64,000 nucleotides of DNA from Lachnospiraceae bacterium (lineage in GTDB: Bacteria; Bacillota; Clostridia; Lachnospirales; Lachnospiraceae): positions 1-64,000 of the forward strand of contig JALERL010000037.1 in NCBI GenBank assembly GCA_022764465.1, read 5' to 3'. The notes under the pieces are model-generated. The model made no database searches. It was not told the DNA's origin and saw only the letters and a program-made list of their open reading frames with translations. The translations under genes and the position numbers were made by a program. Below, in pieces: positions 1 to 64,000 of this stretch. How positions within the stretch are numbered: position 1 is the first letter of the stretch; every line of letters begins with the position of its first letter.

Positions 1-69
1 TATTCTTTTGCTGTAACGGATATCATCGCCGCACTCTGTGGATTGATACTAATGAAAAAGCAGCTTTGA
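1..69 (+). CDS. C-terminal fragment of a membrane protein (possibly MATE family), cut by window edge
   Basis: Frame 1 reads YSFAVTDIIAALCGLILMKKQL then TGA; hydrophobic C-terminal helix with basic tail, MATE-like. Confidence 0.35.
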   Translation, partial: YSFAVTDIIAALCGLILMKKQL

Positions 70-112
70 AGAAATGACTACTAAAGTTGCAGATTGATCG
101 AACACGACAGAG

Positions 113-349
113 ATAAGAACAATATTTGCAGAATACAATCCACAGTGCAATAGTATTGATGTTTACACCTCTGCTGGCTATATGCTCCGCATTGATTGTT
201 GGGAAGCAGAAAAGAATTTAAAGACTACACCCGGATCAGACTGTGCATTAAATGCACTTGCCATTGATGAACCACTTGAATATGTACGATTATATTTGGA
301 TGGGAATATGCAGATATGGGTAGATGCAGAAGATTCACTCGAACTTTGA
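113..349 (+). pseudogene. DUF6061-like small protein lacking an ATG start
   Basis: Open frame ..IRTIFAEYNPQCNSIDVYTSAGYMLRIDCWEAEKN...LDGNMQIWVDAEDSLEL ending TGA at 347-349; no ATG after the upstream in-frame TGA at 95-97, ATA at 113 sits where a start is expected. Confidence 0.4.
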
Positions 350-360
350 AAAATGTTTAT

Positions 361-395
361 GAGGCTGCCATATCGCATGTGGCAGCCTCTTTTCA
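361..395 (+). terminator. Rho-independent terminator
   Basis: GAGGCTGCCA-TATCGCATG-TGGCAGCCTC followed by TTTT. Confidence 0.75.
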
Positions 396-418
396 GTGCA
401 TCAACTTCAATGTAAAAA

Positions 419-808
419 TCAATTATTCATATCGTAGGAAGCCATAGCTTCTCTTTTTTTCCAACTAATAAATCCATATAAATCATTGATGAAAAAAATC
501 ATAAAATTAAACGCAACTGGCAAATACACCGGATTTTTGAAGGAAGCCAGTATCCACAAAACAATCAAAACAATATCATTTGACGCATATCCCAGTGCAT
601 AGTACGAAGAACGCAGGAGTGTCAATGCTGATGCAAGAAAACTGGTGGTAATAGATATTGTACTAAATACAATATTCGGTGTGTTTAATGCACGAAGAAT
701 GAAATAAAATATCAGGGTTGTGAGAACGCCAAACATTATAAGTCCTGCAATATGTTTCCGTGTCAGTTTTTGAATAGCTACACTATTTCCACTTTCAGAT
801 GTTCGCAT
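419..808 (-). pseudogene. PnuC-like nicotinamide mononucleotide transporter, C-terminal part only
   Basis: ...SSYYALGYASNDIVLIVLWILAS...FMIFFINDLYGFISWKKRE is PnuC-like; N-terminal helices missing; no convincing Shine-Dalgarno before ATG 808; overlaps the upstream ORF by 31 nt. Confidence 0.55.
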
Positions 809-1332
809 TGAAAAATATTTTTCAAGAGGCTGTCCAGTTCTGCCTGTGCCTTTATCACGTTATCTTTGTTAAAATCGTTGAAACCATCTATCGGAAAAAA
901 GATATCTGACGAATCAGCTGTAATCTTGCCATGTTCGCTTTGTCTCCATGTCCATCGTCTTGTACGCACCTGCTGACCAACTGCATATACCACTTCACCA
1001 ACATCAGGTGTTTCCTCTATATCAGCACCAAATGGAAGAAATGTATCTCCAGCTTTTGCTAAGCGGATACAGATATCTTCACTGCTTCCACCTAAATCAT
1101 GCGCTCCCATTGGCAGTGTGTATTTCAACGAAACAGCATTTCCCAAATCTACAACCGGATTTATATATGGCATTCCCTTTCCTTTGGCAATCCGGGTAAA
1201 AAGAGCCTCAATAGAGCAAAGATATTTGTTCGGATTGATTCTAAGTGTACGGAATGCCTCTCTGTATGGCAAAATCTCTGGTTCTTCCTTTACCTTTTTC
1301 CTTTCAAAATGTAATGCTGCTGTCTAATTCAT
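778..1332 (-). pseudogene. B3/4 (PheRS beta-like) domain protein, interrupted at codon 3 by TAG and apparently N-terminally truncated
   Basis: YREAFRTLRINPNKYLCSIEALFTRIAKGKGMPYINPVVDLGNAVSLKYTLPMGAHDLGG is B3/4-like; GGAGG-N7-ATG-AAT-TAG (1324-1332) precedes the open frame; ORF track starts at TTG 1272. Confidence 0.55.
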
Positions 1333-1346
1333 ATTAAATCCTCCAA

Positions 1347-2174
1347 TCAATTACATTTTACAGGAATACAGATTTCCGTTACAAATTTTTCCGGATCATT
1401 TGTGATTCCATAGTCAATCAGTGTTATCTCACGTGAAAATCCGACAATCTGCATCTGATGTTTTTTTATATAATCCAGTAATTTCTTATACTGTTCCGGA
1501 GCTTCTGCATGACTCCCCCGGAAGCACAAGCGGACACATAATGCTTCCTCCACAGGCATTGTCTCTCCATCATAGATATCTTCATCATCCAGTATTAAAA
1601 AGATACCGTCATATTTTTGGTATTCTGCCGTCTGTAAATGCTCTGAGGAAATTCCAAGTCCCACTTTACCAAGAAATACAACTGCCTCTGCCTTTGACTA
1701 ATCCAGCTTTCTAATAGGAGCTTCCATATCCTGCGAATCTTCTATTTTCAGAGGTGCTTCCACCCACACAACCCGGCTCGCTGGAAGCTGTACCAGTGTC
1801 ACAGTATCCAATGGTGTATTCTGTGCTTCTAATAAAACATTTAAACGATGGTTTATTTTTTGTTCAACTCGTTTTAATTCCTGCTGCTTTTCCAGAACAA
1901 TCTTTTTTTGCTGCATCAGCTTTTCCTCAATGCAGCTTATATCCTTATTTTTCAGAAAGTCTTCTATTTCAGCTAATGGCATATCTAACGCTCTTAAATA
2001 TCTGATAGTATTCAGTACCTCAAACTGTTCTGTTCCATAATAACGATACCCTGTATCTGGGGAAGTATATTCTGGGTGAAGCAGTCCAACATTCTCATAA
2101 TGCCGCAGGCTGCTGACACTTATATGAAAAAGTTTTGATACCTCACCTATAGAAAATAACCCTTTTCTGTCCAT
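1347..2174 (-). pseudogene. MerR-family regulator with C-terminal effector-binding-like domain, split by an in-frame TAG at 1698-1700
   Basis: N-part MDRKGLFSIGEVSKLFHISVSSLRHYENVGLLHPEYTSPDTGYRYY; reading through TAG gives ...APIRKLD*SKAEAVVFLGKVGLGISSEHLQ... in the same frame. Confidence 0.75.
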
Positions 2175-2178
2175 ATCA

Positions 2179-3534
2179 TCACACTTCCTTCTTTATCGGT
2201 TCTTTAGGATATATCACATAAAATGCAATCATACAAATTACCACTGATAATAACGAACCTGCCGCTGTTGCAAGTCCCATAGGAAACAATGTCGTTTTAA
2301 ATATTCTTGATGTCAGATAAACTCCCGGAATACGAACCAGTACAATTGCCAGAATGTTATGTAAGAATGACAGTCCGGATTTTCCACAGGCACAGAAATA
2401 GCCACTGCAGCTAAAATGAATACCTGCAAAAATACAGTCAAAGATATAACCTCGCAAATACTGACTGCCAAGCCTTATTACATCTGCTCCGGCTGATGTA
2501 TTTCCATCGGTAAATAAAGCAACGATTGATCCTGCAGTAAATTGAATTGTGATGGTTGCCAGTATTCCAAATCCAACTGCAATCAGTACAGCATACCGCA
2601 GGGTTGCAATAGCTCTTTCTGGTTTATTTGCTCCGATATTCTGTGCCCCAAGAGCTGAAACAGTTGATAACATTGAAGACGGAACCAGAAACAGAAAACT
2701 CATAATTTTCTCTACAATACCTACAGCGGCAGCATCATTTAATCCTCTCTGGTTTGCAATAATCGTTATTACTATAAAAGCCACCTGAATCAAGCCGTCC
2801 TGCACAGCGATTGGAATACCAATAGATAATATTTTTCCCATAACTGGTCTACGAGGTCTGAAATCTGTCTTAATAAGAGCAATGCTCTTCCTTTTTATAA
2901 TGACAATCAAAGACACAAGTACACTGATTGACTGAGAAATAGTTGTTCCAAGTGCAGCCCCCGCCGGACCAAGTTTAAATGCTCCCATAAAAAGATAATC
3001 CAATACAATATTGGCAGCACATGCCAAAGCTATAAAATACATCGGACTTTTACTGTCTCCCATGCCTCTGAAAATAGAGCTGATGATGTTGTATGCTGTG
3101 ATAAACGGAATACCAATAAAACAGATTGTCAGATATGTGACAGTACCATTTACAGCCTCAGCAGGAGTAGACATTACTGATACAATCGGGCGTACCAGCA
3201 TAAGCAGCAATGCCATTCCAACGATAGCAACTCCCATAAACAGAACTACTGTATTTCCAATAGCCTTAGATGCCTGTTTTTTGTTATTCGCTCCTATTGC
3301 CTGTGCAATACTTACTGTTGTTCCCATCGCAAGACCTACAATCATAACTGTAATCATATGCATAATCTGTGACCCAATGGATACTGCGGTAGTGCTTGCC
3401 ACACCATCGTATTGCCCGATGATAAACAAATCTGCCATTCCATAGAGTGTCTGCAAAAAATAGGAAAGCAGATACGGAAGTGAAAATAAAATTACATTTT
3501 TGAATACACTTCCGGTTGTAAGATTTTTTTCCAT
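2179..3534 (-). CDS. MATE family efflux transporter
   Basis: 451 aa, multi-TM, MATE-like repeats (GMADLFIIGQYDG; ANIVLDYLFMGAFKLGPAGAALGT). Confidence 0.9.
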   Translation of the reverse strand: MEKNLTTGSVFKNVILFSLPYLLSYFLQTLYGMADLFIIGQYDGVASTTAVSIGSQIMHMITVMIVGLAMGTTVSIAQAIGANNKKQASKAIGNTVVLFMGVAIVGMALLLMLVRPIVSVMSTPAEAVNGTVTYLTICFIGIPFITAYNIISSIFRGMGDSKSPMYFIALACAANIVLDYLFMGAFKLGPAGAALGTTISQSISVLVSLIVIIKRKSIALIKTDFRPRRPVMGKILSIGIPIAVQDGLIQVAFIVITIIANQRGLNDAAAVGIVEKIMSFLFLVPSSMLSTVSALGAQNIGANKPERAIATLRYAVLIAVGFGILATITIQFTAGSIVALFTDGNTSAGADVIRLGSQYLRGYIFDCIFAGIHFSCSGYFCACGKSGLSFLHNILAIVLVRIPGVYLTSRIFKTTLFPMGLATAAGSLLSVVICMIAFYVIYPKEPIKKEV

Positions 3535-3642
3535 AACATTTTCCTCTTTCTATATTGATATGAGTATATCATAAACTCTACAACGATTGTAGAGTCAATA
3601 TTTTTGTTAGAATTTAACTTATAAAATTTATTTTGAATGTTT

Positions 3643-4083
3643 CTAATAATATCCTCTGGCTTCCCGCCAGTCTTTTACATACCATCTGATTACAACATAC
3701 ACCAGTTGCACTAATAACAAGAGAAATAGCAGATTGATTGGCAATACTGTCTTTATCCAATCTCCAAAGTAGATTACTATTGCCATGCTTATAAGTGTTA
3801 CCAGTATGGTAATCATATCCCAGCAGTATTTCTTATATCCCCCCGCAATCTTTATTACGATGAATGCCAAAAGTATTCCCGCACCCACCAGACATCCACC
3901 GCAAACCAATATTCTTATCAGCCAGTATATAATTCCGGCAACGACAGGATTGGATATTCCATTACTAATCTGTGCCATATTCTTTCCTGTCAGTACAACC
4001 CAGCCAGCAATGGTCTGTGTAAAAGTTGCGATTGTAGCAAAGAATACCACGCAATCAGAAATAAATATTTTTGACCGTATCAT
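3643..4083 (-). CDS. Hypothetical multi-TM membrane protein
   Basis: 146 aa ORF, about four hydrophobic segments. Confidence 0.5.
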   Translation of the reverse strand: MIRSKIFISDCVVFFATIATFTQTIAGWVVLTGKNMAQISNGISNPVVAGIIYWLIRILVCGGCLVGAGILLAFIVIKIAGGYKKYCWDMITILVTLISMAIVIYFGDWIKTVLPINLLFLLLLVQLVYVVIRWYVKDWREARGYY

Positions 4084-4218
4084 CTGAAAAAGAGTAGTTG
4101 ATACAGAATACTATATCAGCAGAAACATCAATGTAACCGCCACCGTGTATCCATAGGCTTCTCCCTTGTTTCAGGAATTTCCGGTTTTGTAAAACAATTA
4201 TATAGTATTAACAACAAA

Positions 4219-4254
4219 AAAAGGAAACCTCTAAATAAAAAGGTTTCCTTTTTC
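4219..4254 (-). terminator. Terminator downstream of minus-strand tRNA-Leu
   Basis: AAAGGAAACCT...AGGTTTCCTTT hairpin flanked by T/A runs. Confidence 0.75.
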
Positions 4255-4264
4255 TCTCACATAA

Positions 4265-4349
4265 TGCGGAAGATGGGACTTGAACCCACACGCTCGCAAT
4301 GAGCACAAGATCCTTAGTCTTGCTCGTCTGCCAGTTCCGACACTTCCGC
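4265..4349 (-). tRNA. tRNA-Leu (anticodon AAG)
   Basis: GCGGAAG/CTTCCGC acceptor, CAAGA-CTAAGGA-TCTTG anticodon arm, long variable arm GCTC-ATTGC-GAGC, GTGGG-TTCAAGT-CCCAT T-arm. Confidence 0.95.
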
Positions 4350-4526
4350 ATGTGCATCACATGTTCTTGCGACGACTTTGATATAATAACAAACCCCACC
4401 GTTTTTGTCAATGACTTTTTTTACTTTTTCTGTTTTTTCGATTTTTTTCCATTTTTTATTTTTTTCACTTGACATATGATACGAAAACAGATAGAATAGC
4501 TTTTGCAAGTTCACTTGCAGATGTTT

Positions 4527-4610
4527 GCAGAAGTGGCGGAATTGGCAGACGCGCAGGCTTCAGGTGCCTGTGGTAGCAATATCGTGTGGGTTCAAGTCCC
4601 ATCTTCTGCA
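4527..4610 (+). tRNA. tRNA-Leu (anticodon CAG)
   Basis: GCAGAAG/CTTCTGC acceptor, CAGGC-TTCAGGT-GCCTG anticodon arm, long variable arm, canonical T-arm. Confidence 0.95.
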
Positions 4611-4637
4611 TTAACAGATAAGAGCAGAACCTATTGA

Positions 4638-5054
4638 TTACTCAATAGGTTCTGTTTTTAATTCTTCATTGAATAAATCTTTCTTCAAAAATATATCCTG
4701 CAAGCCTCGCATCGCATCAACTGCATCCAGATTAATACTCTTTATAAACAATAAATATCTTGATACAATAGCTGAAATCTCGTCATCTTCATCCACCGGA
4801 ATATCATCTACCACCATCTGTTTTACCAATCTTATTAATCGGGCTGAAGCATCATTTTTCACTCTTCCAACGAGTTCATCCAAAGAAACATCAAAAATAT
4901 CAGCTAACAGCATAAGTTTTTCAAGTGTTGGTGTACTTTCTTCCTGTTCCCATTTTGTCACAGCCTGTCTTGACACATTACATTTCTCTGCTAATTCTTC
5001 CTGCGAAAGATGCTTTTCCATTCGAAACAACTGGATATTATACCCTAATTCCAT
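4638..5054 (-). CDS. XRE-family helix-turn-helix transcriptional regulator
   Basis: LGYNIQLFRMEKHLSQEELAEKCNVSRQAVTKWEQEESTPTLEKLMLLADIFDVSLDELV. Confidence 0.9.
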   Translation of the reverse strand: MELGYNIQLFRMEKHLSQEELAEKCNVSRQAVTKWEQEESTPTLEKLMLLADIFDVSLDELVGRVKNDASARLIRLVKQMVVDDIPVDEDDEISAIVSRYLLFIKSINLDAVDAMRGLQDIFLKKDLFNEELKTEPIE

Positions 5055-5153
5055 ATGTTATCACCTCCTGATATTTACATTATCACTTAATTCGCCTGTT
5101 CACCATCAACCGGCACTATCAATTTTGCAACCACTGGTTGCATTTTATTTGAA

Positions 5154-5804
5154 TCATCCAATATTTATTTGCATCTTTTCAAGAAAATCACCAATTGTAC
5201 AGCTTAGATGCTCATTCGAATCCAATGAGGCATAATCAAACAATTGATAGTCCGGATCGAGTTCCAATTTTTGGATCAGTTTTCCCGTATTGACTGCATC
5301 ATCTAACCCATCATGGAAATTTCCCTCCGGTTCGACCTCAGCACGTTCCAGTGCTTCCTCTAAGCTAAACTGCCTGTCCAATTTGAATCTTTGCCTGAAT
5401 ACATCCTGATAATCCACCCAGCGATCCATTTCCATAAATGTATTTATGCATGCACTTTCAATATGTTTGGCTTTCAATTCACGTAAAAGCTGTCTTTGAT
5501 CCGAATCACTCCATGCAAAGATTTTGTATTCTCTTTCCCCGATCCATTCTGTCAGATGCTCCAATGCCTCCTTTAATCCCGGGGCTCTCTTGATATCATA
5601 ATTACGAATTCCCGTCATATGCTCTATGAAGTTATCCAACACCCCATACTCAGGATGAACATACTGACAAAGTGTTGCAATTCTTGAAAATTGTTCATCC
5701 AGAAGTACTGCTCCGATCTGAATAATTTCGCTTGCATATTTATAACTTCTGCAATAAAGTTTTGATACTCTGCACATTTCTAAATCAATTACCAGATAAT
5801 TCAT
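5154..5804 (-). CDS. DnaQ-like 3'-5' exonuclease
   Basis: MNYLVIDLEM...IIQIGAVLLDE...HMTGI...FHDGLDDAVNTGKL; GGAGG precedes ATG at 5804. Confidence 0.85.
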   Translation of the reverse strand: MNYLVIDLEMCRVSKLYCRSYKYASEIIQIGAVLLDEQFSRIATLCQYVHPEYGVLDNFIEHMTGIRNYDIKRAPGLKEALEHLTEWIGEREYKIFAWSDSDQRQLLRELKAKHIESACINTFMEMDRWVDYQDVFRQRFKLDRQFSLEEALERAEVEPEGNFHDGLDDAVNTGKLIQKLELDPDYQLFDYASLDSNEHLSCTIGDFLEKMQINIG

Positions 5805-6005
5805 ATGTACCTCCACTATTTAACTTCTATCCAACAGATCGGAGTTTGATCTTATACCTGCATTCAGCTTCTTTGTCTGATATAATTACAGATATCTTTT
5901 TTCAAATAAGGAATCAGATGCTTCCCCTCCGTTACTTGCTGATTTCATTTTACAATCCCAGACTATAATTTTCAATTTTCATATGTAGAATAAAAGTAGA
6001 CATCC

Positions 6006-6827
6006 TTATTCTTCCAGATATAATTCCATTGCCTTATATGCATTCAACGTATTCGTATCTGCATCATTAAAAGTGTCGGAATATGTCTGTAAACTGCCGG
6101 ATGGATTGGTTGCACAGTTTGTAAGTGATATATACGCATCATAGAGATCCGAAATCGCATCGTAGGCATCTTTGTATTCCTCTGGCGGATTTTTCAATTT
6201 CTTCATCAGTTTATTCACCGAATCCTGATTCTCTTTAATACTGCTTATCTGGCTACTAAAGCTTGCATCTGCGTACAGATTACTCATTGCGTCGTTAAAA
6301 TCAGATACGAAATATCCGTCAGGTCTGGTATATTTATCTGTTTTATCGTCTCTCTCCTCATAAATTGCATTGTACCATACCTCTTTCATCAGATTTGCAC
6401 TGGATTCTGCATCACTTGCCCCTGTCAGCATCGTGATCGCAGCTAATTTCAGATTATCGGAATACTCCTCTATCATTTGTGCATATTCATCGGCAGCTTT
6501 TTTCTTCTGATATTGTGTTATACCGAATGCTGCTGCTACACCCACAACCAGTAATACGATTAAGATTCCAATGATCGTTTTTACTTTCTTTGTAACCTTC
6601 ACACCTGTTACTTCAACCTTCTGTGGCTGACTATTTACTCCCTGCTCTAAAGAAGTCTCAACCGGACATCCACAATTCGTGCACTCGGTCATTCCCTCTT
6701 CAAGTTCTGCACCACACTCTGCGCAATGCTTCTTCTCCTCCGGTATCAATATCTCACCACAATGTACACATTTCTTTGCTTTTTCTGATATCTGTTCTCC
6801 ACAATGTGGACACACAATCATTGCCAT
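6006..6827 (-). CDS. Zinc-ribbon-domain membrane protein
   Basis: MAMIVCPHCGEQISEKAKKCVHCGE...CAECGAELEEGMTECTNCGCP then a TM segment; GGAGG upstream of ATG 6827. Confidence 0.8.
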   Translation of the reverse strand: MAMIVCPHCGEQISEKAKKCVHCGEILIPEEKKHCAECGAELEEGMTECTNCGCPVETSLEQGVNSQPQKVEVTGVKVTKKVKTIIGILIVLLVVGVAAAFGITQYQKKKAADEYAQMIEEYSDNLKLAAITMLTGASDAESSANLMKEVWYNAIYEERDDKTDKYTRPDGYFVSDFNDAMSNLYADASFSSQISSIKENQDSVNKLMKKLKNPPEEYKDAYDAISDLYDAYISLTNCATNPSGSLQTYSDTFNDADTNTLNAYKAMELYLEE

Positions 6828-7001
6828 AATAATATCCTCCTTCATCTTTATCACATCTGCTAATACTATCAATAGAACAAAAAAGATCAGCGAAAAGGAT
6901 TTTTTCCTTTCGTTGACCTGATTATGCCAGATTGCAAGTCCATAAATCTCCACTTGTATCTCGAATTTATGTTCTTTTTTGCACTTTTGTAGGATTTTAT
7001 T

Positions 7002-8036
7002 CTATTTTTTGCTATATTGCTGTGCCAGACGACGGATCTCCTCCTGTATCTCCTCTACCAGACTTTCCGGGCCGGTAATCTTTGCCCTTTCACCCAATGC
7101 CATAATCCAGTGAATAAAATGCATACTTGCCGACACCTTCACAACAACCCTGAAATGATCTTCATCCACTTTTTGCATGCTTACATCCTTGCCAAACCGG
7201 TCGATCATAACTCCCGCAAGACTGTTTTCACAAAGAATTTCCACATACTGTTCCTCTCCACTGAACATGTGGAACATTTTCTTGGCATAAGCTGCCATAT
7301 CCAGTTCTTTGAACTTATATCTTCCCTCACGCCCCTTATTTTCGATTTTTATATGAAGCATCTTATCTACACGGTAATGCTTTATCAGATCGGCATCTGA
7401 ATCGTAACCTACCAGATAATAATTTTCATCATCCCAGGATAATCCCCACGGACTGATCTCATATCGCGCACCATCCCTTTTTAATTCCGGTTCCTTTTTC
7501 ACATTCCACGTAAAATACTGAAAGGAAATCTTCGCATTCTGTGCAATTGCATTATGGATTGCATCAACATTCTCCATAATATCATGATTCATGGACTTCA
7601 CCCGTCCTGCAACATACACCTGTCGTTGCAGCATGGCTGCGTCCTGTCTGCTCGCTAAATGCTCAATTTTCTTAATCAGTTCATTTGATTTTTCTTCGGT
7701 AATAAACTTCGCTGATGCAACAGAATCAACCAGAAGCTTTAACTCTGCCAGTTCAAAATCCCGGTTGATTACCTGATAATGATACGTCTTCCCATACTGG
7801 GTCTTTTTTATCTTGATTCCAAAATCATCAAGCTGTGCAATATCATCATACAGACTCTTTCTTTCCGCTGTTACGTTGTTTGCAGACAGCTTATCAATAA
7901 TTTCCTGCAAGGTGATATCGTGTTTTGCATCTGTATTCTCCAATAGAATTCTTGCCAGATAAAGAATCTTAAGCTTCTGGTTACTTCTTGCACCCCGTCT
8001 GCACTTCTCTACCTGTACTTCCAGTTCCTCTGACAT
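7002..8036 (-). CDS. WYL-domain HTH transcriptional regulator
   Basis: N-terminal HTH, ...ISPWGLSWDDENYYLVGYDSDADLIKHYRVDKM WYL-type core. Confidence 0.88.
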   Translation of the reverse strand: MSEELEVQVEKCRRGARSNQKLKILYLARILLENTDAKHDITLQEIIDKLSANNVTAERKSLYDDIAQLDDFGIKIKKTQYGKTYHYQVINRDFELAELKLLVDSVASAKFITEEKSNELIKKIEHLASRQDAAMLQRQVYVAGRVKSMNHDIMENVDAIHNAIAQNAKISFQYFTWNVKKEPELKRDGARYEISPWGLSWDDENYYLVGYDSDADLIKHYRVDKMLHIKIENKGREGRYKFKELDMAAYAKKMFHMFSGEEQYVEILCENSLAGVMIDRFGKDVSMQKVDEDHFRVVVKVSASMHFIHWIMALGERAKITGPESLVEEIQEEIRRLAQQYSKK

Positions 8037-8106
8037 AAAAAATCCCCCCGTATGTTGATATCTCGATTATATCAAAAATACCGGAGGATACAAGATTCCA
8101 ATACGA

Positions 8107-8334
8107 TTATTGTGGCATATTCAAATAATCTTTTAACAAATTTTCCACCTGTTCATATATCATTGGAATAATTTCTGTTGCATATATTCGGGATTTATCA
8201 CAAGTAAATTTTATATCCTGAAAATAAGAAATATATTCTTTCTTCTCCAATATTTTGCCAGAATTTTCTCCGCCAATTCCTCCAGCTTTTATATATGGCT
8301 CATATTCCCCATAAGCTGATGGTCTGCCATTCAT
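8107..8334 (-). CDS. Hypothetical small protein
   Basis: 75 aa ORF, no clear Shine-Dalgarno. Confidence 0.25.
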   Translation of the reverse strand: MNGRPSAYGEYEPYIKAGGIGGENSGKILEKKEYISYFQDIKFTCDKSRIYATEIIPMIYEQVENLLKDYLNMPQ

Positions 8335-8349
8335 TTATAGTGCCCACAC

Positions 8350-8733
8350 TTAAACCGTTATCTCGATCTGATTTTGTTCTACCGCAACAATACAGCTTTC
8401 ATAATAGCCATCCCCGGTTGTCCTTGGTCCGCTAATTACTTCGAACCCATCATCCAATAACCGCTTCGTAAGCTCATCCACCTTCGTCTTGCTTCCGACA
8501 GAAAAAGCAATGTGCGCATAGCCGGTACGGGCAGGATCTTTTGGCAGATCCTGCATTTTAGGCTTGTTCATAATTTCTAACCGTGCCCCATCCTCAAAGG
8601 AAAGAAAATAGGATCGGAATCCGGTTTTTACATTATAATATCCTTCATTTGAGACAGCATCCAGATATTTCAAGAAAAAATCTCTTACGCCCTCTAAATC
8701 ATTTACGTATATTGCAATATGTTCAATCTTCAT
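8350..8733 (-). CDS. VOC (glyoxalase/bleomycin resistance) family protein
   Basis: MKIEHIAIYVNDLEGVRDFFLKYLDAV...AHIAFSVGSKTKVDELTKRLLDDGFEVISGPRTTGDGYYES. Confidence 0.88.
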   Translation of the reverse strand: MKIEHIAIYVNDLEGVRDFFLKYLDAVSNEGYYNVKTGFRSYFLSFEDGARLEIMNKPKMQDLPKDPARTGYAHIAFSVGSKTKVDELTKRLLDDGFEVISGPRTTGDGYYESCIVAVEQNQIEITV

Positions 8734-8828
8734 TTGAATCTCTCCTATTATTACATGCAATCAATTTCAATTACAACGATGTTCTTCCTCTATCTTATCT
8801 TTCCTAGTCAGATAACGCAACCAGATAT

Positions 8829-9992
8829 TTACACCTCCACCCCGAACTTATCCATTACATCACTCTTACATTCTAACCGCTGCTCGGTGACCGCGAGCGA
8901 ATTTAATCCCATGCAGGCAATAAACAGTTCACTGATATCCCAGTTCTCCATCGGCTGCCCGGCGAAATAAGCTGCCATCGGCACGTAGGTTCTGCCATCT
9001 ACTTTTGCCTGTGCAATATATGCATACAGGTACACCAGATAACTGCGGTAGTGCCTGACCTCATTGCATAGCTGCTCCTTCAGATAGCATTCCAGTCCAT
9101 CGAAAAACATCTTAGCATAAAAGCATTCAAATGCCTTCCGCTTTAGGGTCCGATATGCTTCCCTGAGGTTCTTCGGTCTGCCCAGAATCAGTCCTTCCTT
9201 GTAGCTTAAGATACGGATAAGCTGCATGCCGATTGTAGAGTGTCCCCGGAACAGAACCTTTTTTACAAGCCTGACAAACGTGTGGATCATCCGGCGGATG
9301 CGATGTCTTTTCCGCTTTGCCGCTGCATTGCCTCCTGTCTGATGCTCCTGCCGCCAGATATGGATATATTCCCGTGAAAGAAAGCTGTAGCTGTGTTTCC
9401 GTAAGAAGTAAGAATGATCTTCCATATCCACGATCAGTTCCAGCCGTCTCGCCAGTGCATCACTGTATGTAAACCTTGCATATGGGCAGATCCGCATGAT
9501 CCGTTCATACATATGGGAAAAGGAATAGAACTTTTCTTTGACCTTGAACATTCCATGAATGCATAGCCAGAACAACGTCCCGATCGCAAGCACTTCCAGA
9601 CCGCCATTGATCCACTTCCCATCCACCAACGGAAGTAGCCGGTAAAGCCTGCTCCGCAGCCAGTTTGTCCGCAAAAAAACTGCCAGCAGAACGCCCGCTA
9701 ATCGGTACTGCAAAAAACTCATATACAGCCAGTCGAGTAATTTATACCGGAACTTCCGTAAAAAGAGGATCCGTTTTTCATCCTTGGTAAAATACTCCTG
9801 ACATAAAAACAGGATCATGCACATTACAGCCAGAATCAGCCGTTTTGAGATCTTCTCATTATAAGTAAGACCAAACGAGCAGATATAGATCAGAATATAC
9901 TTCTGTTTTGTGCTGAATATTTTATAATTTAAAATCGCAATAATAAAAAACAGATAGATAAAAAACAGATTATCTCCAAATAGTCCTTCCAT
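8829..9992 (-). CDS. Membrane protein with divergent GT51 (transglycosylase)-like domain
   Basis: Several N-terminal TM segments; motifs MEDHSYFLRKH, RGHSTIGMQLIRIL, NLREAYRTLKRK, GRTYVPMAAYFAGQPMENWDISELFIACMGL in GT51 order. Confidence 0.6.
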   Translation of the reverse strand: MEGLFGDNLFFIYLFFIIAILNYKIFSTKQKYILIYICSFGLTYNEKISKRLILAVMCMILFLCQEYFTKDEKRILFLRKFRYKLLDWLYMSFLQYRLAGVLLAVFLRTNWLRSRLYRLLPLVDGKWINGGLEVLAIGTLFWLCIHGMFKVKEKFYSFSHMYERIMRICPYARFTYSDALARRLELIVDMEDHSYFLRKHSYSFLSREYIHIWRQEHQTGGNAAAKRKRHRIRRMIHTFVRLVKKVLFRGHSTIGMQLIRILSYKEGLILGRPKNLREAYRTLKRKAFECFYAKMFFDGLECYLKEQLCNEVRHYRSYLVYLYAYIAQAKVDGRTYVPMAAYFAGQPMENWDISELFIACMGLNSLAVTEQRLECKSDVMDKFGVEV

Positions 9993-10090
9993 GTCACTCC
10001 TCTTTTCTGCGCATGCGCCTTGCCGATAACTATCATATCTATTTTTCTATAAATCTGCCTGTTTTTCAATCAACCATTTTCGACCTTTTT

Positions 10091-10243
10091 CAATAGGACA
10101 CAATTTCCTATTGCAAAATCAAGTGTGCGCTTACCGCACACTTTCGCGCCCGAGCGGATGCATCGCATAATCTTCCACTCTGCGAGGTGCGCATCTTAAC
10201 TTTTTGCTGTATAGGAATTCCAACGGAATTTCCTATACAGTAA
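10091..10243. repeat. Dispersed hairpin repeat, copy A
   Basis: AAGTGTGCGCTTACCGCACACTTTCGCGCCCGAGCGGATGCATCGCATAATCTTCCACTCTGCGAGGTGCGCATCTT...CTGTATAGGAATTCCAACGGAATTTCCTATACAG, nearly identical to copy B at 55695. Confidence 0.9.
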
Positions 10244-10245
10244 AA

Positions 10246-10275
10246 AAGCATCAGCCAACCAAATGACTGATGCCC
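10246..10275 (-). terminator. Terminator for HD-domain gene
   Basis: GCATCAG-TCATTTGGTTGG-CTGATGC-TTTTTT on minus strand. Confidence 0.7.
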
Positions 10276-10311
10276 ACAATATCTTCTCATATAATTTTTC
10301 AAAGCTCCATC

Positions 10312-10968
10312 TTATAAAACCTTGCGTCCGTTTACTGTCAGCTTAAACGTTGTTCCTAAGATCTCTGCTGATTTTCTGCAAAGCATCATACGTTCCAGAA
10401 AGATTTCAAAATAATCATACATGGAACAGATACTTTCATCGATCTGAAGATTTAATGCGATCACGGATTTATCCTTTGCAATTTTCAGCTTGGATTCCGT
10501 AACTGCATAATTCACCCGGTCGTGAATATCGAAGGATGACTTTTCCTTCTGACGCACCCTGCTTCTTCGTACATCGGTCTTATCTGCAATGATAAGTGCC
10601 GCAGAGATAACATCCTCCGGACCACCGGTTGATTCATCATGGTTTCCGATCGCAGATACGATCGTTACACGGTCCGCTAAAGGCAGATCTGTCTCTTTTA
10701 ACAGATCATTGGCAAGCAGTGCTCCATATTCCGCATGGTGTGTACGGTTGATCGCATTTCCGATGTCATGCATAAATCCTGCAATTTTCGCAAGCTCGAT
10801 CTCATGCTCCGAATAACCAAAACGCTCTAAGATCTTCCCCGCCTGACGCGCTACCTGCACGCAGTGTGCACTGGAATGATCCTTAAAACCAAGCTGCTTT
10901 AAGTTTGCATCTCCCTTTTTTAAATATGCATTGATTTCTTTATTACTGGTAATATCCTTATACTTCAA
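10312..10968 (-). CDS. HD-domain protein (putative phosphohydrolase)
   Basis: DHSSAHCVQVARQAGKIL...AGFMHDIGNAINRTHHAEYGALLANDLL. Confidence 0.88.
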   Translation of the reverse strand: MKYKDITSNKEINAYLKKGDANLKQLGFKDHSSAHCVQVARQAGKILERFGYSEHEIELAKIAGFMHDIGNAINRTHHAEYGALLANDLLKETDLPLADRVTIVSAIGNHDESTGGPEDVISAALIIADKTDVRRSRVRQKEKSSFDIHDRVNYAVTESKLKIAKDKSVIALNLQIDESICSMYDYFEIFLERMMLCRKSAEILGTTFKLTVNGRKVL

Positions 10969-10997
10969 CTACGTCTGATCCCCTTTTTCCATTCGTA

Positions 10998-11276
10998 TTA
11001 CAACTGTACTCCGTTTTTCTCCCAGTCATGTCCCGTTGTATTCCTCATCAGGAAAATACAGCCGCCTGTGAATCCTGGGAAGAAACCTGCATAGCCGGCA
11101 GTCAGAAGTGCATTCCATAATACTTCTGTTCCGAAGGGCTTTAAGCCAAGACTAATGATCATTCCAAGCAGAAATGCTGCCAGTGACCATATTCCGGTAT
11201 TTAAGATCAGAAAAACTCTCTGTTTTGTTTTCGCCTTTTTACATTTTTCTTCTACAAACTTCCATAAGCCACGCAT
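10998..11276 (-). CDS. Hypothetical membrane protein
   Basis: 92 aa ORF with two hydrophobic segments. Confidence 0.5.
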   Translation of the reverse strand: MRGLWKFVEEKCKKAKTKQRVFLILNTGIWSLAAFLLGMIISLGLKPFGTEVLWNALLTAGYAGFFPGFTGGCIFLMRNTTGHDWEKNGVQL

Positions 11277-11419
11277 ATTCCCGCTTCCTTTCCTGTCCGG
11301 ACGAATGCCCCGGTACAGCCATATGTAATCACATCTTTTCTTTACAATTACATATTACGGTTGCCTGCGCTTACCTGCTATCAAGTTTGTGTAAAAGAAT
11401 GTAAAATCCCTGTAAAACC

Positions 11420-11848
11420 TTAATCTGCTTTCTTTTGTCCCGCCTTAAGCAGATCAAGCAGTCCCTTCGCCTTTATGATCGCAATGCCCTGTGCTTCATC
11501 TCCGAGGACAACAAGGTTATCACCGGGCTTTATATCGAAGATCTTTCTTGCCTTGGCAGGGATCACGATCTGCCCCTTTTCTCCGACCTTCACCATTCCA
11601 AACACATGCTTTCCCTTTGGCGGAACGCCAAGTCCAAGGTTGTCCCTGTCATCCTTGTCATAGTTTACAAAATCATCCATCGTCACACCGAAAATATCCG
11701 CTAAAAGCTTGCAACGCTCAATATCCGGCAGGGATTCTCCCGTCTCATACTTTGACAGGGTCTGTCTGGTTACCCCGATCTTATCGGCTAATTCATCCTG
11801 CGAATAACCATGCATTTTCCGCAGGGCGATCAGATTGTCCTTAAACAT
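11420..11848 (-). CDS. XRE HTH - AbrB/SpoVT-like fusion regulator
   Basis: MFKDNLIALRKMHGYSQDELADKIGVTRQTLSKYE... followed by MVKVGEKGQIVIPAKARKIFDIKPGDNLVVLGDE (swapped-hairpin AbrB). Confidence 0.88.
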   Translation of the reverse strand: MFKDNLIALRKMHGYSQDELADKIGVTRQTLSKYETGESLPDIERCKLLADIFGVTMDDFVNYDKDDRDNLGLGVPPKGKHVFGMVKVGEKGQIVIPAKARKIFDIKPGDNLVVLGDEAQGIAIIKAKGLLDLLKAGQKKAD

Positions 11849-12929
11849 GTTTTTTCTCCTTTTTGATTCCAAGTACACACCACCGGATCACCGGGATCCG
11901 ACTAATCACCTCATTTAAAACAAATGCACCAAGAAAAGCACTGATACCGGTCAGCAGATAGATGCATACCGGTGGCAGCTTTGGTGCATACTGCATCAGA
12001 TAATAAGCCGCCATGGCAAGCGGCAGATAATGGAATATATACAGTCCCCATGACTTTCCTGCCATCCACTGCGTAAACGGATTCGATCGATCTCCATACT
12101 TTTTCATAGTTGCAAGCACTGCAAGAATAGCGATCCAGCAGTATACACAGGCGGGTAGATTATTCAGCACCGGTGCTGCTGCGTAATTTTCTCCAAAATA
12201 GTGGACTGTATAAGCTATGCCAAGTACAACGGCTGCAACATCAAGCACCTGCCACCATCTGCTTAACCGCTCGATCACCTCATCATGGGAGAAAATAAAA
12301 TATCCCACGAAAAAACTAAAACCATAAATACCAAAGCGGTAAACCGTAATGACCGGTGTATTCAGGATCTGTGCACAGCCATACACACAAACGGTCAGAA
12401 GAAGCAAAAACCACACAGGTGTCTTCACGCCCAGTCTCCAGAGACGATCCTTTTCTATTTTTCTTACCAGTAAAAGCAGCATTGAAAAGATCCACAGCAT
12501 CTGGATATACCATAATACTCCGATTCCGGATAACGCCATGATAATATATAGTACCGGTCCCGGCACCGCAGTCATCTGATCAAAGCCCCCTCCGATCTTC
12601 ATATTATAGTAGCCTAAGATCCAGTGGAATACAAAGATTCCGATCGTCGATGGCACAAGCAGCTTTCTCGTCTTATCCCTGACATATGATTTCGTGTCAT
12701 GCCCACTCAGATAATACCTTGCACTCATGCCGGATACCACAAAAAGTAATGCCATAAACCATGGATACACGAGATACTGGAATCCATCCTGTAACTGGTT
12801 CTCATGAAAAGCCCCGATCACGCCAAACGGCTGTACCCCATTAAACATATAGATCACGTGATAGATTACTACGATCACAACCGTGATCCAGCGAATATTA
12901 TCCAGATAGAGTCTTCTTTCGTTTTTCAT
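11841..12929 (-). CDS. Acyltransferase-3-like membrane protein
   Basis: RRLYLDNIRWITVVIVVIYHVIYMFNG...VYPWFMALLFVVSGMSARYYL; multi-TM. Confidence 0.82.
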   Translation of the reverse strand: MKNERRLYLDNIRWITVVIVVIYHVIYMFNGVQPFGVIGAFHENQLQDGFQYLVYPWFMALLFVVSGMSARYYLSGHDTKSYVRDKTRKLLVPSTIGIFVFHWILGYYNMKIGGGFDQMTAVPGPVLYIIMALSGIGVLWYIQMLWIFSMLLLLVRKIEKDRLWRLGVKTPVWFLLLLTVCVYGCAQILNTPVITVYRFGIYGFSFFVGYFIFSHDEVIERLSRWWQVLDVAAVVLGIAYTVHYFGENYAAAPVLNNLPACVYCWIAILAVLATMKKYGDRSNPFTQWMAGKSWGLYIFHYLPLAMAAYYLMQYAPKLPPVCIYLLTGISAFLGAFVLNEVISRIPVIRWCVLGIKKEKKHV

Positions 12930-12973
12930 ACAATTCCCACCTTTGCAATTATTCTTAACATATTATAGCATAA

Positions 12974-13004
12974 AGAAAGCTGGTACACGACCAGCTTTCC
13001 TTAA
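12974..13004 (-). terminator. Hairpin terminator between divergent-context genes
   Basis: GAAAGCTGG-TACACGA-CCAGCTTTC. Confidence 0.45.
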
Positions 13005-13048
13005 CACTTTTTCTCTGTTTCTGTTAAAAATCATTGCTTTTCTGAGTG

Positions 13049-14719
13049 CTAGGATCGACCAGCCTTCATTGCTTTTTTACAATCATACATCAGATTATCC
13101 GCTTCACGGAAAATGTCATCAATCTTTCCCGATTCTCCCTCTGCGACACCGGATGCAACACTATAGACTTTGATATCATTACTGATCTTCATAACATTCT
13201 CACGCATGGTCTTTCTGCATTCTTCAAAGACCGGGCGGCTTACATTTTCTGCAAGTACACAGAATTCATCCCCACCGATCCGGTAACACTTACCAACATC
13301 CCGAAAAGATTCTTCTAATAATTCCGCCGTCTTACAGATGATCTGATCCCCATAGGCATGTCCGAAATTATCATTTGCATGTTTTAAACCATTCATGTCA
13401 GCGACAAGAATGATCACAGGTGTATGCTCCTGCTTCTCGAGTCTTGTCTTTTCCTGTTCATATGCAAAACGGTTGCCCAGATGGGTCATTCCATCGGTAT
13501 AAGCCATTGTCTGCAGGATTTCTTTTTCAAAATCCTCTCTTCTAAGCCTCTTTCCTTCGCGGACAACATCTATTCCGACCTTGAAAATAAACAGACACAG
13601 ACCAAAACGCAGGATATTACCACTGTTTTCCTTATTCACAAATACAAAATATCCAAGCTCCAGAATCGTACTTACGACCAGGATCAGCACTCCGCTATAA
13701 AGCGTCTTCCTCTTCTGCGCTTTTTCAATCTTATGAATGGAAAAGAGTGCTGCAAGCAGACCTAATACCGTCAGGCTCAGATAAACACGGTTCGTCCACT
13801 GTGATTCAAACTGGGAACAGATTCCGGTTGCCGCAAACACAAGCTGAACCAGATTCAATACAATGCCAAGCAGATATAAGACCTTCAGATATATTTTATC
13901 CGAAAACTCCTCATAACTTAACAAAAACCGTACCAGAAGTACCGGCATCAGCCCGTAGGTAAGATAGCTGAGATAGATACCAAGCACCAGATTATTCATA
14001 AACAGTTCTAACACATGACACTCGATGAACATCCATAATCCGGTATCTGCTGCAAAAAGTCCAAGGAACAGCATCTGCCCCGCCTTTTTCCGGTGGATTG
14101 CAAATAATCCATGCACCATATCATAAATACCAATCAGAATCAGGATCAGACTTGGAATCAGCGACCAGACCGCTCTTTCTAAGATCATCGAAATAAAGGA
14201 AGCCTGTGTTCCAAAATACACTCCCGGCAGATAACCGGATACTGCCGCAAGATCATATCCCGGCTGTAATTCAATCGTCAGTGTCTTTCCATCATAATTC
14301 TCACCTAAATGCAGACTCTTCCAGAACGATCCATATCCCATTGGAAATGGCTTTGTAAAAGCTTCTCCGCTGTCGAAGATCAAATCGCCATCCAGATAGA
14401 CTTTCGCACGACTTTGTCTGCTCCGGAACAGAATACTGTCTCCCTTTCCTAAGATCTCCTTATGAAGTACCGTTGTCAGATAGATATTCTCCCTGTCCGG
14501 ATTATCGATCATACCCGGAAGTATTGTCTTTGTCTCCTGATCTCCCCAGCTTACGGTAAAGGTATCTTCCATCTTCTGACACTGATCGATGTGAAAGCCC
14601 TTATAATCAAGTGGTCTGCACAAGCAGGCTGCGATAAACCCGATCAAAAATAAAATCCCAAGCACACCAAATGCCCGGTCTGAATATTTTCTCTTTTTAT
14701 CATCTTTACTTTCCTGCAT
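13049..14719 (-). CDS. GGDEF-domain protein (putative diguanylate cyclase) with 7TM-type sensor region
   Basis: RIGGDEFCVLAE; N-terminal TM, beta-rich extracellular part, about seven TMs; AGGAG upstream of ATG 14719. Confidence 0.85.
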   Translation of the reverse strand: MQESKDDKKRKYSDRAFGVLGILFLIGFIAACLCRPLDYKGFHIDQCQKMEDTFTVSWGDQETKTILPGMIDNPDRENIYLTTVLHKEILGKGDSILFRSRQSRAKVYLDGDLIFDSGEAFTKPFPMGYGSFWKSLHLGENYDGKTLTIELQPGYDLAAVSGYLPGVYFGTQASFISMILERAVWSLIPSLILILIGIYDMVHGLFAIHRKKAGQMLFLGLFAADTGLWMFIECHVLELFMNNLVLGIYLSYLTYGLMPVLLVRFLLSYEEFSDKIYLKVLYLLGIVLNLVQLVFAATGICSQFESQWTNRVYLSLTVLGLLAALFSIHKIEKAQKRKTLYSGVLILVVSTILELGYFVFVNKENSGNILRFGLCLFIFKVGIDVVREGKRLRREDFEKEILQTMAYTDGMTHLGNRFAYEQEKTRLEKQEHTPVIILVADMNGLKHANDNFGHAYGDQIICKTAELLEESFRDVGKCYRIGGDEFCVLAENVSRPVFEECRKTMRENVMKISNDIKVYSVASGVAEGESGKIDDIFREADNLMYDCKKAMKAGRS

Positions 14720-14815
14720 AGGAGTCTCCTTTCCGACTCTCATCTTACCCTTATGTATCTTATTTACGTTTTATATTTTAGCACAATCACTTCCGGGTAC
14801 GCAAGACCACCCTTG

Positions 14816-14840
14816 CAAGTGTCTGCCTGCTTCCTATACA
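14816..14840. repeat. Partial left remnant of hairpin repeat family (copy D)
   Basis: AAGTGTCTGCCTGCTTCCTATACAG resembles copy C (AAAGTGTGCGCTTGATTGCTTGCTTTTCCTATACAG). Confidence 0.45.
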
Positions 14841-15092
14841 GATTCGGGTGTCAAAAGATGTTTTATAAAAATTAAAAGGGCAAAATGCAAAAAAATGTAA
14901 AGCAAACTTTTATTTGCGCTTTTCGCTGCGAGTGAAATCCACTGCTTACGAAAACCACAAGTGAAGCCTCCTCTGAACTTGTATGGTTGTAGTTGGCAGT
15001 TAGTTCACGATGAGCGTTGCAAATGTTTGCGGAACATCTTTTGTGCATTTTGTCAATTACAAAATTTGAAAACATCTTTTGACACCCGAATC
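14841..15092. mobile_element. MITE-like element with 24-bp perfect terminal inverted repeats
   Basis: Left GATTCGGGTGTCAAAAGATGTTTT (14841-14864), right AAAACATCTTTTGACACCCGAATC (15069-15092); TCCTATAC on both flanks; no convincing transposase ORF. Confidence 0.75.
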
Positions 15093-15099
15093 CTATACC

Positions 15100-15145
15100 A
15101 TAAAAAAGCACATGAACCAGTAATCCCGGTCCACATGCTTTTACA
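15100..15145 (-). terminator. Terminator for Na/Pi cotransporter gene
   Basis: AAAGCATGTGGACC...GGTTCATGTGCTTTTTT on minus strand. Confidence 0.65.
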
Positions 15146-15152
15146 TCTCTCT

Positions 15153-16943
15153 TTATTTTTCCTTTTTCTTTGGCTTCCGGTATGCGTTGATATCGTACTT
15201 CTCCTCGTATTCTTCCAGACACCGGATATACTCTTCGTTCTTCATCTCTTTGACACTCTTTAAATACTCATGGGTATCAAAGTCGGCTGCCTCTAACTCG
15301 ATCATTGCAACCGCAACATTCGAACAGTGGGCTGCGATTCGCTCATAGTTCGTAAGCAGATCGTTAAACACGAAGCCCTGCTTCATCTCACATTTGCCGG
15401 CTCTTAACCGGGCGATATGGCGAAGCTTTAATTCATCACAGAGAATACCAATAAGCTCACGCAATGGCTCTACACGTGCTGCTGTACGCAGATCGTCCTC
15501 AATAAAGGCATTGACTGACAGATCAACCACTTCTTTTACGGCTTCTTCCAGTACATTCATCTCGTACTTCGCTTCCTCAGAAAATGTGATCTTCTTCTCG
15601 TTTAATTCCTGTGCAACCTCGGAAATATTGACTGCATGGTCACCCAGACGTTCGAAATCTCCGATCGTATGTAAGAACTTCGATACCTGCTTCGTCTGCG
15701 GCAGCGTCATCTCCCGTCCGGTCAACTGCATCAGATAGGTACCAAGCTTATCCTCGTACTTATCGATCAGATTCTCCTTCTCCTGTACCTTTGCAAATTT
15801 ATCCGCAGAAAAAGAATGTAACAGTCCAAAAGATCTCTGTAAATTCTTTCTTGCCTTTTTTGCCATACCATTCATGGCAAGGTGGCTCTGTGTGATCGCA
15901 AGATCCGGATAAGCCACAAAACGCTCCTCTAACAGATCGAAATCTGCCTGCTCTTCCATATCCTCTTCCGTATCCTTGACCAGCACAAATACCAGCTTCT
16001 CAATAGCATGGATAAATGGAAGCAGTATCAGGATCGTAGCGATTCTAAATACCGAGTTCAATAATGCGATCTTAACCGGACTCATCACCATATCCATAAA
16101 CCGGAAATGTACAAAGGCATTCACCGAATAGAATACGATCGACCAAAACACCATTCCAAATAAATCATTGAGCAGATAGATCAGTGCCGTTCTCTTTCCG
16201 TTCTTATTCGTTCCGATGGAGGAAAGAAGTACCGGACATGCTGCACCGACACCAATACCCATCGTGATCGGCAGTGCCGTAGCAAAAGAAATTGTTCCGG
16301 TTACGGAAAGTGCCTGTAAAATACCAACCGACGCAGATGCGCTCTGTAAAACCGCAGTAAAAAGAATACCTGCGATAATACCTGCAGCCGGATTTTCAAA
16401 CATCGTCAACAGATGTACAAAATGCTGATTATCCTTCAGTGGAGAAACTGCTCCACTCATTGTCTGCATACCGATCATCAGAATCGAAAAACCAAGCATG
16501 ATATCTCCGACATTCCGATAACTTGCTTTCTTGACAAACATTCGGAAAATAATACCGATGATGGCAACAATCGCTGAAATTGTCGCTGTTGAAAGTAACT
16601 GGGCGATTCCACCCTGACCATCAATATAGGACAGACATAAAATCCAACCGGTGATACTGGTTCCGATATTTGCACCCATGATGATACCGATTGCCTGCGC
16701 AACCTTCATCATTCCTGAATTTACAAATCCGACAACCATGACAGATGTCGCTGAAGATGACTGAATGATTGCTGTAACCACTGTACCTAAAAGCACACCC
16801 TTGATCGGAGTATTCGTCAGCTTATACAGAATCAGCTCCAGCTTGTTTCCTGCTGCTTTCTTCAGTCCGTCACCCATCAATGACATTCCGTAAAGGAACA
16901 GGGCAACACCACTAAGCAACGATAAAACCATTGTAATTCCCAT
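15153..16943 (-). CDS. Na/Pi cotransporter family protein with PhoU-like C-terminal region
   Basis: LFLYGMSLMGDGLKKAAGNKLE...TAIIQSSSATSVMVVGFVNSG...TAVLQSASASVGILQAL; PhoU-like helical tail. Confidence 0.92.
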   Translation of the reverse strand: MGITMVLSLLSGVALFLYGMSLMGDGLKKAAGNKLELILYKLTNTPIKGVLLGTVVTAIIQSSSATSVMVVGFVNSGMMKVAQAIGIIMGANIGTSITGWILCLSYIDGQGGIAQLLSTATISAIVAIIGIIFRMFVKKASYRNVGDIMLGFSILMIGMQTMSGAVSPLKDNQHFVHLLTMFENPAAGIIAGILFTAVLQSASASVGILQALSVTGTISFATALPITMGIGVGAACPVLLSSIGTNKNGKRTALIYLLNDLFGMVFWSIVFYSVNAFVHFRFMDMVMSPVKIALLNSVFRIATILILLPFIHAIEKLVFVLVKDTEEDMEEQADFDLLEERFVAYPDLAITQSHLAMNGMAKKARKNLQRSFGLLHSFSADKFAKVQEKENLIDKYEDKLGTYLMQLTGREMTLPQTKQVSKFLHTIGDFERLGDHAVNISEVAQELNEKKITFSEEAKYEMNVLEEAVKEVVDLSVNAFIEDDLRTAARVEPLRELIGILCDELKLRHIARLRAGKCEMKQGFVFNDLLTNYERIAAHCSNVAVAMIELEAADFDTHEYLKSVKEMKNEEYIRCLEEYEEKYDINAYRKPKKKEK

Positions 16944-17037
16944 ATCATTTTTCCTTTTCTTTGTGCAAGACTTTTTTGCAAACTGATTTCATTCTATCAT
17001 AGAACTTTTTATTTGTAAAAACTTTTTTACATGGAAT

Positions 17038-18543
17038 TTACGATTTATTTACATTACGGTCCATCTCAAGCTCGTTTAAAATCTCTGCACGTTTCCGGTC
17101 TGTCAGGAATTCTTCCCGGTATTTTAAGTATCTCTCGCAGCTGTGATTGGCTAAAAACATGGCAGAATCCGGGTTCATGGTAAGCTCTGTCACAAAGACA
17201 ACTAATTCCTGCCCATGTTCAAAGGCACGCTCCATAAAATCAAAGGCATGCTCTAATTCCGTGGAAGACTGCTGCCACTCCTGTTCCATTGCCGCACAAT
17301 GTTTATCAAATCCGGCCTTCGCCTGCAAGAAGCACTCATTGGCTTCCTTCGCCTGTGGGATATATTCTAAAATCCGCTTTAAAAGTTTCTGCTGCACGGC
17401 TGCCTGTTTTCTCGTGAAAAATCCGGCCTTTTCCTGTGTGACAACCCAGTTTTTCCGCTCCTCTGATAATTCGAGATACCGTGCTTTCGGATCTTCGACC
17501 TGTTCTAAGCCATTGCGATATTGTTTTAAAAAGGCAAACCATGCATCGGCAAGCTCCTTGCTGCTTCTGATCTTCGCGAATCCATTCTGTAGTCCCTCTA
17601 AGATCAGGTTCACGACACAGATGCGTTCATCAAACGCTGCCTGATCAATTCTTGCAAACAGCTCCGGCGGCTGGTGTCCCTTTAAGATCTCTGTGATTCC
17701 GTAATCATCCCGGTACTTCTGATACAGATCATAATATGCAAAAAAGTCTTCTGCCACATCGGTATGATGCAAAAATTCCGCGATCAGCTCCTGTCCTACC
17801 GGAATTTCTAATGATTCATAAGTATCTAACAGATTACTCAGATCCTCCCAGCCTCTGGCTGTTACAAACTGCATGCCATCTACATCCGCCTGTACCCGGT
17901 AAAAGCTGCCCGGATGAAGTTCCAAGTAGCTTAAAATACACTGGCTGATGTGTTTTGCATTTGCATATTCTCTCCATACAGACAGATCCGCCTCGATCTG
18001 CATATAGCGGACACGGTCTAGTGTCACCATATCAAAGTCCCGGACGGACTTGTTATATTCCGGCGGATTACCGGCTGCCACAATGATCCAGCCCTCCGGT
18101 ATCTTCTGGTTTCCAAAGGTCTTACACTGTAAGAACTGAAGCATCGTCGGTGCAAGTGTCTCAGAAACACAATTGATCTCATCGATAAACAGGATTCCTT
18201 CCCGGTTTCCGCTCTCTTTGATCGTGCGATAGATGCTTGCAATAATCTCACTCATCGTATATTCCGTTACCGAATATGTTTTCCCATCAAACACTTCTTC
18301 CTTAATAAACGGCAGTCCGACCGCACTTTGCCTGGTATGATGTGTGATCGTATACGAAACCAGTCCGATCTTACACTCCCTTGCGATCTGTTCCATGATC
18401 TGTGTCTTTCCAATCCCCGGAGGTCCCATTAAAAGCACCGGACGCTGACGGATCGACGGAATCTTATAGACACCATTTTCATCCTTACTTAAATATGCCT
18501 GTACGGTATGTATGATTTCTTCCTTTGCCTGCTTAATATTCAT
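17038..18543 (-). CDS. MoxR-like AAA ATPase
   Basis: LLMGPPGIGKTQIMEQIA (Walker A), REGILFIDEINCV (Walker B). Confidence 0.88.
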   Translation of the reverse strand: MNIKQAKEEIIHTVQAYLSKDENGVYKIPSIRQRPVLLMGPPGIGKTQIMEQIARECKIGLVSYTITHHTRQSAVGLPFIKEEVFDGKTYSVTEYTMSEIIASIYRTIKESGNREGILFIDEINCVSETLAPTMLQFLQCKTFGNQKIPEGWIIVAAGNPPEYNKSVRDFDMVTLDRVRYMQIEADLSVWREYANAKHISQCILSYLELHPGSFYRVQADVDGMQFVTARGWEDLSNLLDTYESLEIPVGQELIAEFLHHTDVAEDFFAYYDLYQKYRDDYGITEILKGHQPPELFARIDQAAFDERICVVNLILEGLQNGFAKIRSSKELADAWFAFLKQYRNGLEQVEDPKARYLELSEERKNWVVTQEKAGFFTRKQAAVQQKLLKRILEYIPQAKEANECFLQAKAGFDKHCAAMEQEWQQSSTELEHAFDFMERAFEHGQELVVFVTELTMNPDSAMFLANHSCERYLKYREEFLTDRKRAEILNELEMDRNVNKS

Positions 18544-19877
18544 CGTTGTTCTTCCTTTCTCTCATCCGTCCCCTGCTCTTGGAATTCTTCCATTTCAAGC
18601 GATAAACTGATCGCCCAGGGTGGAACTGCTGCCTGATCGTATTCATTTAAAAATAAGAAAGCACTCTTGTAATCCGGCCTTTTTTTCGGATAAGTTCCTT
18701 TTCCATCCGTAAAGTACAAAAGTCCGCACAGATCGGTAAATTCGCCATTTTCGATCAGTGTATTTACATAAGTAAATGCCGGGCGGAAATCCGTACCGCC
18801 ACCACCTAGTAAGGTATAATCCTGTATCATTGCCTCTAATTCATCCAGATTCGTAATCTTACGGTCGCCACGCACCTGGTTGTCACAGGAAAGGATACGG
18901 ATATGGCATTTCCGGAAAAAGTTATCCCGTTCTGTCAGGATCGCATACGTCTCCCTTAAGAACTGTTTTACCAGTTCTCCACTTGTCGAATAACTGGTAT
19001 CTATGACGATCACAAATTCCTGTATTTTTCTTACCTCTTTACTTTCCACCGGTTCGATCAGCGGCATATTCCGATAGATCCGAAGTCCGTAGGTATAATA
19101 ATTCAGATCAAAGGTATCCGGGTCACATACCAGTTCTTCCCGCATAACGGAAAACTGCCGCAGGAAGTCCCGATAACTTCTCCTGCTCTGACTCACTTTC
19201 ATCTGGGCTGCAAGCAGCGTCTCTTCATCGGATTCTGTTGTCCCACGCTTCTTCTGTTCGATCTTCGTCTGTCTTGCGATCTGGTTCCACTGCTTTGCAG
19301 CCGGCTGGTTCATCGCCTGCTCCTGCTGCTCCTTTGGCCAGTAGGAATGATCATCCGTATAGAACTCCCGCGCTGTCTGCGCAAGCTGCTCCTCCGGTAT
19401 CTTTTTTAAATACCGGTAGACCAGCACCGCTGAAATTCCCGTCTTTTCCTGCTCAAGCTCTGTATAGATCTTTTGTCTGATCCAGCTTAACGCCCGCTTC
19501 GTACAACGCTTATCCATATGGTCGATCGTATATTCCACTGCAATATCACAGGCAATATTCCACCGGTAACGCTCTCTCTTCCCGGCTGTCCACAGATGAA
19601 AGAACAGGCAGTGCAATACCACATGCAGATATGCCCGGTCTAAAAAAAGCGGATTCGAACGGAAAATACGCATCACATGTTCCGGTGCATACAGCAGGTA
19701 TCTGCCATCGGTTGCCAGTGCAAGCAGCCTGTTATCCTGTTTCCATTCCAGTGCCGATAATGCCACACCAAAGTAGCGCAGATCCAGATAGACATCATTT
19801 CTTATGTACGACAGGATCTTTTCTGCCATCTGCACTTCCCACTCTTCCTGTGTCTGAATGTGCATCTTTCTAACCAT
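18540..19877 (-). CDS. VWA-like domain protein (DUF2201-like)
   Basis: FVIVIDTSYSTSGELVKQFLRE (MIDAS-like), LLGGGGTDFRPAF; stop/start overlap with MoxR-like gene. Confidence 0.85.
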   Translation of the reverse strand: MVRKMHIQTQEEWEVQMAEKILSYIRNDVYLDLRYFGVALSALEWKQDNRLLALATDGRYLLYAPEHVMRIFRSNPLFLDRAYLHVVLHCLFFHLWTAGKRERYRWNIACDIAVEYTIDHMDKRCTKRALSWIRQKIYTELEQEKTGISAVLVYRYLKKIPEEQLAQTAREFYTDDHSYWPKEQQEQAMNQPAAKQWNQIARQTKIEQKKRGTTESDEETLLAAQMKVSQSRRSYRDFLRQFSVMREELVCDPDTFDLNYYTYGLRIYRNMPLIEPVESKEVRKIQEFVIVIDTSYSTSGELVKQFLRETYAILTERDNFFRKCHIRILSCDNQVRGDRKITNLDELEAMIQDYTLLGGGGTDFRPAFTYVNTLIENGEFTDLCGLLYFTDGKGTYPKKRPDYKSAFLFLNEYDQAAVPPWAISLSLEMEEFQEQGTDERKEEQR

Positions 19878-19886
19878 GCCTTTCTC

Positions 19887-20864
19887 TTAAAACTCATCAA
19901 AGGAATACATCGAAGCAATTCCGCCTGACATACGCACTCTCTTCTGTTCGATCAGATAAGAGGATCCATGTACCCAGCCAGCCGATGCTGCCAGTGTAAT
20001 TCCCTGCTCATACATCGCAGGATCCACATAACCATGTTCCGACAAAAATGAAACTACAGTCAGATCCTGTTTGTTCATACCTTCCAAAAAAAGTACCCCG
20101 GCATGCTCCCCCAGATAATGTTCATATGCTTCCCGCTGGTCCATCTCAAGGTCAACCGGATAACGGAGCCTGTCGTATGCCATCCGGCAGAGTGTCCGCT
20201 CCGATTCTTCGATACATGCCTGTGCAAAAATACCATCATAAGAAGACAGCATTACCACTTCATCTGCAAAAGACTGTCTTGCACGGAAGCCCTCTCCGGT
20301 AATCTTTCTGCCGAAGATATGTGCCGGGGCGATCTCATCATAGCTTTCCGTATACTCCGGATAAAAGATCACAGCCTGTGTCTGTCCCTGTCTGCAAAAA
20401 AATACCTCGATGTCTGATGTGATCTGGGCGAGGATCTGTCTGAGTGCACCCGGTTTTTTATAATCTGCTTCAAGCTGCAATTCCGATAATCTGATGCAGT
20501 TCATAAAGCAGTCGCTGCCCACTTCCGTGATGCCATCTCCTATGATAAGCTTTTTTAACCGGCTGCAATTATAGAATGCATAACGGCCTAACTTTTTTAC
20601 TGTATCCGGCAGTTTTACAGACGTTATATATCTTCCCGCCTGTTCATGCAGTTCACACTGCCCCTCATCTGCCGGAATACAGGTTGTCAGATAATCTTCT
20701 TCTGCCGGCAGATGCAGCGCCTGCGAGAAACAGTAATCCGCGATCTCTGTTACCGGTACTCCGGCAATCTGCTCCGGGACAACTGCTTCACCGTTCTCTC
20801 CATAGATGCGTAACAGCCGCGCAGTCTGATCTTCCCTTTTCTGCCACAGACATTTTATGTTCAT
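19887..20864 (-). CDS. BspA-type leucine-rich-repeat-like protein
   Basis: ITSVKLPDTVKKLGRYAFYNCSRLKKLIIGDGITEVGSDCFMNCIRLSELQL; GAGG before ATG 20864. Confidence 0.75.
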   Translation of the reverse strand: MNIKCLWQKREDQTARLLRIYGENGEAVVPEQIAGVPVTEIADYCFSQALHLPAEEDYLTTCIPADEGQCELHEQAGRYITSVKLPDTVKKLGRYAFYNCSRLKKLIIGDGITEVGSDCFMNCIRLSELQLEADYKKPGALRQILAQITSDIEVFFCRQGQTQAVIFYPEYTESYDEIAPAHIFGRKITGEGFRARQSFADEVVMLSSYDGIFAQACIEESERTLCRMAYDRLRYPVDLEMDQREAYEHYLGEHAGVLFLEGMNKQDLTVVSFLSEHGYVDPAMYEQGITLAASAGWVHGSSYLIEQKRVRMSGGIASMYSFDEF

Positions 20865-20897
20865 TTCATCCTCATTTCTGTACACACAACCGTCCTG

Positions 20898-22316
20898 CTA
20901 TTCGACTACGTGTACCTTCATCATATTTGTTGTGCCGGAAAAGCCAAGCGGCACACCGGATGTTAAAACGATCACATCATCCTTTTTCACCAGTCCGCTT
21001 TCCTTCGTAACTTCTACTGCATGTGTAAACAGTTCGAATATATCCTGCTTTTCTTCTAATAATACCGGTGTCACGCCCCAGGATAAGTTCAGCTGTCTCC
21101 ATACCTTTTCCGTAACTGCACAGCCGACAACGGCACATGCCGGACGGTAACGGGAGATCATTCTTGCGGAACGGCCGGACTTTGTGACCGTTACGATTGC
21201 CTTGGCATTCAGGTCATAGGCGGTCGTACAGGTCGCATGGCTGATCGCATCGGTAATATCCGGGTTGGCACTTCTGTCATGTCCAAAGAAACGCTTTTTA
21301 TAATCAATATCACGTTCTGTCCGCTCTGCGATCCGTACCATCATCGCAAGGGATTCTACCGGGAACTTTCCTGCCGCTGTTTCTCCGGATAACATGATCG
21401 CACTCGTTCCGTCATAGATTGCATTGGCAACATCTGTCGTCTCCGCTCTCGTCGGTCTTGGATTCTTCATCATGGAGTCTAACATCTGTGTTGCGGTAAT
21501 GACCTGTTTTCCTGCTTCATAGACCTTTTTAATGATCATCTTCTGGACAACCGGCACTTCTTCCTCCGGAAGCTCCACACCCATATCTCCACGCGCGATC
21601 ATGATACCATCCGATGCCGCTATGATCTCGTCAATATTGGCAACACCTTCTCCATTTTCGATCTTTGCAATGATCTTGATCATCTGACCGCCATTTGCAT
21701 CTAACAGCTCACGGATCTGCTTTACATCTGCCGCACAGCGCACAAAGGAAGCTGCTACAAAGTCAACATCCTGCTCGATACCAAACAAAAGATCTGCACG
21801 ATCTCTCTCGCTGATGTATGGAAGATTGACATGTACGTCCGGAATATTGACTCCCTTATGGTTCGAGATCACACCATCGTTAATGACATGGCAGTGGATA
21901 TCCTGCCCTTCGATGGAATCTACGATCATTTCTACCAGACCATCATCGATCAGAATACGGCTTCCGATCTTCACATCCTCAGCAAGGTGTTCATATAAGA
22001 CCTGTACTTCCTTTTCATTTCCTAATACTTCCCGTCCGGTCAATGTAAACTGATCTCCCGAAGAAAGCTGGATCCTATCGTGTTCAAAATTGCCGATACG
22101 GATCTCCGGTCCCTTCGTATCTAACAGAATGGCAACCGGCTTTTGCACCTGCTTACGGATTGCTTTTAACCGATCCATTCTCCGCTTCTGTTCTTCATGT
22201 GAACCATGCGAAAAGTTAAATCTTGCAACGTTCATTCCCACTTCTACAAGCTTCTCTAAAATACCCTCCCGGTCGGTTGCCGGTCCCATTGTACAGATAA
22301 TTTTTGTTTTTCTCAT
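20898..22316 (-). CDS. pyk: Pyruvate kinase
   Basis: MRKTKIICTMGPATD...VARFNFSHGSHEEQ...IARGDMGVELP...TATQMLDSM. Confidence 0.97.
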   Translation of the reverse strand: MRKTKIICTMGPATDREGILEKLVEVGMNVARFNFSHGSHEEQKRRMDRLKAIRKQVQKPVAILLDTKGPEIRIGNFEHDRIQLSSGDQFTLTGREVLGNEKEVQVLYEHLAEDVKIGSRILIDDGLVEMIVDSIEGQDIHCHVINDGVISNHKGVNIPDVHVNLPYISERDRADLLFGIEQDVDFVAASFVRCAADVKQIRELLDANGGQMIKIIAKIENGEGVANIDEIIAASDGIMIARGDMGVELPEEEVPVVQKMIIKKVYEAGKQVITATQMLDSMMKNPRPTRAETTDVANAIYDGTSAIMLSGETAAGKFPVESLAMMVRIAERTERDIDYKKRFFGHDRSANPDITDAISHATCTTAYDLNAKAIVTVTKSGRSARMISRYRPACAVVGCAVTEKVWRQLNLSWGVTPVLLEEKQDIFELFTHAVEVTKESGLVKKDDVIVLTSGVPLGFSGTTNMMKVHVVE

Positions 22317-22408
22317 TCTGTTTGTCCTTTCTTAGTTAATATATGTATGTCCATCTTTTCCACTTCTATTCTGCAAAATACTACTGATCTGACACCACAG
22401 CTTCTATT

Positions 22409-23404
22409 TCACACTACGCCTTCACCGTCAAATTCCGGTATAAAGGATTCCTTTGCGGTCTCCCCCTCCTGGATAAAACCATTTTCGATTCCCTGTGCGA
22501 TCGCATAATCGATCAGCTCCTCGTACTCCTCTCCGGTAACGGTACGCATAAGCTCCGGATATGCTTCTAAGGAATTACACGGTGTATACTGGTTCATCAG
22601 ACTGATAAAAATCTGTGATCCATATGTCGTAAGCAGATAGTCCACAACCCGCTTCGAATCCGCAAGTCCCTCTGGCATCAGAAGGTGGCGCACGATCGTT
22701 CCCTTTACCATGATGCCATCCCCGTCATGTGCTTCGGAATACGTCTGGTAATCTTCTGCCGTCATCTGCTGTTCCTTCCAGTTTCCTTGCATGATCGAGT
22801 GCTCCGGTACAAAACAGACCTCCCCGGTCTGTCTTACCATCTCTGCGATTGCCTGTGAAGCACATGCAAAGTAATCGACTGCATGGGAATACGTTTTACT
22901 GCGCCTTTCATCCACATATTTCAGATCCGGCAGATAGATATCCACATATCCTTCTAACCTGCGGATCGTATCGACGGTTTCATAGCTGCTGGTATTATAG
23001 ACGACCGGGATCGAAAGTCCCTGCCTTTTTGCACGATCCAGTGCCTGTATAATCTGTGGCACGAACTGTCCCGGTGTCACTAAGTTAATATTATTTGCCT
23101 TCTGCTCCTGTAATTCCAAAAAGATCTCAGAAAGCCGTTCAACGGAAATCTCTATCCCTGCCGTTCCGTTTGCAATATTCTTATTCTGGCAGAATACACA
23201 GTGCAGTGCACATCCGGAAAAAAAGACCGCACCCGAACCATTCTTCCCGGAGATACAGGTTTCTTCCCACATATGAAGGGCTGCCCTTGCCACCTTAAGG
23301 CTTGCGGTCTGTCCACACACACCGGTCTGCTCTAAGCGGTTGACACCGCAGTTTCTCGGACATAACCGGCAGTCTTTCATATCCTGTTGTAACTTTTTAT
23401 TCAT
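22409..23404 (-). CDS. Radical SAM protein (PflA-like)
   Basis: CRLCPRNCGVNRLEQTGVCG...GAVFFSGCALHCVFCQN (CxxxxxxCxxC) ...DIYLPDLKY. Confidence 0.9.
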   Translation of the reverse strand: MNKKLQQDMKDCRLCPRNCGVNRLEQTGVCGQTASLKVARAALHMWEETCISGKNGSGAVFFSGCALHCVFCQNKNIANGTAGIEISVERLSEIFLELQEQKANNINLVTPGQFVPQIIQALDRAKRQGLSIPVVYNTSSYETVDTIRRLEGYVDIYLPDLKYVDERRSKTYSHAVDYFACASQAIAEMVRQTGEVCFVPEHSIMQGNWKEQQMTAEDYQTYSEAHDGDGIMVKGTIVRHLLMPEGLADSKRVVDYLLTTYGSQIFISLMNQYTPCNSLEAYPELMRTVTGEEYEELIDYAIAQGIENGFIQEGETAKESFIPEFDGEGVV

Positions 23405-23627
23405 CGCATTCCTTTTCCCTTTTCTTCTGCTCACATTCTAGCTGTTTTTTTATTAAAAATCTACCTGTATTTCGAAATCCATCCTTCTTTTCCCAAAATA
23501 CCTACTTGTCAATGCAGATTTTATCCGATATGATGATACTGGAATAAATTGATTTTATCTGGCATCCGTGCGCTCCGCTGTCAGATATAATATAAGAAAA
23601 GCTCTGGGCGCAGAAATGAGGATTTAT

Positions 23628-24860
23628 ATGTCAAATTGTATGGTTGCACAATCAGGTGGTCCAACCGTTGCCATCAATGCCAGCCTTGCCGGCGTTATAA
23701 AGGGAGTTACTGACTCTGCCAAATATGAGACTGTCTATGGTTCTGTCAATGGAATCTTAGGTATCTTAAACGATCACATCTTAAACCTGAGTGAAGAAAT
23801 GGCAAAGGATGCTTCCTATCTGGATACCTTAAAGCACACGCCTGCCATGTTCCTTGGCTCCTGCCGCTTTAAGCTGCCGGACTTTTTAGATGATGATTCT
23901 TCTTACAGCTTTATTTTCAAGCAGTTTGAACGGTTAGACATCGGTGCATTTTTCTATATTGGCGGAAATGATTCCATGGATACCGTATTAAAGCTTTCTG
24001 ATTATGCCAAGCGCATCGGCAGTGATGTCCGTATCATCGGTATTCCAAAGACGATCGATAATGATCTTATGGTAACCGATCATACACCGGGCTTTGGGTC
24101 TGCTGCGAAGTACATTGCAGCAAGCATGCTTGAGATTGCCCACGATACGTTCATCTATGCGGTAAAAAGTGTAACGATCGTAGAGATCATGGGACGTGAT
24201 GCCGGATGGCTGACTGCTGCTTCTGCACTTGCACGGAATGGCTACTCCACCGCTCCGCATCTGATCTACCTTCCGGAAACAGATTTTGATGAGAAGGAAT
24301 TCCTTGCAGATGTACGTGACCTTCTGGAAAAACAGAATAATGTCATCGTTGCGATCTCCGAAGGAATCCATGATGCCGATGGAAACTATATCAGTGCCGG
24401 TGAAAGCCAGGCAGATTCCTTTGGTCACAGCCAGTTAAGTGGTGCCGGAAAAGCTTTGGAATATCTGATCAAGGATAATATCAATGTGAAGGTCCGTTCC
24501 GTCGAGATCAATGTATTACAGCGTTGCGCTGCACATCTTTCATCACAGACCGACTTAGATGAGGCTTTCGCACTTGGTGAAAAGGCAGTTGCCTATGCTG
24601 CCGAAGGTGTAACTGCTTCTATGGTTACCATGAACCGTACCAGCGATGCACCTTATACGATCGACTACCAGTATGCTGAGATTAAAAATATCGCAAATGA
24701 AGCAAAATCCGTTCCAAGAAGCTGGATCAACGAACGCGGCAATGATGTGACCGAAGAGATGATCACTTATCTGTCTCCACTGATCCAGGGTGAGCCAGCG
24801 ATCCGCTATGAGAACGGACTGCCGGTTTATATGGATGTGTCACATCTGACCAGACATTAG
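23628..24860 (+). CDS. pfp: 6-phosphofructokinase, PPi-dependent-type signature
   Basis: MVAQSGGPTVAINASLAG, YIGGNDSMDTV, IGIPKTIDNDLMVTDHTPGFGSAAKYIA; SD GAGG before ATG 23628. Confidence 0.92.
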   Translation: MSNCMVAQSGGPTVAINASLAGVIKGVTDSAKYETVYGSVNGILGILNDHILNLSEEMAKDASYLDTLKHTPAMFLGSCRFKLPDFLDDDSSYSFIFKQFERLDIGAFFYIGGNDSMDTVLKLSDYAKRIGSDVRIIGIPKTIDNDLMVTDHTPGFGSAAKYIAASMLEIAHDTFIYAVKSVTIVEIMGRDAGWLTAASALARNGYSTAPHLIYLPETDFDEKEFLADVRDLLEKQNNVIVAISEGIHDADGNYISAGESQADSFGHSQLSGAGKALEYLIKDNINVKVRSVEINVLQRCAAHLSSQTDLDEAFALGEKAVAYAAEGVTASMVTMNRTSDAPYTIDYQYAEIKNIANEAKSVPRSWINERGNDVTEEMITYLSPLIQGEPAIRYENGLPVYMDVSHLTRH

Positions 24861-24939
24861 ACATGTATAAAGAAAAGATAAAAAATCTTTTCGGAAATGA
24901 AATAGAAATATGTGTCTAAGAATAAATAGATTGCATACT

Positions 24940-25193
24940 TAAAATATATTTGCCATACGTATAAAAGCTTATGGATTTGTTCCGTATTACGAATCTAACA
25001 TTTTCTAAATGTTCTGTCAGATTCTTTTCTTCTCCAGCAACCACAAAAGACGTGGCGTCCATGCCCCGGCTTTTGTTTGCATCAACATCCCTGTTGCTGC
25101 ATTGCTGGATATTCTACAGAACATTAAGAAAATCTAAGATTCTCCATAGTCACAAATTCATAAGCTTTTATCCTATATGGCATTTATATTTAA
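24940..25193. repeat. Large imperfect inverted repeat (MITE-like or long hairpin)
   Basis: Left ATAAAAGCTTATGGATTTGT...GAATCTAACATTTTCTAAATGTTCTGT versus reverse complement of right ATAAAAGCTTATGAATTTGT...GAATCTTAGATTTTCTTAATGTTCTGT; extends outward through TGCCATA on both sides. Confidence 0.75.
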
Positions 25194-25301
25194 TCAGAAC
25201 TTTTATACCATATCATTCAAAATCGGCCTATCTTATTCATCTTTTCTTTTTCAAAAACTTCTAAACCTCTTAATAAAATCACAAAATATATTCTATCTTG
25301 C

Positions 25302-26240
25302 TTATTCACTTTCTTCCGGAACTTCTCCCCGCAGGATCTCTATAAACTTTCCTACCTCTGCCCATGCACGCTTAGACTCCGGCATCAATAGCATTGCCAT
25401 CTGAAAGACATGGAACATCCCTTCGTACACACTCAGCCGTACCTTTACCCCTGCTTCCTTTGCCTTTTTTGCTACCGTCAGGGAATCACTGAGTAACATC
25501 TCATACGATCCAACCTGTATGAGCATTGGCGGAAAGTCATCAAAGCTGCCAAATGCCGGTGAAATATACGGCTCTTTTGGATTACATGTTCCCACATAAT
25601 CCCGGTTATAGACCAGACTGTCTCTCGTTCCACCAAACAAAGGGTCTTTGTCGAAGTTCGTATCATACGAAGAACCACTTGATGTCAGATCTGTCCATGG
25701 CGACATTGCAACCACACCGCATGGAAGTTCATAATCATGGTCACGCAGATACATCGTAAGTGCCAGTGCCAGGCCACCGCCTGCTGAATCTCCCGCCACG
25801 ATGATCTGGTCTGCACGGTATCCCTTTTTGATCAGCCAGAAATATGCCGTCACTGCATCCTCTAATGCTGCCGGATACGGATGCTCCGGTGCGACACGGT
25901 AATCGATCGTCAGCACACTGATGCCCTTTCCGACCTCACTGTAGAGTCCCGCAAAGCTGCGGTACCCATTGTGCAGTGTTCCGACGTATGCACCACCATG
26001 AAGCTGCAGAACCACCTTGCTGCGATCCGGATTCTCTTTTAATTCCAGATACTCCATCGTGAACTTTTCTAAATGAATGATATAGCGTGAAAAACACTCC
26101 GGACATTTCCATGGCGGCTCTTTTAAGTTCCTGCGGAGTTCTCCGCTTTTTATTTTTTTTCCTATCAGATTATCATTTGCAGCCCTCGCGATCAGATCCC
26201 GGATCACACGGCCGCGGACACTTGTTTCATTTTCCGTCAT
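25302..26240 (-). CDS. Alpha/beta hydrolase (HSL-type esterase)
   Basis: LQLHGGAYVGTLHNGYR, VAGDSAGGGLALAL, MFHVFQM. Confidence 0.92.
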   Translation of the reverse strand: MTENETSVRGRVIRDLIARAANDNLIGKKIKSGELRRNLKEPPWKCPECFSRYIIHLEKFTMEYLELKENPDRSKVVLQLHGGAYVGTLHNGYRSFAGLYSEVGKGISVLTIDYRVAPEHPYPAALEDAVTAYFWLIKKGYRADQIIVAGDSAGGGLALALTMYLRDHDYELPCGVVAMSPWTDLTSSGSSYDTNFDKDPLFGGTRDSLVYNRDYVGTCNPKEPYISPAFGSFDDFPPMLIQVGSYEMLLSDSLTVAKKAKEAGVKVRLSVYEGMFHVFQMAMLLMPESKRAWAEVGKFIEILRGEVPEESE

Positions 26241-26251
26241 TTGTTACTCCA

Positions 26252-26917
26252 TTATCTTACATGAAATCTTCTCTGTAACTCGATCCTTGCCCTCCGGTCT
26301 CCGATGATCAGTGTTCCGAGGAACAAAAAGACAGAGATTGCAAATGTTATGAGACTAAGCATCGGCTTTGTAATAATGCCTACACCCCAGAGAATTAAGG
26401 TAACACCTGCGAGCACGATCATACCGATCTGAAACAGCAGATAACTCTGCCAGTTTCTATGATTGATCAGCATTAAAATCACAATACTCAGATCAATAAG
26501 CAGGATTCCGCTTGGGATCACATAATTGACCGACCATCCGCGGTAGCCGATGACAAAATCGATCAGTATGACCATCGCGACCCCACAAATTGTAAGCACC
26601 ATCAGCTTTAGCCGGTATCCGGCGTCATCTAAGACAGCAAAGCGCAGGATCAGATACAGGTAAAACAGCGATGCAACCACGATCGCACTCCACCAGATCC
26701 CATGGTACATCTCATAATTCAACGCAATTAAAAACACACTGACTGCAAGTGTTAAAAACAGATAAATCCGTCCTGCCAGCATCAGCCTTCTTGTCTTGAT
26801 CCGGACATCCGGATAGGTATCTTTTCCGTCCCCTTCCGGCTCGATCACGCAATGACACAACGGACATACATGTGTTTCGTCTTTTATTTCTATCTTACAT
26901 TGTCTGCATTTACTCAT
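26252..26917 (-). CDS. Zinc-ribbon multi-TM protein (DUF6320-like)
   Basis: MSKCRQCKIEIKDETHVCPLCHCVIEPEG followed by about six TM segments. Confidence 0.7.
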   Translation of the reverse strand: MSKCRQCKIEIKDETHVCPLCHCVIEPEGDGKDTYPDVRIKTRRLMLAGRIYLFLTLAVSVFLIALNYEMYHGIWWSAIVVASLFYLYLILRFAVLDDAGYRLKLMVLTICGVAMVILIDFVIGYRGWSVNYVIPSGILLIDLSIVILMLINHRNWQSYLLFQIGMIVLAGVTLILWGVGIITKPMLSLITFAISVFLFLGTLIIGDRRARIELQRRFHVR

Positions 26918-28334
26918 AATATACACCATTACTTTCTATTTCTACATCAATGCCATCCTCTGCCAGTCTGCGGAAGAATCCACGCTGTACGGACGTATCC
27001 CGCAGCACGGAGCTGAAGGAAAAGACCAGTGTATCCTGATACGAACAGATCGTTCCCTTTAGGTTCTGTCCCTTTGACATGGCAAGAAAGGCATAAAACA
27101 TTTTTACATACGGCTGATATTCTTCACGGATCACCTGATTGCCGATATTTGTGACCGTTGAAGTATTTGCCAGTGCCGCTGAGGTATAGACATAGCGGAT
27201 CGCCAGATTTTTCAAAACAAGCGGCACCGCTCTTGCGATCAGAAGCTTTTCATTCGAAACATTATAGGAAAACAGTTCCTCTAAATGTTCCTTTGTGATC
27301 TGGCTACGCAGGCTGTCCTTTACGATCTCCACAACCTCTGCAAAGGTATAATCCTCCTTTGTCGGTCCAAACTCCGCTGATACCATGGTAAAAAAGTTCT
27401 TCGTTGTAACCGAGTTAAAGTATGGACGAAGGTTCACCGGCACAGCCACACGGATCGGACGTCTGCCCGGGATCCCATGCATGCATTCTAAAAAGACACT
27501 CCAGACGAATGCAGATACCAGATATTCATTGATACTGACACCATAACTGTGACAGACTTTCTTTAACTGTGGAATGTTCATATAGCCATGCATGACACCG
27601 AACTCACCCTTGCGCAGCCGCTCGCCGCGCAGCAGATATGCCTTCTGTGTTTTATAGCCCTTCGCATGACTGTGCTTGTAGTTCCGTAAAAAGCTGTCCT
27701 CCCGGTTTAAGGAGGTATCACTGCTTAAGTGATCCCCTAACTTCTCCCTGAGTTCCGGGTGTACCAGACGCAGATACTGATAAGTCAGTTCCTTTAAAAA
27801 ATTCGTGCCGCCCATACCATCCGTTAAGACATGGAACACCTCTAAGTTTATTCTGCACCCATAATACGTCACACGAAACAGATAGCTGTTATTCTTATTC
27901 TGTACAATGTACTGACACGGATAGGTGTTTTCTTCCCGCACCCGTGGCGCAGGCTTTCCATTCTCTTCAAAATAATACCAGAAGATTCCCTGCCGCAGTC
28001 TTAAGTTAAATCCATCGAACTTCGGAAGCACCATATCGAGTGCCTGCTGTAACGGTTCTCTTTGCACCTCTTCGTTTAAGGTAACCGAGATCCGGTATAC
28101 ATTACTCATGGATTCTCCGGCGATCACCGGGAACAGATGTGCGGTATTATCTAACTTATCCCAGCGGATATCCATACCCCTGCGCTTTCTCTCTTTTTCC
28201 TTCTGAAGCTTACGCTCTTCTTTCTTTTTTTGCTTTCTGGTCTGACTTTCTATCTTTTTTTCTTCCTTCACTCTCTGCTTTTGCAGCTTTTTTTCCTCTT
28301 TTTCCATATTAAACCATATCTTTCTATCTATCAT
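26910..28334 (-). CDS. Condensation-domain/alcohol acetyltransferase-like protein with K/E-rich N-terminus
   Basis: FHVLTDGMGGTNFLKELTYQYL resembles an HxxxDG active-site region; VAVPVNLRPYF...SVTTKNFFTMVSAEF. Confidence 0.72.
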   Translation of the reverse strand: MIDRKIWFNMEKEEKKLQKQRVKEEKKIESQTRKQKKKEERKLQKEKERKRRGMDIRWDKLDNTAHLFPVIAGESMSNVYRISVTLNEEVQREPLQQALDMVLPKFDGFNLRLRQGIFWYYFEENGKPAPRVREENTYPCQYIVQNKNNSYLFRVTYYGCRINLEVFHVLTDGMGGTNFLKELTYQYLRLVHPELREKLGDHLSSDTSLNREDSFLRNYKHSHAKGYKTQKAYLLRGERLRKGEFGVMHGYMNIPQLKKVCHSYGVSINEYLVSAFVWSVFLECMHGIPGRRPIRVAVPVNLRPYFNSVTTKNFFTMVSAEFGPTKEDYTFAEVVEIVKDSLRSQITKEHLEELFSYNVSNEKLLIARAVPLVLKNLAIRYVYTSAALANTSTVTNIGNQVIREEYQPYVKMFYAFLAMSKGQNLKGTICSYQDTLVFSFSSVLRDTSVQRGFFRRLAEDGIDVEIESNGVYYE

Positions 28335-28451
28335 TCATGCAAAATAGCATGTAAAACAGTCCCCGCTTTTTCAAAAAGATATTATAGCCGAGATTGATGC
28401 AAAATACAATCTTGCTTTTTTCCTTTGTTCCATGTAAAATTTTCTTGGCAT

Positions 28452-28471
28452 CTGGTATATCCAGTGACCAG
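28452..28471. promoter_or_regulatory. Candidate GntR-family operator
   Basis: CTGGT-N10-ACCAG palindrome upstream of the GntR-type gene start at 28496. Confidence 0.35.
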
Positions 28472-28495
28472 AGAATGAATCACACCGGAGGGCTT

Positions 28496-29200
28496 ATGGA
28501 ATTTAAAAAATTAAATGCTCCGACCTTAAAGGAGCTTTTTGTTACAGAACTTGAAAATATGATATTGTCCGGAAAGTTAGAGATCGGAAGCAAGCTTCCA
28601 TCCGAGCGCGAACTGGCTACCTCGATGCAGGTCAGCCGCGCGGTCGTAAATTCCGGTATTGCAGAAATGGAGGCCAAGGGCTTTCTAGTTGTAAAACCGC
28701 GTGTTGGTACCTTTGTTGAGGATTACCGCAGAAACGGTTCGTTAAGCACCCTGATGTCCATTATGAATTACAATGGCGGCATGCTCCGCAAAAATGAGAT
28801 CCGTTCGATTTTAGAAGTACGCATAGTATTAGACCGCCTTGCCGTAGAACTGGTATGTAAGGATTCTTCCGACGAAGAGATTGCAACGCTTGCCACTTAT
28901 GTCGATGCACTCCGTGCATGTGAAGATTCCGCACAGGCGGCAGAGCTTGCCTTCACCTTCCATCACGAGCTTGGATTTATTTCCGGCAACACCTTGCTCC
29001 CACTCTTTTTTGTATCCTTCCGCAATCCGGTCATCAGTCTGTGGATCCGCTTCTGTAACCATTATGGTATTGAAGCACTTTATGACAATACGGCAACACT
29101 TTATGAGCACATAAAAAAGCGGGATTCAAAAAATGCGATTGCATTTATTGAATCCTCGCTTGGAGATACGATCAACGGAAGCAGAGAAATCTACCGGTAA
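28496..29200 (+). CDS. GntR/FadR-family transcriptional regulator
   Basis: LKELFVTELENMILSGKLEIGSKLPSERELATSMQVSRAVVNSGIAEMEAKGFLVVKPRVGTFV; GGAGGGCTTATG start. Confidence 0.92.
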   Translation: MEFKKLNAPTLKELFVTELENMILSGKLEIGSKLPSERELATSMQVSRAVVNSGIAEMEAKGFLVVKPRVGTFVEDYRRNGSLSTLMSIMNYNGGMLRKNEIRSILEVRIVLDRLAVELVCKDSSDEEIATLATYVDALRACEDSAQAAELAFTFHHELGFISGNTLLPLFFVSFRNPVISLWIRFCNHYGIEALYDNTATLYEHIKKRDSKNAIAFIESSLGDTINGSREIYR

Positions 29201-29235
29201 TACTCTGCTCTTCCAATTTCATTCGATTCTATTTT

Positions 29236-30000
29236 CTATTTTGCAGCAAACCGTGCGAGGAACTGTCTGGTACGTTCCTCCTTCGGATGCTCGATCACAT
29301 CCTTCGGATTTCCTTCTTCAATGATATATCCGCCATCCATAAAGATCACATAATCTGCCACATCCCTTGCAAATGTCATCTCATGCGTCACGATCACCAT
29401 TGTCATCTTCTCTTCCGCAAGCTGGCGGATAACCTTTAAGATCTCACCTGTCAGCTCCGGGTCTAGGGCAGAAGTCGGTTCATCAAAAAACAGGATCGAT
29501 GGATTTAACGCAAGTGCTCTTGCGATCGCAACACGCTGCTGCTGTCCACCAGATAACTGGCATGGATAATAACCTTCCTTATCTTCGAGTCCCATCTTTT
29601 TTAACAGCTCTCTTGCCTGTGCATAGACTTCCTTCTTATCCCTTTTCTGAATATGGATCGGTGCATCTGTAATATTCTTCATCACAGAATAATGCGGGAA
29701 AAGATTAAAGTTCTGGAATACTAATCCAAAGTAACCCTGAATCTTTTTTAACTGCTTACTGTCTGCATAAACTGCCTTTCCGGCCTCATTATTGGTAACT
29801 GCGGATTCCCCGACATAGGTCAGTTCCCCGCTGTCCATCGTCTCAAGCATCGTTGCACAACGAAGCAGCGTCGATTTTCCCGATCCGGATGGGCCAATGA
29901 TCGCAACAACCTGTCCCTCTTCGACTGAAAGTGAAATATCGTGGAGGACATCGAGATTGTCAAAGCTTTTTTTCAGATTATTGATTTCTAATAATTTCAT
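29236..30000 (-). CDS. Amino acid ABC transporter ATP-binding protein
   Basis: [49 protein letters not shown]. Confidence 0.96.
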
Positions 30001-30027
30001 AATAAAACCCTGCCTTTCTTTGTCCTC

Positions 30028-30678
30028 TTACTTATAATAATCCAGTCGTTTTTCTATGTATCCCATCACACCGGCTACGATCAGGTTAAAGATATAATAA
30101 AACAGTCCGGCGATAAACAGTGGGACAATACTTGTCTGGGAAGCAGCAATCTGTTTTGCAAGGGTAAACATCTCCGCATATGCAAGCACAAATGCAAGGG
30201 AAGTATCCTTTACTAATGTGATCACTTCATTCGTTACAGACGGCAGCACACGCTTTACCATCTGTGGGAAAATGATCTTGCCAAAGGTCTGCACCTTCGA
30301 ATAACCTAACACCTTCGCAGCCTCATACTGACCAACCGGAATCGACTGGATACCGGAACGGTAGATTTCTGCAAAATATGCTGCATAGTTGATCGCAAAT
30401 CCAATAATCGTTGCTGTAAACTGATAGCCTGCCGGCAGCTTGATATGGAAAATATAATACGGTCCATAATATACCACCATAAGCTGCAACATCAGCGGTG
30501 TACCACGCATAATGGAAATATAGAACTTCATCAGATATTGAAGCGGTTTAAACTTCGCCATTCTTCCAAATGCGACAAGCAGACCAAGTGGCATGGAAAA
30601 AACCAGTGTTAAAACAAATATGGATATGGTTGCCAGCATACCTGTTGCCAGCTGCTGTAAGATTGCTGCTAATGACAT
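30028..30678 (-). CDS. Amino acid ABC transporter permease
   Basis: ISIMRGTPLMLQLMVVYYG...AAYFAEIYRSGIQSIPVGQYEAAKVLGYSKVQTF. Confidence 0.95.
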   Translation of the reverse strand: MSLAAILQQLATGMLATISIFVLTLVFSMPLGLLVAFGRMAKFKPLQYLMKFYISIMRGTPLMLQLMVVYYGPYYIFHIKLPAGYQFTATIIGFAINYAAYFAEIYRSGIQSIPVGQYEAAKVLGYSKVQTFGKIIFPQMVKRVLPSVTNEVITLVKDTSLAFVLAYAEMFTLAKQIAASQTSIVPLFIAGLFYYIFNLIVAGVMGYIEKRLDYYK

Positions 30679-30702
30679 TACCCTTTCACCTCGTACCTGC
30701 TG

Positions 30703-31590
30703 TTATTTTTCAAGACAGATCATTTCAGACAGATTATAATCCGAATACTTCTCTGCGATCGCATTAAAGGTTCCGTCTGCTACCATCTCATATAAAGTCT
30801 CCTGAACCTTGTCACGAAGACTTGTATTACCAAGCTTAAATCCAACACCGTACTGCTCAGTTGAGATCTGGTCATCTAAGATCTTAAATCCATCTCCTCT
30901 TGAACCAAGCTGGTATTTTGCGACACCAATATCAAGAACAACTGCATCCACTGCTCCGGACTCTAAGTTCATAAAAGCGGTATTGTAATCTGCAACCTGC
31001 TGTAATTCCTTAAAGGTAGCTGTTAAAGCTAAGTTCTCATCATTGTCCTCTTCGGAAGTCAGTGCAGAAAGTCCCGAAGAATCTGCCTGAACTGCAACGG
31101 TCTTACCTGCAAGATCTGCCTTTGTCTTAATATCAGAATCTGCTGCTACAACAATGACGATACTGTTATCAATATATGGATCACTCCAGGTATAATCATT
31201 CTCACGTCCGGTCATGGTAAATCCATTCCAGATACAGTCGATGGAACCGGAATTTAATTCCATATCCTTCGAATCCCAGTTGATCGGTTTTTTCACCAGT
31301 TCCCAGCCATTTCTGTCACAGACTTCCTGTGCCAGGTCTAAGTCAAATCCGGTATAGTCTCCGTTATCATCCATAAATCCGTATGGCGGGAACTCTGCAT
31401 CAAAGCCTACGGTAAACGTCGTACGGTCTGCTTCTGCACCTGAAACTGACGCAGCATCCGTTGATAACTCTGTATCCTTTCCGGCATCCGTCTTTGCATT
31501 GTCACTTGTCTTTGTATTGCTGCCTCCGCATGCAGTCATAGTCACTGCCATTGCAGCTGTTAAAAATAAAGCAATTACTTTCTTTTTCAT
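30703..31590 (-). CDS. Amino acid ABC transporter substrate-binding lipoprotein
   Basis: Lipobox AVTMTACGGS; FTVGFDAEFPPYGFMDDNGDYTGFDLDLAQEV. Confidence 0.95.
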   Translation of the reverse strand: MKKKVIALFLTAAMAVTMTACGGSNTKTSDNAKTDAGKDTELSTDAASVSGAEADRTTFTVGFDAEFPPYGFMDDNGDYTGFDLDLAQEVCDRNGWELVKKPINWDSKDMELNSGSIDCIWNGFTMTGRENDYTWSDPYIDNSIVIVVAADSDIKTKADLAGKTVAVQADSSGLSALTSEEDNDENLALTATFKELQQVADYNTAFMNLESGAVDAVVLDIGVAKYQLGSRGDGFKILDDQISTEQYGVGFKLGNTSLRDKVQETLYEMVADGTFNAIAEKYSDYNLSEMICLEK

Positions 31591-31673
31591 AATGATAGGT
31601 TCCTCCTCATAAATCTCGCTTCATACTTTAGTATACTACCATGATAAAATAACGATGTAAACTGTTTTTTCGC

Positions 31674-31693
31674 GATCTTTTGACACCCGCATC
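31674..31693. repeat. Solitary sequence resembling the terminal inverted repeat of the 14841-15092 element
   Basis: GATCTTTTGACACCCGCATC versus CATCTTTTGACACCCGAATC. Confidence 0.5.
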
Positions 31694-31708
31694 AAAATGT
31701 GCTATTTT
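31680..31708 (+). promoter_or_regulatory. Candidate sigma-A promoter
   Basis: TTGACA-17 bp-TATTTT upstream of the DUF4250-like ORF. Confidence 0.5.
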
Positions 31709-31822
31709 TTTCACACAGCTACTTGTGCCATAGATGTCACAAACCGGCTGCTAAGACAAAACAACTCCGAGGATATGCCTGTAATTTTCAGGCGTAAAAT
31801 CGTCTGTGGATTGGAGATTCTT

Positions 31823-32008
31823 ATGACAAATACAAACTTACCAAATGACCCTGTGATGCTGCTTAGCTTCGTCAACACACAACTTCGTGACTTTTATTCC
31901 TCCTTAGATGACTTCTGCGGTGCCTTTCATATTGAGGCAGCTTCTCTTTGTGAAAAGCTATCAGCCATTGATTATGAATACGATGCTGCCACAAACCAGT
32001 TCCGGTAA
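31823..32008 (+). CDS. DUF4250-like small protein
   Basis: LPNDPVMLLSFVNTQLRDFYSSLDDFCGAFHIEAASLCEKLSAIDYEYDAATNQFR. Confidence 0.8.
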   Translation: MTNTNLPNDPVMLLSFVNTQLRDFYSSLDDFCGAFHIEAASLCEKLSAIDYEYDAATNQFR

Positions 32009-32019
32009 AAGAGGTTCTT

Positions 32020-32856
32020 ATGTCACTGTATGATGAATTAACGCAGTATCAGATCCTGCCAACTGCATATGAAGACTGGGCAGGGTACCGGCAGGCGGTC
32101 ACGGATTATATCCTTGCAAATACCAGCCCGGATACTACACTTGCGATTTTCGGTGCCGGACGCTGCAATGACATAGATCTTTATCGGCTGTCTACACATT
32201 TTTCTTCGATCACACTGCTCGATGCCAACCACCCTGCCATGAAGGAAGCTGCCATGCGCTATGGCTTATCGAGTGATCCGAAACTGTTCTGTAAAGAGGC
32301 AGACTTTTCCGGCATCTCACCCGAAGATTACCGCGCACTTGGTGATGAACTGACAGCTCTTTATAATGTAAGCGGAAATGAAACACGGATCGAGGTACTC
32401 GAAGACTTTATGTGCTTTAAATTAGACCGGCTCTATCGGAAAGCAGATGCCTATACCATGGATTTTGACATCAATACCTTCGACTATTCGATGGCATTTG
32501 GTGTTCACAGCCAGATCAACAACATGGCCTCGTGGATGTTTTCTGCCTTTGAAGAGAACATCCATGCGCACAGCTCTCTTGTCACCAAACGGATCCGTGC
32601 TGCCAATGACCGTATGGTTCCTAAGTTTAACACCGCGATCTTAGCTGCAACAAAAAAAGCAGCATTCTTCGGCTGTGAGCGAATAAATACTGCTTCTAAT
32701 GAGCCGGTAGAGGGCGCATACCAGTGTATCATGGATCTGAAGAATCGTGGCATCGTCACTTCACAATCCCTGACCCTCTGGCCTTTTTACCCTGCCGGCA
32801 ACCGTTATTATCAGATGCTGATCCAGTGCTGTGATCCATCCGGTATTCCCGGATAA
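32020..32856 (+). CDS. Rossmann/SAM-methyltransferase-like hypothetical protein
   Basis: TTLAIFGAGRCNDIDLYRLSTHFSSITLLDAN resembles MTase motif I/II. Confidence 0.5.
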   Translation: MSLYDELTQYQILPTAYEDWAGYRQAVTDYILANTSPDTTLAIFGAGRCNDIDLYRLSTHFSSITLLDANHPAMKEAAMRYGLSSDPKLFCKEADFSGISPEDYRALGDELTALYNVSGNETRIEVLEDFMCFKLDRLYRKADAYTMDFDINTFDYSMAFGVHSQINNMASWMFSAFEENIHAHSSLVTKRIRAANDRMVPKFNTAILAATKKAAFFGCERINTASNEPVEGAYQCIMDLKNRGIVTSQSLTLWPFYPAGNRYYQMLIQCCDPSGIPG

Positions 32857-32867
32857 CACACCGGTTC

Positions 32868-33107
32868 TTACATTCCCTGAGCGATCTCTTTTAACGTCGC
32901 AACCAGCTGCATATCGTCAGCCGTCACCCGGATATTGGAACTGATGTTATCTCCTTCCGGTGTCGTAATCGTCATCTCAATAATACTTCCCTCACGGATG
33001 CTGTCTGTTCCAACCGCCTGTAAGAACTTTGGGAACTTCGGGTGATTGGTGGTAAAGCGATCCCAGAGGGACTTGATCTGTAATAATTTCATTGGATTGA
33101 TTGCCAT
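32868..33107 (-). CDS. Hypothetical 79-aa protein
   Basis: MAINPMKLLQIKSLWDRFTTNHPKFPKFLQAVGTDSIREGSIIEMTITTPEG; AGGAG upstream. Confidence 0.65.
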   Translation of the reverse strand: MAINPMKLLQIKSLWDRFTTNHPKFPKFLQAVGTDSIREGSIIEMTITTPEGDNISSNIRVTADDMQLVATLKEIAQGM

Positions 33108-33155
33108 CTTTTTTCTCCTCTTTTCTTTATCTGTGCTTTGTGCATTCGCACTATC

Positions 33156-33214
33156 AAAAGAGGAACAGACAAAATATACCCTGCAAGCAGGCTGTTTTGT
33201 CTGTTTCTCTTTTG
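33156..33214 (-). terminator. Long-hairpin terminator after ABC exporter pair
   Basis: AAAAGAGAAACAGACAAAACAGCCTGCTTGCAGG...TTTTGTCTGTTCCTCTTTT. Confidence 0.6.
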
Positions 33215-33224
33215 GCACTGCTCA

Positions 33225-34988
33225 TTATTTCGCAAACTGACTATTGTACAGGTTATAGTAGAAGCCGCCTTTGGCTAAGAGTTCTTCGTGATTGCCCTGC
33301 TCGATGATATGTCCGTCTTTCATTACAAGGATGATATCTGCTTCCTGTATGGTGGACAGACGATGTGCTACGATAAAGCTCGTTCTGCCTTTCATCATCT
33401 TCGCAAATGCACTCTGGATACGCTGCCCGGTTCTTGTATCGATCGATGAGGTTGCTTCGTCGAGGATCAGCATCGGTGGAAGTGCAAGCATGACTCTCGC
33501 GATACAGAGTAACTGCTTCTGTCCCTGTGAAAGGCTTCCGCCATCTTCTCCGATCACGGTGTCATAACCATGTGGAAGTCTTGTGATAAAGCTATGTGCA
33601 TGGGATGCCTTTGCTGCCGCGATCATTTCTTCTTCGGTTGCATCCGGCTTGCCCATCGTGATATTTTCACGGATCGTTCCCTGTTTTAACCAGGTCTCCT
33701 GAAGCACCATGCCATAGGAACTGCGGAGACTCTCCCTTGTCAGATGACGGATCGGTTCTCCGCTGACTAAGATCTCACCGCTGTCGGTATCATAAAAGCG
33801 CATCAGCAGATTGATCAACGTTGTCTTACCACATCCGGTCGGTCCGACGATCGCTACACGCTGTCCCGGCTTTACGTTCAGATTAAAGTCTTCGATCAGC
33901 TTACGGTCCGGTGTATAGGAAAAGTATACATGCTTCAGATCTACACTTTCATCCACCTGCTCTAATACAACTGCATCTTCATCCTCTGCAACCTCCGGCT
34001 CTTCCTCGATGATCTCAAAGATACGTGCCGCACAGGCAAGTGCATTTTGTAACTCGGTCACAACACCGGAGATCTCGTTGAAAGGCTTTGTATACTGATT
34101 CGCATAACTTAAGAAGCAGGATAACTGTCCGACACTGATACCTCCCATGATCGCAGATAACGCACCTGCTACGCCGACACCTGCATATACCAGTGAATTA
34201 ATAAAACGCGTAGACGGGTTTGTGATACTTGAGAAAAAGATCGCACGCAGGGAATATTTCTCTAATCTTCCATTGATCTCATCGAACTTCTCTAATGCCT
34301 CATCTTCATGTCCGAATGCCTGTACGATCTTCTGGTTTCCGATCATCTCATCGATCAGTGCAGTCTGTTCTCCTCTTGTTACAGATTGTAACTGGAACAT
34401 GGAAAATGTCTTTTTGGCAATAAAGCCGGCCACCACAAAGGAAAGCGGTGTGATCAATACAACTACCAGGGTGATCTTAACGTTTACACTTAACATAAAA
34501 AGCAGTGTTCCGATGATCGTGATCACTCCGGTAAAAAACTGCGTAAATCCCATTAAAAGGCCGTCTGCAAACTGATCGACATCTGCGATGACACGGCTTA
34601 CAATATCTCCATAGGAATTACTGTCTAAGTAAGAAAGCGGCAGGTGTTCGATCTTCTCGAAGGCTTCCATACGGATATCTCTTACCACATGATAGGTCAT
34701 CCGGTTATTGCAGACATTCATGATCCACTGTGCCACTGCCGTGATCAGAATGATAACCGCCATCTTTCTTAAGATCGCAAAGATCGAGGCAAAATCAACC
34801 TGTCCCTTTCCGATGATATAATCAATCGCATCTCCGGTCAGGATCGGAAGATACAGTGTCAGTACGACACTGACTGCGGCAAGTATAATGGAAAGCACCA
34901 GATAGAACCAATACTTTTTGATATAGCGTAAAACCTTTGAAAGCGTATCCTTTTGTTTTTCTCTTTTCTTATTCTGTGTCTGTGCCAT
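33225..34988 (-). CDS. ABC transporter ATP-binding/permease protein
   Basis: VAIVGPTGCGKTTLINLLMRFYD, LSQGQKQLLCIARVMLALPPMLILDEATSSID. Confidence 0.96.
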   Translation of the reverse strand: MAQTQNKKREKQKDTLSKVLRYIKKYWFYLVLSIILAAVSVVLTLYLPILTGDAIDYIIGKGQVDFASIFAILRKMAVIILITAVAQWIMNVCNNRMTYHVVRDIRMEAFEKIEHLPLSYLDSNSYGDIVSRVIADVDQFADGLLMGFTQFFTGVITIIGTLLFMLSVNVKITLVVVLITPLSFVVAGFIAKKTFSMFQLQSVTRGEQTALIDEMIGNQKIVQAFGHEDEALEKFDEINGRLEKYSLRAIFFSSITNPSTRFINSLVYAGVGVAGALSAIMGGISVGQLSCFLSYANQYTKPFNEISGVVTELQNALACAARIFEIIEEEPEVAEDEDAVVLEQVDESVDLKHVYFSYTPDRKLIEDFNLNVKPGQRVAIVGPTGCGKTTLINLLMRFYDTDSGEILVSGEPIRHLTRESLRSSYGMVLQETWLKQGTIRENITMGKPDATEEEMIAAAKASHAHSFITRLPHGYDTVIGEDGGSLSQGQKQLLCIARVMLALPPMLILDEATSSIDTRTGQRIQSAFAKMMKGRTSFIVAHRLSTIQEADIILVMKDGHIIEQGNHEELLAKGGFYYNLYNSQFAK

Positions 34989-34990
34989 TT

Positions 34991-36721
34991 TTACGCCTCC
35001 TTTTTCTGAAACTGTGAATAGTAGATTTCCTGATATACTTCACAATCACGAAGCAGTGATTCATGCGTACCGATTCCGGCAACCGCTCCATCGTCTAACA
35101 CAACGATCTGGTCTGCATGCAGGATCGAAGCTGCACGCTGGGATACAATAAATACCGTAGGATCTGACTTCATACTGCGGATCGACTGACGAAGCTTTGC
35201 ATCCGTCGCATAATCTAAGGCGGATGCGCTGTCATCTAAGATTAAGATCTCCGGCTGTTTTACGAGTGCTCTTGCGATCGTAAGACGCTGTTTCTGACCA
35301 CCGGAGAAGTTGCGTCCTCCCTGTTCTACCTCAGCATCTAATCTGCCATCCTTCTGTTCCACGAATTCGGATGCCTGTGCAAGTGTCATTGCCTCCCAAA
35401 TCTCTTCATCTGTTGCATCCTGTTTTCCCCATTTCATATTATCGCGGATCGTTCCGGCAAACAGGACTGCCTTCTGTGGGACGATACCAATCTTATCACG
35501 CAGTCCCTCGAAGGTATACTCTCGGACATCCTGACCGTCGACGAGTACGCGTCCTTCGGACGTATCGTAAAAACGGGGGATCAGATTGATGATCGTTGAC
35601 TTACCGGAACCGGTACCACCGATAATTCCGACCGTCTCTCCATGTCTGACCTTAAAGTCAATGCCACTGACCGCCGGTGCTCCACCGGACTGATAGCGCA
35701 TTGCCACATTTTCAAATACAACCGCATAATCCTCGCTTTTTTCCTCTGATGATGTTACTCCAGAGCCTTCGTTCATGGTCGAATGGATCTCCATGATGCT
35801 TTCAATACGGTTTCCACAGGCAACCGATTTCGTGATCGTGATGATCAGGTTTGCCAGCTTTACCAACTCGACTAAGATCTGTGACATATAGTTGACTAAC
35901 GCTACGACTTCACCCTGCGTAATATTGCCGCTCTCTACCCGAAGCGCACCGGTCCAGATCAGGACTACAATCGCAACATTGATGATAATATAGGTAACCG
36001 GATTCATCAGAGCAGAGATCCTTCCGACAAACATCTGAAGTGCGGTCAATGTCTGATTCTTCTCACGGAACTTCTCCGTTTCTTCCTTTTCCTTATGGAA
36101 TGCACGGATCACACGGCTTCCTGTCAGATTTTCTCTGGTTGTCAGTAAGACATCATCGAGACCACCCTGTACCTTTTTATAAAGTGGGATACTGACTAAC
36201 ATAATACCGAATACCACAATAGCAAGCAACGGGATCGTCACAACGAAAATCAGTGCTGCCTTTACATCGATCGTAAATGCCATGATCATCGCACCGAATA
36301 CGATGAACGGGGAACGTAAAAACAGCCGCAGTACCATGTTGACACCTGTCTGCACCTGATTGATGTCACTCGTCATCCGTGTGATCATCGTGGATGTTCC
36401 GATCTCATCCATTTCCGAATAGGACAGGCTCTGTATGTGGGAAAACAGGGCATGTCTTACCTTTGCCGCAAAGCCGACTGCTGCCTTTGCAGAAAAGTAC
36501 TGTGCGGTAATGGAACAGGTCAGACCGATCACTGCAAGCAGGATCAGCATACCGCACATCTTCATAATATGTGTCCGGTCACCATTGGCAATACCGACAT
36601 CAATAATGGATGCCATGACTAACGGCACAAATAATTCAAAGGAAGCCTCTAACATTTTAAAAAGTGGTGCTAACAGACTCTCCTTCTTATAGTCCTTCAG
36701 ATACACGAGCAATTTTCTCAT
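34991..36721 (-). CDS. ABC transporter ATP-binding/permease protein
   Basis: VGIIGGTGSGKSTIINLIPRFYD, FSGGQKQRLTIARALVKQPEILILDDSASALD. Confidence 0.96.
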   Translation of the reverse strand: MRKLLVYLKDYKKESLLAPLFKMLEASFELFVPLVMASIIDVGIANGDRTHIMKMCGMLILLAVIGLTCSITAQYFSAKAAVGFAAKVRHALFSHIQSLSYSEMDEIGTSTMITRMTSDINQVQTGVNMVLRLFLRSPFIVFGAMIMAFTIDVKAALIFVVTIPLLAIVVFGIMLVSIPLYKKVQGGLDDVLLTTRENLTGSRVIRAFHKEKEETEKFREKNQTLTALQMFVGRISALMNPVTYIIINVAIVVLIWTGALRVESGNITQGEVVALVNYMSQILVELVKLANLIITITKSVACGNRIESIMEIHSTMNEGSGVTSSEEKSEDYAVVFENVAMRYQSGGAPAVSGIDFKVRHGETVGIIGGTGSGKSTIINLIPRFYDTSEGRVLVDGQDVREYTFEGLRDKIGIVPQKAVLFAGTIRDNMKWGKQDATDEEIWEAMTLAQASEFVEQKDGRLDAEVEQGGRNFSGGQKQRLTIARALVKQPEILILDDSASALDYATDAKLRQSIRSMKSDPTVFIVSQRAASILHADQIVVLDDGAVAGIGTHESLLRDCEVYQEIYYSQFQKKEA

Positions 36722-36880
36722 TCTTTTTTCCTCATTTACTTTCTCTTACTTCTGTATAACCCATATGGCGTACTCACCGCGTCCATCATACAACATTTTC
36801 CCATTTTTCGCAAATCTCCGCGAAAAGAAACAAGACTGCCCGGCTTTACTTCCAGACAGTCCTGTTTGATTTTATTTCCA

Positions 36881-37372
36881 TTATTTTCCATGTAACCGCT
36901 CTAACTGTGAGGTTCTAGCGATAATCGATGAAGCATATTCCGTATAATCTCCGCTTTCTCCACGCTCTATTGCATGAGAAGATCCGTTATACACCATAAG
37001 AACCGTTCCCATGTCACCGTATTCCGTAAAAAGATCGGACAGATAATCTGCCGCTACCAGTATGTTTCCATAGGGATCATAGATGTCTGCAACTCCCAGT
37101 CTGATCATACGGTTCTTGTGATATGGTTCATTGATCTGCATCAGACCCTTGCATGCACCGTTAGAAACCCATGGTTCGCCCCAGGATTCCCTTTCCATCA
37201 TTGCCATTAACAGTTCCGGTACGATCGCATACTGTTCGCCTGCCTGCACACAATAATTCCGGTACTCTTCCGGTATCCACGTATCCACATCTGCATCCGC
37301 AGCATCTAAGGTACTACCTGTCCCAAGAACTACCATACAGACCAGTAACAGGGCTGTTATGAATTTTTTCAT
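36881..37372 (-). CDS. Lytic transglycosylase (SLT) domain protein
   Basis: MAMMERESWGEPWVSNGACKGLMQINEPYHKNR...DPYGNILVAADYLSDLF...LMVYNGSS; signal peptide. Confidence 0.88.
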   Translation of the reverse strand: MKKFITALLLVCMVVLGTGSTLDAADADVDTWIPEEYRNYCVQAGEQYAIVPELLMAMMERESWGEPWVSNGACKGLMQINEPYHKNRMIRLGVADIYDPYGNILVAADYLSDLFTEYGDMGTVLMVYNGSSHAIERGESGDYTEYASSIIARTSQLERLHGK

Positions 37373-37513
37373 TTCCTCACTCCTCATTTCATAAAAACAA
37401 AAATCAAGCTACAAACTCTTATATATGCAAGTATTTTCATTTTTATGACTGATTAGTCAGGGAATTTTTTTTCTTTCATATATGCAAAATTACACAATCA
37501 ATAGAATTTTATT

Positions 37514-38935
37514 CTAATTGTTCTTTTTTTCCAGCTTCACCTGGTCTAAATATTTCTTCGTCTCTGCTACAACAACTCCGCTTAGTGCCACGATTGCAAC
37601 CAGGTTCGGAAGTGCCATCAGTCCGTTAAAAATATCTGCTATCGTCCATACTGCAGATACGGTCATAAACGGTCCGATAAAGACGCAGAGGATATAAAGC
37701 CAGCGGTATCCCTTTACGATCTTTCTTTTACCGCCTACGAGATATTCCAGACAACGCTCACTGTAATAATCCCATCCGAGGATTGTGGTAAAGGCAAAAA
37801 ATACCAGACATACCATCAGGATAAAGGATGCCACCTGTGGTGGAAATGGAAGTCCCATCTGAAATGCCTTCGTGGTAACTGCCACACCTTCTAAGCCCAT
37901 ATCCCATGCTCCGGTAATGACGATCGCAAGACCTGTCATCGTACAGATAATGATCGTATCGATAAATGTTCCAAGCATGGATACCAGTCCCTGCTTTGCC
38001 GGGCTGTCGGTCTGTGCTGCTGCTGCCGCGATCGGTGCGCTACCAAGTCCGGCTTCGTTTGAGAAAATACCACGCGCAATACCTTTTTGCATCGCAACGA
38101 TCATTGCTCCGACAGCACCGCCTGCTGCTGCCCGCAGTCCGAATGCAGACTCCACGATCTCTACGATCGCAGCCGGGATTGCAGTTAAGTTTGTCAGTAA
38201 AATAATTAAAACGGTAACGACATAAGTAAGTGCCATAAATGGTACGATAACCTGTGCAACCGATGAAATCCGCTGTAAGCCACCGATAATAACAAGGGCT
38301 ACACAGATCGTCAGAAGGATTCCTGCAATGATCACGGTCCAGGAATAGGTTCTGCCGAACAGATCCACCGTCCAACTATTGTCCGGATCAAAGAAATCAT
38401 TGACTGCACTTGTGATACCATTGATCTGTGTAAAGGTACCGATTCCCATAAGACCTACACCTACACCGAAAAATGCGAAGATCTTACCAAGCCATTTCCA
38501 ATTTTTACCCATCCCATTCTCAATATAATAAAATGGTCCGCCGATGATATGTCCGTCATCTGCCACTACACGATACTTCACCGCAAGCAGACATTCGGAA
38601 TACTTTGTAACCGTTCCGACGAGTGCTGCTAACCACATCCAGAACAGTGCGCCCGGTCCTCCGGCTACCAGTGCGGTTGCAACACCGACGATATTACCGG
38701 TTCCGATCGTTGCCGACAATGCGGTACAAAGTGCTGCAAAGCTCGATACCTCGCCATGCTCGCCTGTTTTCTCATTGGCAACCATATGCCGGATTGCAAG
38801 CGGAAGCTTCGTGATCTGTAAGCCCCGTAAGCGGATCGTCATAAACACACCGACTGCTAAAATCAATACGATAAGCGGGATTCCCCAGACGAAATTGTCC
38901 ACCTGTTTCAATAAATTGTTTACCTGGTCTAACAT
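37514..38935 (-). CDS. Alanine/glycine:cation symporter (AGCS family)
   Basis: SFAALCTALSATIGTGNIVGVATALVAGGPGALFWMW; GIARGIFSNEAGLGSAPIAAAAAQTDSPAKQGLV. Confidence 0.95.
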   Translation of the reverse strand: MLDQVNNLLKQVDNFVWGIPLIVLILAVGVFMTIRLRGLQITKLPLAIRHMVANEKTGEHGEVSSFAALCTALSATIGTGNIVGVATALVAGGPGALFWMWLAALVGTVTKYSECLLAVKYRVVADDGHIIGGPFYYIENGMGKNWKWLGKIFAFFGVGVGLMGIGTFTQINGITSAVNDFFDPDNSWTVDLFGRTYSWTVIIAGILLTICVALVIIGGLQRISSVAQVIVPFMALTYVVTVLIILLTNLTAIPAAIVEIVESAFGLRAAAGGAVGAMIVAMQKGIARGIFSNEAGLGSAPIAAAAAQTDSPAKQGLVSMLGTFIDTIIICTMTGLAIVITGAWDMGLEGVAVTTKAFQMGLPFPPQVASFILMVCLVFFAFTTILGWDYYSERCLEYLVGGKRKIVKGYRWLYILCVFIGPFMTVSAVWTIADIFNGLMALPNLVAIVALSGVVVAETKKYLDQVKLEKKNN

Positions 38936-38993
38936 TTTTTCTCTCCTTAGTATTGTTTTCTTTTGTTGAACATACTTTTTACTGCTTTTTGGC

Positions 38994-39032
38994 AGTAAAA
39001 AAGAGCTGATATAACATCAGCCCTCTAAAGAG
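38994..39032 (-). terminator. Terminator-like hairpin of the riboswitch expression platform
   Basis: AGAGGGCTGATGTTATATCAGCTCTTTTTT on minus strand. Confidence 0.75.
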
Positions 39033-39039
39033 TAGAACA

Positions 39040-39140
39040 TGCACCTGAATGCTCTGTCCTTTTGCCTGAGAGATTGGCAGCTTCCTGCCGTACACCTTCG
39101 GCGCTTCTATTTCAAAGACTCTCCAGAGTTCGACTGGTTC
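39040..39140 (-). ncRNA. Glycine riboswitch (apparently a single aptamer)
   Basis: Minus strand: CTCTGGAGAGTCTTTGAAATAGAAGCGCCGAAGGTGTACGGCAGGAAGCTGCCAATCTCTCAGGCAAAAGGACAGAG. Confidence 0.88.
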
Positions 39141-39285
39141 TGATACGAACCAACGAATAATAGCCTATCACGATTTCTCCAAAGAATCAATGCATACTTC
39201 GCTTTTTTGTGCAAAATACCTCTTTTTCGTAATTTTCACAATTCAGTTCATAGAAGCCCTGCGGGAAGCCGCATACCGGACACTG

Positions 39286-40629
39286 CTAAGGGGCAACCAG
39301 CAGTGTCTCCTTTTCCTGCCTGCCGCCTTCCGTACCCTGCTCCTCTTTTAACCTTTTTAAGAGCTTTATGGATTTTTTGTCCTGCAAGAATTTCTCCACC
39401 GCAGGGTCTTTAATCGGATTGACGGCTGCCCATTCCTTCGTATCCCCCTGCTTTGCAGCCTCTGCCCGGTTATGGCTTAAAAACCGTGCAAGCTGGTATG
39501 CATCAATCCAGATCTCACTACAGCCCTCCTTTTGTGACTCATCAAAAATCAACTGGATACCGAAATGCAGATGCACCTCATCGATATTATTTACATTTTC
39601 CGTGGAACTGTATCCGGTGTGTCCCATATACCCGATCACACTTCCTGCGGTTACTACGCTTCCAACCGCAAGATCCTTCGCATACGGATAATTCTGCCGC
39701 AGGTGTGCATAGTAGTAATAACGTCTGCCATCGAAACTGCGGATACCGATCCTCCAGCCGCCATAGCGGTTCCAGCCAAGTGCTTCCACATAGCCGCTTT
39801 CGACTGCAATCACCGGTGTTCCGATCTGTCCGAGCATATCATGCCCAAGATGTTCTCTTTTATATCCAAAGGTACGGGATGCCCCAAAGTCATCGTAATC
39901 CCGGTATTCAAAGCCCTTTGCGATCGGTGAATATGCCTTTAATCCATAACAGGTTTCCCATGTCTTTTTCCCCGCTTCATCCACCTTCTGTATCTCATAT
40001 TCCCCGATATATCCACCAAGAACTGCCGTGTATGCTTCCTTATAATAAGAGTAATACTTCAGATCTGCCGCAAGCTTTTCCATCGTAAGCGACGCTTCCG
40101 CTTCTTTTGACTCATCTAGTCCGGTCAGCTTTTGTATCGTCTGATCCATGTCCCGCAGGGCTGACTGCGGGAATTCACCTCCGGTTTTTGCCGCCGTATA
40201 TGCCAGAAGTTCGATCCAGTCTAACGGATGCTTTGTCGCATGGGAACAGATATCTGCTTCCATTGCCTTGCAAAGTGCCTCATAGGACACCTTAAAATCC
40301 ACCCATTTGATATAGGCATTACTGCTTGCTGTACGCGCCATTTCCTCTTCTTTGCTTCTAGTTCCCGCAAACAGGAACAAAGCGAAGATCCCAAGGCATA
40401 CAACGATTGCCTGCAAAAACAAACGTATGCTTCGTGCACTCCTGCAATCAAGCTTTTTATGATGTAAAAAAACTGCACGCTGCGACCATCCGGTATGTGA
40501 TGTTGTCACTGCGTGCAATTTATTTATCTGCAAATTATTTTCCTGCTTCAACGCTTCCATCCACACACATCTTTTTCTAATGTATATGATATGTGGTATG
40601 GAAAAATGTATCTTCCTAGATATTCTCAC
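39286..40629 (-). CDS. M23-family peptidase
   Basis: EHLGHDMLGQIGTPVIAVESGYVEALGWNRYGGWRIGIRSFDGRRYYYYAHL...VNNIDEVHLHFGIQ. Confidence 0.85.
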   Translation of the reverse strand: MRISRKIHFSIPHIIYIRKRCVWMEALKQENNLQINKLHAVTTSHTGWSQRAVFLHHKKLDCRSARSIRLFLQAIVVCLGIFALFLFAGTRSKEEEMARTASSNAYIKWVDFKVSYEALCKAMEADICSHATKHPLDWIELLAYTAAKTGGEFPQSALRDMDQTIQKLTGLDESKEAEASLTMEKLAADLKYYSYYKEAYTAVLGGYIGEYEIQKVDEAGKKTWETCYGLKAYSPIAKGFEYRDYDDFGASRTFGYKREHLGHDMLGQIGTPVIAVESGYVEALGWNRYGGWRIGIRSFDGRRYYYYAHLRQNYPYAKDLAVGSVVTAGSVIGYMGHTGYSSTENVNNIDEVHLHFGIQLIFDESQKEGCSEIWIDAYQLARFLSHNRAEAAKQGDTKEWAAVNPIKDPAVEKFLQDKKSIKLLKRLKEEQGTEGGRQEKETLLVAP

Positions 40630-41503
40630 CTACAAGCTCCATGATGCGGGTAAGCTCTGCACCCTCTACCGGAGCTTCTTCCAGATTGGTATGCTTTCCT
40701 TCCTGATCTACGCATCCTAAGCGCAGCTTCTTCTCTCCCGGAAGCTGTTCGATCGTATAATAACCTGCCTTCTGTTCCTTCGGATTCCAGGTAATGTAGA
40801 CACGTACACAATATGGGGAAATCGGCTGTCCTGCCGGCATATCGATACGGATCAGTAACAGTGTCTCACTGATCGTCAGTGCCATGACACCAAACTGCTT
40901 CTTCTGATATGGACTGTTTTCCTTGAAGCCCTTGCGGAATAATTCTTCTACAGCCTCTTCCTTCTGATCACAGATACTGTTTACAAAGCTCTCGCCCTCT
41001 GTATAAAGACGCTGCGGCAGTACCCCGAACTCGATCTGGTTTCTCATGTACTGTACATACTGCTCCGGAGTCAGATTCTGTCTGCGCTCCTTCATCTTTT
41101 TAGCAAGCTCTTTATCTGCCTCGTGAAGCTGGCTGATCAGCTCTGTCTTTAAGATCAGATTATCTGTATATGGATTGATGACCATTCCCTTTAATCCGAA
41201 CTGCTCATTTGCCACGATACTGTTACATACCGTAAACGGCATGATCATCACGGACTTCTGCTTCACCTCGTCCGGTGCCTGATCCCTGCTTGTAAAAACT
41301 GCAAGATACTGATCTCCCTCTGCACTCTTTAAAAAATATGGAACCGGCTTCTTCTCTTCATTTAACATTGCCGGCACAAAAAGTCCCGATGGACGGAGCA
41401 GATTCACGATCTTCGCTAAGTTCTCCTTCGTGCGTTCCTGTCCATAATCCTTGATCGCCTGTTCTGCTTTCTCATTTGATATATTTGGTATTTGTCTCTT
41501 TTC
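40616..41503 (-). CDS. SseB-family protein
   Basis: NLLRPSGLFVPAMLNEEKKPVPYFLKSAEGDQYLAVFTSRDQAP; SseB_N-like. Confidence 0.75.
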   Translation of the reverse strand, partial: EKRQIPNISNEKAEQAIKDYGQERTKENLAKIVNLLRPSGLFVPAMLNEEKKPVPYFLKSAEGDQYLAVFTSRDQAPDEVKQKSVMIMPFTVCNSIVANEQFGLKGMVINPYTDNLILKTELISQLHEADKELAKKMKERRQNLTPEQYVQYMRNQIEFGVLPQRLYTEGESFVNSICDQKEEAVEELFRKGFKENSPYQKKQFGVMALTISETLLLIRIDMPAGQPISPYCVRVYITWNPKEQKAGYYTIEQLPGEKKLRLGCVDQEGKHTNLEEAPVEGAELTRIMELVGENI

Positions 41504-41687
41504 CATTTTAATCTCCATTCCTACGCTGTCTTTTGTGCATATCAACTATGCAGACTGTAGTTATATTCTACCATCTCTGTGACTTGAATGCTATCTTTTT
41601 TTCGATTATTCCCGTTTTTCACTGCAAGATAAGAATTGCGGATTCACGGATTATAAGGTAAAATAGGCAAAGAAAACAGCAATAGAA

Positions 41688-43118
41688 ATGAGGATCAACA
41701 TGAAAAAAGGACAGGTATTCGAAGGAGTGGTTGCATATACAGACTTTCCCAACAAAGGTGTGGTGGAAGTTGAAAATGAAACACGCTCCGTCATTGTAAA
41801 AAATACAATTCCCGGACAAACGGTTTCTTTTTCCGTAAATAAACTCCGGAAAGGAAAAGCGGAAGGAAGACTTCTTGAAATCCTAGAAAAAGCTCCGGCA
41901 GAATTGGATACTCCATACTGTGAGCACTTTCGAAGCTGTGGCGGTTGCACTTATCAGAGTCTCCCATATGAAGAACAGCTTGCGTTAAAGTCCACCCAGG
42001 TACAAAAGCTTTTAGCACCGGTGATCACGAACTGGTCCGATACACTTTTTGAAGGTATCAAACCAAGCCCGAACCAGTTTTCTTACCGCAATAAAATGGA
42101 GTTTACCTTTGGCGATGCCTATAAGGATGGCCCGCTTGCACTCGGTATGCACAAGCGTGGCAGCTTCTATGATATTGTCCCGGTCAGTGGCTGTCAGATC
42201 GTAGATGAGGATTACCGGAAGATCTTAGCCTTTGTGCAGGAATACTTTGACACACATAAAATCCCATTTTACCATAGACTGCGCCATACCGGCTATCTGC
42301 GTCATCTTCTGGTGCGGAAGGCTGTAAAAACCGGTGAGATCTTAATCGATCTTGTCACTGCTTCCGAATCGGAGCTTCCGGAAAATACCCCTGACGAACA
42401 GACATTACTAGACGGTATGACAAAGGGATTATTGGCACTTGATTATACCGGCAAGGTCACCGGAATCCTTCATACCAGAAACACCGGTGTTGCAGATACG
42501 ATTGCAAATGAAGGCACAGATATCTTATACGGTCAGGATTACTTTTTCGAGGAGCTTCTCGGTCTGAAGTTTAAGATCTCTCCGTTCTCCTTCTTCCAGA
42601 CGAATTCCCTCGGTGCGGAAGTTCTCTATGAGACTGCCCGCGACTATATCGGAAGTTCCTTAGATGACAATGCCGATCAGGTCGTATTCGATCTCTACAG
42701 TGGTACCGGAACGATCGCACAGATGCTCTCTCCGGTTGCCAAAAAGGTCGTCGGTGTCGAGATCATCGAAGAAGCGGTAGAAGCTGCAAAGGAGAATGCC
42801 GTTTTAAACGGATTAACGAACTGTGAGTTCATCGCCGGAGATGTCTTAAAGGTCTTAGATGAGATTGCTGAGAAGCCGGACTTTATCGTACTTGATCCGC
42901 CAAGAGACGGTATCCATCCAAAGGCGTTAGAGAAGATCATCCGCTATGGCGTAAAGCGCATGGTCTATATCTCCTGCAAGCCAACCTCACTTGCGCGCGA
43001 CCTTGAGACCTTACAGGCAAGAGGCTACGAGGTAAAGCGTGTGTGCTGTGTGGACATGTTCCCAGGTACGGTACATGTAGAGACAGTTGTTCTTTTATCC
43101 CAAAGCAATGATTTATAG
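41688..43118 (+). CDS. rlmD: 23S rRNA (uracil-C5)-methyltransferase, RlmD/RumA family
   Basis: TRAM-like N-terminus; CEHFRSCGGCTYQSLPYEEQLALK; VFDLYSGTGTIAQML; VLDPPRDGIHPKALEKI; MVYISCKPTSLARDL. Confidence 0.93.
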   Translation: MRINMKKGQVFEGVVAYTDFPNKGVVEVENETRSVIVKNTIPGQTVSFSVNKLRKGKAEGRLLEILEKAPAELDTPYCEHFRSCGGCTYQSLPYEEQLALKSTQVQKLLAPVITNWSDTLFEGIKPSPNQFSYRNKMEFTFGDAYKDGPLALGMHKRGSFYDIVPVSGCQIVDEDYRKILAFVQEYFDTHKIPFYHRLRHTGYLRHLLVRKAVKTGEILIDLVTASESELPENTPDEQTLLDGMTKGLLALDYTGKVTGILHTRNTGVADTIANEGTDILYGQDYFFEELLGLKFKISPFSFFQTNSLGAEVLYETARDYIGSSLDDNADQVVFDLYSGTGTIAQMLSPVAKKVVGVEIIEEAVEAAKENAVLNGLTNCEFIAGDVLKVLDEIAEKPDFIVLDPPRDGIHPKALEKIIRYGVKRMVYISCKPTSLARDLETLQARGYEVKRVCCVDMFPGTVHVETVVLLSQSNDL

Positions 43119-43182
43119 ATATTGATTTCGATGATACGGGATGAGGGTAAAGTGATCATTATTTTGAAAAGGGACAAAAATA

Positions 43183-43872
43183 ATGTCAAAGTATAAGTAT
43201 TTATTATGGGACATTGACGATACAATTCTTGATTTTAAGACTGCAGAAAAAACAGCTATTCAAAGCTTGTTCGAAAAATATCAGCTAGGTATTTGTACAG
43301 ATGAAATGCTGCATCGATATTCTCTGATCAACAAGCGGTATTGGCAGGCACTTGAGCGGGGTGAAATGTCAAAAGAAGCTATTTTAACAGGCAGGTTTAA
43401 AGAATTCTTTTCATCTGAAGGACTTGATGATAGTATAGCCTTGGATTTCAATAATGACTATCAGTTGACCCTTGGAGATACTATCATATTTCATGATGAT
43501 GCCAAAAACATCCTTTTAGATATGAAAAAAAGATATAAGCTTGTGGCTGTAACAAACGGAACTGCTGTTGCACAGGAAAAAAAAATAGTAAATTCCGGTT
43601 TATCAGACATAATGGATGCAGTGTTTATTTCTGAAAAAGTTGGCTATGAAAAGCCGAATTCCGCTTTTTTCACCGCAGTTTTTGATGAACTTAGAATTAC
43701 TGATTTATCAGAAGTCCTGATTATCGGAGATTCGCTTTCGAGTGATATTCAAGGAGGTATTCATGCCGGAATAGATACCTGTTGGTACAACCCTGGTAAT
43801 ACTCCCAACACAAGTGACTTGAATCCAACCTACATTATAAGTGACCTGCACGAACTGACAGATATTTTATAA
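43183..43872 (+). CDS. YjjG-like HAD nucleotidase
   Basis: KYLLWDIDDTILDF, LVAVTNGTAVAQEKKI, VGYEKPNSAFF, VLIIGDSLSSDIQGG. Confidence 0.9.
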   Translation: MSKYKYLLWDIDDTILDFKTAEKTAIQSLFEKYQLGICTDEMLHRYSLINKRYWQALERGEMSKEAILTGRFKEFFSSEGLDDSIALDFNNDYQLTLGDTIIFHDDAKNILLDMKKRYKLVAVTNGTAVAQEKKIVNSGLSDIMDAVFISEKVGYEKPNSAFFTAVFDELRITDLSEVLIIGDSLSSDIQGGIHAGIDTCWYNPGNTPNTSDLNPTYIISDLHELTDIL

Positions 43873-43926
43873 TCGCAATCAATGCACTTAACAGCGTTCC
43901 GACTAAATACTTTTATAAACTGATAC

Positions 43927-43963
43927 AAAAGCCCCTCCGCCGGATTCCGGTGGAGGGGCTTCT
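43927..43963. terminator. Bidirectional terminator
   Basis: AAAAGCCCCTCCGCCGGATTCCGGTGGAGGGGCTTCT. Confidence 0.85.
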
Positions 43964-43976
43964 CATTCCTATTCCA

Positions 43977-44258
43977 TTAGTCCTCTGTTGTCTCGTCCTC
44001 GTCTTCATCATCGAAGAAATCATCTTCGAAGTCGTCATCGAAATCATCTTCGAAATCGTCCAGATAATCCGGTGCGAAGAAACGATATAAACCATATGCT
44101 GCTGCGGCAACAACAGCGATCACGCCAACGATTGCAAGAATGATACAAACAGGTGATTTTTTCTTTTCCATCTCTTCCTTCTCCTTCTTGTTCAATAACT
44201 CAGAAACCTTTGAAACATTTGCTGAAAGCAAATCACGTAATTCATCTACTTTATTCAT
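43977..44258 (-). CDS. Single-TM protein with highly acidic C-terminal tail
   Basis: CIILAIVGVIAVVAAAAYGLYRFFAPDYLDDFEDDFDDDFEDDFFDDEDEDETTED. Confidence 0.75.
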   Translation of the reverse strand: MNKVDELRDLLSANVSKVSELLNKKEKEEMEKKKSPVCIILAIVGVIAVVAAAAYGLYRFFAPDYLDDFEDDFDDDFEDDFFDDEDEDETTED

Positions 44259-44373
44259 GTATTTCCTCTCCTTTACACAAATTATTCGTACACTTTGAAT
44301 TTATAAATAGTATAACACATTCCATGCGCTTCTACTATAAAAAAATACAATTTCATAAAAAATTTATATCTTT

Positions 44374-46629
44374 TTAGAGCTTCTGAAGCTTTGCAAAAGA
44401 AGCAAACATCTTCTTTACCCCTGCCCCGTCAAATTCCACGGTAACCTCATAATCCCTGCCGCCTTCCACGATCTGTTTTACCGTGCCTTCACCGAACTTT
44501 ATATGCTTTACACGGTCCCCGGCAGCATAATCTAAGGCTGCCTTACTGGCTGTTCCGGTGAAGTTTTTCGCCTGAAAGGCATCCGGCACACCCACTCTTG
44601 TCATCGCCACCGGCTTGGAACGGAATGCCTTTTTCGCAAGCTGGCTGACAGACGGCTGATAACTCTCCGGCTCTCTCTCCTTGCGGATCTCCCCTGCAAG
44701 AAGCTCTCTTGGGATCTCTTTTACAAAGCGGGATACTTTATTGTACTGCGTCTCGCCACGGATCATACGCTGTCTTGCACAGCTGATCGAGAGCCGTTCC
44801 TTGGCTCTCGTAATACCAACATAACAGAGCCGCCGCTCCTCTTCGATCTCTTCTGCGGAATTATCCGAACAGATGGACATATAGCTTGGGAAAAGTCCGT
44901 CTTCCATACCCGCTAAATAGACCTGCGGGAACTCTAAGCCCTTTGCACTATGCAAGGTCATAAGAACCACATAGTTCTGCTCATCGTCCACCGAATCGAT
45001 GTCTTCCACCAGTGCGACTTCCTCTAAAAAACCGCTTAACGATGCCGGTTCTCCCGCATCCTCTGCCTCTGTTTCATATGCCACGACCTTCGAGATCAAC
45101 TCATCGATATTCTGGATACGCTGCTCTGCTTCTTCCGTATTCTCTGCTTCTAATTCTGCGACATAACCGGTCTCATCAATAATCTCCTGCAACAGTTCCG
45201 AGATACTGATGAATTCCAGCTTACTTCGCATTGTCTGGATAAAGGTAACAAACGGCCGGATCTTAGCTGCTGCCCTGCCAAGTGACGGAATATCCCCCGC
45301 CATCTTAAGTGCCGTATAAAAGCTGATATTCTCCTGGACCGCATAATCCTGTACACGCGTCAGTGTCGTCGCACCGATCCCGCGCTTTGGTACATTGATG
45401 ATCCTTCGTACCGCAAGATCGTCTCTCGCGTTATCGATCGTCTTCAGATACGCAAGCAGATCCTTGATCTCCTTTCTGGCATAGAAGTTCACTCCACCAA
45501 CGATCTTATATGGGATATTGGAACGGATAAACCGCTCCTCGAATAAACGGGACTGTGCATTGGTACGGTATAATACCGCACAGTTGCGGTACTCATATAC
45601 GCCTTCTTTGACCTTCGACATGATGTCCCGCGCCACATAATCCGCTTCATCATATCCGGTCTCAAACTGATGAAAAGCAATCTTCTCTCCCGTATCATTA
45701 TCCGTCCACAGACGCTTCGCTTTTCTTCCCTGATTATTGGCGATCACACCGTTTGCAGCATCTAAGATATTCTGCGTGGAACGGTAGTTCTGCTCTAGCT
45801 TGATCGTCTTCGCATCCGGAAATTCCTTTTCAAAGTTTAAGATATTATAGATATTCGCACCGCGGAACTTATAGATCGACTGGTCATCATCACCAACGAC
45901 ACAAAGATTCCGGTACTTTCCGGCTAAGAGCTTGATCAGCATAAACTGCGCCGTATTCGTATCCTGATACTCATCAACCATGATATAGCGGAAACGCTCC
46001 TGATAATAGTCTAAGACCTCTGCATCCGCCTGAAACAGTTCCACGGTCTTTACGATCAGATCATCAAAGTCTAATGCATTGTTTTTCCGCAGGTTCTCCT
46101 GATATTCCCGGTATACCTCCGCCTGCTTCATCTTCGTAAAATCACCCTGTGCACGCAGTGTATACGCCTCCGGACTGATCAGTTCATCCTTCGCAGAAGA
46201 GATCACGCTTAAAAAGGTGCGTTCCTTGTAGATCTTCGTATCAATATTCAGCCGCTTGCATATGTCCTTCATCAAAGACTTCTGATCGTCTGCATCATAG
46301 ATCGTAAAATTCGTATCAAAGCCGATCCGGTCAATATGACGTCGTAAAATACGGACACAGGTCGAATGAAAGGTCGATACCCAGATGCTCTCCGATCCGT
46401 AACCTACCATATCATCAATACGCTCACGCATCTCCCCTGCTGCCTTATTCGTAAAGGTGATCGCCATAATATTATAGGGATTCACACCCACTTCTTCGAT
46501 CAGATAGGCAGTCCGGTGCGTCAGCACTCTTGTCTTACCGGAACCTGCCCCTGCTAAGATCAGCAGCGGTCCCTCTGTATGAAAAACAGCTTCCTGCTGC
46601 ATATCGTTCATTGTCTCATAAGATGACAT
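44374..46629 (-). CDS. pcrA: UvrD/PcrA-type ATP-dependent DNA helicase
   Basis: LILAGAGSGKTRVLTHR, VDEYQDTNTAQ, VVGDDDQSIYKFRGAN, VVLMTLHSAKGLEFPQVYLAGMEDGLFP. Confidence 0.96.
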   Translation of the reverse strand: MSSYETMNDMQQEAVFHTEGPLLILAGAGSGKTRVLTHRTAYLIEEVGVNPYNIMAITFTNKAAGEMRERIDDMVGYGSESIWVSTFHSTCVRILRRHIDRIGFDTNFTIYDADDQKSLMKDICKRLNIDTKIYKERTFLSVISSAKDELISPEAYTLRAQGDFTKMKQAEVYREYQENLRKNNALDFDDLIVKTVELFQADAEVLDYYQERFRYIMVDEYQDTNTAQFMLIKLLAGKYRNLCVVGDDDQSIYKFRGANIYNILNFEKEFPDAKTIKLEQNYRSTQNILDAANGVIANNQGRKAKRLWTDNDTGEKIAFHQFETGYDEADYVARDIMSKVKEGVYEYRNCAVLYRTNAQSRLFEERFIRSNIPYKIVGGVNFYARKEIKDLLAYLKTIDNARDDLAVRRIINVPKRGIGATTLTRVQDYAVQENISFYTALKMAGDIPSLGRAAAKIRPFVTFIQTMRSKLEFISISELLQEIIDETGYVAELEAENTEEAEQRIQNIDELISKVVAYETEAEDAGEPASLSGFLEEVALVEDIDSVDDEQNYVVLMTLHSAKGLEFPQVYLAGMEDGLFPSYMSICSDNSAEEIEEERRLCYVGITRAKERLSISCARQRMIRGETQYNKVSRFVKEIPRELLAGEIRKEREPESYQPSVSQLAKKAFRSKPVAMTRVGVPDAFQAKNFTGTASKAALDYAAGDRVKHIKFGEGTVKQIVEGGRDYEVTVEFDGAGVKKMFASFAKLQKL

Positions 46630-46920
46630 TCTTCTTACCTCGTCTTTGTCTGATTGTTTCTCCGAAAAGATTCTGTATCTACCCTAACATTTTCTATAAT
46701 TAGTGTCAATTCTTTTCCACAATATTTTCGAACATATTTTCGCATTTTGTAAATCAAAAGCATCTGTAATTTGCATCATCTAGTACATACATGTCAAAAA
46801 CATTTATACCGGACTTGTCATCTAGTTTTAAATACTATATAATACAGAAGACAGACGTTACATTTCAGATAAAACAAACGTAGAAATTGCACCGAAACGT
46901 GTGCAGAAATGGGGATTATT

Positions 46921-47583
46921 ATGACGATTGACACACATGATTTTCTAAACAGTATCCTTGCAAGTCTCTCACGCATTGATTACATTAAGCCGGACAGCAT
47001 TCCGAACATTGATTTATATATGGATCAGATCACGACCTTTATGGACACCCAGTTAAGCAAGTCCAAACGCTACGAAGACGATAAGGTGCTCACCAAGACC
47101 ATGATCAATAACTATGCCAAGAATAATCTTCTCCCACCGCCGGTGAAGAAGAAATATTCCAAGGAACATGTGCTGACACTGATCTTCATCTATTATTTTA
47201 AAAACATCTTAAGCATCAGTGACATCCAGAGCATCCTGCATCCGCTGACAGAAAAATACTTTGCATCAGATTCCGATATCGACCTGACTGCGATCTATGA
47301 AGAAGTCTTTAGTCTTGAAAGCGATGAAGTGAAAAATCTGATGAAGGACATCACGAAAAAGTTTAATACCAGCTTCGAGCAGACCTTCTTAGATGCACCG
47401 GAGGAGGAGCAGGAATTCTTACACACCTTCTCCTTTATCTGTATGTTAAGCTTTGATGTATTTGTGAAAAAGATGCTGATTGAAAAGATCATCGATGAAG
47501 TAAATGCAAGGGAAGCAGAAAAGAAAGCCACGGAAAAGGCTGAGAAAAAATCTGCAGAGCACGAGAAAAAAACAGAAAAATAA
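46921..47583 (+). CDS. DUF1836-like protein
   Basis: LLPPPVKKKYSKEHVLTLIFIYYFKNILSISDIQSIL. Confidence 0.85.
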   Translation: MTIDTHDFLNSILASLSRIDYIKPDSIPNIDLYMDQITTFMDTQLSKSKRYEDDKVLTKTMINNYAKNNLLPPPVKKKYSKEHVLTLIFIYYFKNILSISDIQSILHPLTEKYFASDSDIDLTAIYEEVFSLESDEVKNLMKDITKKFNTSFEQTFLDAPEEEQEFLHTFSFICMLSFDVFVKKMLIEKIIDEVNAREAEKKATEKAEKKSAEHEKKTEK

Positions 47584-47592
47584 GGAACACAA

Positions 47593-47637
47593 AAAGGAAC
47601 GATCAGATTCTTCTAAAATATAAATCGTTCCTTTTCC
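47593..47637. terminator. Bidirectional terminator
   Basis: AAAAGGAACGAT...ATCGTTCCTTTT. Confidence 0.7.
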
Positions 47638-47647
47638 ATTGCATGAC

Positions 47648-47950
47648 CTATTCTCCGTCTGGTCTTACATTCGTTCTTGCAAATACCATGTCATATCCGT
47701 CACAGCCATAATTCAGGGAACGGTTGACTCTGCTGATCGTTGCTGTCGATGCTCCGGTCTTCTCCGCTATATCCAGATATGTCTTCTGCTCTCTTAACAT
47801 CTTCGCAACTTCATAACGCTGCGAGAAAGCCAGTAACTCATTTACGGTGCATACATCCTCGAAAAACTTGTAACATTCCTCTTTATTCTCAAGGCTTAAG
47901 ATTGCATCAAACAAATGATCTACTGCTTCTGTTCTGACATTCTTACTCAT
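47648..47950 (-). CDS. YerC/YecD-type TrpR-like protein
   Basis: LLAFSQRYEVAKMLREQKTYLDIAEKTGASTATISRVNRSLNYGCDGYDMVF. Confidence 0.92.
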   Translation of the reverse strand: MSKNVRTEAVDHLFDAILSLENKEECYKFFEDVCTVNELLAFSQRYEVAKMLREQKTYLDIAEKTGASTATISRVNRSLNYGCDGYDMVFARTNVRPDGE

Positions 47951-48096
47951 ATGCCTGTCTCCTTTTCCATTGATATTAAAATTTTAACATATTAAAGTAT
48001 GAAAGTAAATATTTTCTTTTTCAATTCCTGTTTTTTCTATACACTCTTTTTTCCCTTTTTCATAAAATAAACCAAAAGTTTTGAACTGGAATCCAC

Positions 48097-49119
48097 ATGA
48101 AAAAAAGATCCTTACAAAAAATCGGTGTGTTTACCCTGCTTGGTGCTTCGATGCTCCTGCTTTTTGCCGGCATCACTGCCTGCAAGAAGAAAACAGCCGA
48201 TCCCACAACACCTGTTACCCTCAACGAAGTTGCACATTCTATCTTCTATGCTCCGATGTATGTTGCGATGGAAAACGGTTATTTTTCCGAGGAAGGCATT
48301 GATCTGACACTTGTGACCGGCTTTGGTGCCGATAAGACCATGACCGCCGTTGTCTCCGGCGATGCCGACATCGGCTTTATGGGAACGGAAGCAAGTATCT
48401 ATGCTTATGCCGAAGGTGCCAAAGACTATGTGATCAACTTCGCCCAGCTTACCCAGCGTGCCGGCAACTTTCTGGTTGCAAGAGAACCAAATGATTCCTT
48501 TGACTGGAATACGCTAAAGGACACCGATGTGCTTGGTGGAAGAGCCGGTGGCACACCGGAGATGGTCTTCGAATACATCTTAAAGCAAAAGTGCATCGAC
48601 CCGGCCAAGGATCTTCGGATCGATCAGAGCATTGACTTTGGTTCTACTGCTGCCGCTTTTTCCGGTGGTCAGGGCGATTATACGATCGAATTCGAGCCGG
48701 GTGCAACTGCACTTGAAAAAGAAGGTGCCGGATACGTCGTTGCTTCTCTTGGGGTAGAATCCGGTTATCTGCCATATACCGCCTTCTCTGCGAAAAAGAG
48801 TTATATGGAAAAGAATCCAAAGGTCATCGAGGCCTTCACAAAGGCACTGCAAAAGGGTATGGAATATACTTCCAAACACACACCTGCCGAAATCGCTGCT
48901 GTGATCCAGCCACAATTTAAAGACACAGATCTTGAGACGATCACAACGATTGTTACCAGATATTACGATCAGGATACCTGGAAAACCGATCTGATCCTGA
49001 CAAAAGACAGCTATGAACTGATGACCGGTATCCTAAAAGATGCCGGTGTATTAGATACCGATGTCCCTTATGAGAAGCTCGTAACAACCGAGTATGCAAA
49101 AGAAGCCCTAAAAAAATAA
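48097..49119 (+). CDS. ABC transporter substrate-binding protein (NMT1/SsuA-like)
   Basis: Lipobox LFAGITACKKK; LNEVAHSIFYAPMYVAMENGYFSEEGIDLTLVTGFGADKTMTAVVSGDADIGFMG. Confidence 0.9.
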   Translation: MKKRSLQKIGVFTLLGASMLLLFAGITACKKKTADPTTPVTLNEVAHSIFYAPMYVAMENGYFSEEGIDLTLVTGFGADKTMTAVVSGDADIGFMGTEASIYAYAEGAKDYVINFAQLTQRAGNFLVAREPNDSFDWNTLKDTDVLGGRAGGTPEMVFEYILKQKCIDPAKDLRIDQSIDFGSTAAAFSGGQGDYTIEFEPGATALEKEGAGYVVASLGVESGYLPYTAFSAKKSYMEKNPKVIEAFTKALQKGMEYTSKHTPAEIAAVIQPQFKDTDLETITTIVTRYYDQDTWKTDLILTKDSYELMTGILKDAGVLDTDVPYEKLVTTEYAKEALKK

Positions 49120-49156
49120 AGTGTGCGCTTGATTGCTTGCTTTTCCTATACAGCAA
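49117..49156. repeat. Dispersed hairpin repeat, short copy C
   Basis: AAAGTGTGCGCTTGATTGCTTGCTTTTCCTATACAGCAA: both ends of copies A/B with the middle missing. Confidence 0.6.
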
Positions 49157-49157
49157 A

Positions 49158-49217
49158 CAAAACGTCCTGTCATGTATCCGGACACTCCATACGATACATT
49201 GCAGGACGTTCTTTTAA
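49158..49217. terminator. Terminator between convergent genes
   Basis: AACGTCCTG...CAGGACGTTCTTTT. Confidence 0.6.
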
Positions 49218-49684
49218 AACAGACTGAAAATTCCCACACTTCCGATCATCATTAAGACACCGGCAAGTAAAACTCCAAGCATAACTGCTGCCACACTCGA
49301 CTTAAAATCCATATCGAGGATACTTGCAGCTAAGGTTCCGGTCCATGCTCCGGTTCCCGGAACCGGGATGCCGACAAAAAGAAGCAATGCTAAAAACAAT
49401 CCTCTTCCAGCCTTTGCCTGTAACTTCTGACCGCCCTTTTCTCCTTTTTCCAGACACCAGCTAAACGGCTTTCCGATCACCGGCTTATCTGCGCCCCAGA
49501 TCAGTACCTTTCTTGCGAAAAGATAGATGATCGGAACCGGAAGCATATTACCAATGATGCTGATAATATAAGACGGAAGGATCGGCAGATTCATCGTTGG
49601 AAGCTGTGAAATCGGAATGGCACCACGAAGCTCCACAAGCGGAACCATCGATACCAGAAATACCAGTAAATATTTTTTTAACAT
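49214..49684 (-). CDS. Small multidrug export protein family (COG2426-like)
   Basis: FLVSMVPLVELRGAIPISQLPTMNLP...LLLFVGIPVPGTGAWTGTLAA. Confidence 0.88.
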   Translation of the reverse strand: MLKKYLLVFLVSMVPLVELRGAIPISQLPTMNLPILPSYIISIIGNMLPVPIIYLFARKVLIWGADKPVIGKPFSWCLEKGEKGGQKLQAKAGRGLFLALLLFVGIPVPGTGAWTGTLAASILDMDFKSSVAAVMLGVLLAGVLMMIGSVGIFSLF

Positions 49685-49736
49685 CGGATAACAATACCTT
49701 TCTATGTTCTTATTCTATACAATAGCCAAAGCTTTC

Positions 49737-50795
49737 TTACGCAAGATAGTTCTTCAAAAATGCGATCAGTGCATCCATCTCTGCATCCGTACCGATCGAA
49801 ATACGAAGATAATTGCGGATACGCTCCGGATGCGTAAAGTGGCGGACATAAATATTCTGCTCTCTGAGTGCACCCATCAGTTCTTCTGCGGAAACCTTTG
49901 GATGGGAAGCGAAGATAAAGTTACTCTTCGAATCGCCAAACACAAATCCGAGTGCTGCTAATTCCTTCTTCGTCCGTTCTCTGGTTGCAATAATCTTATT
50001 CCGTGTCTCATCAAAATATGCCCGGTCTGCCAATGCTGCTGCACCTGCTGCAAGCGTAAGCTGATTCATCGTATAGGAATTAAAGGAATACTTCACATCA
50101 TTCATATAACGGATCAGCTTGGGCTGTGCCATGGCATATCCGATACGCATTCCTGCAAGGGAACGGGACTTCGAGAACGTCTGTACCACGATCAGATTGT
50201 CGTACTTTTCGATCAAAGGCAATGCAGATACTCCGCCAAAATCAATATATGCTTCATCCACAACCACGATCACATCCGGATTCGCCTGAATGATATCCTC
50301 GATCTCGGAAAGCTCCATGATAATACCTGTCGGCGCATTCGGATTCGGGAAGATCACACCTCCGTTTTCCTTGTAATAATCACTCTTATTGATCGTAAAA
50401 TCATCATTAAGCGGCTGTACCTCATATGGAACCCGGAATTCATCTGCCCACACATCATAAAACGAATAGGTAATATCCGGGAAAAAGATTGGCTTATCTG
50501 AGTTAAAGAAGGTCAGATAGATCATCGCAAGTACATCATCCGATCCAACACCTACAAAGATATTCTCCGGCTTTAAACCATACTCTGCTGCTAATGCATC
50601 CACTAAGATCTTTGCCGTCGGGTCCGGATATAATCTTAACCGGTCTGTGTCAAAGCTTTTGATCGCATCGACAACACCCGGTGCAGGTGGATACGGATTC
50701 TCATTGGTATTTAACTTTATCATATCTGGCTGATTCGGCTGTTCACCCGGTACATACGGAACAACCTTTCGTATATTTTTCTCCCAAGCTTTCAT
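49737..50795 (-). CDS. hisC: Histidinol-phosphate aminotransferase
   Basis: IKLNTNENPYPPAPGV, NPNAPTG, VVDEAYIDFGG, VVQTFSKSRSLAGMRIGYA. Confidence 0.94.
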   Translation of the reverse strand: MKAWEKNIRKVVPYVPGEQPNQPDMIKLNTNENPYPPAPGVVDAIKSFDTDRLRLYPDPTAKILVDALAAEYGLKPENIFVGVGSDDVLAMIYLTFFNSDKPIFFPDITYSFYDVWADEFRVPYEVQPLNDDFTINKSDYYKENGGVIFPNPNAPTGIIMELSEIEDIIQANPDVIVVVDEAYIDFGGVSALPLIEKYDNLIVVQTFSKSRSLAGMRIGYAMAQPKLIRYMNDVKYSFNSYTMNQLTLAAGAAALADRAYFDETRNKIIATRERTKKELAALGFVFGDSKSNFIFASHPKVSAEELMGALREQNIYVRHFTHPERIRNYLRISIGTDAEMDALIAFLKNYLA

Positions 50796-50877
50796 TTACA
50801 TTCAAACCTGTGTTTTACACACTTTTCCTTTCCTATACTATTCACAACTTTACTACATTTATCCGGTAAAGTAAAGA

Positions 50878-50909
50878 ATAAGCACACAGTTTTTCGCTGT
50901 GTGCTTATC
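50878..50909. terminator. Terminator
   Basis: AAGCACACAG-TTTTTCG-CTGTGTGCTT. Confidence 0.6.
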
Positions 50910-50925
50910 TGTGCTTCGTATGTAT

Positions 50926-52458
50926 TTACTGATTTACCGCATCGATAAAACGTGCAAAACCGGCACGTCCTGCTTCGTCACATTTGTATACGCCGGCATC
51001 CTTTAATACCTCACAAAAGACCAGTCCGATCTCCTTGTGTAAAATATCATCGATATTATCCGGTGTAATGTTCTCATACTTTGGAAGGAACTCTTCTACC
51101 CAGTCTGCATGCTTTTCAAGTGCAGGATTACTTCTTAAGTCATCTCCGTTTAAGACGGCTTCCTTTAATGCTGCCATCTCATCCTTTAATCTTGCCGGAA
51201 GAACTGCTAATCCCATAACCTCGATCAGTCCGATGTTCTCTTTTTTGATATGGTGCAACTTTGCATGTGGATGATAGACTCCAAGCGGATGCTCTGCCGT
51301 TGTAATGTTATTCCGAAGTACCAGATCAAGTTCAAATGCATCGCCACGTTTTCTTGCGATCGGTGTGATCGTATTGTGCGGCTCTCCATCCGTCTCGGCA
51401 TAGACAAAGGACTGTTCATCCGTATAACCACGCCAGCAGGTCAGGATCTTGTCTGCAAGTTCGATCAGTCTGTCTGTATCTGCTCCGCTTAAGCGGATTA
51501 CGGACATCGGCCATTTTACGATTCCTGCCTTGATATCTTCGAATCCTGCAAATGTAACTTCCTTTTCGATCGGAGCCTTTGCCATTGCAAATTCATAATG
51601 ACCGCCCTGGAAGTGATCGTGGCTTAAGATCGATCCACCTACGATCGGCAGATCGGCATTTGATCCGACAAAGTAATGTGGGAACTGTTTTACAAAGTCA
51701 AGCAGCTTTCCAAAGGTCGCACGCTCGATCTTCATCGGTGTATGCTTCGCATTAAACACGATACAATGCTCATTATAGTAGACATACGGGGAATACTGCA
51801 TAAACCAGTCACTGTGATTGATCGTCACCGGAATAATTCTGTGATTCTGTCTTGCCGGATGATTGATCCGTCCTGCATATCCCTCATTCTCCTTACACAG
51901 CAGGCACTTCGGATAACCGCTCTGCTTTGCAAGCTTTGCTGCTGCAATCGCCTTCGGGTCTTTCTCAGGCTTAGAAAGATTGATCGTAATATCTAAGTCA
52001 CCGTACTCGGTATCTGCCGTCCACTTCAGATCCTTTTTCACACGATACCGTCTGATATAATCACTGTCACGGCTTAACTTATAAAAATAATCGGTAGCAT
52101 CAACCGGATTCTTCTCGTATAACCGGTAAAACTTTTTCCGTACATCCGATGGACGCTCCACGAGTAATCCCATGATCTTCGTATCAAAAAGATCCCGGTA
52201 TACCACGCTGTTTTCTTCGATCAGTTCATGCTCACAGGCATAATCCAAAAGATCCTTTAAGATGCCCTCTAAGGCATCCTCTGCCTGCTGCTGATCCATC
52301 TTCGGTCTGTCTGCCCAGCTGCTTTCGATCTCTTCCTCAATCTCATCTAGAGCAAAAAGCTCTAACAGACGGTTGATCGTATAGCGTCTGTCCTCCGGCT
52401 CGATCAGTCCGGTAGCTTCTGCATAATCCGTCAGTGCTAAAATAGACTCCTGTACCAT
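50926..52458 (-). CDS. galT: UDP-glucose--hexose-1-phosphate uridylyltransferase
   Basis: GSILSHDHFQGGHYEFAM; CLLCKENEGYAGRINHPARQNHRIIP; 510-aa Firmicute-type GalT. Confidence 0.95.
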   Translation of the reverse strand: MVQESILALTDYAEATGLIEPEDRRYTINRLLELFALDEIEEEIESSWADRPKMDQQQAEDALEGILKDLLDYACEHELIEENSVVYRDLFDTKIMGLLVERPSDVRKKFYRLYEKNPVDATDYFYKLSRDSDYIRRYRVKKDLKWTADTEYGDLDITINLSKPEKDPKAIAAAKLAKQSGYPKCLLCKENEGYAGRINHPARQNHRIIPVTINHSDWFMQYSPYVYYNEHCIVFNAKHTPMKIERATFGKLLDFVKQFPHYFVGSNADLPIVGGSILSHDHFQGGHYEFAMAKAPIEKEVTFAGFEDIKAGIVKWPMSVIRLSGADTDRLIELADKILTCWRGYTDEQSFVYAETDGEPHNTITPIARKRGDAFELDLVLRNNITTAEHPLGVYHPHAKLHHIKKENIGLIEVMGLAVLPARLKDEMAALKEAVLNGDDLRSNPALEKHADWVEEFLPKYENITPDNIDDILHKEIGLVFCEVLKDAGVYKCDEAGRAGFARFIDAVNQ

Positions 52459-52475
52459 AATGCTCCACCTTCTTT

Positions 52476-53639
52476 CTATAATCTTACCGGACCGTCACCG
52501 ATCTCTACTACATAGAAATCAGCCGCGTAACCGATCTTTGCTTCATATGCTGCTCCAACCTTTGCAATAAAGTTATCGACTGCATCATCTTCTACGATAC
52601 TTACGGTACAGCCACCAAAGCCTGCACCGGTCATACGTGAACCGATCACGCCCTCTACCTTCCATGCTTCCTCCACTAAGGTATCCAGTTCCACACCGGT
52701 TACCTCGTAATCATCACGCAGGGATACATGGGATTCATTCATCAGCTTTCCAAACTTTGTAATATCATTCTGTTTTAAGGCATCTACTGCCTGGATCGTT
52801 CTCTGGTTCTCATAGACGGCATGCTTTGCACGTTTTCTGCATACTTCATCGGTAATGGCATCCTGATGCTCTTCGAATTCTTCGATTGTAAGATCACCAA
52901 GACTGTTAATATCGATCACTTCCTGAAGCTGTGCAAGTGCCTTTTCGCATTCACTGCGTCTCTCATTATACTTTGAATCACCCAGTCCACGCTTTTTATT
53001 GCTGCATGAGATTACGATCTTTGCATTTTTCAAGCGGATCGGTGCATACTCAAACTGTAAGGTTGCAGTATCTAAGAAAATTGCATGCTCTGCCTTTCCC
53101 ATTGCGATTGCAAACTGATCCATGATACCACAGTTGACACCGTTGAACTTGTTCTCGGAATACTGACCGATCAGTGCCAGATCCTGATTCGTCACTTCAA
53201 AACCGAACAGATCCCGTAAAATAAATCCTGTTAATACCTCTACGGAAGCGGAAGAAGATAATCCGGAACCATTTGGGATATTTCCAAATAACAGCAGATC
53301 GAATCCGCTATCCGGCTGCATGCCCTTCTCCTGGAACGCCCAGATCACTCCCTTTGGATAATTCGTCCAGTCTGCTTCCTTCTCCGGCTTTAATCCCTCA
53401 ATGGATGACTCTAATACGCCAAGCTGCTCAAAGTTCATGGAATAAAAACGAAGCTTGTTATCCGTACGTTTTCTGGCAATTCCATAGGTACCGATCGTCA
53501 ATGCACATGGGAAAACATGTCCTCCGTTATAATCGGTATGCTCACCGATCAGATTCACACGTCCCGGTGCAAAATAGGCACGGATATCGCCTCCTTTGCC
53601 AAACAGCTCCTCGAACTTCTCAATTAACCTCTTTTCCAT
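52476..53639 (-). CDS. galK: Galactokinase
   Basis: APGRVNLIGEHTDYNGGHVFPCAL; GSGLSSSASVEV; MTGAGFGGCTVSIV. Confidence 0.97.
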   Translation of the reverse strand: MEKRLIEKFEELFGKGGDIRAYFAPGRVNLIGEHTDYNGGHVFPCALTIGTYGIARKRTDNKLRFYSMNFEQLGVLESSIEGLKPEKEADWTNYPKGVIWAFQEKGMQPDSGFDLLLFGNIPNGSGLSSSASVEVLTGFILRDLFGFEVTNQDLALIGQYSENKFNGVNCGIMDQFAIAMGKAEHAIFLDTATLQFEYAPIRLKNAKIVISCSNKKRGLGDSKYNERRSECEKALAQLQEVIDINSLGDLTIEEFEEHQDAITDEVCRKRAKHAVYENQRTIQAVDALKQNDITKFGKLMNESHVSLRDDYEVTGVELDTLVEEAWKVEGVIGSRMTGAGFGGCTVSIVEDDAVDNFIAKVGAAYEAKIGYAADFYVVEIGDGPVRL

Positions 53640-53794
53640 ACAGCTTCTCCTTTCTTACCCACCGTTTCTGCAACATGATTGCAAATTTATCTTTATTTAC
53701 ATTATACTTCGTATCTTGATATTTTCAATAAGTCAGCCTGTGTTAGCAACATTTCAGAAATACATTTGCAACATTTTTACATGTTATGGAATAA

Positions 53795-55624
53795 CTAGCG
53801 GAAGAAGCCGATTGCCTCCTTTAACTGCTCTGCAATCTCGTCTAAGCTCTTCGCAGAAGCTGCCAGTCCGCTGATATTCGAATCCAGATCCTGCATCGAT
53901 GCATTCGTCTCCTGCGTCGAAGCTGCATTCTCCTCCGAAATCGCAGAAAGATTACTTACGACATCATTGACACGGTTCTTTGATTCATCACAGACATCTG
54001 CACGCTCTTTTACCTTGGCAATATCCTGCTCCGTAGTGATGATGCGCTCATTGACGATCCGGAACTTCTCTCTTGTCTCCTGTAACTTCTCCTGCTGTTC
54101 TGCGGTAAGACTTGATACATTACCCATGATCTCTACCATCTCTTCCGACTCCTGGATCAGGGTGTTGATAATCTCTTCAATACTTGCAGCGGATTCACTC
54201 GACTGTTCCGCTAACTTCTTGATCTCATCTGCTACCACTGCAAATCCCTTTCCGGCTTCTCCGGCACGGGCTGCTTCAATGTTTGCATTCAGACTGAGCA
54301 GATTCGTCTGGGATGCAATATTTGTGATCAGTTCCGTTGCATCCTTGATCTTTTGTACCGAATCGTAGGTCTTCTGGATCTGTCCTGCAACCTGTCTGAT
54401 CGCGGTCGTAGTCTGGTCATTGGACGCATTTAATTCCTGCATGATATCTGCGGAGTTCTGACCTGCCTGCTTCATCTCCTGTGACAGATTCCGGATCTGT
54501 TCTAGTTCTTCATTCATCTTGCCAAGCACTTCATCCATCGTCTCGACTTCTCTGGTTGCATTCTCAATCTCTTCCGCCTGTGAAACAGCTCCCTTTGAGA
54601 TTCCATCCACTGCCTGACTGATGCCATCCGATACCTGGTTACTACGTGCTGCCATCTCATTAACATTATGACCTGCGGTTGCGATCTGGTCGGAGGATGA
54701 TTTAATCTCACCAACAATATGATCCATCGATTTTTGCAGATGCTCCATGCTTCGTCCCAGTTCTCCCATCTCATCCGGCATTGCTAAGACATCCTGACTT
54801 ACTTCAAACTGTAAGTCACCATCTGCAAACTTCGTCAGATTATCACTGACACTCTGGATCGGCTTTAAGATTCTTCTTGCTGCCCTGCGGCTTAAAATAA
54901 TACAGATAATACACATCAATACCGTAATGGCACTCTGAATATAAATATTCTGATAGTAGATTCCCCGGATATAACCGTTGGCATATGCCTTTGCTTCCTC
55001 AATATCATCTACATAATTACCGGTTGTTACCACCCAGTTCCATTTATCAAAGCCCTGGGAGTATGCAATCTTTGGAGCAACCGTCTTTCCATCCGACTTG
55101 GTAAAATAGAATTCATTGTATCCACCGCCTTCGGATGCACTCTTTAAAATATTCTGGATGATCATGACACCATTCTGATCCTCTAAGTTCTTACGGTTCG
55201 TACCTTCCTTATCCGTTAGAATCGGATGCATGACCAGATTATAATCCGTATCATCGATCCAGAAGTAACCGTCTCCGATACCGTCTCCGTCAAGGTCTTC
55301 GCCATAACGCATACCACGTACGACTTCCTTGGCGCTTTCCTTTGCTTCTTCCTCGGTCATCTCCCCTTTATCCGCCATATCTGAATAAGTCTGTAAAACA
55401 GAAACGGCTGTCTCTACCTGCGCCTTGATCTGATCATTATACCCCTGATCTGCCGCATCTTCATATTCCCTCATAGCAATATTCTGCATCCGCAGCATTC
55501 CACTGATACCGACTCCTCCGATCGTCATCACACCAACCATGGACATGCCTACACACACCAGCAGAACCATCTTCCTTACAGACATTCTCTTTTTTCCTTT
55601 TTCACTCTTTGTGTCTTTCTTCAT
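53795..55624 (-). CDS. Methyl-accepting chemotaxis protein with Cache-type sensor
   Basis: [16 protein letters not shown]; signalling tip [41 protein letters not shown]. Confidence 0.94.
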
Positions 55625-55694
55625 CTTTCTATTCCTCCCACTTCACATAACTGCCATGAAATCCATGCAGACATGCTGCATTTCAAATAAAATA

Positions 55695-55846
55695 AAGTGT
55701 GCGCTTGCCGCACACTCTCGCGCCAGAGCGGATGCATCGCATAATCTTCCACTCCGCGAGGTGCGCATCTTGCGATCAAGCATACGTGCTTGATTACTTA
55801 CTTTTACTGTATAGGAATTCCAACGGAATTTCCTATACAGTAAAAC
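55695..55846. repeat. Dispersed hairpin repeat, copy B
   Basis: AAGTGTGCGCTTGCCGCACACTCTCGCGCCAGAGCGGATGCATCGCATAATCTTCCACTCCGCGAGGTGCGCATCTTGCGATCAAGCATACGTGCTTGATTAC...CTGTATAGGAATTCCAACGGAATTTCCTATACAG. Confidence 0.9.
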
Positions 55847-55953
55847 AGTATGTGATATTGTACAATCGTCCGCATATCACAGACATCTGTATTATACCAC
55901 ATACTGTTTTTGATGTATATTTTTTGACCTTCTCTTAAGAAAATCTTATAATT

Positions 55954-57789
55954 TTAGGATTCTGTTAATGCCTTATAATCACTCTCTGCTTTTTCAAGAT
56001 CCGCATAATTCGATACATAGGCCTTTGCCATGTCAGACAATCCATCATAAGCACTTCTCGCCGCTTCGATTCCTGCCTTACTGTCCTTCGTAACCGTACC
56101 AAGCCCTGCGATCTGATTAATCACTGCCTGCGCCTGCATCTGCGCATCCGTCTGTGCCTGCTGTTCTGCTGCCTGCTGCTGTAACTGTGCATAGGCTGCT
56201 TCTGCTGCGGTAAGGATGTCCAGATTCTTGACATAGCTCTTTGCCGTGTCATCTAAGGCATCATAGGAAGCTCTGGCTGCTGTGATCGCCGGTTCACTTT
56301 CTATGGTTACGTCTCCGATCGCTTTAATAGCTGCATCCGTTGCCGCTGCCGCATCTTGTGCGATTCCTTTGGCACTCTCTGTTCCCGGAAGCTCATAGAC
56401 AAGGACCGGATAGCCCGCTTCGATATTTTCAAATATCGTCTTTGCCACACTTGCCGGAAGGTTCACACAACCATGGGAACCATTCCGCTTATAGATACTG
56501 CCACCAAAGTCACTTCTCCAGGTTGCATCATGCATTCCGACATCATTACAATATGGCATCCAGTAAGTCACCTTGGATTCATATCCCGGTCCACGAAGTG
56601 TTGCATCCTTCTGCTTATAAGTTACTGCATAGGCACCAACCGGTGTATTATGCCCCTTTGAAATATCACCCGATACAAAATCAGAATCTACCAACAGGGA
56701 ACCGTTCTTATAAAAGTACAGATGCTGTGCCGTAAGATTGATCTCTACATAGGTATTGCCGTAATCATGCTCTCCGTGACTGTTTGCCGTCTGTGCATAA
56801 ACCGGCTCACGCTCTACATCCTCTCCGGCTTCAAGATCTGCTAAGATCATCTCTTTTTCCGCATCATTATCAATCTTCCAGCCATAATCCCCTCCCTGGA
56901 TGGAAACGGTCTGTCCATAGGAAGTATCTAAGGATCTTTGACGGTATACCGTATTATATTTTTTCGCCAATCCCTTGACATATTCCGCTACCGCAGCCTC
57001 ATCAATGGAAACCTCTGCCTTATCATCCACAGAAAGCCAGTTATGGATCTCTTCGGCATCTAATTTTTCCACATTATCGTCCACATCATATGTAATCGTA
57101 ACATTCACATACCGGTTCATCTTCTCCTGGGCTGCTACTAACTCCTTCGACTCACTGGTGATGGCAGGATCTTCATAACAGCCTTCCTCAGACAGATCTA
57201 AGCTCTCTTTTAACTCCGAAACCGCCGTTCCTGCCTCTTCGATCAGCTTATCCCGGTTGATCTGTGTTCCATATACCTCCGGAATGATCTGATAACCATC
57301 CTGCGTATACTCTGAGATCTTTGCATTTTCTGACTGTTTCTGACCTTCCTGCTTCATACAGTCTAATGCATCGATTACTGCATCTAACTTTTCTTCATCA
57401 TAGGTGATCACTGCATCGGTGCTCAGATTCTGTCCCACAATCAGATAATACGGCCAAGCAAATGCATTCTGCTTTTTTAACATATCCTGCACTTCTCCAT
57501 GAAAAGACGGTGCAAGATCAATATCTGCGCCTTTGATCTTCTCGGTCTGATCCTCACGCTCGTTCAGCACTAACTCATAGCCCTTCATCTCTTCCGCGAT
57601 CTTCTCTTCCGTCTTTGCTGCCGATGCCCCCGATACGGACACATGATTTACCATCGTATGAAAACAAAAATGTTTCTGAAAATATACTGCAAACACCAGA
57701 TACACTGCCAGCAACACAAGTAAAACAGTAAGGATACTGACTCCTGCGATCCACTTTCCGGAATGACCGGATACTTTCTCTTTTTTCAT
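55954..57789 (-). CDS. L,D-transpeptidase (YkuD) with peptidoglycan-binding-type region and two C-terminal helical repeats
   Basis: GSHGCVNLPASVAKTIFENIEAGYPVLVYE; IEAARSAYDGLSDMAKAYVSNYADLEKAESDY repeats. Confidence 0.9.
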   Translation of the reverse strand: MKKEKVSGHSGKWIAGVSILTVLLVLLAVYLVFAVYFQKHFCFHTMVNHVSVSGASAAKTEEKIAEEMKGYELVLNEREDQTEKIKGADIDLAPSFHGEVQDMLKKQNAFAWPYYLIVGQNLSTDAVITYDEEKLDAVIDALDCMKQEGQKQSENAKISEYTQDGYQIIPEVYGTQINRDKLIEEAGTAVSELKESLDLSEEGCYEDPAITSESKELVAAQEKMNRYVNVTITYDVDDNVEKLDAEEIHNWLSVDDKAEVSIDEAAVAEYVKGLAKKYNTVYRQRSLDTSYGQTVSIQGGDYGWKIDNDAEKEMILADLEAGEDVEREPVYAQTANSHGEHDYGNTYVEINLTAQHLYFYKNGSLLVDSDFVSGDISKGHNTPVGAYAVTYKQKDATLRGPGYESKVTYWMPYCNDVGMHDATWRSDFGGSIYKRNGSHGCVNLPASVAKTIFENIEAGYPVLVYELPGTESAKGIAQDAAAATDAAIKAIGDVTIESEPAITAARASYDALDDTAKSYVKNLDILTAAEAAYAQLQQQAAEQQAQTDAQMQAQAVINQIAGLGTVTKDSKAGIEAARSAYDGLSDMAKAYVSNYADLEKAESDYKALTES

Positions 57790-58062
57790 AATTTATCCTC
57801 TTTTTCTTTCTTTTCTCTGATTTCACTTTACTTATTATAGGTATGCACTTTTCTTTGTCAACCGAATCCGGAAAATGTAATATTTATTTAAAATCTTTAT
57901 TGTCTAATTGCACAAACCGGCAAATAAAAGCAGATTGATTTATTAATTTTTTCCTAATTTTTTTAAAGTTCATGGAAATCCGTTGTTTCACAAAAAAGCA
58001 TGTGCTATAATCCCACAAGAAACATATTCTAGTTAATATCATAGGTAAGGAAGGCGATTTTT

Positions 58063-58749
58063 TTGTTGCAGAAAGCAAAAAAAACAGCATTAGAACTGAT
58101 CCAAAAATACAAACATGCCTGGGTGCTGCTCTACGTCTTGATCTATTTTCCATGGTTTCGTTATCTTGAGACACATGTTACCACCCAGTTTAATGTGATC
58201 CATATGAAGATCGATGATTACATTCCGTTTATTGAATATTTTATTGTCCCTTATTTATTATGGTTTGGATACGTCGCTTATGCCGTTTTGTATTTCTTTT
58301 TTAAAAATAAAAATGACTACTATAAGCTTTGTACCTTTCTGATCACAGGAATGACCATTTTTCTGATCGTTTCGACCCTCTACCCGAATGGTCAGCACTT
58401 ACGGCCGCAGAGCTTTGCACACGATAATATCTTTGTGACACTCGTCCAGTGGGTATATGAAACCGATACTCCGACGAATCTGTTTCCAAGCATCCATGTG
58501 TATAATTCGCTCGGTGTCCACTTTGCGATTATGAACAGTGAATGCTTTCGTAAGAATAAGCCGGTACGGATCACATCCTTCGTGCTGATGACGAGCATTA
58601 TCTTAGCAACGATGTTCTTAAAACAGCATTCCGTATTCGATGTGATTACTGCATTCTTACTTGCGATCGTCATGTACTCTTTCGTCTATGGCAAAGGCTT
58701 CGCATTCAGCAGACAGAAGTCCTTTGAAGATCTTGCACATCATATTTAA
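58063..58749 (+). CDS. PAP2-family phosphatase
   Basis: PTNLFPSIHVYNSLGVHFAI, LKQHSVFDVITAFLLA; TTG start. Confidence 0.78.
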   Translation: MLQKAKKTALELIQKYKHAWVLLYVLIYFPWFRYLETHVTTQFNVIHMKIDDYIPFIEYFIVPYLLWFGYVAYAVLYFFFKNKNDYYKLCTFLITGMTIFLIVSTLYPNGQHLRPQSFAHDNIFVTLVQWVYETDTPTNLFPSIHVYNSLGVHFAIMNSECFRKNKPVRITSFVLMTSIILATMFLKQHSVFDVITAFLLAIVMYSFVYGKGFAFSRQKSFEDLAHHI

Positions 58750-58759
58750 TTATTTAATA

Positions 58760-58804
58760 AAACACCAGCGGTCGTCCGTATCTGGATCAACCGCTGGTGT
58801 TTTT
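58760..58804. terminator. Terminator between convergent genes
   Basis: AAAACACCAGCGGT...ACCGCTGGTGTTTTT. Confidence 0.8.
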
Positions 58805-58831
58805 GCTTCTCTATCTTCTATATAAGCTCCA

Positions 58832-60748
58832 CTATGCAAGTGTATTTAATTCATCCATCCAGATCCGTACCGATGCATCACTCGGCATACGGAGATCTCC
58901 ACGCGGAGATACGGCTACCGTTCCTACCTTCGGACCATCCGGCAGACAGGATCTCTTAAACTGCTGGGAGAAGAATCTGCGGTAAAAGGTCTTCAGCCAT
59001 TTTAAGATCGTCTCTGCATCATACGTTCCCGCAAATGCATATTTTGCAAGGCGGTAGATCTTTGCCGGCGGACATCCGAAACGCATGACATAATACAGAT
59101 AAAAATCATGCAGCTCATACGGTCCCACAATATCTTCTGTCTTCTGCGCGATCTTGCCATCCTCCGGTGGAAGCAGTTCCGGACTTACCGGTGTATCTAA
59201 GACATCATATAACACATCAGACAGTACCTGATCCTTACAGGTGTCCGCATAATAGCGTACCAGATGACGGACAAGGGTCTTTGGTACTGATGCATTCACA
59301 CCATACATGGACATATGGTCTCCATTATAAGTTGCCCAGCCGAGTGCCAGTTCTGACATATCCCCGGTTCCGATCACCATTCCATTCTGCTTATTGGCAA
59401 TATCCATCAATATCTGGGTACGTTCCCTTGCCTGTCCATTCTCGTAGGTCACATCATGGCAGCTCTCTTCCTGCCCAATATCCCGGAAATGCACACGGAC
59501 AGCATCACAGATATTCACTTCCTTAAGAGTCGCCCCAAGTCCTCTTACCATACTAAGGGCATTCTCATAGGTACGGTCTGTCGTACCAAATCCCGGCATC
59601 GTCACCGCCGTGATCTTCGTCCGCTCTAACCCCAGCAGATCAAATGCACGCACGGTAACAAGCAGTGCCAGTGTAGAATCCAGCCCACCCGATATACCGA
59701 TCACGGCACTCTGGCACCCGGTATGCTCTAAACGCTTTTTCAGTCCCATGGACTGGATCGCAAGGATCTCCTCACAGCGCTTGTCACGGTCATTCTTATT
59801 CCCCGGTACAAACGGTGCAGGATCTACAAAACGTGTCAGCTTTGTTTCTGTAACATCTAAGCTGAACGGAAGGTACTGATAGTCTTCCTTGGTACTGCTT
59901 ACAAAGGTGGACATTCTTCTGCGTTCCGCAGACAGACGCTTTACATCCAGTTCGGTATAGATGGTCTCATTGGTAAAACGCTTCGACTCTGCGAGCATCG
60001 TTCCGTTTTCTGCGATCAGGTTGTGTCCGGAATAGACCACATCCTGCGTAGACTCTCCATCTCCGGCACTGGCATAGATATATCCGCAGATCAGTCTTGC
60101 AGACTGTCCCTCCACCAGATTCTTCCGGTAGACATCCTTGCCGGTTGTCTCGTCACTGGCAGAAAGATTCACGATCACCTGCGCTCCTGCCAGTGCATGT
60201 GCAATACTTGGCGGCTGTGGTGTCCAGATATCCTCACAGATCTCTGCTGCAACCGTAAGTTCCGGCAGCTCCGTGCAGGTAAAGATCAGATTCGTTCCCA
60301 TCCAGGCATCGACCCCGTCTGCAATTGTAACCTTTTCCGGGATCTGCATACCCGGTGTAAAATATCTTGCCTCATAAAATTCATTATAATTCGGAATATG
60401 ACGCTTTGGCACGAGTCCAAGAATTTTTCCCTTACAGATGGCCGCCGCCACATTGTATAACTTGCCCTGTACGGTAAACGGAAGTCCTAACCAGATCATG
60501 GCGTCTGTCTGCTTTGTTTCTTTTACAAGCCACAGCAGCTGCTTTTTGGATTCTTCTAATACAGATTCCTGCCAGAACAGATCCCCACAGGTATAACCGG
60601 AAATACAAAGTTCCGGGAAAACAATGAGCTTTGCATCTTCCTTTTCTGCCTCTTTGATCTGTGCAAGGATCCGCTTTGCATTTTCCTTCGGATCTGCCAC
60701 AACAATCTTCGGTGTTGCAGCTGCTACCTTTACATATCCGTGCTTCAC
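58832..60748 (-). CDS. nadE: Glutamine-dependent NAD(+) synthase
   Basis: N-terminal nitrilase domain LIVFPELCISGYTCGDLF; AVIGISGGLDSTLALLV; GTGDMSELALGWATYNGDHMSMYGVNAS. Confidence 0.96.
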   Translation of the reverse strand: MKHGYVKVAAATPKIVVADPKENAKRILAQIKEAEKEDAKLIVFPELCISGYTCGDLFWQESVLEESKKQLLWLVKETKQTDAMIWLGLPFTVQGKLYNVAAAICKGKILGLVPKRHIPNYNEFYEARYFTPGMQIPEKVTIADGVDAWMGTNLIFTCTELPELTVAAEICEDIWTPQPPSIAHALAGAQVIVNLSASDETTGKDVYRKNLVEGQSARLICGYIYASAGDGESTQDVVYSGHNLIAENGTMLAESKRFTNETIYTELDVKRLSAERRRMSTFVSSTKEDYQYLPFSLDVTETKLTRFVDPAPFVPGNKNDRDKRCEEILAIQSMGLKKRLEHTGCQSAVIGISGGLDSTLALLVTVRAFDLLGLERTKITAVTMPGFGTTDRTYENALSMVRGLGATLKEVNICDAVRVHFRDIGQEESCHDVTYENGQARERTQILMDIANKQNGMVIGTGDMSELALGWATYNGDHMSMYGVNASVPKTLVRHLVRYYADTCKDQVLSDVLYDVLDTPVSPELLPPEDGKIAQKTEDIVGPYELHDFYLYYVMRFGCPPAKIYRLAKYAFAGTYDAETILKWLKTFYRRFFSQQFKRSCLPDGPKVGTVAVSPRGDLRMPSDASVRIWMDELNTLA

Positions 60749-61614
60749 TGTCTTATCTCCTTTAATTCCTCGACTTCGAATTTATAATTCTTTTTACAGA
60801 AATGACACTTTACTTCAATCGGTTCATTATCTGCGATCATGTCATCGAGATCTTTTTTACTAATCGTTGCAAGTGCCTTTGCGATCCGTTCCTTCGAACA
60901 ATCACAACGGAATCCGGTTTCGAGCTTATCGGTAATCTCCACACCAAGATCTCCTAAAAGCTCCTCTAAGATATTCTCCGGTGTCATGCCATCCTCTAAC
61001 ATCTCAGTCACAGACTTGATCTCGGAGATCTTCTCTTCTAACTTTGCAATGACTTCTTCGGAAGTATCCGGCATCAGCTGGATAATAAAGCCACCTGCCT
61101 GTTTTACCGTATTTTCTTTTGTCATCAGTACACCAAGACCGACTGCAGAAGGAACCTGCTCGCTCGTTGCAAAATAGTATGTGAGGTCTTCCGCGATCTC
61201 ACCAGTCTGTAACGCTGTCTGTCCGACATACGGCTCCTTTAAGCCCATATCCTTGATCACGGTTAAGATACCGATTCCGACTGCACCACCTACATCTAAC
61301 TTGCCCTGTGCATTTGCCGGAAGGTCAACCTGCGCAACCTGTGGATACCCCTTCACAAAGCCTCTGGCATCTGCGGTTACTGTCATTCCCTTTAACGGGC
61401 CGCTTCCATTGATCTGAAGTGTAAGCAGATCCTTCTCCCCCTTCATCATCGTACCCATCATTGCACCTGCACTTAACAGTCTGCCGAGTGCTGCGGTAAC
61501 AACCGGGCTTGTATTATGTGCCTCTCTTGCAGTCTCTACCATCTCTCTTGATGTAATGGCAAATGCCCGGATCTGATTTGCTGCTGCTGTTGCTCTTACA
61601 ATATAATCTGTCAT
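60745..61614 (-). CDS. hslO: Hsp33 redox chaperone
   Basis: FRCDCSKERIAKALATI...VKCHFCKKNYKFEVEEL (CxC..CxxC). Confidence 0.96.
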   Translation of the reverse strand: MTDYIVRATAAANQIRAFAITSREMVETAREAHNTSPVVTAALGRLLSAGAMMGTMMKGEKDLLTLQINGSGPLKGMTVTADARGFVKGYPQVAQVDLPANAQGKLDVGGAVGIGILTVIKDMGLKEPYVGQTALQTGEIAEDLTYYFATSEQVPSAVGLGVLMTKENTVKQAGGFIIQLMPDTSEEVIAKLEEKISEIKSVTEMLEDGMTPENILEELLGDLGVEITDKLETGFRCDCSKERIAKALATISKKDLDDMIADNEPIEVKCHFCKKNYKFEVEELKEIRQ

Positions 61615-61629
61615 CTTTATTCCTCTTTT

Positions 61630-62403
61630 CTATTCTTTGGTACATGCTTCTTTTTGCTTTCCATGTTCTCTTGCAAGGAAATATACCTTCTCACTGTCCG
61701 CACGTACCGGACCGCTGTCCGATACGTCATAGACACCCAGAAATTCCATGCCTGCCTGTGCTAACAATTCCTTGATCCGTTCGATCCGGTATGCACGCTG
61801 GAAATGTGTTTCCTCGTACTTACAGTAGAGATCGTCTTCTTCCCGGATAAACAGAGTCAGATCATACTCATTGATTTCTTCTTCCTTATCATAATAATTT
61901 TCCCAGATGAAACTGCCTTCCTCTCTGTTTTCACAGATCGTATTCTCTGCAAGCAGGTTCTCATACTTATACATTGTGTTCAGATCAAACAAAAATATTC
62001 CACCCGGATCTAAGTAATTGTTCGCCAGTGAAAACACCTGTAAAAGATCCTTGTCCTCTAAAATATAATTCATCGAATCGCACACGCTGATGATAGCCCG
62101 TACTGTTCCATAAAGTTCGAACTCCCGCATATCCTGCTGCAGATACAGGATACCATCTTCCAAGGTCTGTTCCTCCCTTGCGATCATCAGCATCTCATCC
62201 GACAGATCGATTCCGATCATATCATAACCTTCCGCTGCAAGAAGCCTTGTCATCTTCCCGGTTCCACAGCCAAGATCTAAGATGATCCCGTCTTCTATAT
62301 GTTCCTTTTTCAGTTCACGCACGATATAATCCCGCCATGCTTTGTATGGAACATTGTCCATGAACATGTCATATACCTGTGCAAATCCTGTATACGCTTC
62401 CAC
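61630..62403 (-). CDS. Class I SAM-dependent methyltransferase
   Basis: ILDLGCGTGKMTRLLAAEGYDMIGIDLSDEML. Confidence 0.93.
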   Translation of the reverse strand: MEAYTGFAQVYDMFMDNVPYKAWRDYIVRELKKEHIEDGIILDLGCGTGKMTRLLAAEGYDMIGIDLSDEMLMIAREEQTLEDGILYLQQDMREFELYGTVRAIISVCDSMNYILEDKDLLQVFSLANNYLDPGGIFLFDLNTMYKYENLLAENTICENREEGSFIWENYYDKEEEINEYDLTLFIREEDDLYCKYEETHFQRAYRIERIKELLAQAGMEFLGVYDVSDSGPVRADSEKVYFLAREHGKQKEACTKE

Positions 62404-62567
62404 GTTATCCTCCCACTATATGTCAGACTATGCTCTTCCGGCACACCGGATGGCACTGATATAGCACTTATCATAGTATCAACTTTCCTCTTAAAAAGCA
62501 AGCCGCACGCTTGATTATTTCGCCCCCAACCCTTATACTAAAAAGCAGTAAAACGTTTGGAGGAATT

Positions 62568-63611
62568 ATGACTGAATACCTGAAACACTACATCACGCGA
62601 AGCATCAAAAGCGTTTACCGGAGAAAGCTCTTTTCTCCGATCATATACCTGATCCTTTTGCTGGTACTCTGGATCGCACTTCCCTTAAGTTCGATCCTCT
62701 TTCCTACGAAGATCAGCGATTCGGACAGCCTTGACGAACTTTATCAGGACAACGATCAGTATATCCGTACCACACTGACGGATCTGCATTTTACCGGATA
62801 TACCCAGACACTGTTTGGGCATACCTCCGGATACTATTATTACACCATGCGGGATGATACCTGTACAATGGTACTGCTCTCTCCGCGCAGCAGTGAGGAG
62901 GGACTCCCAGAGATCAAACATATCACGGTCAATGCCAAGCTGGTACGCAGCAATGCAAGCTTTCATGAACTGCTGACAAAGATTGCTTCCGATCTGCACT
63001 GGACGACAACCGGTATTACGGAAAAGGTAAGTCCTTATACCATCAACGAACCGGGCTTCCGCCGGGTTCCGAGCATGATCCTGATCGTTGTATTTGCCGT
63101 AACCGGAATCTATTCGATCATTTCGATCCTGCTTTGTATTATCTATTACTTTTTCCCGGTACTGTCACCGCCATGCCAGCAGCTTGCACTATTTGGCAAG
63201 CCGTCCGAACTGCTCGCGCAGGCAGAGGAAGAGCTTGCGACACTGCCACAGCTTGCAACCGAGGATATGTTTATTACGGAGCATTACTTCATTGCGATCG
63301 CTTCCTCCGGAATCGCGATCGTTCCGATCCAGGAGATCATCTGGATCTACAAGCATTCCACCCTGCATAAGCTGTTCTGGTATCATTTCAGTATCTCGTA
63401 TACACTGCATATCACAGCCAACAAGCACCTGTATATCCAGTGTCCGAAGAACTTAAAGTCTGATATTGACGGTATCATGGATTACCTTGCAGAAGCGAAC
63501 CACAATATTCTAGTCGGTTTCAGTGAGCAAAACCGCTTAAAGGTACAGCAGATCCAGGGCAAGCCACTCCAGTTCGAAAAACTGATCTCTCTTTTAAAAA
63601 AGCGTATCTAA
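62568..63611 (+). CDS. Hypothetical membrane protein
   Basis: ORF with TM segments near N-terminus and centre; GGAGGAATTATG start at 62568. Confidence 0.7.
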   Translation: MTEYLKHYITRSIKSVYRRKLFSPIIYLILLLVLWIALPLSSILFPTKISDSDSLDELYQDNDQYIRTTLTDLHFTGYTQTLFGHTSGYYYYTMRDDTCTMVLLSPRSSEEGLPEIKHITVNAKLVRSNASFHELLTKIASDLHWTTTGITEKVSPYTINEPGFRRVPSMILIVVFAVTGIYSIISILLCIIYYFFPVLSPPCQQLALFGKPSELLAQAEEELATLPQLATEDMFITEHYFIAIASSGIAIVPIQEIIWIYKHSTLHKLFWYHFSISYTLHITANKHLYIQCPKNLKSDIDGIMDYLAEANHNILVGFSEQNRLKVQQIQGKPLQFEKLISLLKKRI

Positions 63612-63612
63612 A

Positions 63613-63645
63613 AAAGTGTGCCATATAAACGGCACACTTTTTTTG
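63613..63645. terminator. Terminator
   Basis: AAAAAGTGTGCC-ATATAAAC-GGCACACTTTTTTT. Confidence 0.85.
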
Positions 63646-63686
63646 CAATCCTTTTCATTTTCTATCTCCGGATATTCTCTGTTACA

Positions 63687-64000
63687 TCAGGAAAATAATC
63701 CGGCAAAAAAGTTTTTCACGGTATCAATAATATTCGAAAAGAAGTTCTTGATCGCCGCTCCGATTCCACTGTCCGATGAGGTATCGATTCCCCAGTCTGA
63801 AAGCTTATCATAGATCGTCTGTGCCTGATTTAACAGGGTATCAACGTCAAGATTCAGATCCTTGATCTTCAGCAGCAGATCGATCAACTGGCTCTTTTCT
63901 TCATCGGATAACGACACATCAAACTGCTTACAGGCATCATCGATTGCCTGGCTGATGCTGTTCTCATCCTCTAAGGCACCTTCTGCTACCTTCTGCTTTA
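63687..64000 (-). CDS. DUF1002-like protein, C-terminal part (runs off window)
   Basis: Frame stays open to window edge: KQKVAEGALEDENSISQAIDDACKQFDVSLSDEEKSQLIDLLLKIKDLNLDVDTLLNQAQTIYDKL. Confidence 0.65.
   Translation of the reverse strand, partial: KQKVAEGALEDENSISQAIDDACKQFDVSLSDEEKSQLIDLLLKIKDLNLDVDTLLNQAQTIYDKLSDWGIDTSSDSGIGAAIKNFFSNIIDTVKNFFAGLFS

Follow-up and report, generated by a model that had tools for sequence, protein, structure and literature searches.

Architecture of the element and its locus

The window, by which we mean the whole 64,000-nucleotide stretch of DNA analyzed, carries an element of 252 bp next to a gene of the Na/Pi-cotransporter type (15153-16943, minus strand); Table 1 lists its parts along with other RNA features of the window. 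The element is bounded by terminal inverted repeats (TIRs) that read GATTCGGGTGTCAAAAGATGTTTT at the left end and the exact reverse complement of this at the right end; a 20-bp end of this kind is expected by chance at only 0.01 occurrences per window. The inverted similarity extends inward to give arms of 54 bp that are 80% complementary, and the whole element folds end to end, with z-scores of -11.1 for the plus strand and -9.3 for the minus strand against dinucleotide shuffles. These data bear out the initial annotation of this DNA, which had described a 252-bp unit with perfect 24-bp TIRs and a weaker inverted similarity further inside. Its statement that no transposase lies within the element also holds, as we found no credible ORF in the 252 bp. 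An ORF called over the element (14872-15222, minus strand) had been regarded there as probably unreal, and we reject it both as a gene and in a coding role: it begins at a GTG codon, crosses the end of the cotransporter-type gene in a different frame, and overlies a core whose conservation is of the base-paired hairpin type. Two features had escaped that annotation, namely an imperfect 7-bp direct repeat, CTATACA/CTATACC, immediately outside the TIRs and the multi-copy nature of the core.

Table 1. Coordinates of the element, its parts and neighbors, other RNA features of the window, and core-pair loci elsewhere
Feature	Position	Strand	Basis or remark
Full MITE	14841-15092	+	252 bp; about 40 copies in own genome; end-to-end fold
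Left TIR, 24 bp	14841-14864	+	Exact; ends shared by other elements, here and in other genera
Right TIR, 24 bp	15069-15092	-	Exact reverse complement of left TIR
Left variable arm, TIR to core	14865-14878	+	12.3% orthologue divergence, arms and TIRs combined
Right variable arm, core to TIR	15055-15068	+	12.3% orthologue divergence, arms and TIRs combined
Conserved hairpin core (cargo)	14879-15054	+ (orientation of model R1)	205.7 bits to R1; 2.2% orthologue divergence; covariation across genera
Left copy of probable 7-bp target duplication, CTATACA	14834-14840		6/7 match at locus; exact 7-bp repeats at other copies; empty site at L008
Right copy of probable 7-bp target duplication, CTATACC	15093-15099		Same basis as left copy
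Terminator-like hairpin with T run, of upstream gene, adjoining the insertion	15102-15143	-	Read from sequence
Spurious ORF over element	14872-15222	-	GTG start; out-of-frame overlap with real gene
TwoAYGGAY RNA (RF01731), second kind of cargo, without GATTCGGG ends	24984-25148	-	115 bits, gathering 43; flanks checked
Glycine riboswitch aptamer	39044-39136	-	
tRNA gene	4265-4349	-	
tRNA gene	4527-4610	+	
Divergent core-pair loci, other genera	L222, L247, L269, L284, L291, L293, L306, L321, L323, L324, L329		

Dispersal, insertion and later change

The genome-wide search that had been proposed for the element returned about 40 copies in its own genome (assembled to 2.47 Mb in 121 contigs, 87% complete), and the same ends were also found to bound short hairpins of 58-125 bp without most or all of the interior. 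A sister species, G005, has a similar copy number; the core occurs in only these two of eight genomes of the genus, with no detectable copy in the other six examined. Thus, the single-copy locus with conserved coding sequence in all relatives that would have refuted the initial annotation was not encountered. The copies appear to be dispensable at single loci. It should be noted that these copy counts rest on searches, that the sampled genomes are mostly fragmented assemblies, and that many copies lie at contig ends. A solitary TIR-like sequence, GATGCGGGTGTCAAAAGATC, is present at 31674-31693 (minus strand) of the window and is letter-identical in the sister species (C116:1518-1537), and half-TIRs were seen at or just before apparent coding starts (L037 at about 1042 and L038; in G000, C10:28342 and C18:31340), where the GTG/ATG of the TIR is a possible start codon. 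A phage or plasmid origin was considered and rejected: the G000 consensus matched nothing in the phage or plasmid collection, the G182 element matched nothing in the plasmid collection, and no viral contig carried the core pattern. Two viral contigs contain the TIR, which forms a short inverted pair on one of them; neither has an interior large enough for a transposase.

The ends of the element read GATTCGGGTGTCAAAAG..., and copies in several genera are flanked by exact 7-bp direct repeats (TGTATAG, TAGATTA, CTACTAG and CTATGAT). The comparison of empty sites, also proposed earlier, succeeded at one locus (L008), at which the sister species has a single CTATAAG and the own genome has CTATAAG on both sides of the element; the empty site shows an additional small 8-bp difference to its left. 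A target duplication of 8-9 bp, which was our first idea, was discarded because copies in other genera indicate 7. The locus in the window cannot serve as an empty site, as the sister species lacks all of 14715-15147 and is therefore uninformative there. On its contig C116 (L081) the entire intergenic stretch is missing, including the terminator, the element and the start of the upstream gene, and the two genes nearly abut. Many copies were located at or just past terminator-like hairpins, none of the 25 copies with two callable neighbors in the own genome lies between divergently transcribed genes, and the orientation of the element relative to neighboring genes is neutral. Two further repeats were noticed near copies. 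A short palindrome, TTTTACTGTATAGGAAATTCC...GGAATTCCTATACAGTAAAA, turns up repeatedly at insertion sites (flanks of L013, L017 and L034 in G000) and may be a favored target or belong to a separate repeat family, and an intergenic repeat (GTGTGCGGCAAGCGCACACT... with GATTATGCGATGCATCCGCTCG) adjoins several copies (flanks of L006, L010, L014, L032 and L037; L360 in the sister species).

No TIR pair spanning a transposase was found among the matches listed for the own genome, the genus and 200 family genomes, all searched as incomplete assemblies; a transposase with matching ends, suggested earlier as something to look for, was accordingly not obtained among these matches, nor did TIR pairing reveal an autonomous element there. 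Taken together, the short TIR-bounded form, the dispersed copies, the 7-bp duplication with its empty site, and the lack of an inner transposase identify the element as a non-autonomous TIR transposon, i.e., a miniature inverted-repeat transposable element (MITE), as the initial annotation had proposed. Since no transposase-sized TIR pair was seen among the listed matches, we infer that mobilization occurs in trans; the copy in the window would then be one MITE copy moved by a transposase encoded elsewhere.

The palindrome continues to change once inserted, by inversion in place, by internal deletion to short TIR hairpins, and by correction of one arm from the other. Nine orthologous loci were compared between the own genome and the sister species. 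The interior is inverted in place at three of the nine loci, L003, L010 and L014, with identities of 173/178, 167/176 and 172/173, respectively, in the inverted alignment, and with flanks more than 90% identical. In either species, full elements have shrunk through internal deletion to hairpins of 58-73 bp (L035 vs. L062; L004 vs. the sister species). At L091, a stretch of the left arm matches the right arm in reverse complement, as template switching in palindromes predicts.

Conservation and structure of the core

At the nine orthologous pairs, the core differed at 33 of 1523 positions (2.2%), as compared with 276 of 4662 (5.9%) in the flanking DNA (p = 4e-10) and 74 of 603 (12.3%) in the arms including the TIRs. 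Similarly, among copies within the genome, blocks of ten columns showed a mean consensus identity of 92-100% in the core and 65-89% in the TIRs and arms, and the core was nearly intact even in copies with barely recognizable TIRs. The core, an imperfect hairpin of about 176 nt, is under strong constraint, and the element clearly exemplifies a MITE in bacteria in which selection apparently acts on the body and not on the ends.

A covariance model, R1, was built from 35 cores and run against 299 family genomes, giving strong matches in 16 other genera, with best E-values per genome of 1e-25 to 1e-10; these E-values are rough. The structure-conserved family thus spans at least 17 genera of the same bacterial family, which is only partly sampled and whose related genomes are not independent. 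R1 found no match outside the family in the order- and class-level samples, and the named contigs with the core pattern are labelled Lachnospiraceae, Dorea, Blautia, Lachnotalea, Eubacterium, or just Clostridia/Clostridiaceae. In an alignment fitted to the model, which contains a few reverse-strand self-match rows, double changes were found in all 57 pairs, and 95.8% of the cells could pair, as compared with 63.9% after shuffling and 34-42% for slid structures. A model-free alignment gave double changes in 50 of 54 pairs, indicating that the structure of the core is conserved; here 90.8% of the cells were paired, vs. 68.3% after shuffling and 38-45% for slid structures, with the inner helices 93-100% paired. 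Unpaired motifs are kept while the stems change, namely UUUUA, AUCC opposite UAG, UUAC, UUA opposite UUA, and a tandem GA near the apex. Neither the element nor its relatives in other genera matched any family in Rfam 15; the weak hits to MIR8562 and BSR0709 are far below the gathering scores, reflect long hairpins, and were rejected as assignments. The core is an undescribed hairpin family, absent from Rfam 15.

One possible explanation for the uniformity of the core is that the element is an ordinary MITE whose cargo has no function, the fold being a mere palindrome and the core being kept alike by recent spread, gene conversion and arm-templated correction. The last of these is seen directly at L091, conversion among dispersed copies would homogenize centers over ends, and the copies are abundant and seemingly dispensable at single loci. 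However, the core diverges less than the flanking DNA at the same orthologous loci, and relatives in 16 other genera retain the unpaired motifs while their stems are rewritten, which gene conversion within one genome cannot bring about; we therefore regard this explanation as improbable.

In the model-fitted alignment, G-U pairs exceeded A-C mismatches on the plus strand of the window (174 vs. 38, in 31 vs. 10 columns; p = 0.0015), which suggests that this strand functions in single-stranded form. In other genera most cores are without these TIRs, and 'ACAG...CGTCC', which we considered as the element ends there, is one more internal loop within a longer hairpin. The core often occurs there as two copies 53-333 bp apart, and all 11 close pairs are divergent. 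In one genome (G231, locus L237) the core was seen within a different inverted-repeat vehicle whose arms carry CAATGTCATTAACTTAAGCC, which suggests an independent capture.

A vehicle shared with TwoAYGGAY RNA

TwoAYGGAY RNA (RF01731), an orphan family in Rfam, is carried by elements of about 299-314 bp whose TIRs are identical or almost identical to those described here; it scores 88-120 bits, against a gathering threshold of 43. Such loci were found in the own genome (L187 and L188), in another species of the genus (G007, L371, with an exact duplication CTATGAT), and in G182, G128, G049 and G066. In many other TwoAYGGAY copies the ends are eroded or of another kind but the outer arms still pair, and TwoAYGGAY pairs in G092, G015 and G044 have a divergent arrangement like that of the core pairs. 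As the same TIR vehicle carries TwoAYGGAY elsewhere, vehicle and cargo are shown to be separable. TwoAYGGAY has been catalogued as a probable RNA without a cis-regulatory role (Weinberg et al. 2010, PMC2864571), and the riding of part of it in MITEs offers a reason for its multi-copy state and its lack of ties to particular genes. Binding of CsrA by TwoAYGGAY has been proposed from motif matches (PMC4333381). In the sample of 200 family genomes, CsrA was above the cut-off in 34 of the 35 genomes with TwoAYGGAY, the sole exception being G174, as compared with 74 of the 165 without it (Fisher p = 1.8e-9, without correction for phylogeny). This untested proposal thereby gains comparative support, and the partner of TwoAYGGAY is probably CsrA.

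These data raise the question of whether the core is itself a divergent TwoAYGGAY, i.e., another CsrA-binding RNA. The two share the TIRs, are alike in length, and both have long paired arms and internal loops of a similar UUA/UUA type; one genome contains both cargoes together with two CsrA-domain matches. Nevertheless, RF01731 gave no match to the element at E-values up to 10, nor to its relatives in other genera, and R1 detected nothing significant in the TwoAYGGAY loci (best E 0.31). The element thus falls below the gathering threshold, and it has no two hairpin loops of the AYGGAY type: the core has one apical hairpin, from whose loop GGA is missing in most copies. Furthermore, CsrA was present in only five of the nine genomes with strong matches to the new core in the same sample, vs. 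34 of 35 for TwoAYGGAY, suggesting that the core probably has a partner other than CsrA. We consider membership in TwoAYGGAY very unlikely.

The main rival to an RNA function is that the hairpin acts as single-stranded DNA, as a transposase or recombinase substrate of the REP/BIME or attC type, its structure being kept for mobility. The divergence of all close core pairs in other genera, the neutral orientation to genes and the in-place inversions would fit such a role, and the G-U bias does not decide the matter, as G-T pairs are tolerated in folded single-stranded DNA too. However, movement within the genus leaves TIRs and a 7-bp duplication, as double-stranded cut-and-paste transposons do, and the sister cargo is classified as an RNA that is found together with an RNA-binding protein. 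We therefore hold a DNA role to be unlikely, without dismissing it.

We prefer the hypothesis, which we regard as likely, that the element is a MITE vehicle with an exchangeable structured cargo that probably acts as a single strand, RNA being favored. The core would be transcribed, and the folded plus strand of the window would bind a protein; that the cargo is most likely a protein-bound RNA is inferred, as neither a transcript nor a protein partner has been shown. The initial annotation had offered mobilization in trans and a structured RNA as alternatives. Both are supported together, with movement in trans remaining an inference and the choice between RNA and single-stranded DNA unsettled. 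Points against the MITE-cargo reading are that no transposase with these ends was found, that the core is mostly without the TIRs in other genera, and that arm-templated correction, as at L091, can by itself keep the arms complementary. It also counts against this reading that the orientation to genes is neutral and that the core can be inverted in place, so that the element does not depend on read-through transcription of one strand. More tentatively, one TIR vehicle in this family may repeatedly have taken up structured RNAs that bind global regulators, TwoAYGGAY with CsrA and the new hairpin with another RNA-binding protein, a possibility in which we have little confidence at present. If true, such elements would seed genomes with dozens of regulator-binding RNAs, as selfish or domesticated sponges. 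As a MITE the element belongs to a known kind; what is new is a structure-conserved cargo missing from Rfam, together with a vehicle that TwoAYGGAY also uses.

Comparison with known systems

REP/BIME palindromes, with TnpA-REP, resemble the present family as repeated intergenic hairpins near gene ends that often form inverted pairs. REPs are much shorter, have a conserved foot, and show neither TIRs nor a target duplication, whereas the core is about 176 nt long and in this genus has both TIRs and the 7-bp duplication, so that the element does not qualify as a REP/BIME. TwoAYGGAY RNA resembles it in its TIRs, similar length, long stem, UUA/UUA-type internal loops, multi-copy state and divergent pairs, and in outer arms that vary yet stay paired. 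In contrast to TwoAYGGAY, the core is a single apical hairpin mostly without AYGGAY loops, shows no co-occurrence with CsrA, and is unmatched by the TwoAYGGAY model, as TwoAYGGAY is by R1. The Coxiella MITEs QMITE1 and QMITE2, of which there are about 50 copies per genome, also have a long palindromic fold and give rise to sRNAs, part of the element being transcribed as an sRNA in that organism; they are described within one species, have other ends and, as far as the available part of the source goes, are not reported to be conserved in structure across genera (PMC5896051). Transcription of the present element has not been shown. The Neisseria Correia/NEMIS elements similarly have 24-bp TIRs, a target duplication, intergenic positions and a long stem-loop, and RNase III processing of their transcripts has been proposed; unlike the present element, they measure about 107-155 bp, have TA-containing termini and are not reported to possess a conserved core with several loops that has relatives elsewhere among genera (PMC2229807). 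As compared with these QMITE and Neisseria precedents for MITE-derived RNA, it is the cargo conserved in structure across genera that sets the present element apart.
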